Shown: positions 1 to 64,000 of the stretch, piece by piece
How the letters are laid out: each line of letters opens with the position of its first letter
Position numbering within the stretch: the stretch's first letter is position 1
Source: Margaritispora aquatica
Taxonomy: Eukaryota; Ascomycota; Leotiomycetes; Helotiales; Discinellaceae
Length of the DNA: 64,000 bases
Assembly: GCA_007644065.1 (NCBI GenBank)
Contig: VJWN01000004.1
Span: 1,178,001 to 1,242,000 of the forward strand
Direction of reading: 5' to 3'
Position numbers and translations under genes: made by a program
The notes under the pieces: generated by a model
Told to the model about the DNA's origin: nothing
Seen by the model: the letters and a program-made list of their open reading frames with translations, nothing else
The model's database searches: none

Positions 1-690
1 TCCGAAGGGTTGTACATCGATTATCGTCACTTTGATAAGTTTGGCGTGGCCCCAAGATATGAGTTCGGTTTCGGTCTCTCGTACACAACTTTCGAGTACT
101 CTAACCTCCTTGTTACACCAGTACTTCCAAAGTCCGCTCTTCCAGCTCCTCGTCCAGCCGGCGTCGAACCACCAAAGTACGACAACACAACTCCAGATCC
201 AAAGGAAGCGCTTGCTCCATCTGGATTCAGGAAGCTGAAGAAGTTCATATATCCATACATTGAGAAAATCTCAGATATCAAGCAAGGCGAATATCCTTAC
301 CCAGAAGGATACACCACTAAGCAAACGCCATCTCAAGCAGGCGGTGACGAAGGCGGTAACCCAGACTTGTGGAATACCTACGCCAACGTTTCAATTGATA
401 TCAAGAACACGGGTGCTGTAGGAGGGAAGGAAGTGGTGCAGCTGTACATCGGTTACGCTGATGTCCTAGGCGAGGCCAAAAATGTCGACTTCCCAATCAA
501 GGCGTTGAGACAATTTGAGAAGATTTACTTGGATGTCAATGAGACGCAGACAGTCAACTTTAATTTGACCAGGAGAGATCTCAGTTATTGGGATGTGGTG
601 AGGCAGAATTGGGTCATGCCTACGGAGGGAAGCATTACGGTTAGAGTGGGTGCGAGCTCGAGGGATCTGAGACTTACGGGATGGTATTAG
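1..690 (+). CDS. Beta-glucosidase, GH3 family, C-terminal part (5' truncated by window)
   Basis: The open frame runs from the first base of the window to a TAG at 688-690, so the start and the catalytic domain lie outside. What is present is the end of the second GH3 domain (EFGFGLSYTTFEYS, a hallmark of GH3 beta-glucosidases), a Pro-rich spacer of about 100 residues, and a C-terminal fibronectin type III-like domain (KEVVQLYIGYAD near residue 145, ending RVGASSRDLRLTGWY). By family, these enzymes hydrolyse cellobiose and short beta-glucosides and are usually secreted; the signal peptide cannot be seen here. Together with the LPMO at 4.2-5.3 kb it points to plant cell-wall degradation. The paralogue cannot be assigned from this fragment. 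Confidence 0.93.
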   Translation, partial: SEGLYIDYRHFDKFGVAPRYEFGFGLSYTTFEYSNLLVTPVLPKSALPAPRPAGVEPPKYDNTTPDPKEALAPSGFRKLKKFIYPYIEKISDIKQGEYPYPEGYTTKQTPSQAGGDEGGNPDLWNTYANVSIDIKNTGAVGGKEVVQLYIGYADVLGEAKNVDFPIKALRQFEKIYLDVNETQTVNFNLTRRDLSYWDVVRQNWVMPTEGSITVRVGASSRDLRLTGWY

Positions 691-1230
691 GGCGGAAATT
701 TGTGCATTTTATGGATGGATAGGTATGAATTGGAGTTTAAGGGGAAATTATGGAAAACGGGACTACGTTTGTACGATATTGGGAAGCGCGGAAATGATAC
801 CACAATAGAAATACATATTCAAATTCAAATCATTGATCGGAAAAATCAAACGCGCAGTGATTCTACAGCGGCAAAAGCGATTCGGAGTTCCTTGAGCCGT
901 TTAATGTACAATTCGATTAAGCTCATATGGAATTTCAATTCACTTCTCCAACCTTCTAAACCATCAACCCATCCACGAAGGAAGATCTACCCTTCAACCA
1001 ACCCAATTGCAACTTGTCAAGATCTCGCAATTTCTATCGCGCTCCATCCAACGGAAACACAACGCACTGGTATCTCCCGCAAACTCAGTATAAGCAAGCG
1101 AAACCACACTACGAATCTACCAACCCCATTCAATTCCGCACCCAACTTCTATTCCTCGGGACAACGCACTTAGATTGGGGGGATACGCTACGCGAGAGCA
1201 GAGACATTGGCGATCAAGACGGCTCGCTAC
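691..1230. other. Intergenic, no gene seen
   Basis: 3' flank of the beta-glucosidase. A long open frame on the plus strand (700-1173) has no recognisable protein character and ends 58 bases before the ATG of the small Cys-rich gene. Part of it could be 5' UTR or an unrecognised 5' exon of that gene. Confidence 0.5.
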
Positions 1231-1455
1231 ATGAAGTGCTGCAAGTGTGGCGTCCAGACCGGGGCAGACGGAGATGCAAAGTGCCAGGAGTGTATGCATG
1301 CGCAATGCGTGGAGTGTGGCGAGTGGGTTGGGAGGGTGCTTGGTCCTGAGAGTGATGGTGCTGGTGGCAAGGGAGGTGGAGAGGCTGGAATGTGCACTAT
1401 GCGAATGATCATCAAAAACATAGAAGGTGAGGAAGTATTGGAAGGAACTAGCTAG
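1231..1455 (+). CDS. Small Cys-rich (CxxC...CxxC-x4-CxxC) protein, function unknown
   Basis: This 74-codon frame begins at the only in-frame ATG (1231); an in-frame stop lies at 1171-1173. The N-terminal half is dense in cysteines: KCCKC, then KCQECMHAQCVEC, i.e. CxxC followed by CxxC-x4-CxxC with a His inside the x4 loop. This suggests a small zinc-binding knuckle. The C-terminal half is Gly-rich and low in complexity. The same spacing recurs in the next small gene at 2840, so the two look like paralogues. Short hypothetical proteins of this kind are common in leotiomycetes; no function is known to me. A 5' exon may be missing from this model. Confidence 0.45.
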   Translation: MKCCKCGVQTGADGDAKCQECMHAQCVECGEWVGRVLGPESDGAGGKGGGEAGMCTMRMIIKNIEGEEVLEGTS

Positions 1456-2839
1456 CAAAAGTCATAGAAAGATATTGTACACCAAGTGACAAAGAGAACA
1501 AAGACTTTATTGTTGTGTAAAGAGTCAAGAGTTATTGCGTCCGTTTCGAATTTGGGACGCGAGGGCACTCCTTGACCCTCAATAACTTGCGTGAGATAGG
1601 GCTTTCATTGCTAAGGCCTTTGAGCAGAATCATTCTTCTTGATGGGGCTCAAGACAAGATTAGTACGTAGGAAATCGGATACGCCTCGACGTTTTCCAGA
1701 GGTATTATACGGGAGTGGTCAGGTCCTGTGTGGATTGTATTCGATGCGGATAACGGCTTGTAATATTGTAATTAGCTGAAAGAAGCTATCTAGATTTTGC
1801 CTCTATGTCAAACAATGTTTTGGTGCACGTTCAACAGCGTCATTCAGGATGTTCAAGAGGAACAGGTTGGGGCGACTTAGGCCTTTTCAAGTCAAGTATA
1901 AATACTCGGCTGCCTGCCGGCAAAATGAGAACAAGTATATCATACTGCTCGAGGGCGCTTTTGCATGTAGGGTGTAGTGTTAAGATCTTTCTGCTAGTAG
2001 CTCTGTTGAGGAAGGTATCTGCATCATAGTTTATTTGCCATTATGATACTTGTGTGCGAAAGCTCATGGATGGGGCTTGAGGGCTTTCCGGAGAAAATTG
2101 GCAGGGGCCCGGAGAAAAGGTTGACAGAGGAGTGAAGTTGACAGCAAGTGAGATGTAGTACACGATTGACAATTTGACTTCTAGTTGAATAGTTAAACAC
2201 TGGATATCATGTAATATCAAACTGCGTTAAGTCACTTCGCAGAAGATCCAGGCCTGCATACTTGACACTGTCTTTCACAAGTTGTGAGATGTTCGTAGTT
2301 GACGAAACTTTCAGAGTGCTTGGTGAAAATAGAGATTCGAATCTAGACCAGAAGCTGCTGAGAAGTGAATCATTCTCAATTTGGTGATTCGAATTGTCCC
2401 ATTCACTATACTGTGGATCTGATTCATTTTCCATAGCTGTTCTGTGAATGCCCTCACTGAAGCGGAGACTGGAAAGCTGGCGACTTGACTCGAAATGAAT
2501 GGTTTTGATCCGAATAAATCTGTATATAAACGTGGGCTCCTGGCCCAGTAGGGATTCCCCACTTAAATAGTATTTGACAATCGCATCCTTCATTGTGTAT
2601 TCGAAAAGCGGTATTTGAGAATAGACTTGGTGTGTCAACTAGAGACGAGCATTCAGTCCAATGCCGTTTTTGGTTATCTGTCTGTTGGCGCGTACGACTT
2701 CCCAAATACCCGTCTTCTCGAAATCACCCAGCCATAACTGAACCAACATCCTCGATCGACACATCCAAAGCCTCAAATTAGTTCAAAAGCTCAAACACTC
2801 ATCAATCGCTAATCCACCAAACGAAGCCACATATCAAAA
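1456..2839. other. Intergenic, no gene seen
   Basis: Only unsupported short frames are present. The longest (143 codons, minus strand, 2207-2638) has no family signature. The last about 150 bases are presumably the promoter and leader of the small gene starting at 2840. Confidence 0.5.
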
Positions 2840-3016
2840 ATGGGATTCCCAATCAAGACCAAAGAGTGGATGACCTGCTGCCAGTGTGCAGAGATCACCG
2901 AATGCACTATGGAGGGAGGCACATCGTGCGAGACGTGCACGCACGACGAGTGTAGCGATTGCGATTTCAAGAAGAAGGACGATCCTTTTGAGTTCGTATT
3001 CGCAATCTCCAAGTGA
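2840..3016 (+). CDS. Small Cys-rich protein, paralogue of the 1231-1455 gene
   Basis: A 58-residue frame starts MGFPIKTKEWMTCCQC and has the same cysteine arrangement as its neighbour: CCxC, then SCETCTHDECSDC (CxxC-x4-CxxC with His in the loop). It therefore probably binds zinc. An alternative spliced form is plausible: a 45-nt intron at 2996-3040 with a good branch point (CACTGAC) but a weak donor (GTATTC) would replace the last six residues by 18 others and end at 3097. Either way the Cys module is intact. Function unknown. Confidence 0.5.
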   Translation: MGFPIKTKEWMTCCQCAEITECTMEGGTSCETCTHDECSDCDFKKKDDPFEFVFAISK

Positions 3017-3097
3017 AGGATGCACACTGACAGAGCACAGTTCTCCACCACCCTCTCCCGAGCCCACAAAGAGCGCTGCTCCCCCAGAGAAGAATAG

Positions 3098-4199
3098 AAC
3101 CACACGCACTTCTGTATGATCTCTCTCCCTTTAAGACATAGATTCATAAGGTATTCCATAGTGGAATCAAGAAACAAGCACTTGCCACTATCAACCCACG
3201 ATTCGTAGGACAAAAGTTCACACGAGCATCAATGTATACAACCTTCGCAATCTTAGCAGCAGACACACACGATATGAAAGCAGTAAATATCAAAAGCAAT
3301 AGCATGATATAGAGCAAGAAAAATGTGTCGATACCTCAATCAGAGGCAGAGCAGTAGGATTTAATAGTCAGGCGATCTTCGTCTAAATCTCTAAGAAGTT
3401 CCGATTCCAGACTTTTTGACAAGTAGCATTTGCCATAAGCGGGTTTTTTGTCCACATATGATCCAGGCATTTTCTCAGTTTTGCACTGAACAAATATTCC
3501 TGTGGCCATTTGTGAGATCATTATTAAGGCTAAATTTTGGTACGGCACTGAAAGAGTGAATAATCTCGTTAAGGTAAAAGTGAAGAATACAAGTAAGTGG
3601 CATCATTGGTTTGAAGGCCTTGGATTTCCCCACCCTTCGACCCTGGCAGCGTTGCCAAGGATTATTCTCTCTACACATGAAGTCATACGCTATGCCCGCT
3701 CCTTTTCTACCACTACCCGCGAATGACAGGTCTCAAACTGATGGAGAAGGTGTTCCATATACACACTCAGGGCATTCGCCTGTGTTAGTGAGAGTGTCTT
3801 GGGCCTTAGAATCTTCCAATCGCATCTTGAACTACAGAATGAAGTTAAAACGTACAAGAAGTGCGGAGCTGGATATCAAACATGTGCCACTGGAACGCAA
3901 GTCAAGTCGCCTAGGCCAAATAGTAAGAAGCAAATGCTGAGCTTGCAGGAGTCACAATTTTTTCCTTTGCTATAATATTCTGAGGTACTTCGGCCCTATT
4001 CTTTGTGCATGCAAACTTCTTTTTAAATACCGAATCATTATCTCACAGCTCTGTTGGAAGCATTATTAAAACAGTATTGAGTGAGATACTTGAATTGTAT
4101 CTTTGAATGGTACAGATATGGTATATACAATGAAGATAACGTCATTCACAACTCCGTTTCCACCAACATTTTATACAAGAATTTCCTCCCACAACACGA
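3098..4199. other. Intergenic, no gene seen
   Basis: Only short frames without protein character on either strand (for example 3611-3940 plus). The right part is the 3' flank of the LPMO gene. Confidence 0.5.
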
Positions 4200-5271
4200 T
4201 CAGCAATCATCTTCCTCAGCCTCAACAGTAGGTGTGGCAACAGCAGCCGATGCGGTGCTGGTGGATCGGACCAAAGTTGCCAGAGTCGTTGGGACGAACT
4301 CGGCGACACTGGAGCTTGGAACCGCGGCAGCGATGCTACTAACTGGCGCTGCTGAGCTGGTTGCAATAGCGACAGCAGAAGTGGCAACCGGAGCACTTGA
4401 GGCAACAGCGGCAGCAGAAGTAGCAACTGGTGCAGCACTTCCGGATCCACCAGTGTACAGAGCTGGTCCTGGAATAACGTAGTCAAGATCATCAACATAG
4501 ATGTTGACCAGAATACCAGGGTCAGTCTCGGTGTAGAGAGCTGTGCCGAGAGTGCCAGCTGGGACATCGGTTCCACTGCCTGTGATCTCGAGGTTCAGGC
4601 AGAAGGGGTAGAGCTGAGCTCCGTTGACACTTCCACCTCCGTGGAGGGCAATGATCTCGTGGCGGAGAACATAGTTTCCGGGAGCAATCGTTGATGGGAT
4701 GGTAACTGCCCATGATGCATTGTTTGCAAGGAGCTCATCAGATGCCCATGAACCATTGTTAAGGCCCTTCTCGTCAATCTTGAAGAACCTGAGAGCGTTA
4801 GTGGAGACTCGGATGAGGATACACTAGTGTGAACATACTCGAGAGTGGTCTTGTCGACTGTGGTACAATCACCATTCTTGCAAGCGGCGAGATAATCGAT
4901 GACGGGTCCCTTGTGAGAATCTGGCCAGGTGCTCCAGAACACCTCCATCGTCTCTCCGGCCGCAACCGTGGTAGAGAGCTTGCCATTTGTAGCATTCAAA
5001 TGGCAGATGATGTCGGGGTCAGCCAAAGCTGCTGGTGCGACATAGCCGTTGTCAAGAGCGGCCTCGGTCCATCCGAAGGAATCTGGTGGGGTTGGGTTAT
5101 AGGCATAATCAAGAAGCCATCCAGTTTGGCTACAATAATTAGCATTGAGTATATACAGAGAAGATGATCTTACTAGACACCGCCGATTTCCACACCTTGG
5201 ACATGACCATGCGCTGAGACAGTGGCAATTGAGGCCAAAGTCAAAAGAGTTGAAGTAATCATAGAAGGCAT
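4200..5271 (-). CDS. AA9 lytic polysaccharide monooxygenase (GH61-type)
   Basis: Three exons (5271-5174, 5129-4839, 4788-4200) give 325 residues in frame; both introns are GT-AG. Residues 1-20 are a signal peptide cleaved before His21, so the mature protein begins [11 protein letters not shown], as needed for the copper histidine brace. The second brace His is H105 in SHKGPV. H179 (RHEIIALH), Gln188 and Tyr190 (QLYPFCLNL) form the usual second-sphere site. By family it oxidatively cleaves cellulose or related glucans outside the cell, with a reductant and H2O2/O2. After the catalytic domain there is a tail of about 80 residues rich in Ala, Ser, Val and Thr, ending EEDDC; there is no CBM1 module and no hydrophobic GPI signal. 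The tail is probably O-glycosylated (inference). It is near a GH3 beta-glucosidase but far enough away to be independently transcribed. Confidence 0.95.
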
Positions 5272-7523
5272 CTTGAATCAATGAATGAATGGTTGTTTGG
5301 AACTTTGTGAAGTGAAAAGAATGTGATGGTTCCAGACCAACTTGAATGAATGAATTTTCTGAAGAGAATCAAAGACGAGACTTGCTGCGATGGAGAAAAA
5401 GTTTGACAGAGAGAGCAAATCACAATAGTATATATACTGTCTGTCCATAAACTCATACCCCACATCAGCATTGCAATAACTTTAAATCAGGACGAACGAT
5501 ATGAACGGCAAGGCTTGGCTGGGACGGTTCGTCCATTCAGAACGAGCTGTCATATGCGCTTTGTTTCGACGCCACCCTTGGTGTGAGAAACATATTGCTG
5601 ATGATGGAAGATAACTGTGAAGAGGAATTCGCCGATGATGATGCCAGTCTTGGCATATCATATAAAGTGTTTGGTCTTGAATAGGAAGTGGGTCCGCACA
5701 AGCCTGCAGATGAGATTAGGTTTCAGCATGCGCTCGCTTAGCACGGGGGTGTCATGTGACACATAATCAGGGTACCTTATGTGAGGAACTCGCTGGATGA
5801 ATTCATTCATGATTTCTGACAAACGACTGGTGATGGAAGAGAAGACCAAAAAAATCCAATCCTGTGGTATCCTACTATGTGCGAGGTGACTTGCGCAAAA
5901 CCATAGGAAAGTGAAAGTGAAAGTGTTGATCTTGGAGAACAAAAACAATTTGAGTACCCAATCACGAAAGTGCCAGGCAATCTATTGAGATGAGCATATA
6001 CATGTACAGTATTATATAGCGTCAGCATAATCACCAAGCGGTCTGAAAAATCTAAGTCTGTTTGCTTTTAACTACGATGCTAGCTCCACATGTGGCAATA
6101 AGTGGAACTTCATCCCTGAATTATCGCAGTACACTAATCAACATTCTTTTGCCTTCGAACTCCTGACATTCCTGATACATGAGTCCATCATTTCTCATCA
6201 TTGTCAGAACCTGTCTCCCCGCTCTCCCTTCAAACTGCATGTAGCTCACAGAAGCTCTTCGGTAGCCCCTCTATCCCAATCACAATTTCTCAATTTGTCT
6301 TTCCATCCTGGCCTAGACGAATGTTTTCGGGAGTTTTCTCTCCATTCCCTGCTGCTTTGCAAGTGAAATATGGGGGGTTTGCTTTGCTACCTTCAGCCAG
6401 CCTTGTCAAGCTGTAGCCTTTGCTGGGTGCAACAGTAACGCGCCCAAAAAACAAAGCATCCTACAAGCTATTCCTTTTTCCATTATAATTATGCTGTCCA
6501 ATATTATGTTGGATCCTAGCCAACCTCATTCGAGGACACCTGGGTAAGCAGCAAGGTCGATTCGAACGTCCTGAAAGTATGTGGGCTAGGGTTAGAACTG
6601 GACAAGATTGTACTCTCAAGGTTGCCATTTTTGAAGCAGAGTACTGAGCCTCTCTAACAATGATATGAGTAGATAGGGACTTTTGGTTAGTTCATACTAG
6701 GAGACAGATGTAGGACTTGTAGCACAGATGCCACAATATATTGAACAAGTCCGAGAGTTGTGGTTATTTATTAATCGGGAAGGGAAACACCTTCACAATT
6801 TCCTTTGTTGCATACATCGACGATCATGTCGTGTAATGGGCCCATTTGCTGCCTTTTTTTGCTAGGCCATCAATTGCTTAAACTGAAAACAGAAAGGGGC
6901 AAGCTTGGAGCCGCTAAGACGCTGTGACGTGAAACAAAGCCAGCATTAAAAATTAGAGATTGAATCTCTAGAGTAGAATTTGGCAAACTTGTTGTGAAAA
7001 AATCTACTCCTCTGTCGCAACTACGGTTATGTAGCTCTCCCAACCCGCATCGAGTTCCCATTAAAAGGGAGTTTGTGAACATGAAGCTATTCTGTCCTGT
7101 CGTGTTCGTTCCTTTACCAGCTTATATGAAGGGCTGTACAATTTCAATTTCGACAATATATCTATCAAGCCAACACAACAACCTATTGTTGACTCACCAG
7201 TTGTAACGACAAAAGAAGTTTGATTGACAATAAAGGTCAGTGTGACTTGAGAATAATAGTGACACTTGTTCTCGGAGCCTCAAGTACACACGCAGAAAAG
7301 TTTGGTATGGTTCTTCGGTCTATGGCTTGGCAGCTTAGAAAGTTATTTCTTTGATTTTTGACAATCTGAAAAAAAGCCCTTTCAGCTCCACTCCTTAGAA
7401 TACTTTCAGATTGATGCAGCAGCCTTTGCCTCTGCTTACCACATATCCTCCCATCAATTCTTAACGGTTGCTTTGTGGCTTTCCAATCATGTATCTCATG
7501 AAATACGATACGCACTGCTAGAA
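5272..7523. other. Intergenic, 2.25 kb, no gene seen
   Basis: Shared upstream region of the LPMO (minus) and 3' flank of the DUF3237 gene (minus). No frame over 100 codons, no tRNA and no recognisable repeat. Confidence 0.5.
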
Positions 7524-8438
7524 TTAGCTAATGCCCAATGGTCCTAAATTAGACACTAACTCATAAATCACCTCAGCACCTTTTCTCATCCCACTTCCCA
7601 CCCACATCCCATATTGAACTTTCTCCCGATATCTCTCGTCGCCAGTTTCCATTTCGATGAACAATCTGAACTTGTAGCTGTTTGGATCCACACTGTCAGC
7701 TTGCTCCGGATCAGCGAGCTTCGCTAATACTTCGGGTGGCCCGGTTCGCCATCCATTCGTCTTGATGACTATATGAGCCGGCGGACTATCGTAGGTTTGA
7801 AGGATATAACTTGTGTCCAGATGAGCTGTGCCATCTGCTAGTACAAGCTGATTATCTTGTCCTCCAGGCTATGATGTGAGTTGGTGTCATGCACAATGGA
7901 TTGGCACTCACTAGAACGATGCCTGAGCCCCAAGAGCCTGACCAAGTACCTCCTGTGAACGAGATCCAATTTCTGTGTCCATATGGCGTTGGCCCTACTG
8001 AGATTTTCGGGTTTAATGTAACAGCCATACGAAAGTCTTGGTGTAGACTGGGATGAGGAAGTGAAAGCTCCGCATGGGGATAGTTCGGTGTACTAGCCGA
8101 GGGTCTTGGAGTGCTTTGCGACATTTCAGCAAATGGCTTTAAAAGAAGTAGAAATATTACTTTGAATCACCCCAGTCGCCGTCGAAAGCATGGGTGAAGA
8201 ACGGTTGTGCTTGAGTTGAAGACATCCATGGGGTTTTATTGTTAGACATTGAGCTAGACATTTCTGTGTCATGTTGCATCATGGTGTCTGGCGGGAGGAA
8301 CGGCACTGAATTGTTCAGGTTCCAGCTCGCCTTGGGAGTTGATTCGTCGTCATTTTGAGTTCCTGGGACGGGTATCTGAGGCGGCAGTGAGACCAGAGGC
8401 ACTACGTAGTGAAAACTTTTGTATGCATCGGGATCCAT
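7524..8438 (-). CDS. DUF3237 domain protein
   Basis: The conserved part is exon 2 (8113-7912) plus exon 3 (7868-7524), joined across a GTGAGT...ATAG intron: ISFTGGTWSGSWGSG, IVLPGGQDNQLVLADGTAHL, the SYILQTYDSPPAHIVIKTNG region and RLFIEMETGDERY. These are hallmarks of DUF3237, a small beta-barrel family of unknown biochemical function. An ATG at 8124 alone would give a 185-residue protein of normal family length. A 93-codon frame directly upstream (8438-8161) joins in phase through a 47-nt GTAATA...AAAG intron, giving 274 residues with a disordered, Pro/Ser/Met-rich N-terminal extension. I list the longer model, but the true start is unresolved; an even earlier exon is possible. Confidence 0.75.
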
Positions 8439-8716
8439 GCCGAGAAGTTGAGATGCTGCGAAATAGTCAATTCCTATGTTGTTGACTTATGCTTGAACTA
8501 GGCAACCGGGAAGATACATTTATCTGTTCATGCGCCTAATAGTGGCATTCTGTTGCACATGATGCAAGGTGCCGTGGGGCACAGTGGGGTGTTTCGGATT
8601 TATCCACCTCAACTTGGACTTGTTAGTGGATAGACTTCAACGCCACCAATCCACATTTGAAACACAAGCTGTTCAATAATTTAACTAGCAAATCCGAAAT
8701 AAAAACACAGCAAGAA

Positions 8717-8840
8717 GCCCGGCTGGCACAATTGGTTAGCGCGTGGGCCTTTTAAGCCCAAGGTTGAGAGTTCGAGCGTAAGTGAACCAATATATCTGAT
8801 CAACGATCAATAACTAACTCATAACAGCTCTCGTCGGGCG
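8717..8840 (+). tRNA. tRNA-Lys(UUU) with a 50-nt GT-AG intron in the T arm
   Basis: Exonic bases 8717-8777 and 8828-8840 fold into a 74-nt tRNA. The 7-bp acceptor stem is GCCCGGC/GTCGGGC with discriminator G. The anticodon stem is TGGGC/GCCCA with loop CTTTTAA (anticodon TTT), and the T stem is GAGAG/CTCTC around TTCGAGC. The D stem has one A-C mismatch. There is no intron at the usual 37/38 site. Instead 8778-8827 interrupts between positions 60 and 61, and it looks exactly like a short fungal mRNA intron: GTAAGT at 5', ACTAAC branch point, ACAG at 3'. Without its removal neither the T stem nor the acceptor stem can close normally. A pol III T-run follows at 8854-8858. The B box is cut near its 3' end. 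It could instead be an inactivated copy. Confidence 0.85.
8778..8827 (+). other. Spliceosomal-type intron inside tRNA-Lys(UUU)
   Basis: 50 nt with donor GTAAGTG, branch-point-like AATAACTAACTC and acceptor ATAACAG. The length and all three signals match the introns of neighbouring protein genes, and its ends coincide exactly with the break in the tRNA fold. Splicing by the spliceosome is inference. Confidence 0.7.
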
Positions 8841-8853
8841 TTCCGAAATATTC

Positions 8854-8858
8854 TTTTT
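8854..8858 (+). terminator. Pol III T-run terminator of the tRNA gene
   Basis: TTTTT, 13 bases after the discriminator base of the tRNA. Confidence 0.7.
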
Positions 8859-8901
8859 GCCATCACATCACATATCTTTGTAGACTGATAGGGTAGTGAA
8901 G

Positions 8902-9015
8902 ATGGCTATGAACATTTTCATGTTTTGGGCACTGATTTTTTGGGGCCTATATACCGAGCGTGCCGAGGCGCAAGAACCCCACCCATACTATGATGCGACC
9001 ATCACCATATTTTGA
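8902..9015 (+). CDS. Possible very small secreted peptide ORF
   Basis: A 37-codon frame with a hydrophobic N-terminus (MNIFMFWALIFWGLY) followed by a polar tail (ERAEAQEPHPYYDATITIF) resembles a signal peptide plus short peptide. There is no other support; it may be chance. Confidence 0.15.
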   Translation: MAMNIFMFWALIFWGLYTERAEAQEPHPYYDATITIF

Positions 9016-10904
9016 AAAGAATTAAGAGAAGATTCCTATTTCATATTAGAAGAATTGAGTTATTGGTACACAAGATCTAAGAGGAAAGAGATTCAGACTT
9101 TGAATGGTAATATCCCTTTACCCATACTGCTCCGGGTAGTATTACGAAGATAGTGGCTTCAGCTGACGTATTAATGGAGGTTTAGGCACGATGTCTACAA
9201 TATCTGTATACTTTGAAATTGGATAAAGAAAGACTGCCGACTGGGCAAAAAAACATCAACTTGAGAAGCCTTTCATTTCGCCAAAGTCTTACGCATAAAA
9301 TTCTTTGATGTATGTGAGATGTTTATTTTTGTCAGCTTAAAGGCCTTTCTAGTACTGACATTCAGAATATGCCAGGTCTTTCCAAAAGCGAACTTCTTTA
9401 GAGGTGATTCTCAACGGATAACTCACATAAGTAACCACCGACCTTTTCTCCTTTGGATACATCATTATGATCACCGTGACCATCGGTGTGTTTTGATATC
9501 ATTTTGCATCACCGTACACGCTTCTTCGATTTTTTCGCAGAATTTCCAATGTCGCCATGGCACATGATGAAAACGACAGACAGGAGAAGCTTCTCTTCAA
9601 ACTTCACTCGAGGTTACTAGCTTGAAGCGAGATACAAGGATCCAGTAAGACGAATCTTTCATTGATACGGCTAGCTCAGCTCTTCAATAATACTAATCAT
9701 TACAAGCACCAGAAGGCACCCCTGGTGTGGCAGTCGGATGGGCGTCTAATACCACAATTCTATGCATTAACTATGTACAAAAACTCCCGCGGATCATAAA
9801 TGATACCAAAAAAGTGCTATATCATCGCTATTTGGGTGATCGGAAAGAATCTTGACACGGCATTGTGACAACTACAAGATGTACTGCTAAGGGAAGAAGA
9901 AGAAAGTACACGCGATCAAGTGACTCCGAAGCCGCAAGCTAGAGTTCCTGACCTGAAAAACTTACCCGGTATTTGGAACCAAGTCTTCTGCTTCTAGATT
10001 TGCTTTGACGAAAGTTGATTTAGCGAACCAGATGAGTTTAGGTGGCCAAACATCGCGACAAAGTCTCAGCACCGATTCCAAGCCTGTGGTCTTCGATTTC
10101 CTTCCCCAGGCAGATTCAATCAAAAATCCCAAGGGAATGATCGGTGTTGACCAAAAGAAGATTAGGTGTTATATCTTTGAACTTCAACAATAAGAGCAGT
10201 CACAGAATCCCTTGATGCTGTAGTGGTCGACACAAATCACCAACGTCCTGACTATAGAAGCCTTATTTCAATAACGAGAACTAAAACCTTGTCTTCAGAA
10301 GACACCAGAAGCTGATATAGACTTTGGAATATATGCTACATAGCAGGAACACAAGTAAATTGTCAGAGCCTGACTGCTTGACGTGCCAGAGGTCCTCTTG
10401 TTGACATGAGGCTTAAGCGAAGAGTTTTGAGAAGGAGCAAGGCTAACTTGCACATTCACACATGTGAGGACATTCAACTCGCATCTCGTAGCGAGGATGA
10501 AAAACTTCCTGATTTTCGTCAGAAGTGGTTATAGTATGAAATAATCGGCTGACGATAATAATCTCAAGCCCATAATAGAGAAACTTTGAAGATAAGCAAG
10601 CAAGCTGTAAATTAGCATATATATAGAGCAGGTCATAAATGAGAAGAAATATATTCACAACGCTATATGCCTTGATGCCGCTACTAGCTAGTTTCGAGAT
10701 GTTTACATCCCACTACAGAATGAGCCTGCTGCTTTATACTGCTTTATATAGACCATGAAAAGATGGGAGAAGTCCAATCTCTCTTCCTAGAGTACACAAT
10801 GAATCCATAAGAGACTGAAAAATGTTCGAACCTCCAACCCATCTCTCGTAGCATTAACGTCCTCGAGCAGGTCACCTCCCACGCCTTATTCAGAATATGC
10901 TCCT
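9016..10904. other. Intergenic, no gene seen
   Basis: No frame over 85 codons and no family signature on either strand. The region lies downstream of the tRNA and downstream of the GST-like gene. Confidence 0.5.
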
Positions 10905-11956
10905 TCACTCTGGCACTTCCACCTTCCCGATCCTCAACTTACTCCAATCCTTCTCAAAACCACTCTCAATATGCGGCAGCGGTCCCATCGGCGTAATAGC
11001 TTTCGGGTTAATACCCTCATGACTCTTGGAATACTACACACATCAGCACAACTCCTAATCATCGAGACAATACTTACATTTTCCTTAATATGCCTGAAAT
11101 CAGTCGTCTCCTTAAATCCAGGCACGTTCCAGTACAAGTTTTTCAGCCAGTTATGCATCACCGGATAATCATGTCGTATGGTCCCCAGATTACACTTGAA
11201 ATGCTGGACATAGATCACATCGAACCTGATCAACGTCGGGTACAGTCGCAAATCCAGCTCAGTCATCTCAGATCCCAGCACGTATGGTCCTCCATTCTTC
11301 GCAATAAGCTCTTCCATCCGATTTAAAGCCTTAAACAACGGCACAACATTCTTGTTGTATGTCTCTTGATCTTTGGCAAAACCGGCTTTGTAAACGCCAA
11401 AGTTGATGTCTCCCTGCATCCATTGCCCAATCTCGTCTATTTCTTTCCGCAGATTTTCAGGGTAGAAATCCAGCTTCTTGTATTCTTCTGGCAGAATAGA
11501 GTTCCACCCGGTATTGAAGTTCCGCAAGATCTCGAGACTCTCGTTATTCACCATCCGGTTTGTCTTTGTATCCCACAGAACCGGCACACTGAACCTTCCT
11601 TTATAATCCTTATTGTCCTTGAAATAAACTTCATGCATATACTCGCTTCCAAACAGCTTGTCTTCCGTCGCACCTTCATATGGATCCTCTGCGGTTGGAA
11701 ACTTCCATCCTGGCCAACCATTGTCGTCGCCTTTAGGGTATGGCTTCACGATGGAAAGATCGATGAGCCCCGTTAAGCCTTTGAGATGGCGGATGAGATT
11801 CGCGCGATGCGCAAAGGGGCAGAAAAGGCCTGTGTTTTTGAGCAGTTTGATATCTCTCATTTGAGTCTTCTAACCTATATACAAATGGTATCGTCCTTTC
11901 TCGGGCGGATACTGTCCTCCCTCTTCGATCTGGCCATGCCATGCACCTGGATCCAT
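10905..11956 (-). CDS. Glutathionyl-hydroquinone reductase / omega-Xi class glutathione S-transferase (ECM4-like)
   Basis: Three exons (11956-11875, 11829-11078, 11033-10905) total 963 nt and give 320 residues. The start MDPGAWHGQIEEGGQYPPEK matches the N-terminus of this family, followed by GRYHLYIGLFCPFAHRANL. The CPFAHR motif supplies the catalytic Cys (CPWAHR in typical ECM4). The GST C-terminal helical domain follows (GGPYVLGSEMTELDLRLYPT; DYPVMHNWLKNLYWNVPGF), and the end SKSHEGINPKAITPMGPLP is a family signature. By family it reduces glutathionyl-quinones or acts as a thiol transferase in detoxification of aromatics, in the cytosol or mitochondria. The length is normal and the introns are 45 and 44 nt. 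Confidence 0.93.
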
Positions 11957-12769
11957 GATGTATTTTTGCAGCTGCAACTTACTGTTGGACGAATAGAAGG
12001 GGTATTGTTGTTATGGATTGTTTAATTGATTCTTATCACTGTTCCTTGTGATCATGCTGGAGGAGATTCCAGCTAGCATACCTAGCTTTGCGCATCAGCA
12101 CCACGAGAATTAACCAATCGGCAGAACCAGGGCAAGTTCAGATCCTAGCAAATGCTACTCGCTTAGTTACAGTTGTGCAAAGAATGAAGAATAAATATTT
12201 TTGCCAAAAATGGAAATTGCAAGCAAGTAGATTAGAATGCTTACAGCATCTAGCGCTGTTTGGATGTGCTATGGTTTCAGGTGCATCTAAAAGTGTGGTC
12301 ATGCTGCTTTTTATGGTCAACTTTTGACTTGAACTGATTTCACAAGAAAAGGATTCACAAAGTATTCCTAAGCGTTTTGTAAACAGTGCGATGACATTGG
12401 GAGATGTGAATGAAACGACATTAACTTGAGATAGTTCAAGTATTCTACTTTGTTGAGGAATTCTGACAGTGGGATATACTAAATTTTTCCAAGTTATCAA
12501 TTCTTCGCCTGACGAAAATGCGAAACGACAATCTTCAAGTGCTCACCCCTCACAACACCACTTTTAAATCCGGGGAAGGTCGGTCAGGATGCATATATAT
12601 AGTTTAGATTATTTCAGAGGAATATTCGCTAAACTTAATAAGCTTCTCTTCCTCTAGCTTCGCTAACTGAATTCACGAAGGAAGGAGATAGCTCTCGTTC
12701 GTACCTGCTCGCAACACTTAAACATGGACTGATCGCAATAATGATTCTTACTCTGCATTCTAAAGCATC
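11957..12769. other. Intergenic, no gene seen
   Basis: Divergent upstream region between the minus-strand GST-like gene and the plus-strand hypothetical gene. Only shadow frames. Confidence 0.5.
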
Positions 12770-12802
12770 ATGCTCAGATCCATTGCAACCATAATACTTA
12801 AC

Positions 12803-13811
12803 ATGTCTAATACTGAGACTCAAGCAGAGAAGAAGCTCTTCACATCCCTAATGAAAAATTTGGATAAACGCTGCTTACTACTAGCCAACTATCTGTCAAA
12901 GATAACAACGCAGCAGGATCCAGACGGCGACATTCCAGAACCAGACGTAGAATACAATGAGTCTGAAACTATAGTGGTCGATACAGGGGCTATTGATGAT
13001 GATGATGATGCCGAAGAGGACGAGTACACCTTTGCAGCAGAAGACCAGATCCTTGTTGCTCAGCTTGAAAACTACATGTATCTCGGTCTGTTCATCCACC
13101 CTTTCACAATTACTCATACCTAATACGAAGCAGCATGTGCAGGCGATGAGTCAAGCTTGGAGAGAAGCGAAGATCTCATTCAATTGGTCTTTTGTCCGGA
13201 TTTCGGTCCCGTACTTGCTATGATGCTTCACAACATCCGGTGGTTGATTGTGAAAGCGAAGCTGCAGACTGATGTTATTGATTCCACGACTGAAGGACCT
13301 ACAGACTATTACGTCAGTACATCAGTGGCCGATATTGAGAATCGGAGTGCTGATGATTGTTAATTCTAGATGACTGTACATAAATACAGAGAAAAAATCT
13401 CCGATCTCATTGAACGTTGGACGTTGGCCGAGCAAAGACACATTCGAAAGATCAAGTATGTGACCTGTCCGAATTTCTCGGGGAATTCTAGCACGAGATC
13501 CAAAATTCTAGAAAGGTACTAACAGCTCAATTACACAGAACCCTGCACAAAGAAGGTCTGAAAAGGCTCCAGAAAGCCGAGTTTGAAAAGGTTCGTTTTG
13601 GATGGACTCTCATCACACCCGAAGTAATACAAGAGGAGTTTGATGTGGAAAAAGAAAAGGCAAAGGCGAGGGTAAGCTGTGTTAATGCATCTATCCTCCA
13701 AAGTCTGACTTGATCAAGAGAGATCGATGCTTACAAAAAATTCGGCATGACGATTTGCTTAAAAACATGGGTCCGCTAAACAGTATCAAATTAGGCGGAT
13801 CTGAGGAATAG
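12803..13811 (+). CDS. Hypothetical acidic, helical protein (five exons)
   Basis: Five exons (12803-13085, 13131-13312, 13370-13455, 13539-13671, 13719-13811) sum to 777 nt, 258 residues, with no stop and consistent phases; this supports a real gene. It starts MSNTETQAEKKLFTSLMKN (an upstream in-frame ATG at 12770 is also possible). It has a strongly acidic run (DDDDDAEEDE, about residue 70), then a hydrophobic stretch (LIQLVFCPDFGPVLAMML) and a charged helical C-terminus rich in Lys and Glu. I do not recognise the family. The first intron has a weak donor (GTCTGT) and its exact ends could shift. The third intron has a good GTATGT donor and ACTAAC branch point. Confidence 0.6.
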
Positions 13812-14091
13812 CAAGCCCGAGACTCACCTTGAGTCAAGCATACTGTCTCTGAGAAATGTAAAATTGAGTTTTGGTGTTGTATATCATTTGGGAGTTACTT
13901 TAGGATTATTGTGCAGGACTTGGAAACTTGATTGGATTGAACAGGGCACACTTGAATAAAGTTTTAATTCAGCAGCCATGCTCACAACCTGGCGTCCTAG
14001 TGTTATGCGAATGATAGAATGCTAATAAATGTGCTAAGCCAGCATGCACATTGAAATCTATTCACCATCGTGGCCAAGGAGCAAAGCCTCG

Positions 14092-15314
14092 CTAAATTTC
14101 CTTGAGGATATAAGAAAAGTGATCGTTCTGCAATGAAATGAATAGGCTCTAGATCCAATGATGGCACAATCAGACCCTGTTTTATTCTTAACCTTGGATC
14201 TCTGACTCACCATATGCAAAGATGTTTGTATGAAGATGCTGCAGAAGAGCCGTGAAAACCCGGAGTCTCCCGTGGACCACATATCGCAAGGCTCAGATGC
14301 TTCCCGATGCCAAAATGTCTTCAGCTTAAGGAGTTTGTTCGAAGCACGCAGGCAATCTGCAATATTACTCCAGATAGCGATGCCTCTTTTGTACAACTTC
14401 TCCATCTCCACTGGACCAAGGTCGCTTCGAGACTATGAAAACTTGAGCTGAGACAACTAGGTTTATGTTGAATGGAAACTTACATGTTTGACGTATAACC
14501 CCAGCCCCAGAAGAAGATTCATCTGCTGGTATTTGGAACCAGCCGGATTTTGGGTACAGAGGATAAAAGACTCCCCATGGATGTTCTGTCCGTAGCAAAT
14601 GTTGGTTTTGACATTGAGCAGAAGATCCATATGCAAGATTGTGGATGACTTTGAAAAGTCGATAGCTGGTAGGCATTGTACGCTTTGGATACTTGATAGC
14701 ATAAGCTTCGCAGAGCAAGGTCTCATGTTTGCATTTCCAGCTTTGGGCAACGTGCATGTAGAACGCCTTGTAATCACATGCTCCACTTTCAAATGCCTCC
14801 AGAAGATCCAAGCTACGATTTTGCTTGACCATCAAATCAAGATTTGTACGATACTATAACCTATGAGCAGAACAACGTAACATTGACAAAGCAAGCACCT
14901 ACCAGTACCACCAATTCCTTTCGAGTGGCTTCCACACGGGCCTCGGAACTTCTGGTGTCTTCAGACCGACGCTCTGGGAGTTCTACTTTGATTTTCTGAC
15001 CTTCCACAACGTCCGTCTGTGGGATAGGGATGACAAGATCTTGAAAGAGAATTGACAGAGTGTCCAAGCTCTTTCTAACTTGCTTGAGCAAAGACTCCAG
15101 CTCTGCGATTTTGTTGGAAACTTCCCCTAGAAGTAAACATGCTGCAGCACCTTGAGGGACGTTGTATCTTACCCATATTGAACCTATCAGACCTCCACAC
15201 TACAAGTTGACGAGTTTGAGGATTGACTTGCTCCTTGTATGTGGCAAAATTGACTTGTGTTGACGCAATACTCTGAGAAGTGCTTAGAGGAAGTTGCACT
15301 TTAAAGAGCAGCAC
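14092..15314 (-). CDS. Hypothetical multi-exon protein, N-terminus unresolved
   Basis: At least five exons on the minus strand can be joined in phase. The first identifiable exon starts near 15314 after an acceptor-like CAATAG and carries no ATG, so the true first exon lies upstream and was not found. Introns: GTAAGA...CTAG after FNMG; GTAGGT...TATAG after KELVVL; GTAAGT...CCAG after VIRQT; GTGAGT...GCAG after SLHM. The stop is at 14092-14094. The N-terminal half is helical and amphipathic (VSNKIAELESLLKQVRKSLD). The middle has Cys, His and Trp residues (VAQSWKCKHETLLCEAYAIK). No domain is recognised; fungal STAND-type N-terminal helical domains have a similar look, but I cannot claim that. 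Confidence 0.5.
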
Positions 15315-15584
15315 CTATTGTTTAGCTTTGCTGCTGTAGACAAAAATGAAGATGATTGTGTCTGATGATGACAGTGAAATATAGCGAGATTTTGTGTAAA
15401 GACTAAATAGAGAAAGGTGAATGAGAGAAAGGTGAGCTAGAAACCGTCATTTGCACAACATCAAGATAGCGATGGGTTGTATGAGGAAGTCCTGAATCTG
15501 GCAATTCAGTACTTCCACAGCTAAGGAGGTTTCCATATGTAAGACCTCTAATGACGCTTGCTCTAACTGATAGACAAGTGGAAT

Positions 15585-16614
15585 TCAAATCCTTGTGGCG
15601 CGACGTTTCTTGTTGAAAACATCCTTTTCTTCTTGCGTGAGAGCAGCCCATTTTTCGCGACGACGTGCAAGACGCTTCTCTCTACTCCTGGGGTCTCTGC
15701 ATGGATCAACCAAAGCCTAGGGAATTAGCATGCGAACGACTAGCATAAGAGAGAAAAGTTATAAGTTCGAGGCTGAGGACTTACGCTATGAGTGCATGCC
15801 CCCTTCCAGTTGAGGAGATCGGCAGACCAGACCCCTAAGTCTCGCAACTCTTGAGGAGCATTCTCGGCGTACGCACCTAGCCACGCGGTATAAACAGATT
15901 CCCCAACATAGACAATTTTCCGCGCCTTCATAAGAGTATCCTCATCTGCGGTTAACAATTCAATGTCATCAACTTCCATTCCGGTAAACCAACAGTCTTC
16001 CTGTTTTTCTTCATTATAGACAGTGTGCGTTTCGTGTTGGGAAAGACGGTAATGGAAAGATTTCAAATTGCTCTTATTCTTGATATGTGACTGATGGCCG
16101 TTAATACGACCGTCGAGACCTGCCTTAGACCTAGCACTGCTCGCAGACCCGATGTAAAGACGATTTGAACGACGATTGTTTCCGGAATGAAAGGTGTGTC
16201 CGTATATGCCTTTGCTTCAATTAGTGGTAGAAACATAGTTAAGTGGACTGAATAATACCTACCGGCTAAACTTGACTTGCAACGTTTAAATTGCATAAGC
16301 TCAACGAATCGTGGTGCTTGAACCCTATTGAGCATCGATTTCATCCTAGGAACTGTGTACCTTGCAATCAATTCACACCACTCCTCTAATGTCTTTTCGC
16401 CGAGGATTTCATCCCATTGCTCTGAAACGTGTGTTTTTTCGACTGCTTCGAATAATTCAAGAAGACGCTCGTAATAAAGACTCAAATCTTCCAATGGATC
16501 ATCAGAAGTGTCTTGAGCATCCTCCCAATCAGAGTCGTCGGAAGAACTAGTGGCATCAGAAGTATCATAAGCATCAGTGCCGCCGTTGACTTCGATCATC
16601 ATGTGCATGTCCAT
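15585..16614 (-). CDS. GIY-YIG domain protein with basic C-terminal module
   Basis: Exons 16614-16263, 16209-15785 and 15716-15585 give 302 residues in frame. Residues about 1-40 are acidic and Ser/Asp-rich (DATSSSDDSDWEDAQD), followed by a helical region. The second exon opens with AGIYGHTFHSGNNRRSNRLY, continuing IGSASS, then GLDGRINGHQSHIK. This is the G-I-Y ... Y-I-G pair plus the conserved Arg of GIY-YIG nuclease domains. The last exon is a strongly basic helix (CRDPRSREKRLARRREKWAA, then LTQEEKDVFNKKRR), plausibly nucleic-acid binding or a nuclear signal. By family GIY-YIG domains cut DNA, but the role of these stand-alone fungal proteins is not known to me. The frame stays open upstream to about 17193, so the start could be earlier, though that sequence does not look like protein. 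Confidence 0.75.
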
Positions 16615-19600
16615 CACTGAATATTGAGACTCGTCACAATGGAACGACTGTAGGGGGACCAGAGAGAAATATGGCAAGAGACAACCACACAAATTTGACA
16701 ATTCAGGAAGCCCTTTGGTAGTCAGCATCGGTATGAACAGTTTCGCAAGCACATTTACCTGGTAGCTTATCTGACGGTTATCATGGCATCTCGGAGGGAG
16801 GAGATGTGGCATAGAGGAGCGGATTGATGGAAATGAAACAGACAGGTGACTGAGCACCGGTGAGAGGTACCTAAATCTGTTGTTAAAAGAGGAAGGCAAG
16901 ACCCAGAGGTTTGGATATCGACGAGGGGCACCACTCGATTGTCGTTGAAGGGAAAGAGGCGCCCGAGCAAAACTTACACGATCGCATGGTGACTGGAATA
17001 TGGAAGTGACCATTTCTCTTTCTGATGTGTAAGGATATAAGATCTTGATTTTGTTTTTTGGTGCTGAAGTGATTGCTTTAGGATGGAGAAATGCGCCGGT
17101 GCGAAACCGGGAAGAATCTGACACAGGACAAGTTGGCGCCATGACAACTGCCTGTAAAAATACAAATAAAAATACATGAACAAAAAATTGCAATGCGAGA
17201 GCTCTCTCTACACGACCACATTGAGCCAGAGCCCTTCGTGGTCGTGTAGGTTGTTGATTGAAGGTTGATGAGATGGTCTGCTGGAGAATACAGGCACGCT
17301 ACCCTACCTAAGCGACACGAGGAGTCACATGACATGAAACTCATCACCCTATAAGATAACGTCAATCTTCTGCGACGTCCTCGGTAAGGATGCCTATGAG
17401 TTTGCATTGCAGACGGCGTAGGACTACTGAGGAATATTCGATTAATAACTTCCAGATCCACTCATAACGCGCGGTATGAGTACTGTGGATGATCTGGGTG
17501 GTAAGATCTTACATAGAGTGCTATCCTAGGCACGGAGCTGGACTGGGCAGGTGCACATGTGGACTTGACGGAAACATCAATAGACCTGACTGCTCAAATC
17601 TTAGAATTATTTCGGTACATACAATGTATGCTTAAGCAGGAAACCTCGTAATCTCAATCTGAGTTCCAAGATGTCTATCGTAGCTTAGGGCCAAACCATG
17701 CAGAGCATGTCCAAGTTTGAAGCGTCATGGAGTTAGATATTGGTCTTACTTTGATCAATATTGACAGCAGAGAGATACAACAGCGTAAAAGCTGGGAAAG
17801 GCACATAACAGGATAGTATTATGTGGACAAACGAGGGCATTGAATATGAAACTAAATATACTTGAAATTCGGAAAAGTCTACGGTGTTACGTGCAGGGCA
17901 CGACGAGTTTCGCTACAATTCCCTCTAGCTGATACTGAAATAATCGAAACGGAGACCAGAACTTCAAGCTCGGGTGGTAATGAAGCAGATAGTGACGGCT
18001 AGTGTGCAGGTATTTCGTAGGAGATTGCAATTACGAAACGTGAGACATGTTCTTGCTTCAGAGTAGGTGAGGGGATGAATCTGCATCTAACAGTGACTCT
18101 GTCGCAAAATAGATATAGATACCATTGTCGAGTATGGATTAGAATCATCCTCATTCGGTTGAGGCTCAATCGAATGTGGAGAGGAACGAGGACGACAGAA
18201 GAACCATCTCATGTGCTCATTGCAGCTTGAAGTATTGCACACTTGTTTAAAGGATGCGAGAAGAGTGTGTATGAGCCGAGGCGAAAGAAGTGGCACAGAT
18301 GACATCTGAATGCACCAACGAGCAACTAAGCTCATCCAATACTCTCCAGACTTGGAGGTGCAAGGAAGGTGCTGATTTTCACAAACATTAAGCAGCTCGA
18401 GGGCGTCTAATGGCGTTGTCGTACTGCGACATACATTTGATAAAATACCACTATTTTGGATGGAAGTCGAGGGAAGCCCCGTTTGCACTACTTTCAGGAA
18501 TTCCAAATAATTGAACACAAGTAGGATATCCCGGCTAATGAAATTCGACCATCTTCAATCGTATGAAGAGCTTGCATCGAGGTGACAGAGTGAAATAAGC
18601 AGATAGATATAGCTAGAACAATACTACTGATAATTATACAATAATAACGACCTGAGGATGGGGGGAATGGCAACTAGAACCCTCCTCATATGCTTGCCTA
18701 ATCGCTTGGCGCAAGTTTACGGAGGCGAGATCCCTAGGTTGATGTAATTAGATATGTTTTGCATTGGAGAGATCTTTGAACAGGCCGTTGGGAAGCTGAT
18801 GGTGGTTGTTGGTGTAATCAATGAACGTGATGAATCATCAAGGCCATTAGTAGGGCGGAGGTTCGGACTTGGACGGACACTTGGTGCATGCTGTTAGCTA
18901 TATCTATAAACCAGTGGTGAGGGAATGTAATAAATGGGAGCTAAGTTAGATATTCAAAATTGCTGTCTGATGTTGTAGACTTGTGTACATTTTACAGGAA
19001 TTGTAGTGAGTAGCAGTAATTCGCCCATCAACGATGACACGAGATAAAATCAGCTATGAAATTGAACTTTGCAGCCTTTGATCTTGAAATTGGAAGCATA
19101 AGAATGACAAGCCTTCTTTGCTGAGTTGAAGTACCTACGGAGGAATTATTTAATTGCAGAAAAGAGCAGCTGGGTGGAAAGCTTTTTGGGCGAACTATGC
19201 GGAAAAGCGCTCTAAGAAAGCATCTATGAAGGCCTCTCCAGTGGTTGCGGAGGAGACCCGTAAGGATATTATCCTGTTAGAATATACTTGATTCGGTGCA
19301 TACAGAGTGGAGATATGGACTGCTGAGGCACTTTTGGCAGGATCGGCACCTCACGGAAGCATTCACTCTGGCTTCCCGCCAGACAGTCTCCGGGAACTGT
19401 TCTCGAGTGAACGCTTGGAAACGCTCTCAAAGCAGTCGGGTAAGTAGTATGACAGCGTGTGCTCTTGGTGTTGTCTTGCTGTCGACAAGGGATTCCTCGA
19501 GGATCTTGTTCTGCTAGCCTCCATTGACAAGTCTCTTCACGATTGATCACGCAGCATGAAGCGCATTATTGATTCAGGAGACAAGGGTTTGCATTGGTAC

Positions 19601-19703
19601 TTTTCCGAAGAGAGCAAATCTAACTAACCCATGCATCTGATCTCCCCACAACAGCAATGCCTTCCTCGTACACCCCCCAACCATCGGACAACCATTGTCG
19701 GGT
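16615..19703. other. Long intergenic region, 3.1 kb, possibly with a decayed gene
   Basis: No recognisable family. Two weak signals were noted. A 143-codon minus frame (18087-18518) has a protein-like composition but no domain. On the plus strand at about 19150-19500, two coding-looking stretches (GWKAFWANYAEKRSKKAS and a later Leu/Glu-rich stretch) are separated by GTAAGG...ACAG and followed by GTAAGT, but the frame cannot be closed. It may be a gene remnant. Confidence 0.35.
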
Positions 19704-21801
<2,098 letters not shown>

Positions 21802-21865
21802 GATTGCGGTTGGATTATTGACAGTTTATGTGTGGTTTTTTGGTTTTCTTTCGAAGAGGTTGAAT

Positions 21866-21935
21866 CTGTAGAAGGATGATGTTAGAAGGAAGTCTTTGAA
21901 GTAGAATAGAAGTTGAAGGAGGGGGGAAGGCTTAC
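21866..21935 (-). other. Probable 5'-UTR intron of TEF1
   Basis: A GTAAGC donor at 21935 and a CTACAG acceptor at 21866 bracket 70 nt, about 65 bases upstream of the TEF1 ATG. A leader intron is common in fungal TEF1 genes; position and use are inferred from signals only. Confidence 0.5.
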
Positions 21936-24900
21936 TGCACAGAGTGATTGCTTGAATCAAGGTATGTGCGACAATTTTTTTCAGAAGATGTGCGAAGAGT
22001 TGGAAAGGTTAAGTAGGCGTGGGAACGGCGCCAAAACAGAAACGAAGCTAGACTCGTTTAGATTAGCGGGGTCGTGAGTCAAAGCTCAATCATGTGATAA
22101 ATGGGCTTTTTTCTTGAATTCACGTTGAATGTTGGGGGAACGAGCCAATCAGGGTGAGATAAATAGTGGTGGGGCTCGGTTCAGCCTGCTTTGCCCCTCA
22201 CCGGGCTGACTTTTTCCTTCCAGCACTCAAAATTCACGCAAGCATAAGGGACGTTCTGAGGTCATTTCTGGTATCTTCTAAGATTCGTGGTCTCTTCCCT
22301 CTGGTGCAAGGCTACGATGTATGCGCTGCAGCTGTACTGAACTGGGTTGTTCGAAAGCCCAAAGTGGGCTCAAAATCATTCCCGCTCTTACCGCTGCAGA
22401 CCCTTGCGAACTAATCTTTCTTTTGATAATTCTCACGGTGCATTTAGGCATGTTACATCTCTTCGGCCCATACAAGTCCGCGCTTGGAAATTTGAAGCGG
22501 TTATTGGGTGATATCAGGTAATTTCTCAAAGCTTGATCGGACGTTAAGAAGAATCCATACAAATACACCTCTTATCCTTCCTCCAGAACTTCCTGTGAGT
22601 TGTGCTTTGACGTGAAAGTCTTGTGCTGGTATCAATTTGATGCAGATTGGGCAAAGCCGAGTGTGGTGGGTTCTTCAAGCTAAATGCTAGCCTCGTTAGC
22701 CATAACATCGCAGAAATCCGTGTGGAGGATATCGACGGCTTACAATTATCGTAATTATAGTCAGGATACAACAGCAATTAGATTCACATTGATAAATCCT
22801 CCGCTCGAATCGCACGGCATCTTCTCCCAAATATTCTCGCCGCTTGAGTCAATCGGTAAGCGTCCAGGTGGTTCCAGCCTCGAATTTTTACTTGCCACTA
22901 AAACAGATTTGCCTCGCCGAACTAAAGTCATATGCAAGATTGAAACATTTTCTGAGACCAAGCTGTAGATTTTCAATCGTAGGTATGCTTTGCGGCATCT
23001 GGCTTTGAAGTGACGAGGCGTACCAAGTAAATACCTAAAACAAAGGGCGAAGAAACATTGTGATGGTTTCGTCCTATCATGAAAATAGCAACCTTCAGTC
23101 CATTTGCAGAGAGGTTTTCGTTCCGGTAGTTTTGTCATTTGGGAGCGCGAATGTTTTATGGTTCGCAGCTTCGAAATGAAGTTATTTCCAGTCCAAGATC
23201 CCTTCCAACATGACCCATCTGCGATTCAAGGTTTATGTATCTGGTTCTATATTCTCTCTATTTAGTTTTCAAATACTGAACATACTTCCCTGATGTTCTA
23301 TTGTGGATAACTATCTTACCATTGAGCAGCTTAAAGGGCGAAAATCAAATGGTAAAATACTAAGCAAACTCTATCTCCCTCCCCTACAAACTTTTATCCA
23401 GTAGACTTGAGGACACCGTCACTTCTCTGCCCTACTTTCCTAGGCATTAAGATGTGTGATGCAAACATGGTGTACATAGTTTGATGCCTTCTTTTGGCGT
23501 TTACTCTGCCAGTTCTATAGCATTTGGTCATAGAAAGCTCTCACGGGTGTAGAGGAGCGTAGACATTCCACATCCTTGGCTTGAAATTTGCCCTGCGTAT
23601 ACACACGACGCACTATAGCAGGTTCTTTGGTTATCAATTGAAACAAGAAAGGATGCGGTGTTCCCAACCTGCTCATCCCAGTAGACCTCACCAAACCAGT
23701 CTACAAACACATCGACATGTCTCCTAATTCTGTAAATAGCAGAATAGTAACATATTTTCTTGACAGCCAATCTCTCTTCCAATCGCAAAACTCTTGAATC
23801 GCAAATTTGGTACACTTTAACCCATCTTCATGGCGAAATAACTAGGATCGGGTCTCACTCGCACTTTTATACAAATCTTCAAGATTACAGATTCAGCCTC
23901 CTTAATTGACCTATCTAAATCTAGATAGATGACCCTCCATCCATTCATCTAATTATTTTCTTGCCATCAGAGTGTCAAAGCCTCAATAATGTATGTTCTT
24001 GAGGTGTGTCACTTCTTGGACAAAACAGTGCGGTATTCCCCCATATCTATCAAGTCTCAACCCCTAGCTTTTAGAGATCAATATCTCAATCTTACAAACC
24101 TGCACTCACCGATATGATTGCACCCTTGGCTATCAAAAGCGAGTCGTTGAGTAAAATCTCACCAGCATCTCGCAAAATCAACCTCGTTAGACTAAATTAA
24201 GAGCTCAAGTTTTAGATGATTGTGGTAGTTGGGATACCTAGATTGCCTTCCGTGCGTTGGGAAAGGCAAGGGACTTGCTATCAATCGAGACTTGCTTGTT
24301 GTCAAGCATGTTTCTTTGAGGGGCCTAATATCCTCACACTTCTATCATAAAGATCGACTTCGAGATCCAAGGAAAAGCTAATCGAGGCTTCAAAGGCCAT
24401 TGACTAAGCCCTTACATAAGAACCAATTTAGAGATCAAGATCGAGATCAAGGAATAGATAGCCGAAATTTCAAGAACCATGTCCAAACATGTTGTCTACA
24501 GTTTGCCCACACACAAAGTTTGTAGGAGAGCAATGTGATTAACTTGCTATACTTTGTTCTTGAACGAATTAGGCGTACTAGCTGCAAGTACCTCGATTTC
24601 ACCTTGGTAATTTACTCGTCAGTCATAACCCAGTGATACTTCAACACAACTCATGGAGGTTCAGTTTCAAAAAAATCTTTTCCGCCTAAGCTTGCTATAC
24701 GTAAAATTTATTATCGCAACTATCAATAAGCTCTACTCGACATCGTGATAGTCTAGAAACCGAGAACAGAGTTCATGGGCTCAAATACCTTGTGTTCGGC
24801 ACCATTTTTGTAGTCTACTAGGCCTAGAAACTCTAGTCATTTCATGGTCCTAGAGTTGCTTGCACGGCTTTACATACCACTTGCAAGAGTTAAACCATGT

Positions 24901-25688
24901 ATTGAGCGATCTTTCCTCTAGAAAATAACAAAGCAATGCAATTGAGGGTCTTGACCATTGCTAAGCGAACCCCTCACTGCCTTTCAAGCCTAATTAGCAG
25001 AAGCACAGATACCCTCACAATGGTGCTTCTCACCTTCTGATTCTTCCGAGTCCTTGAGAGCTTACTCAAATTCGCAGTTAAGCCTCCTTTCCACTGCCAT
25101 TTATTGCTCTTATGAAGTTGTCAATTTCGTCTTCCCAATATGTCTGAAATCAGCAGCAGGCATAGCTCAGTTCGATGATGCTTCCTTCCTCACTCTCCCT
25201 CCCTCCTATTGCTCATATACCGTTTATCAAACCTACCAAGAGACTAAGGTGCTCTTGGTATTTATCTTTGGTCGTTAACGAAGCTATATTAACAAGTGAC
25301 ACGTACAGCAATTTCTACGGAAGGACCTTGAAGGCTGCTACTTTCAAGCAAATTGTGATGATATTGGAGTTCAAAAGCTTTGCTTGAGATTGAAGCAATA
25401 TTCAAACAGCGCTGTGAGCTGGGACAAGAATAGGCAGAGTACTCAGGTTTTCACTGGGTTCTCGGCATGCTGACCGAATGGTAGAAATATTCAAGTTTCC
25501 ATAGGAGAGGAATCGTCACTAAATGCGGGAATGTCGTGGTATAATGATAGTTCAAAATTTTCTGTGAATAGTTCCTGATAAGTGATGGATATAATGGTAT
25601 CTAACGCCACGCTATGCCACGCTCCCTGCCCATTTCCAAAGTTGGGTTCCCAAAGTCCCAAAATAAAATACACATTAAACCCCTCATC
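21936..25688. other. Long intergenic region, 3.75 kb
   Basis: The TEF1 promoter occupies the left end. Beyond it no gene is visible; frames are short and antisense-like. An imperfect direct repeat of about 50 bases (near 24347-24397 and 24432-24482) is the only structure noticed. The right end is the 3' flank of the permease. Confidence 0.5.
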
Positions 25689-27761
25689 TTAGCTACCTTC
25701 AACTTTACCTGCAAGCACCGGCCCATGATCAAGCGGACACCCGCAGGGCGCCCGCTTCCTGAAGCCTTCAACTGGCTCTGCAAGAGTCGAGGTCTCGGTA
25801 ATGAGCTCTTCTTGCTCATCATCTCCATTCCCATAAGCCATCATGGGCAATCGCTCATCGCTCGGTGTATTTTTATGACCTCGAGCCCAACTCCTCTCAC
25901 CCGCACCAAGTAGCCTTGGTTTGACCCCTGCCCACCAGCACCAATACACGACGCCGCTTCCCAAAATTGCTAATGCAGTCACTGGATACGCATAGTACGG
26001 GAAACGTCCACTTCCCTTGCGCTGAGAGGGTTTGATCCATGGTAGACCCAGAAGCAGGCAATTGCTTGCTGCAAATACAACGGTATATATCTTTCTTGCT
26101 TTGAATGGCGACTGCCAGTTCTCGGAGGGCGACATCTGAAGATAGAGCAGACCAAGGGAGATGGCAACGCTAATGACAGATACAGGATATCCTCCAATGT
26201 CAACAAGGAAATTGTATATCTCCCCGGGTGGCGGGACGATAATGACAATGACGGACACGAGCCAGTGCAAAAACAGGCCTGGTGTTGGACTATCCCAGCG
26301 ATTTTTACCTGCAAAAAAGTGTGAGAACGGCAGTAGTCCATCTTTACCCAGTTCTTGATTTACCCTTGCCTGCGCAAAGGATGTGGCAGCAATATTACCA
26401 AATGCCGAGATGATAATGAACAGAGGAAGAACATTCTCCCCAATGACTTCGCCAAAAATATTCCTGAAGAAATGTCCCGCAATCACAACTCCAGAAGAGC
26501 GAAAGTCCTCCTTGGAAACAACTAGGAAATATGCTATATTTGCTAGGATATAGCCCACGCTGACAAGCGACAATGCAACAGGAGCTGCTATCTTGAGAGT
26601 GCGAATCGGATTTCGCACTTCAGAGAGAACTTGATTGGCCGTGCTGTAACCCCGAAAGCAGTAGAGAATCTTGAGAAGCGCTGTGGCGTAATCGTAAGGT
26701 TGAGTTGATGAGCCAGCAAAGATGTTTGAAAAGTTCCTCTGCGCGGTACTGAAGTGAGAGCTTGAGGCGAGGTCAAAGGAGTCCATAGAGCCACTTAGGC
26801 GGCGACGGCTGAGTGGCGATGTAGAAGATCCCACGCCCATCAATGCTCCTGCGACACCAGAGAGGATGACAACAGCTAAGATGAGCATCTTACCAACTCC
26901 AAGCACGTTAATGATTCTCAATCCAAGCCCCTGATAACGTGCGTGAATGACACACAATAAGGTAACAACTGCAACAGCGATTGTACGAACGTTCCAGCGG
27001 TTGGCCTCGATCTCAAGCGCATACATTACATATTCCCCTAATACAATACAATTTGGCGTACTGAATCCAAGAAGCACCACATAAGACATGAATATGCAAG
27101 TTGCTAACATCCTTGGTTTTCTGAATATCCTTTCAAGATATACCCGCTCGCCTCCACTCCGAGGTATTGCTGTTCCTAGATCCAGATAGACAGCCAGGCC
27201 ACAAAATGAGATCAAGGAACCAATGATCCAAAGTAAGATGCACATTCCAACCGAGCCAACTGAGTTGAATATTGATGAAGGTACCGAATAAATGGCGACG
27301 CCGACAGTTTTCCCCAAGATTATATTGATTGCTGAAAATGTACCAAGCTTGCCGTTAGACAATAATGGATTGAACTGTGGCGTCGATAGGTAGTTTGAAG
27401 AATTTGAAGGGGAGATGAGTGTGGTACTGGTTGAAATATCATCATCTGTAAATCTGCGAAAGTCCTTCTTGTTTGGAGATATCCCCGAGATTGTCCTTGG
27501 GGTAGCAGGATAGTTTGAACTGCTGGTATAAGCACCGTATCGCGCTCGCTCTGTATTAACAAAGAGACCACTTCCATGTTCTCCGGTTAGCAAACTTGAA
27601 GGTCGGACTCGACGTGGAGTTACAGGTGATAGGCAATTGATATCGACGAAGGAATTCCTCAGAGGAGATGTCGATATCGATTCTCCAATAAATGCTTGAG
27701 AGAACTTCGCCATTTGGGCAGTGATTCCCGAATCTAGAATAAAGGCCCGTCCCTCGTACAA
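25689..27761 (-). CDS. Amino acid permease, APC superfamily, high-affinity methionine permease (MUP1)-like
   Basis: A single uninterrupted exon of 690 codons; MAKFSQAF, 16 residues downstream, is an alternative start. Residues about 1-130 are a Ser/Thr/Pro-rich cytosolic tail. The membrane core begins at GTFSAINIILGKTVGVAIYS and has about 12 hydrophobic segments. It includes SGGERVYLERIFRKP after TM3 and LSEVRNPIRTLKIAAPVALS between TM6 and TM7, features of the LAT/MUP branch of APC transporters. The C-terminal tail is polar (YGNGDDEQEELITE), a likely site for ubiquitin-controlled turnover. Expected role: plasma-membrane uptake of methionine or other neutral amino acids. Substrate is inferred from family resemblance only. 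Confidence 0.85.
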   Translation of the reverse strand: MYEGRAFILDSGITAQMAKFSQAFIGESISTSPLRNSFVDINCLSPVTPRRVRPSSLLTGEHGSGLFVNTERARYGAYTSSSNYPATPRTISGISPNKKDFRRFTDDDISTSTTLISPSNSSNYLSTPQFNPLLSNGKLGTFSAINIILGKTVGVAIYSVPSSIFNSVGSVGMCILLWIIGSLISFCGLAVYLDLGTAIPRSGGERVYLERIFRKPRMLATCIFMSYVVLLGFSTPNCIVLGEYVMYALEIEANRWNVRTIAVAVVTLLCVIHARYQGLGLRIINVLGVGKMLILAVVILSGVAGALMGVGSSTSPLSRRRLSGSMDSFDLASSSHFSTAQRNFSNIFAGSSTQPYDYATALLKILYCFRGYSTANQVLSEVRNPIRTLKIAAPVALSLVSVGYILANIAYFLVVSKEDFRSSGVVIAGHFFRNIFGEVIGENVLPLFIIISAFGNIAATSFAQARVNQELGKDGLLPFSHFFAGKNRWDSPTPGLFLHWLVSVIVIIVPPPGEIYNFLVDIGGYPVSVISVAISLGLLYLQMSPSENWQSPFKARKIYTVVFAASNCLLLGLPWIKPSQRKGSGRFPYYAYPVTALAILGSGVVYWCWWAGVKPRLLGAGERSWARGHKNTPSDERLPMMAYGNGDDEQEELITETSTLAEPVEGFRKRAPCGCPLDHGPVLAGKVEGS

Positions 27762-28767
27762 TCACATCCGCCGAGCAAATGATCGTTGTAATCTTACAAA
27801 CAAAATAAGCTCTGATAAACGAACGCCACATCAACTAGGAAGATGCTTGGTATCCTCGGCGTTACCACACAATGCAGGTGAAGGTTTTTGGTTGTGAGCA
27901 AGTTATAGAAAAGCGAAACGAAGATAACCTCTGGGGAGCGAGAGAATATGAGAGAGTTCTTTGGGTAGATGAGACAGGAGAAGGCGTAGTATGGGAGGTG
28001 GAGCCGATGCCGTGAGTGGATATAACACACGACTCCCTCCTCATGACAGACGAGACGCCATTCACAAACTATGAGATGAAAGCACAGTCCGAAAGAGCAT
28101 ATCCCATGTCACTGCAAATGACATCGTCGCCAGCGCGGGTTTCCTTTTCCCATATCTCCATGAGTGACATTCGAGGAGTGCACTTGCCTCAATCTTCAAA
28201 CGAAGCTTGGCGAAGCACGTCAAGATTCGAGTAGATGAGTCTGACTTCAGCCTCAGGAATAACAGCCAAAACTCGCGATGGACAGAAAGATTTAAATCCG
28301 TGTGGTGATTTTGACGGAGCCAGAATATCCTGTAACATAGCGAGTAACATCATGAAACACTATCCTTCGACAAAAGCTAAGATCGACGACAGACCGTGCT
28401 GACGAACAAGGAATAAACGCACGTGCATCTCCACAACGTCCTTCAGCATCATCTCTTCCGGTTTCCAAGCATGTGGATCATGCCAACGCGATTTGTGTTT
28501 CCAGCCACGGAAAGATCAGCCGCTCGACATGTTTGTGCCCCTTGGCAAGTGCTTCCAAGATGCATATGATAAGTTGTGCATCCTTTCTGGAATCCTTGGC
28601 CAAAGGTTTTGAATTGTATTGAAGACTTGGTGAACTATTTTCAGGCTCTTGAAACTTTGATTAAACGGATTCACAGAGAGTCCCTCAATTCCTGATGGCC
28701 TTTGACATTGAACGAAGCTCGGCTTTTGAACTCGGAATTTCATTACTCGTCTACGATCGAATGTCAC
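27762..28767. other. Intergenic, no gene seen
   Basis: Upstream region of the permease (minus) and 3' flank of the ankyrin/BTB gene (minus). Only shadow frames. Confidence 0.5.
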
Positions 28768-30805
28768 CTAAGCGTCCAATCTCAGCTTTTCCAAAAGAGC
28801 GTCAATCTTGCTGATCAAGAAGTTGTGGTTTATGGTTGCAGCATCGAACTCATCTTCTACAATTTCCCCACTGAGAGTGAGGATTCCTCCATCCGTGAAT
28901 GCGTTTTTCTCGGCATTGAGGCCAGCAGTAAGCGTCTCACTGGACTCGATATCAACACCTTCGTCAATAGCAGAACTTGTCACAGTGCTCAGAGCAACAG
29001 GAGTGATGTGCTCGCTCTCATCCATGATATCGTCGAGGCCAGAATCCTCAAATCCGAGCCGAAATCGCTCTTCAGATAAGTAGTACCGGATACTAATACA
29101 AGTCAATGTCTAGTGTCCAACGACAGGGTTTCGACTTACTCATCCAGTAGCTCAATGGTATCAGTCGCTTGACGCTTCTCAATTCGAGATGCACTTTCCT
29201 TGATCAATTCTTCAAACTCCTCCTCATCGATGTAGTCCTCCAAACGATATGCTAGGTACCGGGCACTGAACACTTCCAGTCGTTGTATCTTGAGAAGCCA
29301 TCCAGCTCGGATCACATCATAAACATTAATGGGCTCAATTTCAACCACCTTTTCGACACCAACCACGGTCTGAGTCAAATTTGTAATAGCTCCCATTCCA
29401 AGAGTGCTGAGTACTACAGCTGCTTTGTTCTTGAGTTTCTCAATAAAAAGCATATCCGCGGTGTACAGCACGTCCAAAGCTTTTTCGATGGGAATTTCGG
29501 CTTGTTCAGTGTATAGGAAATTAAGAATGATTTCCAGAACTTCTGGAGAGCAGTCGACCTTGACAATAAGAAGTGAGTCTGCTGTCGTTTGAGCTTCTCG
29601 GAAAGATGACTCAAACATGGTCTGGAAATACTCCGAACGAAGTAACATTGCACGATGAGCTGGGAATAATACAGATCGCTGTATTTTCCTTGTTACTAGT
29701 GACGAAATCGTGGCAACAGAAGGTCCTACTGGAATGACATTCAAAGAGGAGACATTTGCCTCCTTTGCCTCTGGAGACGTATCATCAGAATCATGCTCTT
29801 GAGTATCCTCGTCTGCTTGGAGTAGAATGTCGGCAAAAATGGAATTATCTTTCGTCCAACGGACATCCTGTGCTTTGCTAGAATCCACAATTATCTTGTG
29901 CTTCAACACATTATTCCGGAACCAAGACTCGATTTGTCCTCTTCCTCTGGTTACTTCGTCTTGATGCCGTTGCCTCGCTATCCGCCTGTCACTTCCTGCT
30001 AGAATTCCTTCCCATAGCGACTCTATTTCCAGCTGTTTACTGACCTTATCGATACCTTTGAACACATCTTCCTCTGACACCTTACTTTCTCTTGTAATTC
30101 CGAGATCGGTAGGCACATCTCCTAGGTATAGGTAACGCAGAGCAACATGAAATGCTTCATGAGGAATTGTACTAGCCAGCTTCCATGTCGTAGTCTCAGG
30201 TTGAGCAGCAAGCTTCTTTGCAAAATATGGGGATCGAGCGGATAATATGAATTTGTGAAGGTTCCATTTCTCAGTACCTGCTGTAAGACAGATGTCTGAT
30301 GTTTTCGGTGTTTGTCGAGTGAGTAATAGAGAGATATGGGAGGCCAGAGGCTGCAAAGGATTGGTATCTTTAGAAAAATCGTACTCAAGGAGGAGCCTCC
30401 GTATTCGATTATTCAACGCATTGTAGATGCATCTTTCACCTTGGAAAGTATCTCTCTCGCAGAGGGCACCAGACTCGAGTAACAGCTTCACCACTTCATA
30501 GTGTCCGCAAAGTGATGCCTGGAGTTGTAAGCCGAAGTCCAGGTCAATTGCAGAAGTTACATCATGTCAATCTTGATGCTTACCAAGATCAACGGAGTGT
30601 AATCGAATGGATCTCGAGCATTGATATTGACTCCACCAGCGATGGCTTCTTGACATCCTTTCAAATCAGCAACTCGACAAGCGTAAAGCAGCTTTTGAAA
30701 TTCTTCGCTGGTATCAAGAGGACTATCGTCTCGCAGGACTCCCTCGCGGATCATTTGATGTTCATCCTTGAGCTGACTCTCAAGCTCGCCCTTTAATATA
30801 ACCAT
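28768..30805 (-). CDS. Ankyrin-repeat / double BTB-POZ protein (ABTB1-like, yeast YIL001W-like)
   Basis: Three exons (30805-30584, 30518-29140, 29092-28768) give 641 residues. The N-terminus carries ankyrin repeats (KLLYACRVADLKGCQEAIAG; ARDPFDYTPLILASLCGHYE; VVKLLLESGALCERD). A first BTB domain follows from about residue 150 (WNLHKFILSARSPYFAKKLA). A second BTB sits near residue 365 (VLFPAHRAMLLRSEYFQTMF, then VDCSPEVLEIILNFLYTE). This ankyrin plus two-BTB architecture is that of metazoan ABTB1 and yeast YIL001W, thought to be cullin-3 adaptors; the target is unknown. The C-terminal about 110 residues, in their own exon, are acidic and end in a short helix (LISKIDALLEKLRLDA). Confidence 0.88.
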
Positions 30806-31190
30806 GTTGACAATCTATGTGAAATATGTACTATTCTTGGTGTTTGAAGTGCAGCAGACTGTAAGGATTTGTAATTCACACACAAGTACTCAGGACAGTA
30901 TAAATTGACTGAGTATATTTGCTGTTAACGCCGAGGCTTATCGCCACCAGCAGAGTGGATAAGACAAAACTTTGGGGTGCAAAGGGAAAAGTAAATTCCG
31001 ATCCGCGTTACAGACCGTAGTCATGGTAACCTACCCGGTTTAACAATTCCTCGGTATTTGTTTACATGGACAATTTAATATCACCATCACCAGACCACAC
31101 AGCAAATTAGCTTCGCCCATGGCCATTATTCACGACAAATACCGGTAACGATATCAAACACCACACCAACAGGATCACCAATTATACAAC
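30806..31190. promoter_or_regulatory. Divergent promoter region between the BTB gene and the NIMA kinase
   Basis: 385 bases between two divergent starts (30805 minus, 31191 plus). No specific operator was recognised. Confidence 0.4.
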
Positions 31191-33494
31191 ATGTCCGAAG
31201 GAGAAAAATACGATGTGCTGGAGAAGATAGGTTGGTGAATCATGGCACATTACTGTCGCATTGACTGACGACTGTAGGGCATGGTTCCTTCGGCATCATC
31301 AGAAAGGTGAGGAGAAAGATCGATGGGCAGGTCCTATGTCGCAAAGAAATCAATTATCTGCGCATGTCAACAAAAGAACGCGAACAACTCCATGCCGAAT
31401 TTGCAATCTTATCCTCCTTGCATCACCCAAATATCGTAGGGTACTACCACAGAGAGCATCTCAAGTCGACGCAAGATCTTCATCTGTACATGGAATACTG
31501 TGGAAATGGAGACTTAGGGCGGGTCATCAAAGATCTGCAGTCGAAGAAACAGTTGGCCGACGAGGGCTTTGTTTGGAGCATGTTTGCGCAATTGGTTACA
31601 GCTCTATACAGATGCCATTATGGAATTAATCCACCAGAAGCTGGGAGTGATACGATGGGTCTGGGAAATACGGTGAAGCCTAAGTCGCCTGTTGGTGGTG
31701 TCATGATCCTACATCGTGATCTGAAGCCCGAGAACGGTATGCAACAAACCACCCAATTCACAAATGGTACATGCTAACTGTACCACAGTTTTTCTTGGTG
31801 AGGATAACTCTGTCAAGCTTGGAGACTTTGGACTTTCCAAGATTATGCAATCTCATGACTTCGCATCTACCTATGTTGGGACGCCGTTTTACATGTCACC
31901 TGAAATATGTGCAGCGGAAAGATACACTCTGAAGTCCGACATCTGGGCGCTTGGATGCATCATGTACGAACTTTGCCAGCGCGAGCCTCCATTCAATGCC
32001 AAAACACATTACGACCTAGTCAAAAGGATCAAAACTGGAATTGTCGCCCCTTTGCCAAAAGTCTATTCTCCTCAACTAAGTGACGTTATCCGAAGTTGCT
32101 TGACAGTAAATCCAGACCAAAGACCAGATACCGCTACTTTACTCAACCTTCCAACAATAAAAATGATGCGGAAAGAGAAGGAAGTGGTTGAGATTGCACG
32201 AACTTTAAAAGAAAAGGAAGCACTGGCACAAAAGCGCATTCAAGAGGTTGAAGAGCAATTGAGAAATTTGGAGGCAACAAAAATTCAAATGCGTCAAGAA
32301 ATTGAAGCCACAGTCAGACGTGAATGGGAAGTAAGGGCAAAATTAGAGATAGATCGTCTTGTTCAGATTGAGATGGAAAGACTCCAAAGGAAATACGACA
32401 CTGAAGTCATGGAGAAGGTCGAATTTGAGTTACAGAAGCGCTTGAGTACTGGCAGCCAAGCTTCGGCTAAGGACTCCACTGGATCTAATCCTGGGTCTTT
32501 ACTGGCAACTGATGTTTCTTGTTCGTCAGTCAGCACAAATGGCGACGAAAGTGATTTTCACTCATCCACCGACCTGACAGATATTTCAGCCAATTCTCCA
32601 GAACCTGTCAAGGCTTCAAAAAAGAGTGCACGAACCCCTTTCGGCCGAGCTCAAACAATGTTCGTTGGTACACCTATGGATGTCGAGATGGCCGATCCAT
32701 CACCAATTTCGATCGCGTCTTTGGCACTATCTCCTCGTCGTAATGGTGCTACCAAACCTCCCGCAACAGGGAGAAATATCTTTGCCAACGCAGCAGCAGC
32801 CGAAGCTCGATGGCAACCAAGACTTATGGAGTCGGACGTTTCCGATGATGATGACTTGCCTCCTGTTCCTTCACCAACGAGACAGAAATCGATCAAAAAT
32901 CCCTTCAAGTCCAATGGGGGAGGACGACCTCCGTTAATCTCATTGAAAACAGCACCAGTTCAGAAGCAAGCATCTCAGCCCAACATATTCAATGCGGCCA
33001 AGCCACTTCCAGGACTCCCTACACTCTCCGCAGCACCAGAGTTGCGACCACAAACTAGCAATGCTGCTCTTCGCGAACGAAGTATCTCACCCAACCGAAG
33101 ACTGTCAAAGATTCCTTCCTCCACAAATCTCTGTCATGAAAATCAAATCCAGCCTCCTTCGCCTACACGAAAGCCAAGCTTGACAAAGGCAAAATCAACT
33201 AGTGAGGACCTGACAAAGTTCGCTGTGAAGAATAATATGGCCATTAAAGCTTCAAGTGCTCCAAACTTAGCTCCCAAAGGACGAACATTGGTTGAGCTGG
33301 CCCAAGCTAGAGCCGGCGGTAGGAGTTTAGATATGGACGGGAACCGAAGCCCAGAACCAAAAGGCAGAGCTTTCGCACAACGTATGGCAGAGCAGGGTGG
33401 AAGGTGTACAGGCGAACCACCAGTGTGGGATCCAGAGAGAGACGAAATGCCAAGTCCTTTCTTGTCTCGTACTCGTGCCCCAAGGAGAATGTAA
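31191..33494 (+). CDS. nimA: NIMA-type (NEK) serine/threonine protein kinase
   Basis: Exons 31191-31230, 31278-31736 and 31789-33494 total 2205 nt, 734 residues. The start MSEGEKYDVLEKIGHGSFG is the Gly-rich loop. The catalytic Lys is in VLCRKEINY, the HRD loop is LHRDLKPEN (split from the next exon), the magnesium loop is KLGDFGLSK, and the activation segment is GTPFYMSPEI. The kinase domain covers about residues 8-295. A coiled coil of about 100 residues follows (EIARTLKEKEALAQKRIQEV and beyond), then a long Ser/Pro-rich disordered tail with many phosphorylation-type sites. This is the layout of Aspergillus NIMA, yeast Kin3 and fission yeast Fin1, which drive mitotic entry and spindle/septum events. 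A 67-residue linker in the catalytic half around GLGNTVKPKSPVGG is typical of fungal NIMA. Confidence 0.95.
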
Positions 33495-33961
33495 CATCGA
33501 CGTTGACAGACTGAGAAAGTGACGAACATAATAATGACCGGCAAGGCGTCAAGCAAATGGAGGGCAAGGCAAGGGCAGGCAAGGGAAGGCAATGGTGTGG
33601 CACGGATTGGAAGAGTTTCAACGTTCAAGGCAGAAGTGGTGAAAGTGGTTTTGATCAGTCACTTCTCATTAGCACAAATTTCCTTTGTTTGAACGCATTG
33701 AAAGAGTGATGAACAGCTCGGCGAAGCATGCAAGTCAATGATGATGACTACGAGTTTGGCAGTGAGGCGACGGCGTTAGATTGGCATTGTATGCGCATGG
33801 ATATTGGTGTATTGTACTGCATACTAGTGGGGTGTTAAGGCGTCTAGTGAACCAGGATAGGAGCATGAAAGTAAATCTCGATTGGAAAGTTACGAAACGG
33901 TGTCTTCATTCTTGTGGTATTCACCCATCACAGGTGTTTGCCTTCTTCCACTTTTGATTGA
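33495..33961. other. Convergent 3' flanks, no gene seen
   Basis: Lies between the ends of the NIMA kinase (plus) and the small Lys-rich gene (minus). Confidence 0.5.
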
Positions 33962-34658
33962 TCACTTTTTCTGTGACTGTTGCTCCTTAACCTTCTCGGC
34001 TCCTTTCTTGGCCTTGCTAAATATGCCATTAGCACTGACGAACTCGTTTCACAAGAACCTTAGACACTTACACTCTCTTCCAATATTGATCAGAAGCCTC
34101 ATCAGCCATCTCTTCTACAAACTTTTCTTTCTCTGCTTTTGTGTCCAGGGCCTCGTACTTGTCCATCCTACGAGCTTCGCGACGAGCCTTGCTCTTGGCG
34201 GACCAGTTGCCCTCCCTGGCTGGATCCCTGTAGGATAACCTAATTAGCTTTTGCTCTGAATTGTGCTTTTCTTGTGTCCAGATGTCGAAGTTAAGACTGC
34301 GGAGTACAGGTATAGGATATCGATGCAGCTGTGCATAGCAGCCTGGGAATGAGGATTGTTATTTACCGCTGTCTAACAATCTTTCTATTAGTGATTTACC
34401 CTCGCTAATCTCTCGCTAACAAGAACATGGTGCTCTTACCTCTTCTTCTTCTTCTTCTTCTCTTCGGTCTTGGTCTTGGTTACTCTAGAGGTGGTCTTCC
34501 TAGAAAAATGTCAGATTCTGCGGATCCTCTAAAGACTGCATAATTCTCACTTCTCCGTCTTGCGTGGTGTCTTCTCCTCCCTATAGCATTTATGATCAGT
34601 AAACAGTTCGTAATTGGGAGATGCATCCTTACTTCTTGGTTGCCTTGGTTGGGGCCAT
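33962..34658 (-). CDS. Small Lys/Arg-rich protein with many introns
   Basis: Five exons can be joined in phase from ATG 34658 to TGA 33962-33964, giving about 107 residues. The sequence starts MAPTKATKKEEKTPRKTEKK, has a poly-Lys run near residue 35, then RDPAREGNWSAKSKARREAR and a helical end EEMADEASDQYWKRV. One intron is about 210 nt and could hide another exon. It is extremely basic, so a nucleolar, ribosomal or chromatin role is possible, but I recognise no family. Upstream, a leader with CAA repeats and two further introns (GTAAGT near 34820; GTATGT near 34735) looks like a spliced 5' UTR. The core resembles the basic C-terminus of the GIY-YIG gene. Confidence 0.6.
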
Positions 34659-37038
34659 CTTGATGATGGACTGTTGGCAATGAATCAGCACCACCTCAAA
34701 AACAATTCCTCGGCTAATTGTTTGTTGTTATACATACCGGCATTCGTCCGCGAGCTTGCAACAACTGATTATCATGAGTTAGTCATAGATCTGTGGAAGC
34801 AGATGTTGGAATTAACTTACTTCTGAGGTTGTTGTTGTTGTTGAGGAGAATTTGTGCAACGCAAGTTCAAAATCTTTTGGTTGGGGTTCAGAAGTCGAAT
34901 GCCTGATTTGGTCGGCACCGCTTTTCGGAATAGCTTCACAATCCTTAGCGAGTGCATCCAGCCCCACGCGCGACATCATAACTATATCTATGAGCTTATT
35001 CCATACAGGTAGGCTTATACTCAATGATTCTTGTCATGTGTTGATTGGATAAGCTTTCCAATATCCATTTACATCTTGGGTCTCTTCTGTGATGCTTCAC
35101 TTGTATACACTGGTTTATTACTACCTGTTACCTTAAGCAACCGCCTCGCCTAATACTGAATTATTGTTGAATGACAAGGATTGCTCAATCAAACAGTGGT
35201 CATCCAGGTCAAGAGGCATTTGAAGTAATTGTAGGAGGATGGCCTTCCTGGATTGCAAAATAGCTGTGACTTGCAAAACCCAAATGGGTATTTTTGGAGA
35301 TAACGTATCACTTGGAATATGTCTGGAAAGCAAAGATCAGATAGCAACATGTTCAGCAGATAGCATTTTCACTCCCCAACCTTTAACTCTATTAGCTTCT
35401 CCATATCGTTATGAGGACGGACTTTGCTGTATGCTCCTAAGATGGTATGGTCTCAAGGCTTGATTAGAAGCACTACAAAAAATTTACTGCAAAGAACTTG
35501 GATGTCATCACATCTCGATCGACGCAGAATGTTCCGACGAAACCTCTCACTACCATGCGCATCCGTCTAACATCTCGAGTCCACCAGCACCGTGATCTCG
35601 CTCGGCTGGCGGCTAAACCCCGGCCAGACCCGCCAACACGAGATGTAAACACGCCCCTTTTCAAAATCAACAAACAAATCCAAAGAGGCAATTCAATCAA
35701 CAATTTCACCTTTCATTCGTCCACCATCTCATTAAGCCAAAACAAAATCTGCAGCTCAAGCCACTTCCAAAAAGGCAAAAATGGCGGTTCTTGGAAGGAG
35801 GAAATGGCCCTCTCCCTCGGCGACATCTCTGCTCATCGCGCAGTCGATGGAGTTTGACATCGAGGCATCGATTGGAAGAATACATTGGGTTCATGAAGAA
35901 GAGACCGAATATAACACCACTAAGCGCGCCGTACTGTTTTTCGTTTTGTTTTGGGTGAGGTGATTTGGGTTGGGGTGTATTTAAAGGTCAGGAATGGTCA
36001 CGTGGGGAGGAGGGGACTGGACCGGAGGAGCTGGTTAGTCATGCTGGAGGCGGCGCTGATGCCGATATCTTTGCTATTTCATTGGTAGTGAGAGTGAGGT
36101 GTAGACAGTAGGCAGAGACAAGGCTCTGAAGATTAAATAAGTGGAGAAGCAGTAAGGGGGAGGAGACTCCGTGTAGTCCCATATAAAGGTATATGAGAAG
36201 TTGGCATGAAGCTGTAGAACTGTGTAGGGGAGTCGAAAGCAATATTGAATATCCTCAAGTTGAGATTGGTTGCTGTCTGTAATTGTAAGCTGAGAACGAC
36301 TGAATACATATGCGTAGAGGCAAAAGCATTGAAGAGGACGTTCTTTTTGGAGAGAGAACTTCATGATTAGACACAAAGCTTCAACAAACAAAAAAACCAT
36401 TTGCCTTCAAGCTCGTAATAGCTAGTTGCTCCCGAACTAGCATAGTTTCTAATCTAGAAACACTGGAGAATAAACATGTATTCATGTGTCCATGTGTCCA
36501 TGACACGGGGTAACTGTTAGACGAACTCAGGGCAGGGTTTCAACAGCAGTACTTCAAGAAGAAATGCTTGTTCAACAACATTGAAGAGAGAGAAGCGGAT
36601 ATCTAGAACTTAGAATTGTAGGACACGTTCAGTGGGCTACCTATGTAACCCCTGAAGGTAGTTCGACACTTGACATAAACACCCAGAATTGTAACATTTG
36701 GTACTGATGAGTATAGCACTAAGCTCGTCTTTCCTCCAGACCCTAACAAATACGCCTCTAGCAGGTTTCAAGCAGTATGAGGTGAACCAATTAAAGATAA
36801 AGGGCATGCCCTCAGCCTATGCTTATCTCGCCTCGAACAATAGCAGGCAACACAGATGTATTTCACATATGATCACAAGCTAAGGAAACAGACAACTTCA
36901 CACCATTACAATAGCATGCATATATGTATTCAGTACAAAAAATTCGACGTGCATTATGATTCACAAACTACAAGCGAGCTTAACATCAACCCTAGAATAC
37001 CAAAGCCGCCAACTCCAGACTCCCGAAGAAAGCGTGCC
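34659..37038. other. Leader of the small basic gene, then 2 kb without a clear gene
   Basis: 34659-35024 looks like spliced 5' leader sequence on the minus strand (a 70-codon frame MSISLPVWNKLIDIV... could alternatively be coding). From about 35060 to 37038 only short frames are seen; a 60-codon plus-strand frame at 35781 has no support. Confidence 0.4.
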
Positions 37039-38816
37039 TTAATACTCTTCGCCGGCATCATCTACATCGGTACCCTCCCTGTCTTCGAACTTCATAAAAG
37101 TCCCACGAACAACATTATCTCCAACAATGCTCTTCCATTGCACCTCAACATTTTCCAAAATTTCATCGTTGAAAGCAAGGTCAAGTGATGAAGCAAGAGC
37201 TTCGCCACTAGGACTGATCTCTTGAGCTTGTTCATAGTACAGTCTGTACAACGACTTGCCCTGACCATTTTCAGCCAGTTGGAGAAATCTAGAGAGTGCT
37301 AACTCCAAAAGCATTTTGCTTTGCTTCGAATGAAGGGTGGTGATATAGAGAACGCCTGTAATGTGGTCAGCATGCTATACTCCAATTTCATTTAAAATAG
37401 AAATATTGGAGAGAAAGAGCATCATCAGACTGTCAGAGGTATGTTATCTTCAATAGATTTCAGACAATGTAGATAAGTATTCATAAGTTGGATCATCATG
37501 TAATGCTTGAGGAAGGACGACGAAAAGAAAGAGTGCTACTGACATTGTCCAACAGGACATTCGCCTGTCTCGCTCGAATGGACCATGATGTAGACCGGAT
37601 GGGTTTGTTCTAGGCCATCTGCAGCAATGGAATGCGGCGGCAGCACCACAACTGAAACAGCCGCAAGAGGCGCGCCTTCGACACTGCTGTGGAAGAGAGA
37701 GTGGAGATGAGATGACACTACGGCAATGATTTTCGAGGCAAGCTTGGTTGTCGATGGGCGTATTTCAGCGCCATCTATCAAGCACCGAGTCTTGACTGTC
37801 TCACCACTCGACAGCTCCACCGCAACCAAGGAGCTTTCATCGGAAAGGACTTGGTTATTCTTGATGCCATGACCAAGGACATAGATACCTCCACCAACAG
37901 CTCCAGCTCGACAGGCGACCTGAGAAATCTCTGCACCGCCGCCCCACTTTGGGATCACGGCGCCAAAGCCAGGACCAAACATCCCAATGGAGGTAAGATG
38001 CCTGGCAATCCTGGGCAACGCCCATTTGACCAAAGTGTCTTCCGGAGAATCCAGAGATAGAGTGAGGGCAGAGATGACGCTCTGCAGACTCGTTGGCAGC
38101 CGAAATTGTGAGGACAAGAAGGTTGCAAGGCTAGCATCTGCGTGCGGCTGCCAAACATCTGCCTGACCCTCGAGATCCACCACGAACTTGAGAAATTTCA
38201 TCAAGCTTCTCTTTGCCCGGTTATCAATGCTCTTGTCCAGGAAAATATCTTCGCGTCCATTTGGTAGGCGCCTCAGTGTTTGACCAGACGTTGTGTCAAG
38301 GATCCACCAATTGCCTACCGCCTGAAATTCGAGCTGTCGATAGACCTTTGAAGAAACAAGTTGTGCCAGGAGCTTCGACTTGGTGTATATGATCTGCGGC
38401 GACAGTGTGAGGGTATAAGCCCTTGAGAATGAAAGCTTTTCGGCCTCGTTCTCGACCTCTGTCTTCCACAAAGAAGCATTTCGGAAAGGACCAGGTGGAT
38501 TTTCTACACAACATCAATCAGCAAAAGTAGTTGGCACGCTTTCGATGGGCGGACTCACCACCACTGATTACTTCCAGCCACTTGTCTACCTCTTGGAGAC
38601 TGAAAGCTGCTTCTGCTCCGCCATAGTAGTCGTTCGAGTCGACGTGTAATATCTTCTTTTCGGAGCGGGACAGAGCTCTTCACCAACAGCTAAGTCAGTC
38701 AGAGATGATCCAAGAGCCCATAGCTAGAGGGAAGAAGCTCACAACGCAAGCAGAGAGTTCTGCAATCCAGTGCCGTCAATCAAGACATCCCAGATGGTTT
38801 CGCTCAATGATTCCAT
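37039..38816 (-). CDS. MRS6: Rab escort protein (Rab geranylgeranyltransferase component A)
   Basis: Four exons (38816-38743, 38677-38559, 38503-37544, 37355-37039) total 1470 nt, 489 residues. It opens MESLSETIWDVLIDGTGLQN, then LSRSEKKILHVDSNDYYGG, the dinucleotide-fold and conserved region shared by Rab GDI and REP. It continues AFSLQEVDKWLEVISG, then VYRQLEFQAVGNWWI, MFGPGFGAVIPKWGGGAEIS and AGAVGGGIYVLGHGIKNN, the Rab-binding platform residues of the family. It presents newly made Rab GTPases to geranylgeranyltransferase II and delivers them to membranes. The third intron has donor GTCAGT. The C-terminus is acidic (FEDREGTDVDDAGEEY). It sits among unrelated housekeeping genes. Confidence 0.93.
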
Positions 38817-39467
38817 TGTGCGAGGTTGGAGGAAATTTCGAGGTTTTGAAGAAGAATTGAGATTATGTGCCTAGCGCTAGTCTAGCCGTATTGGGGCTAG
38901 CGCAAACGAAATTTCGATCCGGGTCAAAACTCTCACCGGTATTCAATATTTTCAAAAAATCATCCGTCCGACCACTTTCGCAATTCTGACCTTTCCAAAG
39001 AGAATTGTAGGTGTGAGAGTCTTTCATTAGATTTCTCGAATGTTGGACGGCAGACTGAATATCCGTTCTGTATCTACTGCTCCTTAATCTTTGATCTGAA
39101 GGAAACGGTTCGAAATGAGCGATACATACCTTGAAACCCCATAACAGATAGCAATTAATGAATTGAACATTAGAATGAGAAAGATGGAGTTGTAACATGT
39201 TAGCAACCGTCGCTTGTATAGTGTTGAGGAGACGGTGAAAATTATAAACGGAATTTATATTAGCTTCATGTCTACTTCTGCTGGCCATCTGAAAATTTCA
39301 CCGTGATCCTGATGGGGTTTGAAGCTGTCGATGACATGTTTTTGAACGGTTTATAATTATTCTCAGGCCAGCCCCAACTGCTCATATAGCCAAACGTCTA
39401 CCAGTCTGATCAAATACAAGGATGCTTCAGCAACATATACACACCCCTGTGTAGGTACTTCTACAGC
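38817..39467. other. Intergenic; one uncertain 141-codon frame
   Basis: A minus-strand frame at 38863-39288 (MASRSRHEANINSVYNFHRL...) reads 141 codons and ends 47 bases before the MRS6 start. It has no recognised domain and leaves no room for an MRS6 promoter, so I do not call it a gene with confidence. Confidence 0.35.
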
Positions 39468-41751
39468 TCATTTTTCCGGCTTCGCAGGATCCGTGCCCAT
39501 AAATACATCATGAATCCTCTTACTAATGGCCTGTCCAACTCTACGATCTGTAAACGCTCCATCCTTATTTGCGCTCTTCCTACAGTCTTCTAAAGCAGAC
39601 GGGCCATTTTTCTCGAAGCCCTTGACCAGCTGCTGGACTGTTGGATACAAATGTGCAACACCAATCGCCACTGGTAAGGTGACGCCCTTCATTTCTTGCA
39701 GCATTTTCGTATATGTATCCATAGTGTCTTCGCCAGTCTTGACTTGTCCGGTCTCCATGCAGAACCCTGTATCAAGATTCGTTTTCCTGTAGTTGTTAGC
39801 GCTTGGAACGCAAGCGGGGAAGAGATAGCACTTACTTGTACGGAACAGATGAGATATTCTCTGTGAACAGCTTGATCCATTGGGCGGTTTCCGGCATAGC
39901 GCCTGTGTGATGGATAAGAAAACCATGAGAAACTTGAAGCTCAAGTAATGCTTCCTCCACAAGCTCCTCGGCTACATACACCTCTTCCTTTGCTTTCTTC
40001 CTTTGATTCGCAGTAGGTTGTGCTTCAGGAGGGCCATGACTTCGGACGGCTCCAACGAATTCCTTGTTCTTAATGTTTTTATTTCTGCGATACCAAGCAG
40101 CTACACCTTCTATCAAGAAGATAACCTTGCACGAATCATATACGGAATTCAGCGTAGCGACTAAAGTGTTAAGATCATGGCCCTCATCTCCAGTGACATG
40201 TTGGACCAGCTCTCTCGCAGTGATCACGTACATGATATGCTTCTCGGATTTGATATGCTGTGAAACAGGATACCATAGACCTTCATCCTCATTCCACTCT
40301 GCAACAATCTTCCGTTTCCATTTGACGATTGGTTGTGGGCTATCCCACTCTGTGAAAGAGGCCTTAACATCCTCGAGAAATGTTTTAGTCTGACTCGACA
40401 GCTTTTTCTCTAGACAGGATGGAAGCTCTACGATCATCTCGGTAGTTGTAAGCTTCTTATCCGTTCGTAAAGTATTGACATTGGCAAGTTCGGCTGCTTT
40501 CTGCTTCTCTCTAGCTTTCATCTCCCTTTCTTCTCGTTTCTCCTCCCTCTCAGCTTCTTTAGCAGCTTTTTTAGCTCTTGCGGCATTAGACTTGGCTTCT
40601 GCTGCCTTTGTCTTTGCAATATCAGCTTTCGTCTTCGCTACAATGGCCTCGCCTGCTGTTGTGAAACCGTGAGGTTTCGGTCTTGCTTTGGATTTCGCAC
40701 CACTGGCAGCTACCACAACAACAGCATCATCATCACCCTCATCATCTGTATCAAGAGAGGCGTATGGATCAAGTATACTTGATGCTGCAATGCTCGATTG
40801 CGTTCGTGGTTTGGACGGTGATTTTGGTTTTGGTTTAGTGTTGTGTGATTGAAATTTTGGGACCTCAAAATCAGACAAGCTCATAAAATCAGAATCATGA
40901 TGGTGTCCTGCAGAGTTTCCAATTCCGGAGCTCTGTTTCTTGGACTGGGCAGGAATCCTGTCCAAAGCTACGATGCTATCATCGTCGCTGCTCAGAATGG
41001 GTAGACCATACATGTTTTCCTTTCCCTTCCCTTTGTTTTGCGATCTCTCTCGTTCGTATTTAGAACTCTGCCCAAATGTAGCCATATCCCCATCAGAATC
41101 AATATCCATCATGGTTCTCTTCCTTCGTTTTCTCGCCGCATCTGCCACATGATCTGGAGAACTTGTAAACACAATTGGATCAGACTCGAGTCTCGCGCTG
41201 GTTGTGTCTGCACGCTTCAACCCCGCAGTCTCTCCCCGCTTGACAGGATTCTTGCTCTTACTGACAGATTCGATGTTAGAGAGCGACCTAGTATAGCCCC
41301 CAGTCTTAAGCTTCTGCAGAGCTTTCGGTGATGGGGACAGCCTTTGTTTCTTCGCCGGCGGTAAGTCATTGACCATTGAGTCGTCAAAGTTTATAGTGCT
41401 GTCGAAATCCTCATCTAAGAATCCAAAATCTGATACCATGACGGGGTTTGAGACCGTCTTTGCCAGAGGTGTGGGTAATAGTACACTCTTTGTTGCTTGT
41501 TTTGATTCTTCCAAATTATCGAAATTCCAGCTGGATCCCCCAAACAGCCCCGAAGATTTTGGCATGGGGTCCCCGAAAGGCCATTCTTGCTCATGCTCGT
41601 TATCCGAAGATAGGGATATAAATTCATGATTTGCCGAGTTTGATGACTTGTACGAGAGAACCTTCGCAGGTGGCACATTCTCCTTTCTCAGGGTAGGCAG
41701 ACGCGCTTCTGGACTCGATAAGAGGTCTATAATCACTGTACTAGGGGGCAT
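39468..41751 (-). CDS. EME1: Crossover junction endonuclease EME1 (partner of MUS81)
   Basis: Two exons (41751-39836 and 39786-39468) give 744 residues. The first 400 are disordered, Ser/Lys/Asp-rich, with PPSTVIIDLLSSPEARLP at the start and a long Ala/Lys/Glu coiled coil (AKTKADIAKTKAAEAKSNAA). The ERCC4-like nuclease-fold domain begins about residue 440 (VKWKRKIVAEWNEDEGLWYP; EKHIMYVITARELVQHV; YDSCKVIFLIEGVAAWYRR). It lacks the ERKxxxD catalytic motif, as expected for the non-catalytic EME1 subunit. The C-terminus (GVAHLYPTVQQLVKGFE, VGQAISKRIHDVFMG) is the helix-hairpin-helix region. With MUS81 it resolves branched DNA at stalled forks and in recombination. Confidence 0.9.
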
Positions 41752-43289
41752 TTTGGTGATGAAGTGGACGTCTACTAGGCAAGTGTGTCATGGATTCGGT
41801 TATTCGGTTATGGGAGGAAGTGAAGGACTGTGGTCAAAAAGAGGATGGCAAATCACAATCTTGACGCGTTCAAAATAAAGTTCGGGCTCCATCCACGAAC
41901 ATCACGTGGTAGCGCTTTCCTATCTAATGGAAAGGGCGGGGGCAATCCTCGGTTGATCAATTTACCCCACTATTTCTCTTGCCTCTTCCAACGCAAGAAC
42001 TGGGTGGACATATTTTGTTTTCTTTGATGAGCGTCATTTAGGGATAATTTTTAAGTGCACTTCTTGCAGTGGGATCAAATTCGTAAGATGCTCTAAACTT
42101 TCTTCATCAAAAGTACATCGACAACGCTATGTCAACATTGAATATGTCAACATTGAAACATGAAAATGGATCACAAGAGCAACAATGAGATTACTTTCAT
42201 TCTCGATTCTTGCTGCTGTTAGAAGTAGAGACTCGACGGCGATGATGATGCTGTCGTTATCCTACGCTGATAAGGAAGGTTGAGAAGGTTAACGCACAGT
42301 TACTTTGGAGTGCCACTTCAACACGCAAAGGTGAAATTATATCGGATATTTAGACCGAGAGAATATCAAGTGATGGAATTGAACTAGGAATGGGATACAC
42401 ATAGGGGATAACGGTCATAATAATGAGGCATCATTTATCCGATCGGAGGCGTAGAGCAAGCCGCAAGGTTTTGTGGAGCTGAGGATCCTTAGAACTAGAA
42501 TGCACTTTTCAAAGACGATGAACCCTTCCCTAACCTACGTTTCCCAGTAGGAGCCACTTGGAGTTTAAGTTTCGAGATCTGAGCCTGCAGTTAATAGATG
42601 CCACAAACCTCAACCTGGAAGATGTTCTAAAACAACTTTTTGTCAAGCCACTGAGCGTCGCTTTTCGATCTCAAGAGTTCGCTTAATTTTTCCAACGCAA
42701 GACTCACACTTCAGAATTGTTATGGTGCCTACTAACGTTGCCTCAGTCCATTTTCACGAAGAAGACAAAGCAGTGGGAGAAGTGAACTCGGAAGAGCTTC
42801 TAAGTGTATCGAAGTTAAATTTATCGTAGAGTGTGTGAATTAAGCTGTGGGAGATTTGAGTCTCCACTTTTGCCCAGACGCGTGATGCTTACGACTGATG
42901 AAGGTGTCCGAAGACAAGCGTGACAGATTAACATAGCATCAATCTCAGCAATGCGGTGGAGAAATGCACTATGCTAACAACAAGGCGTGCCAAAACAATC
43001 CGGAGAAATTTTAAATCTCCAAGAAGAATAAGCAGAACAGCAAACTATCCTCACACTTGTCTCATTCTAGAATTCTGTAAGTCAAGTGGCAAGCTTCAAA
43101 GTTGTGGCTGCAGATCTACAACCTATTAGTGTGGGACTTATGTTAGTAAAGATTTGTTAACTAACCTTTAATTTTTCATTTACCTATACTGTCCAACTCT
43201 TGGCTTGTTCCCACACCCTCTTTCCCAAGTCCAAGAATGTAGTGCTTTCCAAGAAGGCGACGGTACGTACGTGATGCCAATGATGAGGC
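41752..43289. other. Intergenic, 1.5 kb, no gene seen
   Basis: EME1 promoter on the left, 3' flank of the isochorismatase-like gene on the right; nothing else recognised. Confidence 0.5.
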
Positions 43290-44215
43290 TCATATCTGAC
43301 CGCTCTCGACAAGAGACACACCTAGGACCTTCATCCTTCGAAGTGCCTCTTCGTGGGTGTTCAAGCGTCTATATCCAAGACAATCAGGAACTACGTGCAC
43401 ATTCACTTCTCCAATCTTGAGAGCGTCAAGCACGGTAGCCAAAACGCATGTACCAGAGGCGACACCACAAAAATAAGCCGAAGTGATGCTCTTTTTGTGA
43501 AGGACGTCAAGCAGCGCTGTTGTTCCATGGAATGCGGAATATCCACCTTTTGTCACGACTTCATCCTCGGGTTTTGCCAAAGCAAAGATTTCAGGGTAGA
43601 TCTCAGCTCCCCAGGTTCCGTTCTCGCAGCATGGGACATGATACACATGCGTCGCGACAGTGAGCCATTCGTTGTTCCCAACAACCCCATTTCCTTTCTC
43701 TTGCGCTGCCATGCCCGTGGGCTCTTCAGATCGATTCTCGTAGATTGCCTTAACCCAGATGATGTGTCCGCCTTCTCTTCTAAATCGAGATATCAGAATC
43801 TTGAAATTGGTGAGAACCGTTGGCCTGCACATATCCGAAATTGGAAAGTTGCCTTTTTCTGAGATAAACTCGTTTTGGAAGTCGATGATGATGAGCGCTT
43901 TGTTTTCCGCAATGTCTGGATTCGTTCTGCACTTTTGAAATCTCTTCGCTTTGATTTGCGGAGGTGTTGGATGTTGGACCAGCATCTTGTACGTCGCTGC
44001 CTGTGTTTTTGGAAAGGGTGTTTTGTTGGTTACCCTGTAAGGCTCTCAGTATGCGTTTGGAGGGATGTTAATGAGACTTTGGGAGATCGAATTCCCGTTA
44101 CAAAATTTGGAATAAATGATTTAGTGATTCTGGTGCTTAAGTATGTACCTTGTGGGTATTGTCCTTCGGGCGAAACAACGTCGTTGTATTCTGCTTTGCT
44201 TCTCGCACAAGACAT
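43290..44215 (-). CDS. Isochorismatase-like cysteine hydrolase
   Basis: Two exons (44215-44149 and 43996-43290) give 257 residues; the joint reads GQYPQATYKMLVQHPTPPQI and is in phase through a 152-nt GTACAT...GCAG intron. The second exon has the fold's hallmarks: ALIIIDFQNEFIS (catalytic Asp), VTKGGYSAFHGT (catalytic Lys), and SAYFCGVASGTCVLATVLDA carrying the nucleophile Cys with the usual cis-peptide region. By family it is a hydrolase of small amides or carbamoyl/vinyl-ether substrates (nicotinamidase, ureidoacrylate or isochorismate type); the substrate is not predictable. A secreted isochorismatase role against plant salicylate is known for some fungal relatives, but no signal peptide is visible here. 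Confidence 0.88.
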
Positions 44216-45407
44216 TGTGTTTTCCCTTTGTTTTGGTCTTTGGATCTCTTGATAAGAAACTCAGCTTTACATTTGAATTCTTGACAATCCTTAAGCCTTT
44301 GATGAGTTTAAAGTGAATTTATAGCGTCGGTGTTTCGATTTCAACAGTAGGTACTGGACAGCCATTAAAAGTGAATTGTTAGTCGTCTCATGCTTTATTC
44401 AATGTTTTATGGGATAAACTGCTGTCTTGTCCCTTGGTCATAAATTCTTATTTACTATTTGTTTTCATAGACTGGTAGGGAAGCCTTCTGTGGTCCAAAA
44501 GACAACCACTGAATATGTCACAAATGCTCAACTCCAAGGTATGAGCTAGTGAGTTTTGATGGACACGCAAAGTGACTCTGGAGATACCGACAAGGGTGTC
44601 ATATTAAGATATATTCCTTGTTTTTGCGTTGAATTTTTAAAGTGTTGATAGCAGTGTAAGGTTTGGCGGATTTTAACCTACCTTACTAACACCATTCTGC
44701 TTCAATTTCCCCCTGTTCTCAAAATCGAATTTCTGGAGTTTGTAGAATCTCCGACATGTTTTTCCTGGGGTGATTTGCCTGGTTAATACTGTAACTCAAC
44801 TAGGTTGTAATGAACAGCAACCTCGAACTTGAAATTAGTTACCTTGGCCTACCGAAGAGTCACACAACGGTGTTCTGTGATGTCGAAACTAAAGTTTTTG
44901 TTACGATCTCTTATGAATTAGAAAGCAGATCTTAGCCCAAAGCTATTGCAGTGCCGGAATGGTAAGCTCTGATAGCTTCTTGCAGTCAGAACTAACGGAA
45001 ATGTATCCAGATCAACAATGAGCCATCCTGGACACAACCTCACAGTCTAGAATGTGGCTCAAACTCTAACGCTCCTTCTTCGTTCTTCCAAATCAAGTAT
45101 CTATATGGAGGATTGAGGAGGATGGATTGAAATTGCATAAGATAAACAGGATTGTGGTAAATACCATGCCTCTCCAGCTGACCGCTTGGAGGACCAAGGT
45201 GAGCAAGTATATTGCACAGGCTTACCTTGCAAAGGATGGTTCACAAAAACCAACGTAGTATTGATAATGTGATTCATAAATTCATCAAGCGTTCCTAATT
45301 GCTGTACTCCTAAAACCCAAATAGTCTTGATCTTCGACACACCATTCCAGTCCATTTTCTTACAAATCACGCCACCCAACCATGTTGTACATCTCACCTC
45401 CGCAGTC
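44216..45407. other. Intergenic, 1.2 kb, no gene seen
   Basis: Promoter side of the isochorismatase-like gene and 3' flank of the rhodopsin-like gene; no supported frame. Confidence 0.5.
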
Positions 45408-46722
45408 TCAGTCGTCATTTCGAATATCTCTGGTGCTTGGGAAGCCAATATTTGACTTGTCCATGGTTGCCATTCTGATTGGTTGTGTATCTTCTGACAT
45501 CTTGTCGAATGAATCCTCGAAACCACGTGCATTGTACTTTCGCATCAATGGACGAAGCTCGATGATACCGGCTACGCTGATGCCAATGCTGACTTCAACC
45601 GCCGACCAGAGGAACACGGGCGCAGCGTCGACTGTTGGTATCATGTTAGCAGTCGTGCCGACAACGTGCAACGGTTTAAGACTTACAAAGTGGGTCTTTC
45701 GAAGCCTTTAGCTTAACGAGGACTGCGAGGCGGATGAAGTTCGCAATACTCGCTCTGAAAAAAATTGTTAGATGCTTGAACAGCACATAGAAGCATCGGA
45801 ACACGAGAATACTTACGCAACTCCCAAGCTAAAGATCATATAGATGTACATCTTGACCCGAGTATTCACACCTCTGCCTCGAAGCATGAAGAATGGAACG
45901 AATAGGAACAACATGTCAAGCGTAATCGTAGTTCCTGAAAGTGCTTCTCCAATAGTGAGCTGTTGAGCTGCTGGTAAACATGTTCCTTTAGCCGTGGGAT
46001 CGGTAAGCTTCCAAGTGTAGCTGATAGGTGCGCATTGCACTAGAAAGTACTCCACGACAACGATGCAGATGACGAAGTCGATAAATATTGCAGCTCGTAG
46101 GAGGAAGATATGGACTTTCGATCTAGCCCATTGAAGCACTGAGAAGCACGGGTTAGTCACATATGCCCTGTAATTTTGGAAGTGCAAGGAGTCGGATCTG
46201 GAGCAGATGTGGAGCCAGACATCTCGAAAGAACACAGAGAGAAATTATCGAAACTTACGTGTAAGAGCCAAACTTGCTTTCATGATGCTGGTAAGAACAA
46301 CATAGATGATCTCCAGAAAGAAGATCCACTAATCATTTCCTCGGTTAACTTCTCCTTCCATGCTCCACCAAGAATGATCATCATACCTTGAGACTTTCAC
46401 TGATGCCTTTCAACGTTGCAGTCGATGTGTGTTTCCCGATGCCATTATTGACAGCTAGTATCAGCAAGCCTAAGAGACCGGCGTAGATCAGGACGGCCAC
46501 AATCATCAACACATCATTGTAGTTGAAATTCTTCGAAATCTTCGCTGAGGTATAACATCTCAACCCGATAAAAAAGACGTTAAATCCTAGTAACACGGCC
46601 GAAATTGCGATAGTCACTGGTCCTTGACTTCCAGTTTGCACCGGCGCAGCTGGTGCTATAGCGTCCATGATGATTACGTGGTATCCTGCGTTGCCTTCAG
46701 AGATCAAGACAGGAGCAAACAA
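45408..46722 (-). CDS. Pth11/rhodopsin-domain fungal integral membrane protein
   Basis: Five exons (46722-46387, 46328-46259, 46138-45817, 45754-45687, 45631-45408) total 1020 nt, 339 residues; a second in-frame ATG at 46668 is an alternative start. About seven hydrophobic helices are visible: TIAISAVLLGFNVFFIGLRC, VLMIVAVLIYAGLLGLLILA, WIFFLEIIYVVLTSIMKASL, RAAIFIDFVICIVVVEYFLV, DMLFLFVPFFMLR, and two more in the last exons. The motifs RCYTSAKISKNFNYNDVLMI, the conserved Cys in loop 2 (FLVQCAPISYTW) and RSKVHIF are typical of the fungal rhodopsin-domain family related to Pth11 receptors. There is no CFEM domain. Role in sensing is inferred. Confidence 0.88.
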
Positions 46723-47751
46723 TGCGATTGACGAGACTTGAAAATGGCAGATTCGTCACTGTTTCCTTTTTCGTTGACTCTCATTATTCGCGAGGGGCAC
46801 CTCTTCGAGATAAAATAGATGCATGTTGGAGTTGGATTAAGCTTGATTTCATGAGTGTTTCGCTTCGGTCGCGACACCAGAGACTCGGCTGCTCTCGGAC
46901 CAACACTTTGGGGGAAACAAGTCATGTCTGGGGAATGATCTCGCATGTGTCGAATCATCGAGAAAATCGTATTCTGTTTTTGTGGCTGGATACCCCTGTG
47001 TGAAACTTCTCAGGAGTTTGTAACAGTGAGTGCTCAGGCATCTTGCCCGGCAGTAAAGTTTCATCTGATATTTTTGACAATGAAAGGTCGCGCACGAGCC
47101 AGAAATCTCAAAACAAACGTCTCCAATCTGGATTATTAGAACTCTACTAGAAAGCTTCCTTGTAGTTGTCTCAAGGATATGAAGTTTTGTTGAGAGTGAT
47201 GGCCATATGAGACCACACATGTGGTCCACAACGATCAGAAGATTAGCCGAGTATGATAGAAATGCCCTCGTTCTGACCAAGACTCGAGTTTGCTAGTTCT
47301 TGCGAGAAGGTGAAACAAATAGACAGGTAGCTTGTGTTATAAAAGCAAAATGATTGCAGATTTGGGGAGGGACAAAGTGACCTCGCTTAAGTTCTGCTAA
47401 AATTATGCCACCAAATTTAATCGCACGAAGTATTTTGGTCGGAGAATAACTTGCTGTCATGGAAATATACTATAAGGGAAAGCAAGATCCGTTGCCAATT
47501 AGAGTTTGCGCACGAAAACGGCCCTCCTCACAATTTGGTTTCATATCCCCAAAAGCTTCAGGTCACTGGCCAAACGAGTTTTATTCAGCTACAACTTTTG
47601 CGATAACTTGTTATCTCTAGCTAGTAAAATATCAAGAACATAGAAATTCGTAGTTCTCATCTTGTGCTCCTATCTCACACAACAACAAAAAAGGAAATGG
47701 TGATAAGGTGATGTCCAACAGCCAAGTAGTTCATCAAAAGGAAACTGCAAA
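46723..47751. other. Intergenic, 1 kb, no gene seen
   Basis: Promoter of the rhodopsin-like gene and 3' flank of the 5S rRNA gene. Confidence 0.5.
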
Positions 47752-47870
47752 ACATACAACAGTAGGTATTCGCTGGTGGTCACCCACCCAACTACTAATC
47801 TACCGATCTGAGGCTTGTGTATGGCAGAGCGGACGGGATGCCCAATTCTCCTCAGTCTATGGTCGTATGT
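47752..47870 (-). rRNA. 5S ribosomal RNA, complete, dispersed copy
   Basis: The minus strand reads ACATACGACCATAGACTGAG at the 5' end (47870) and ends TACTGTTGTATGT at 47752, 119 nt. The ends pair over nine positions as helix I. The middle contains the pol III internal control region (AAGCCTCAGATCGG; GTAGTTGGGTGGGTGACCAC). A T-run follows immediately. Single dispersed 5S genes are normal in filamentous ascomycetes. Confidence 0.95.
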
Positions 47871-48578
47871 GAAGATAATTTCTATATTTGAGAATATATT
47901 ACTTAAACACGAGAATCGAGATCCAGTGACTGGTTTCCCGGAGCTAGGTCTAGCTGCTTGCTGCCCTTGTAGGCATACAGCAATAAACAGCGCACGACCC
48001 ATACAACTGTATGGCATAGCTTCTTTGAGCAGGATCTTATTTTTGCCCAAGCTCGCCGAGCGACTATTCTCTGCACTCATGCTATTTCCCCCTACTTCTA
48101 TGCGACTGATTACTGGTCTGCCCTGGTGTCCGAATTTTGATGTCAGTCATGGAAATATAGTCGGTCTTGGCGATTGTCTTTTAGTCATGAAAAAGTTTGA
48201 TTCGAAATTTCGAACATTTTACATAGAACTGGTTTCCGTCTCGACACTGTAATGCAAACTGCTATGAAGAAGACGATCCTTTATATAACGACCCGCAGAG
48301 ATATTCGAGACTTTTGGTATGGGAAGCGCAATGTTTGCTTCTGGCTCAAAAGACATACTCTTCCACAAACGAGCTCCCCCAGCTTGGCCGCTTGTTTAGT
48401 TTAACTGCCAACACCCGGGCTCAAATTTTAGAAACGCAACTTGAAAGGTTCTCAATGGCATATCTTGATATTTTATTGCAACAACACAGCATCAGAGAAA
48501 ACGGCAGGATTATCTCCCAATCAGTGCGTGGTAGTTAAGGTGTATTTACAGCATGAATGCTAGCTCTCTACCAAAGTC
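47871..48578. other. Intergenic, no gene seen
   Basis: Upstream of the 5S gene and 3' flank of GTPase 1; a 145-codon plus-strand frame here runs through the 5S sequence and is not a gene. Confidence 0.55.
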
Positions 48579-49860
48579 TCACATGACTGTACAAGCACAT
48601 GCCACCGTCAAAGAAGCCACGCCGACTGCTACTCCAATGCTACTGAGGTACATAGACTTCTTGCCCACACCGAGGGAACGCCCCGCGATATTATTCATCT
48701 CCATCCGATCCAGCTCAATCGCTCTCTGTTTCAAATTCTCCAATTCTAGGTTCCTCTCTTGATCGTGAGCTGTCCAATCTCGTTGTCCTCTTATCGTTTC
48801 AATATTCGCTTTGATTTCCTCTCTCTCGCGACGCAACCTTTGCAAACGTACACTATTTCTGGCTTCCCACTCAACGTGGAGTTGCTCACGGGTGATTTGA
48901 GACCCAGTGATGTACGTCTGGTGCGTTTCGAATCGCTCTTGAAGGTCAACCATGCTCTCCTTGCGCAACTGGCTAGCATTGTGTAAGTCGAGCTTTGTCT
49001 GTTTGTTAATCTCCTCCGTTAGCGCAGTGAGCTGCTCTCCCCAGAGTTCCACGATCTGCTGGCCCGCTTGTGTGTCACAAAGCTTCTTTCCGGAAGTGTC
49101 CAGTTCTGTCTGTATTGCCAATGTGCATTTTGGCTGCCTCGTCAAGTGGTTGACGATTTTGGTGGCTGAAATTCTTCCCGATGAATGGTATGAAAGGACT
49201 GCTCCGCCTTCCTTCAACGCTCCCCACATATCCCGACTTTCGCTCAACTCTTCATGTCTTTTATTTCCGATATCGACCGGGACGTTGTTCCAATGCGTTG
49301 TTGCAAGAACGATCGAGGAGTAATTCTGGGGTCCACAGATGGCCTTTAGTAGTGTAGTGGCTTTCGCACAAGATGCCGCCCATTTTGGAGCGGCGATTGA
49401 GTGCAGGCAAACAATTCCGTTGAGCTGTATACCTTTATCATGGGCAGCTGTAAGCCAGAACACGATTTCTTTGAGCACATCCAGCTCCGTGCGTGCCGTG
49501 TCATTGATACCAGGTGTATCAATGAGGTGTATGGTCTTCCCGTTCTGTTCGAATGTTGATATAGAGACTTCTACAGTAGCTGTGCGAGTCTTAGTCTATC
49601 CGTCTGCAGAATGATATGATATGTTGCACGTACAAGATTCAAGCGTGTGACCAACGCCAGCGTCTTGGCCGGTACATTCATTTATAAAAGTGCTTTTACC
49701 AGCTCCGGTCAATCCCATCACCGCGATAAAAACATCGTCTGGGCTACGATTCCGAGACTCGTTAGTCAAGGTAGTCGGACCTAGTTCTATTGAGATACAC
49801 GTGCCTGATTGGTAGAAGATTGCTGTCGCTACCAGTACTCCCACTGTATGTTCCTGTCAT
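48579..49860 (-). CDS. AIG1/GIMAP-like GTPase 1, C-terminal hydrophobic segment and CaaX box (CTVM)
   Basis: Exons 49860-49845, 49804-49634 and 49579-48579 give 395 residues in frame. The first intron is only 40 nt, so the first five residues are uncertain. G1 is GLTGAGKST (residues 36-44), G3 is DTPGIND, and the G4 position reads LATTHWNN. The box between G3 and G4, LHRIxDxRMxGSxxKN in the three neighbours, has diverged to LHSIAAPKWAASCAKA. The C-terminal half is coiled coil (LRREREEIKANIETIRGQRD). The end is a hydrophobic stretch, then CACTVM-stop, a CaaX-type box with Met last, so farnesylation is expected. It is probably membrane-bound. It shares a 419-bp divergent promoter with GTPase 2. 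Cellular role unknown; animal and plant relatives act in immunity and cell death. Confidence 0.85.
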
Positions 49861-50279
49861 GTTTGTGATAGCTGCTGCTGTAAGATTCCTTTTTCAACAT
49901 TGCCAGTCGACAAAGCCATCCTTGCAACAGGAATGAAGAACGAGATGCGTTTTTAGATCAAAGCGAAACACATATCTCAGGCAGGATTTTACTCGATTAC
50001 TAGAACCCTTGAAGGAACTGAGGGGCTACATGCTTATCTCAAATTGAATAAGGCTCTAGGATTCAATCCTAGTCGACTCACCTACCCGCCGAGCAAATAA
50101 AAATCAATATTTCTGAGGCTGAGGTGCATACATAAAGCAGCACTGACTTGGGGCTGCAAGGCGCAGCATGCATGCGTGCGTGTATGCATTCGTGCTTCAG
50201 GCCTCGACAGCACATCGGCATGTTAGCAAAGGATTCTTGAGAAGACCAGGCTGCTATCAGATAAACTCGGTTTTCGATC
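49861..50279. promoter_or_regulatory. Divergent promoter of GTPases 1 and 2
   Basis: The 419 bases between the ATG codons of the divergent pair suggest possible co-regulation; no operator was recognised. Confidence 0.4.
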
Positions 50280-51824
50280 ATGGCAAACGTCGCGGAATCC
50301 GACAAACCTCTCATTCTTCGCAGCTGGAGCTACGGGGAAGTGGACGTAGAAGAACATGCTGATGATAAGATGACTCTCAAGTTAGTGAACATGAGTTTGA
50401 GAGATTCTTTGACCTGATTTTAAATCGCTAGAAAATACGAAGATGAAGCTCTTGTGGCGGTTATGGGTGTTACTGGGGCTGGGAAAAGCTCTTTCATCTC
50501 ATTGCTCTCAGACCAGGACGTCAAGATTGGACATGATTTAGAGTCAAGTTTGCCTTCACTCATGAATAAGTTATCTTTCTCATCGCTGACTTTATTGAAA
50601 GGTACAATCGACGCTCAATTGTTCAGCTTTACCCACAGATCCGAAACCGGTTTCTTTATTGACACGCCAGGATTTGATGATACCGCTCGGAGCGATACAG
50701 ATATCTTAAAAGAGATTGCAGGTTTCTTCTGCAATCTGTACGCCAAGGGACTTAGGCTTAACGGTATTATATATCTGCATCGGATCACTGATCCTAGGAT
50801 GAGTGGATCGGCGATAAAGAATTTAGATATTTTCCAAAGACTGTGTGGGACACAAGGACTACCAAACGTAGTTCTTGTAACTACCATGTGGAAAGAACTT
50901 CGTGAACAGACTGGGGGTATAACATCAGGAGAGAAGCGAGAAGAGGAACTCAAAAAGACGGACAAATTTTGGGCTAGAATGATGAGCATTGGCAGCAGGA
51001 CTATGCGGCATACCGGCGATCGCGAATCGGCTCAGGCAATCTTGTCGTCGATACTCGCTCCCAGAACAAAATTCACTTTGGATATCCAAACCGAAATGGT
51101 CGATCAGGATCTGCCTCTAGATATGACAACAGCCGGCAAATACCTGAAGCAAGACTATGCGGACCTGGTGCACAGGTACAAAGTTGAAGCAGAAGAAATG
51201 CAACAAAGCAAAATGGCTGCCATTGACGATCGAGACCAAGAGATGGTCGTGGCAATGGACGAAGAGATTTTGAGGTTAAAAGACGAGATAACCAAAGCTA
51301 AGAAAGCAGATGAGAAGTTGAAGCTTGACCTTCGAGTTCTTCGAGACGAGAAGAGCCGGTCCTTTCGTGAGCGAGCCACCCGCACCGCCCCGACAACTGC
51401 TGAAAACACGGCAACCTATTCAAAGGAATATGATGCCAATCCGAGAAAAGTAGAAGAGCTAATTCGATCCATGGAAGAACAGCATCGAGCGCAGATGGAA
51501 TCACTGGAACAAAAATATCAATCACAGATCTCGCGCGAGAAGAGGAGACTCGGGGCCAAAGCCAAAAATATCACGGCTGAGAACGAGATCCTCGCGGGTC
51601 TAGTACAGCAGTATGATCAGGAGAGGAGAGATTTATACCAAAAGAACAAAGAGTTGGTGAACCAAGCACAGCGGGAGAGGCAGAAACAGGCGACAGTCAT
51701 ACAGCCAGCGCTGAGGAGACGACCAGCACTACCACCACGGCCAAATGTACAAGATGGTCATGGACAAGCCCTTGCTGCTGCGCAAAGAGCATACTCTCTA
51801 GCAAACTTCATATGGTACGTCTAG
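50280..51824 (+). CDS. AIG1/GIMAP-like GTPase 2, long coiled coil and Pro-rich tail, no CaaX
   Basis: Exons 50280-50380, 50432-50547 and 50602-51824 give 479 residues; the introns have TAG and AAG acceptors with CTGAT/CTGAC branch points. G1 is GVTGAGKSS (46-54), G3 is DTPGFDDTARSD, the conserved box is YLHRITDPRMSGSAIKNLDI, and G4 is VTTMWKE. From about residue 270 the protein is coiled coil (MAAIDDRDQEMVVAMDEEIL; MEEQHRAQMESLEQKYQSQI). It then has a basic Pro-rich stretch, RRRPALPPRPN, a possible SH3 ligand. It ends SLANFIWYV; a GTACGT donor overlaps the last codons, so the terminal residues may differ by splicing, but no variant I found creates a CaaX box. Its 3' end faces GTPase 3, 84 bases away. 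Confidence 0.87.
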
Positions 51825-51908
51825 GTTGCAAATACCGATCACAAAATTTCTATGTCCAGCTTTCCCAGGTGAAACAAGAATCTATGTGTCTTCGTTGCAA
51901 TCCTACTT

Positions 51909-53240
51909 CTACATCATTACACAACCGTCTTTATCTACCGTAGAACGTGTCTGCATAGGAGGGTGTGAGCTGTCTAGACATCTCGGTCCGCATCGCGAGC
52001 ACGAGTTGTAGCTGTCGTGGCGACAGAAGCAGCAGTCTATATGCATAATAGTAATCAGCTCAAAACATCCTTGTCTGTCGGAACCGTAGACCAAAAGAAA
52101 GACTTACGATAATAATGTGACTTCTTCTTGTGTAGACTACCCTCACAACTCGAGCACCGCTGGTCATAAGACCGGTAAGAATCACATACGTATTCCCTCC
52201 AATATACGCGTTTCGCTTCTTCGTCTTCTTGTTTCCTCCGCACCTGTTCAGCTAGTGCTTGCAACCGTGCAGCTTCCGCTACCATCTCTTCACGCTCTCT
52301 CTGCAGTACAAGACGTTGCGCTTCTCTCTTCTTCTTAATTCGTTCCCTGTTCCGTCTCTCCTCTCTCTCGGCATCATCCTGGGCAACTCTCCGCTTGAGC
52401 TCCGTCTCGGCCCGCACGGCTGCTAGCCGCTGCCGCCAGATCTGCTCTCTCTCTTGCTCTTGCTGCTGCAGTCGCATCAGCTCACGAGTTCGGTCCTGTC
52501 GTTGCCGCTCGGTGAGTTCGTAGACTTTTGTCCTCAGATCTAACGCAGCTGCAGTGTCGAATCTAGACCTGCCCACCAGCATCTCTTTCTGCGCTTCCAC
52601 GACTATCTTTCCGTTGTTCCGGGCGATGTCCTCAAACATCGCCAGGTTCGAATGTCGGTCTTCAAGCACGCGCACAACCTTCGAGCCCTTCTTCACCATT
52701 GATCCCCACATCTCGTTGCTTGTCGCCAACTCTTGTTCGCGCTCTTTGCCTGCAGAAGCGTCCACCTTTTCCCAGAACGTGGTTCCAAGGACCACGTTCC
52801 TGAAATTATCGCTCCCGCAGAGTTTCCGAAACATAGAGAGGTTCTTCATCGCTGAGCCGGCCATGCGTGGATCGCTGATGCGGTGGAGATAGATCAGCCC
52901 ATTAAGGCGAGTACCCTGCTTATAGGATGATTCCAGCCATGCTAATAGGTTTTCAACTACTTTATGATCATTGGTCGTTCTACTGTCATTGAATCCAGGA
53001 GTGTCAACGATGGTGAAGTTGACTCCCTTGTGTTGAAACTTATAAGCTTGGACATCTTCGGTTCCTGATTGGCACTTAGCCAAGATTCCAAAGTGACTCC
53101 CAAATATCTAGCATACCTGATGACAGTCCATCCTCTATATATATGTCATTCTGATTTGTAACTCTCTTCACCAGTGAGCTTTTTCCTGCACCAGTGACTC
53201 CCAGGATCGCAATCACCACCTCTCCTTGTGATGTCGTCAT
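51909..53240 (-). CDS. AIG1/GIMAP-like GTPase 3, Cys-rich module and CaaX box (CVMM)
   Basis: Exons 53240-53117, 53064-52108 and 52036-51909 give 402 residues in frame. G1 is GVTGAGKSS near the N-terminus, G3 is DTPGFNDSRTTND, the conserved box is YLHRISDPRMAGSAMKNLSM, and G4 is GTTFWEK. The middle is an Arg/Gln/Glu-rich coiled coil (ELTERQRQDRTRELMRLQQQ). The C-terminus is Cys-rich: CDSYRSYDQRCSSC before the last intron and HCCFCRHDSYNSCSRCGPRC after it, a likely zinc-binding module. The end is DGCVMM-stop, a CaaX box. If the last intron (52107-52037) is retained, translation stops at 52055 with neither the second Cys cluster nor the CaaX box. It is divergent from GTPase 4 across 1.5 kb. Confidence 0.88.
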
Positions 53241-53599
53241 TTTCTCTGTGATCTCTAGTTTCTAAACAGTACAGGAAATCTTCGGGTAGGAATTGCTATA
53301 CTGATACCTCAATCAAGACATGGCGATGTCTCACCGAGCATGAAGCCAGGTCCAGGAGTTCATAGCCTTGGGAAAGCTTAGGTGGGTGTGTAGCAATCTT
53401 ATAGTTCGTGTAAGCCGGCGAATTATGATAAAACTCACGGATTTTGTTGTAAAATTAGAATTGATGGCAATCCTAGAGATGATCAAAGCACGAGGAGATC
53501 ATATCAACGTATGGTTCAACTTCTGAATGACAGGGGTGCTCTGACCCACCATCAGCGCTTAGAAGTATTGAATGGCTACATACTTACTATAGAAGAAAA

Positions 53600-53883
53600 A
53601 CACCACATTTCGAAGAACGCTAATCCCTAGAAATCGTCGTTATAACGTACTCGTTTAGTACTATAAGTACTCTTAATATTTACAAAAGTTACTAACCTAT
53701 AGTAATAGAAAGGAAAAGCAAAATAGAGACTATAGGGAGTTTGTTTAATTATTTTGATTATTTTATATTTCTTTTTTAGTTCTAGATACGGCGTTGATTT
53801 GACGTGTGGCCCTATTTCTACGCTAAACCCTATATAGTACGTCTACATAGCGGCATTAAGCCGACTAAACTAACTAATAAAAT
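53600..53883 (+). mobile_element. Possible 3' end relic of a non-LTR retrotransposon
   Basis: A sequence of low coding content contains TATATAGTACGTCTACATAG and GGCATTAAGCCGAC and leads directly into a (TAC)n run. A simple-repeat tail is what truncated fungal LINE-like elements leave. No open frame for reverse transcriptase remains, and the left boundary is guessed. Confidence 0.3.
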
Positions 53884-53940
53884 CTACTACTACTACTACT
53901 ACTACTACTATTACTACTACTACTACTACTACTACTACTA
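53884..53940 (+). repeat. (TAC)n / (ACT)n microsatellite
   Basis: About 19 trinucleotide units with one ATT interruption near the middle; it ends at ATGTTTGC. Confidence 0.95.
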
Positions 53941-54785
53941 TGTTTGCTGTAGAATGGGTTATGATAAACCCAGATGTTCAGCTGGCCCCGTGTTGGACGA
54001 GACGCCGGCGTTTCGTGAGGCAATGCCGTTCGGTGGGGCTTGGTGACCAACAAAAGATCTATATTACGATCAAGTAAAGCAACAAAAGCACAACCTTCTT
54101 ATACCGCCTGAGACTTATAAATCTCGAATATGAATTGGAACTGTCATTTCGAAAATAACTGGTATCGAAAAGTCAGCCAAAAACAAACTCTTGATGGGAT
54201 CCCAGCAGGGCGTGGCTTAAAACACTGTGGTAGATCAGCTACCTGTACGATCCATTGGACCGGAAGCTACGCGCCCGTGGCACGGGACGGATCGTAGTTG
54301 CCTCTGATACTGTAGTGAGATACCTGCCGCTTTTACCTCTCGGTGATATCTCTCGCTTTGGGACAGCCTTCCGGAGCATCTTAGTATTTGTAGTTTACCG
54401 AGATTCCTGGAGGTGGAGGCTGTTCAGAAACATCGTTGTCGCGATCACAAGATCGATGAGCCTTATTAACCGCTTGAAAGCCCCTCCCCTCTTCTGAGCA
54501 ATCTTATCGTAGGCAAACCACTTATCTCCGTATTTCATACGTACAAGCCTGCAAGCCCTAATTTTTTGATTCCCCGAGCCGAACCTCTAATCTTTACACT
54601 TATTTCGCGGTTGTAAATTTCTGGCCTCAGTTCAGATTGGAACTTCAAGAAAATTCCTAGATTCGATTTAACGATTTTTTTAATCATAGTCTCAGGGGAG
54701 GAGGGGATAACAGGACCAGCTTGTTGAGAAGTGCTCAAATAGCGGTACATGACGGAGAACAACCCACTTATTGGCCATCGCAATC

Positions 54786-55986
54786 ATGACTCAAATCGAT
54801 CTCAAGTAAGTTGCTTCTGTCAATCTAAGAGCCAGGAAAAGAGCTTACTGACAAATTAGACCTAGTGATATTATCATCGCAGTGATGGGCGTAACTGGCG
54901 CTGGAAAAAGTACATTCATCCAACAATTTACAGCAGAGACCGTAGGGATTGGAGACTCGTTACTATCCTGTAAGCTTTTTCGGCACGATCTTACCTAAGC
55001 CCAAAATGCCTTATAACCGCGAATTAGTTACCTCAGTCACAACAGTATTCAAATGCTCGACACCTAAAGTCCCTTGCTTCTACCTGGTTGATACCCCGGG
55101 GTTCGACGACAGCAAGAAGTCTGACACGGATATCCTGGGGGAAATAGCGGATTGGCTCAGCCGAGCTTACCATAACAATATCAAATTGAGCGGCATCATA
55201 TATCTGCATCGCATATCCGATGTTCGTGTTGGTGGCTCGGGTGTCAAAAACCTCCGTATGTTTCGCCAGCTTTGTGGCGAAAATGGCCCGAACGCGATGG
55301 CGTGCGTGGCGCTTGTCACCACATTCTGGGGGGGAGAGAAGACGGAAATTGGAGATGAGAGAGAAAGGCAGCTGAAGACATCTAGTACTTTCTGGAGTCA
55401 AATTATTGCGAAAGGTGGAAAGGTGTTTCGTCATGATCAAGGGGTAAGGTCTGGAGTGAAGATCATCTCGTATTTGGTCGGGAGGAAAGAGAGAATGACG
55501 TTGGAGATCCAGAGAGATATGGTGGACTTGGGAAAGAAGCTCGAAGAGACGGGAGCTGGCAAAGTGGTGCAGGAGGAGTTGAGCAAGATCAAAGCAGAAC
55601 ATGCGAGGGAGTTGAAGAGGATACGGGATGAGTGGAAGGAGGCGCTAGACATCAAAGATGTGGAGTGGCAGAACGAAATAAAAGCGTACAAAGCCGAGAT
55701 TGAGAAGAAGATGGGCGAGGACGATATACAGAGGGAAAAGTTGCGTCAAAACGACGCTGATTTACGAAAGCGGATCGAGAAAGAGCGGGAGGAAGAAAGG
55801 AGGAAGTTCAGGGCAGAAATACGGGAGACGCAGAAGAAGATCGAGGATTATCAGGATGCGATTGAAAAGTCCCAGAAGCTGGACCAGCAGGTGGTGCAAG
55901 ACCTTAGAATGCAAGTGGAACGCCAAAAAGAACTGACTGCACAGTATCGGAAATCAGCACGAGAATCCAAGTGTATGGTTATGTAA
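54786..55986 (+). CDS. AIG1/GIMAP-like GTPase 4, coiled coil and CaaX box (CMVM)
   Basis: Exons 54786-54805, 54860-54969 and 55028-55986 (or acceptor at 55037, nine bases later, same frame) give 362 or 359 residues. The start is MTQIDLK, then G1 GVTGAGKST, G3 DTPGFDDSKKSDTD, the conserved box YLHRISDVRVGGSGVKNLRM, and G4 VTTFWGGEKTE. The rest is coiled coil rich in Glu, Lys and Arg (KKMGEDDIQREKLRQNDADL; RKFRAEIRETQKKIEDYQDA). It ends KSARESKCMVM-stop: a CaaX box with a nearby basic stretch, the classic arrangement of a farnesylated, membrane-targeted small GTPase. It is the simplest of the four paralogues. Confidence 0.87.
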
Positions 55987-56808
55987 CTAGATGATATGAT
56001 ATGAAGAACAGTGGCCTAACGCGTCAACGGCACAGATGAGGCTGTAGAAGACGTCAATGAATGGCAGCCCATGGTCGAGATAGAAATGGGCACGCGTCTA
56101 AGACTTTCGATAGCCGTTGCCTAAATGCCCAAACGCGACCTTAGGACGAATCCACAATCTTTGAGGCGTCAAAGTTATACCAGGAGGAAATATGCAATGC
56201 CAGAGGTATGTTGAACGCAGCTTTGTGAGCAGGCTATCAAGCAAGAATTTATGGTACAGCGATAGCTTTGGGAGCTTCTGCTTGAATAATAAATTGTGAA
56301 TCGCCGCCGAGCAATGCAACCGCTGTGTTTCATGAGAAGTGAACGCTTAAAGTAGCCCGTTAAGATTTCTTCGACATGATAATATGCCAAGGCTTGTATA
56401 TGTGCATTCCTATCTCTATCGATAGGGTTATTCAGACTCTTCCCACTCCACTCTGAGCCACTGATCACTATGGGAATCGAGCTCGCTAACTACGAATGTG
56501 AGCTTGCGAAATGCTTGCTATGTCAACAATCTAATTTCTTTGTAGTTGCGTCTAACAAGAAATTCCCCTGAGCGAAGGGTTTTTTGGTAGCCTCACAAAA
56601 GGAAGAGGGCAGCACATAAAAACAAAGTTTCGAGCCACTGGTACAGTGGTTGTACACAGGCAAGATCATTTTTGAAATTTTACCACCAGAGGACGCCATC
56701 ACTACTACCATCGACTTTGGCTTACCAGACTCGCGAATATGTGAGAAGTCATAATCATGAAAGAATTAGTGGGTGGACGCATCAAAGCTCTACACACCAG
56801 CGAGCAAC

Positions 56809-56828
56809 CCCCCCCCCCCCCCCCCCCC
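56809..56828 (+). repeat. Poly-C homopolymer, 20 nt
   Basis: Twenty consecutive C, followed by an A/C-rich stretch. Its length may be unreliable in the assembly. Confidence 0.9.
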
Positions 56829-57563
56829 AAAAACCAAAAAGAGAAAAGGGAATAGTTATATATTCCCACTATCTTACGTGCAAGTATATATAGTCCCGGC
56901 TGTCTTGTTGTCTAAAGGAAAATTGTCAGCACCTTGATGTATTTACCAAGTGAGCATACAGGAAAATAAGCAGAAGATTATGCCTTTGATAATATTGTTA
57001 CCATGCTGGTGGTAGCTATCTTTGCGTGAATTATTGTTGGATTCTGGATAAATTCTGCGGCATCGAAGATGATCTCTACGAATCAATACGTACACCAGTA
57101 GTTTTACACGCTGTGCCATTTTTATCGAAGCCATTCTTGTAGAACTATTATAGTCGATAATGCTTCCCTCCAGTGGCCACAGGGTGAAGGTTGCAATTTT
57201 GGCACAGCCGTGCGCGCCAGTTCCTCTCTGGCACACTGAAAGCACACGCTGCGATAACGAGAGAGCGGTGACAAAGAATGGTGAAGAGTAAGAAGAAAAT
57301 AAACAGCAACCACTAACTACGATTAGGCATTGTCATATGGCGCTGCTATAAAAAAACAAGACTAAGAACGTGAAAATACGATGTATTGATGGTAACAGTA
57401 ATCTAGATCCTAAATCTCGAGTCTCGGATCTCGGATCCTAGATCTCATCTATATCGTAGACTTCGGCCTTTAAATCTAAGATCTCATACTTTAAGGAAGT
57501 TTAGTAATTCTAAGAATTGAGATTTCTTTTGATGCTTGGGTAGCTTTAGTCTAAAGAGATAGT

Positions 57564-57592
57564 CCAATTCTCCTCAGTCTATGGTCGTATGT
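57564..57592 (-). pseudogene. Truncated 5S rRNA fragment (5' 29 nt)
   Basis: On the minus strand it is identical to the first 29 nt of the intact 5S gene at 47870 (ACATACGACCATAGACTGAG...). It stops within the run of G at 5S positions 28-30 and lacks the internal promoter. Confidence 0.85.
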
Positions 57593-58686
57593 GCAGGAGA
57601 TAGTTGGGGTCAGGTTTATGTACTCGGTGATTCTCACTAGGGTTAAGATGCCTAATTCCCCTTAGCTTGCGGTGTGGCAGGATTAGATCACGAACCAAGT
57701 GATTGATGCTTAGGTTCTTGGAACTTAGATCTCGACCGCTGCTTTCTAGGTACAGCAGCCCTTCATCATATATCTGGTTATGGGCTCTTGAGATCTTGGA
57801 ACCTGGTGTCTATCGCTGCTCTTAAAAAAATTAGAACTGAGATTGCTGGCGCTAGTATATCATATTCTATGGCAACAAATCTTTGCCTCACATTCTATGT
57901 ATCGGCTACAACCCCGCAAACACATTATTAAATCAACAATATTGCTAAGTTGAAAGATCGACCTGTTGTGTCACATGACTATCACTTGACACTCCTTGCT
58001 CTAGGTACTAAGGTACTTGATGATGCATAGACAACTCTTATCTCTGACATGATGTATATTCATCATCTGCTACTAACCACAGATACCGAGGCGAGCTTGA
58101 TAAATACTGTAGTGGATCCAACCGGTAGTCAACACTTCAAACCTCAGCTCGCGATCCCGAGTCTCTTTCGAGATGCGTACTGGTGAAGCCCTCAGATATT
58201 GTGAAGAATGGTTTAATACGATTGACAAGAGCCGCAAAAGGCCTCCCCTATCTCAATACGCGGTTGTAGCGAGGGTTGACTGTCCCTTTTAGGACTAGTG
58301 GGGCTAAGTAATCCTAGAGCTTTGCAATTTATGGTAACGCTCACCATGAGTGTTATTACTGATATTTTTCGCGATATCATTACAATCCAATACTCTCTGC
58401 TCTTGAATTCCTGGCACCTGTGGCTAGTAGTTTGACCTCTCACCTCCACTCGCAAAGTGGCCAGACGGAGGGATGCACCAGATGTACTGCTCTGTCTAGC
58501 ATAGCTCGTACCAGACTCCTTCTCCTCGCTCATGCGGCACAGCAATCTCGCAGAACCCTTATCGAGATTTTTGGATGCTAAATGGCTTGTTCTTGCCTGA
58601 AATATCTACCTACAATACCATCTCTTAAGAAGCACACAAGACCTGGAAGCCATCCATTTCGGTACTTTAGATGATATTCGGCAACT

Positions 58687-61068
58687 ATGTTATATCCACT
58701 ATTTGAGCTCATTCGCGAAGAGCCCTTTACCATCGAAGTCAAGTTTGATGAAATGCTTAATGGAAAGGAGGACAAGCATGTTATAGATCAGCAATTGAAC
58801 CGATTCACATTCATTTATATGTTCCTTCGAGGAAACGACCAAGCGACTCATGATCCTGCCCACAACAAACCGCTGCCGTGGACTGAGAAATTTGCTCGGA
58901 TGCACCTAGAAATGATTGACAAGTATGGCCAGGAAATTCGGATAGGGGTACTCATCGTCACGCGATTGAGTCAACCGGGTACCGACTTCGAGATGAAGTT
59001 TTTGGGCTGCACAGCGCCTGGTGGTAACATAAAAACCAACTGTGAGATTATTGAAGCAACATCCGAAACGTCGCAGCTGTGTAGCCGCTGCTACATGATC
59101 TTTTCAGATCCAAGAAATGCTCATGCGCTGCTTGCCAACCCAGAAAACCCCAGAGAAATCGATCATCACAGCCCGAGGGAGCTCCGGAGTTGTTCTATTT
59201 TGGGGTGTTCTCTATGCTCTGAAGTTATTTCAGCGTGCCAGTTGTCAGATTTTGACGACCCCGAATGGGTAGACGAGGCTTCGTCCTTATCCATCTCAGA
59301 CATAGCTGTTGCCAATATTTATAACAGCGGGATCATCTTGTCGGTAGCTCGAGGAAAATTCCGCCTTCACCATTTTGCAAGTAGTGGCATGTCTTCAAAT
59401 TCTTCGGTTAAGCTCAAATTTCACTAATCTGTGGGTTTAGAAAATATATCTTCCACCGTCGTGTCATATCGGCCAGATAATACAACAGATACAAACGAAA
59501 GAGCAACTAAAAAAATACAAGAAGAATTTCAAAGATGCTTCAAGGAACACTCCAGCTGCCCCGGAAAGAATCTTAAAACGATGCCTTTGCGCGTCCTCGA
59601 CATTAAAGAAATGCGGCTTCAGGAAACAAGTCAATTGGAACAGCTTGCTCCTTATGCAGCGCTCAGTTACTGCTGGGGCCGCAACCAAACTTTTGTAACC
59701 ACCAAAGACAATTTGCGAAAGATGAGTACAATCATTTCTTTGGAAGATCTACCGAGAACACTTCAAGACGCTGTTAAGGTTGCGACTCAGCTAAGTATCC
59801 GATATTTGTGGATCGACGCTCTTTGTATCGTTCAGAATGACGACATCGAGAAAGCTGTCCAGCTGGGCGCTATGAGCTCAGTGTATAAGAATGCCTTAGT
59901 GGTTATTGTCGCATCATCAGCAAAGGCTGTGGATGAGGGCTTCTTAAAGACAAGAGAGCCACCAAAAGCAGTCTCACTACCAATATTTATTGACTCGAAT
60001 TCGACAGGCCAACTATTGCTTGCGGAAAGAGAGCCTGCTTTACTATATGATTTCGAACCGATAACCAAAAGAGGTTGGACGTTCCAAGAAATGTGTTTGG
60101 CGCCACGAGCGCTTTTGTATACAGAAAAAGCACTTCTCTGGCAGTGCAGCACTGTCTCTGATCCAAGGCCTCTGGAGATATGTACTGTTGGTCCCGAGTC
60201 AAACCTTGACTATCCTATGATGCACAACCTACCTACCAGCGATGCCGAACTGCTGTATAATTGGGATTTGGTCGTCGTCGGTTACACACAGCGGCTACTT
60301 TCCTACGAGGAAGATCGACTTCCGGCCCTTGCCGGTGTCGCTTCTGAAATGAAGTTAAAGCTGAAGACGGACTACCTGGCTGGCATGTGGAGAACACAAT
60401 TGGAAAGTCAACTATGTTGGAGAAGAGACTCTGGCACCTTACAAGAGCTCTCACAAAAAAGGAATAATGGGCCAAGTTGGTCATGGGCTTCGGTTACTGG
60501 CCCTGTCACGGATGCTGTTCTGTGGGCGCCTTCTAAAACAGCACGAGGCGTCAAGGTGATCTCTTGTGACGTTGACCTGTGTCACTCTGAAGCTCCTTTT
60601 GGTCAGGTGGCGTCCGGTCGGCTAGTAGTAGACGCATTTTTAGTCCCTGCCAAAAATGCTCCTCAGTCGTGGTTCGAAGACACAACTATGGACTACGATG
60701 GTAATGCGTTAGAAGAGGTAGAGAAAGATGAACTGTACTGCATGCTGGTAGGCTGTACTCAGGATAATAGTTGCGACAAGAACCCGCCCGAAGAATGCCA
60801 ATGGCGAGGTCTACTCCTGAGATGTTTAGATGATCAGACCTTCCAACGAGTCGGTATTTTCATGCAACGCTGCTTGGATGATGAGGACGACGATTTGCCA
60901 GATGTTGATGTGACACTGGAGGACATGTATGAAAGGACACCTCAAGCCAAATTTCCCAGGAAGGCTCTCGGCAGAGAATTACTATCGTGTGATAAAGAGT
61001 TTAGTTCGGAAAATTATTATAAATCTCGTAGTTGCCTTTTGAAGTGTCTCGTTTGCTCTCATAAATGA
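58687..61068 (+). CDS. HET-domain (heterokaryon incompatibility) protein
   Basis: Two exons (58687-59380 and 59441-61068) give 773 residues. The 60-nt intron has donor GTAGTG, branch point CACTAAT and acceptor TTTAG, and removes an apparent in-frame TAA. The N-terminal 230 residues include a Cys-containing segment (LCSRCYMIFSD, SCSILGCSLCSEVI) that commonly precedes HET. The HET domain spans about residues 300-455: YAALSYCWGRNQTFVTTKDN, YLWIDALCIVQND, ASSAKAVDEGFL, GWTFQEMCLAPRALLYTEKA. By family, HET domains are TIR-like executors of regulated cell death in non-self recognition; the partner is not identifiable here. It lies 2.7 kb from the GTPase cluster. Confidence 0.92.
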
Positions 61069-62088
61069 ACCGATACGCAAGATGTTCTGAGATAGTGGGT
61101 AACTTCATAAGTTGCCACATCTCCCGGGCAGACGCTGGAGGTAGAAAATAGGACCCCTGGTGATTTCTCTTCTTAGACAAATCCATCCTTTGTCTATTAA
61201 TAATATATATCTGATATAACCTCCAATTATTAATAGTTGCTGGGGTAACATATAGTTTCATAGTAGTTTTTCCAGTTCTCTGTCTTTCCTGCGTTCCCAA
61301 AGCCCAAGGTCCTTTGAGTCCATGGAAATTAAGAGCACATTTAAATTACTAGGATTTAAGACTTTATTAACTAGTATATTACCTACAGGCTGAAGTAAAT
61401 ATCAAAGTATAAGGTCTAGTAACGTAGAAACCATTTCTCGATTTCTAAGATTTCTGAAATAGGCTGTTGTAGTCCGTTACAAGCTTATGATTCTGTTTCT
61501 TTTGAATGATGATTTGATGTCAGAATGCCGTAGATTATAGAAGTAGCCCAATTCTCCTCAGTCTATGGTCGTATATGAAAGCATCAACGAAATTAGGATT
61601 CATATACCGTCAAATTGAGCCAGATCATGTGATCTAACATTACCCGATATTTACCTAGCTAATATTATCAGACTGATACTAAAAACGAAACTTGAGAGAA
61701 TCCATGACGATATCAAGGGAATGTGTGAATTAAATTGGCACTATGAAAGAATTTTGACCGGTTGAACGACAAGGAGTCACAATATCATCACGTGCAGTGG
61801 ACAAACTTTCTGGTGACCTACAGATCTCACCAGAGGCCTCAACGCATCATAGCAATTGAGAATATCTATAATGAGACCAGAAAATGGCACACAAAGGTTT
61901 GTATATTGCATATAGTTGCTTTGGCTTTGGCTTGCGCGTTGGCTTTTGTTTTTGTCGCTTTCGGAAATGGAACCTCAACATATCGATGCTCCTCGGCAAA
62001 TATCAGAACCCAAACCGCCCCGTCAAAAAGACAGCACATCGACTGGCGCTATGGCAATCGCTGTTCCAGGAAGTGGCTTGACACTCAC
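61069..62088. other. AT-rich intergenic region with a 5S fragment
   Basis: 3' flank of the HET gene, then low-complexity AT-rich DNA with the 5S fragment at 61546-61576. A 141-codon plus-strand frame (61762-62187) overlaps the permease end and is not supported. Confidence 0.5.
61546..61576 (-). pseudogene. Truncated 5S rRNA fragment (5' 31 nt, one mismatch)
   Basis: The minus strand matches the first 31 nt of the 5S gene except C to T at position 2 (ATATACGACC). It breaks at nearly the same 5S position as the copy at 57564-57592. Confidence 0.83.
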
Positions 62089-63947
62089 TTACTTACGCCT
62101 CATCACCGTTCTACTAAAGAACTTACGCACCGAAAACAACGGCGCATCGTCGATACATTCCTCCTCATGTCTCAGGATCGCAGGTAAATCCCACACTAAA
62201 TCGCACACCTCAGGTTTCACAACTTTCGTGCGCTTGAACAACTTCCACGCGAAGAAGTTGATGGGCGCAAGAACCAGCATGGTGTAGTAGCTGAACCAAG
62301 ATCCAGTGTCCCACCCTCCTGGTCGGTAGACAGAGTAGCCGTAGCAGCAAACCACTAAGGAAAGCGCTGCGCAGGCGATGTAAGCGCCGTATGGCTGGAA
62401 CCAACCTCTATAGGGAAGCGTGCGTCGATCAAGGCCTTGAGCTTTGCAGGCCCGGTAGAAAAAGATGTATGTTATTGTCATTACGATGAAGTTGATCAGT
62501 CCACCAGCCGTAACAAGATTGATGAGCCTGGAATTTGTTAGCCGAAATTTTTGTGCGGCAATAGACAATTGGCTTACCATGTCAATACTATAGCAGAGTT
62601 ACTAGAAACCTGGAGGAGGGATATGAATGGGAAGATCATGGTAATAGCAAAGCAGTAGATGGGAACTCCACTCTTGGTCGTTTTTCGTAGCAAATGGTGA
62701 GCATGGCCATCCACTGCCAAACCATGCAGCGTTCTAGTTGCGCAGTAGACGTAGGTATTTCCGGCCGAGAAGATGCTTGTAACTAATAGAGCATTGACCA
62801 GATGCGGAAGGCCAGAAACACCCAAATTTTGCATCGCAATGACATATGGACTTGCTGCTCCTGTACCGGCGCCGCCACCACCAGTAAGAATCCGGTTCAA
62901 AGTTGGGTCATTGGGAGGGAGAATTATTCCCACAAAAAATGCAGATCCAATGAAGAAAAGCGCGAAGCGAATATATACAGTCTTGAACGCTTTTTTGAGC
63001 ACTGGACGAGGATTGCGAACTTCTCCAGCTACCATCGCGATGTACTATGGTTTGTGGTTAGTGACAATCCTCGAACGAACACGTTTTCTCGCTTCAAGGA
63101 TATATGTCTAACGGAGGGGAAACACTTACCTCAGGACCAACGATAGTAAATGCTCCTTGCCAAAGAGCAGCTAGGAAACCTTCAAATCGTCCAAGACTGC
63201 CAGTGGACAGGTACTCAAGAAATGGTTCCTAAACAGGGTCAGCTCACTTCCGTGGATTGTATTCACAATTTCGAGATTTGACTTACTGGGGAGTTCCAGT
63301 GGCGGAATCCATCTGTATCATCAAAATTCGAGTCAGTTACCCATCCTACATAATTCGAGAAATAAGGGTAAGATTAAGGAGAGAGCCTAAAGTGGCACCT
63401 CAAGGGAGTTGCTCCAGCGATTGAGCTAAAATGGACCGAGAATCATAAAAACTTACAGGCATCATTCTGTGGATTGCCACCGCACATGCTCACAAGAGTG
63501 AAGGAAAATACAATTCCCACCAACATCACCTTGCCACCACTTAACCAGAACTCTGCCTCGCCATAAACTCTTACAGCGAGAATATTGAGGAGCCTGTTGG
63601 TTTGTTAGAAACGGTGCCAATACCCCAGCAAGCGAAAAATCGAGGTCACAACATACCCATATAACACAATACAACCAATGCAGACAGCAACAACGGGAAT
63701 GTCGTCTCTCCAGAAAGTCAACACAAGATTTAACGCTGTAATCTCGAATGGTACCAAAATGGCCTCGTAGAAGTAGAAGTTCCAGCCAGCCATGAATCCA
63801 AAGGCGTCATCTACCCAATGCGAGGCATGTCGAATGAAACTTGCGCTCACAGGCATGTAAGTCGCACATTCTGCAACGCAGTTGTTGACGAGGCCGATAA
63901 CACATGAATATAAAATCCATGAAACCAATAACGACCCAGGCCCAGCG
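62089..63947 (-). CDS. Amino acid permease, YAT family, dicarboxylic amino acid permease (DIP5)-like, 3' part
   Basis: The start is outside the window: an acceptor (AAATAG, 63948-63950) precedes the first visible exon. Exons join through GTAAGT/GTATGT introns. The reading covers SLLVSWILYSCVIGLVNNCV, YMPVSASFIRHASHWVDDAF, FEGFLAALWQGAFTIVGPE, then VAGEVRNPRPVLKKAFKTVY, the permease signature loop of fungal amino acid permeases. It continues through TSIFSAGNTYVYCATRTLHG and GVPIYCFAITMIFP, and ends PLFSVRKFFSRTVMRRK. At least eight membrane helices are seen. It imports amino acids by proton symport; resemblance to DIP5 suggests acidic substrates, which is inference. Confidence 0.88.
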
Positions 63948-64000
63948 CTATTTCAAATTAGTTTACTGGTCACAAAAACTTCAAGAGTGCATGTCGCATT

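Follow-up and report, generated by a model that had tools for sequence, protein, structure and literature searches.

The tRNA-Lys(UUU) gene at 8717-8840 of the window, the 64,000-nt stretch of DNA analysed here (C34:1178001-1242000 of a genome assembly of 42.36 Mb in 49 contigs), raises the question of whether a nuclear tRNA gene can carry an intron of the mRNA type. The enzyme assumed for nuclear tRNA introns is tRNA endonuclease. The insert in the T arm of this gene was taken, in a sequence-only reading of the locus, for a GT-AG intron for which no established counterpart in a nuclear tRNA was known. Likewise, among the papers listed by searches of an open-access collection, which has few subscription papers and no preprints, none reports spliceosomal introns in nuclear tRNA genes in its title or opening abstract.

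The interrupted tRNA-Lys(UUU) gene

The gene lies on the forward strand. ARAGORN, run on the joined sequence, places nt 1-60 in a 5′ exon at 8717-8777, which includes the anticodon TTT (8751-8753) and the T loop (8771-8777), and nt 61-73 in a 3′ exon at 8828-8840. The acceptor strand GCCCGGC is followed by the D arm, the anticodon arm with the loop CTTTTAA and the T arm GAGAG-TTCGAGC; after the insert, the gene resumes as CTCTC-GTCGGGC-G. The insert itself, 50 nt at 8778-8827 between nt 60 and 61, is defined by deletion tests and by its signals. It opens with the 5′ splice site GTAAGT (8778-8783), contains the branch site ACTAAC (8813-8818), whose A lies 10 nt before the intron end, and closes with the 3′ splice site CAG (8825-8827), so that all three signals reported earlier are in place.

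The earlier claim that a Lys fold requires the removal of this segment holds as well. In the raw window, ARAGORN calls no tRNA and an Rfam scan at the gathering score finds none, the raw locus scoring 21.5 bits in the Rfam tRNA scan against a cut-off of 29. With 8778-8827 deleted, ARAGORN calls a 74-nt tRNA-Lys(ttt). Among 1,702 trial deletions of 40-62 nt around the locus, 46 yield a tRNA call, in every case Lys; the 40 of these that were listed have lengths of 48-52 nt, and none starts more than 7 nt away from the start of the GT-AG interval. The boundaries of the insert can be placed in one way only. Strict intron signals (GTRAGY..CTAAY..YAG within 45-65 nt) start at 11 of 128,000 positions when both strands of the window are counted, the Lys(UUU) insert among them, and since they are so rare, their exact coincidence with the tRNA insert by chance is unlikely. 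The neighbours of the gene among open reading frames of at least 150 aa are AA9 monooxygenase-like and glutathione S-transferase-like. For one protein encoded in the window, a comparison with a protein library gives 509 matches; among the 120 listed, those from Cadophora, Mollisia, Hyaloscypha and Rhexocercosporidium, genera of the Helotiales (Leotiomycetes), show 71-86% identity, in some cases over only part of their length, and the best match shows 81%. Elsewhere in the window, Rfam identifies a 5S rRNA gene at 47751-47870 on the reverse strand (74.7 bits).

A second tRNA-Lys(UUU) gene, L122, is located at C48:1719163-1719243 (+). It is divergent from the window gene and has no T-arm insert, and its anticodon loop consists of CTTTTA, a 7-nt intron and a final A; ARAGORN reads this locus (as L027) with a stop anticodon. 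The existence of L122 is one reason to ask whether the window gene, unlike the rest of its class, is non-functional. The window gene also has an A12:C23 mismatch in the D stem, has neither a close copy nor an interrupted paralogue among the genes found, and retains when unspliced a B box, AGTTCGAGCGT (8769-8779), that matches at 9 of 11 positions as the best site, without a chance control. However, its anticodon and T stems are perfect, its acceptor stem contains a single G:U pair and its splice signals are complete. A T5 run at 8854-8858, 13 nt downstream of the gene, is a likely pol III terminator, and a TATA-like stretch, ATAATTTAA (8676-8684), sits at the usual place, about -41 from tRNA nt 1. 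Loss of function confined to the window gene is unlikely.

Interrupted tRNA genes across the genome

The window gene is not a one-off. Genome-wide, 14 interrupted nuclear tRNA genes were found, the window gene and 13 more, among 24 copies in seven isoacceptor groups, and the reading first proposed for the window gene, a nuclear tRNA gene with an mRNA-type intron, is still the best. All five copies of Arg(ACG) found are interrupted at position 53/54, and both copies of Gln(UUG) found are interrupted in the acceptor stem at 6/7. Two of the three Trp copies are interrupted at 59/60, two of the six Lys(CUU) copies at 53/54, one of the four Ser(AGA) copies at 55/56 and one of the two elongator Met copies at 26/27. 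Together with 60/61 in the window gene, this gives six insert positions in seven group-position combinations, none of them the canonical 37/38. All of these are minimum numbers, as the search scores the best candidates only; nuclear Asp, Glu, Phe, Tyr, Cys and Pro are among the isoacceptors that were never found.

The tRNA family search of the genome gives 61 matches at E≤0.001. At E≤10 it adds six weak matches, which are the window gene, four equal-scoring Arg(ACG) fragments and one Gln(UUG); reading these reveals that GTAAG...AG inserts interrupt all four Arg copies at 53/54 and the Gln copy at 6/7. A DNA search with joined exons recovers one more interrupted copy each of Arg(ACG), its fifth, and Gln(UUG), its second, as well as two interrupted and one intact Trp and one interrupted Ser(AGA) with three copies that have no insert. 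The two interrupted Lys(CUU) copies come from signal patterns, and a further DNA search brings Lys(CUU) to six copies and places an elongator Met interrupted at 26/27 beside an uninterrupted copy. Ten fungal tRNAs used as a single DNA query give no matches, the DNA search apparently requiring close identity, and two exact patterns give no matches in viral_contigs.

The first pattern run gives 10 matches (control 18), five of them tRNA genes (three Arg and two Lys(CUU)) and five not tRNA. The second gives 25 (control 23), of which three are tRNA genes (two Trp and the window gene) and 22 are not. The third gives 36 (control 146); the 13 examined comprise two Gln tRNA genes and 11 that are not tRNA, and one of the remaining 23 overlaps a known uninterrupted Arg(TCT) gene. 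Since the signal patterns show no excess over their controls, it is the tRNA context that carries the discrimination. A D-arm pattern gives 28 matches (control 49). Eighteen of these (L082-L099) include two genes for Val, L089 and L085, the latter called Cys(aca) by ARAGORN; seven (L075-L081) are six Gly copies and one non-tRNA; the last three are two mitochondrial matches and a known Gly(CCC). A B-box pattern run on the genome gives 565 matches against 737 for the backward control.

The idea that the isoacceptors absent from the family search are all interrupted was dropped, as that search also overlooks genes for Gly(GCC) and Val whose introns are of the ordinary anticodon-loop kind. One Gly(GCC) copy, L076 (C1:3174044 +), has apparently lost parts of its anticodon and T arms and is likely a pseudogene. 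Two tRNA-like loci off the mitochondrial contig, L039 (C48:685604 +) and L051 (C12:788952 +), have anticodon-loop inserts of 72 and 81 nt. Contig C38 is apparently mitochondrial; its tRNA matches at 5297-7429 repeat at 38998-41129 with identical scores, which points to a concatemer or a duplication.

Exon conservation and insert divergence

When the insert is removed, ARAGORN calls a tRNA in all 14 genes, with the correct isotype in 12; the Ser and Met isotypes are correct once the anticodon-loop intron is removed as well. From the raw genes it makes no call in 11 of 14, still calls Trp for L062, and assigns to two others introns that were judged bogus. Relatives with an empty site are present for five groups: L028 for Trp, L034, L035, L037 and L042 for Lys(CUU), L029, L070 and L071 for Ser(AGA), L032 for Met and, for the Gln group, the Gln(CUG) gene L066.

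The 5′ exons are 98-100% identical among the Arg copies and 97% identical in Trp. The two Gln copies match at 100% over the pieces found, exon 1 being just 6 nt, and the Lys(CUU) 5′ exons are 83% identical, a figure that includes the anticodon-loop intron. Of the 13 within-group pairs of insert cores, ten are barely above shuffled sequences (z from -0.1 to 2.4). The other three, at z 3.7 to 4.7, join the Arg inserts of L054, L055 and L064, which look related by common descent and would thus not be independent cases. Comparison of the Arg with the Lys(CUU) inserts, both at 53/54, gives no convincing similarity (z from -0.1 to 2.3).

Some stems have changed on both sides. Alone among the four Ser(AGA) copies, the interrupted L072 has T50A together with A64T, so that a T-stem pair is kept across the insert; its change from A4:T69 to G4:C69 is common to the uninterrupted L071. 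In the interrupted Met gene, L120, the pairs 28:42 and 29:41 are changed on both sides.

These features bear on the possibility that the genes are pseudogenes, interrupted by inserts whose signals arose by chance or are in decay. Short insertions in the D or T arm are described, in a passage of PMC4090602, as usually taken in eukaryotes for the mark of a pseudogene, and Trp, Lys(CUU), Ser and Met have insert-free copies, as does Lys(UUU) in the form of a divergent gene. The sequence-only reading had itself held that several intact tRNA-Lys(UUU) genes, in combination with a lack of spliced tRNA reads, would mean a pseudogene, and one other Lys(UUU) gene, L122, does exist. However, every copy of Arg(ACG) and Gln(UUG) found is interrupted, so spare copies cannot account for the class. 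The codons CGU, CGC and CGA are in use, occurring 28, 21 and 40 times in six open reading frames of the window, where CAA occurs 67 times. With Arg 5′ exons nearly invariant despite diverged inserts, compensatory changes in Ser and Met, and splice signals in all 14 genes, a class made up of pseudogenes is highly improbable.

Splice signals and intron type

The inserts of all 14 genes are 48-61 nt long, which is too short for a group I or group II self-splicing intron; the window locus, the only one scanned for these, has no Rfam match to either. The median length is 54 nt, against 52 nt for local mRNA-like introns, a control set that is itself restricted to 45-65 nt. Each gene allows one or two equivalent boundary placements, exactly one of which has GT and AG ends. 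The 5′ site is GTAAGT in six inserts, GTAAGC in six, GTGAGT in one and GTATGT in one. A branch motif is found in every insert (CTAAC in 11, and CTAAT, CTGAT and CTAAA in one each); the A of the motif lies 10-12 nt before the insert end, and the 3′ end is CAG in nine and TAG in five. T4 runs, at which pol III could terminate, occur in 1 of the 14 inserts compared with 4 of 19 strict mRNA-like introns, a difference that is not significant (p=0.28); among the loose ones the count is 10 of 30. Canonical 37/38 introns are common across this genome, and the interrupted Gln(UUG), Lys(CUU), Ser and Met genes carry a canonical anticodon-loop intron as well.

Ectopic tRNA introns of the archaeal and red-algal kind, cut by the tRNA-splicing endonuclease at bulge-helix-bulge (BHB) motifs, share some positions with these inserts, passages of PMC9602550 and PMC4090602 placing them at 53/54 in Cyanidioschyzon merolae tRNA-Ile and at 53/54 and 59/60 in archaea, respectively, but they are a very unlikely explanation here, since none of the 14 genes passes a test for a 4-bp central helix even with shifts of ±1 (a crude test without a positive control) and the BHB mechanism predicts no GTAAGY, CTAAC and YAG at near-fixed spacing.

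Transcription signals

A T5 run starts 4-36 nt downstream of all 14 interrupted genes. Among 48 uninterrupted nuclear ARAGORN calls, 33 have such a start within 36 nt, where the background chance is 0.048. In the same 48 calls, TATA-like words are most frequent at -45 to -41 relative to tRNA nt 1. In Gln, the 6/7 insert separates exon 1 by a long distance from the A box downstream. In the Gln gene L056, TATATATA lies at -42 if exon 1, rather than the A box, is the reference, and this position suggests that transcription starts upstream of exon 1 with its 6 nt. No TATA-like word is present at the usual distance in the other Gln(UUG) copy or in Arg L064.

The sequence-only reading had pointed out that the intron cuts the B box near its 3′ end and had asked how pol III would recognise such a gene. 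The window gene is indeed left with a reduced B box, but the problem seems milder than it first appeared: in the seven genes interrupted at 53/54, the final AG of the intron gives an 11/11 match (AGTTCGANCCC), this and the following matches being the best within about 200 nt, with no control for chance. On the same footing, the unspliced Gln and Met genes keep their own B boxes (11/11 and 10/11), the unspliced Trp genes have an 11/11 match formed by the 3′ end of the gene and its flank, and the unspliced Ser gene has a 10/11 match inside the insert. In Trp, L028, L062 and L063 have in common the sequence ATRCCTC 3′ of the gene, which makes up the 11/11 match when joined to the last six bases of the tRNA; the farther flanks differ. 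The suggestion that the downstream B box of Trp was gained after the intron was dropped, as the intact Trp copy has the same match.

In the His genes L048 and L123 and the Ala(AGC) genes L067 and L069, the first 70 nt of the trailer hold a further hairpin that resembles a T arm, such as GGTGGTTTGATTCCACC. Such hairpins occur in 4 of 48 trailers and in 13 of 1,828 background 70-mers, and those of the His and Ala(AGC) genes are possibly extra B boxes.

Proposed processing and origin

The anatomy of the genes, the signals, the empty sites, the conserved exons with diverged inserts and the compensatory stem changes, all of them observed directly, point to the window insert being a U2-type spliceosomal intron in a pol III-transcribed tRNA gene, one of at least 14 in this genome, a reading to which we assign a probability of about 0.88. 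The cell probably needs its mRNA-splicing machinery for some of its tRNAs. In the proposed pathway, pol III would transcribe a precursor that contains the insert, the spliceosome would excise the insert as a lariat after recognising GTAAGY, YAG and the CTAAC branch site, and the tRNA would fold after the excision. The canonical anticodon-loop intron of Gln(UUG), Lys(CUU), Ser and Met would be cut separately by tRNA endonuclease. The introns appear to have been gained several times, probably through reverse splicing or intron transfer, and in some groups the gain may have come after duplication of the tRNA gene.

Taking the copies found as a guide, it is rather likely that the spliceosome is an essential tRNA-processing enzyme in this fungus. 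All Arg(ACG) tRNAs, which read CGU, CGC and CGA, and all Gln(UUG) tRNAs would then be spliced like mRNA, some precursors would be processed by tRNA endonuclease as well as by the spliceosome, and the gain of new spliceosomal introns in pol III tRNA genes would be under way. If this is true, mRNA-type introns in essential tRNAs, at six positions and in seven isoacceptor groups, couple decoding to the spliceosome, and the spliceosome acts on several pol III transcripts that have neither a cap nor the pol II C-terminal domain. The interrupted and empty paralogues would together form a natural experiment on intron gain. Annotation that restricts tRNA introns to the anticodon loop misses such genes, as ARAGORN does for most of the raw ones.

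Comparison with known systems

Canonical 37/38 tRNA introns occur in several of the same genes as the inserts described here, but they differ in position and have no splice signals in common with them. Introns outside 37/38 are known from Cyanidioschyzon merolae, nucleomorphs and Crenarchaeota; as described in passages of PMC9602550 and PMC4090602, they include the position 53/54 and are sometimes accompanied by a canonical intron, as is also the case here. A passage of PMC4090602 attributes the archaeal and C. merolae introns to tRNA endonuclease and BHB-type sites and gives the mechanism for the nucleomorph introns as unknown. The inserts described here differ from these ectopic introns in that their signals are of the mRNA type and they fail a simple BHB test.

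Spliceosomal introns in the nuclear rDNA of ascomycetes, as they appear in passages of PMC11782384, where an rDNA of this kind is used and a paper of 1993 on an mRNA intron within 18S rDNA is cited, provide another case of an mRNA-type intron in a gene that does not encode an mRNA. The host there is a large rRNA, whereas here it is a tRNA.

U6, like the tRNAs, is a pol III transcript. U6 and U3 are named in a passage of PMC5832005 as the only small structured RNAs known as of 2017 to be often interrupted. The introns of fungal U6 snRNA and U3 snoRNA, as that passage describes them, resemble the inserts described here in being short, in having GT-AG ends and fungal branch sites, and in being present in some paralogues and absent from others. 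Unlike in U6 and U3, the hosts here are several groups of tRNA genes, whose A and B boxes are internal, and some of their precursors hold a second intron in the anticodon loop.
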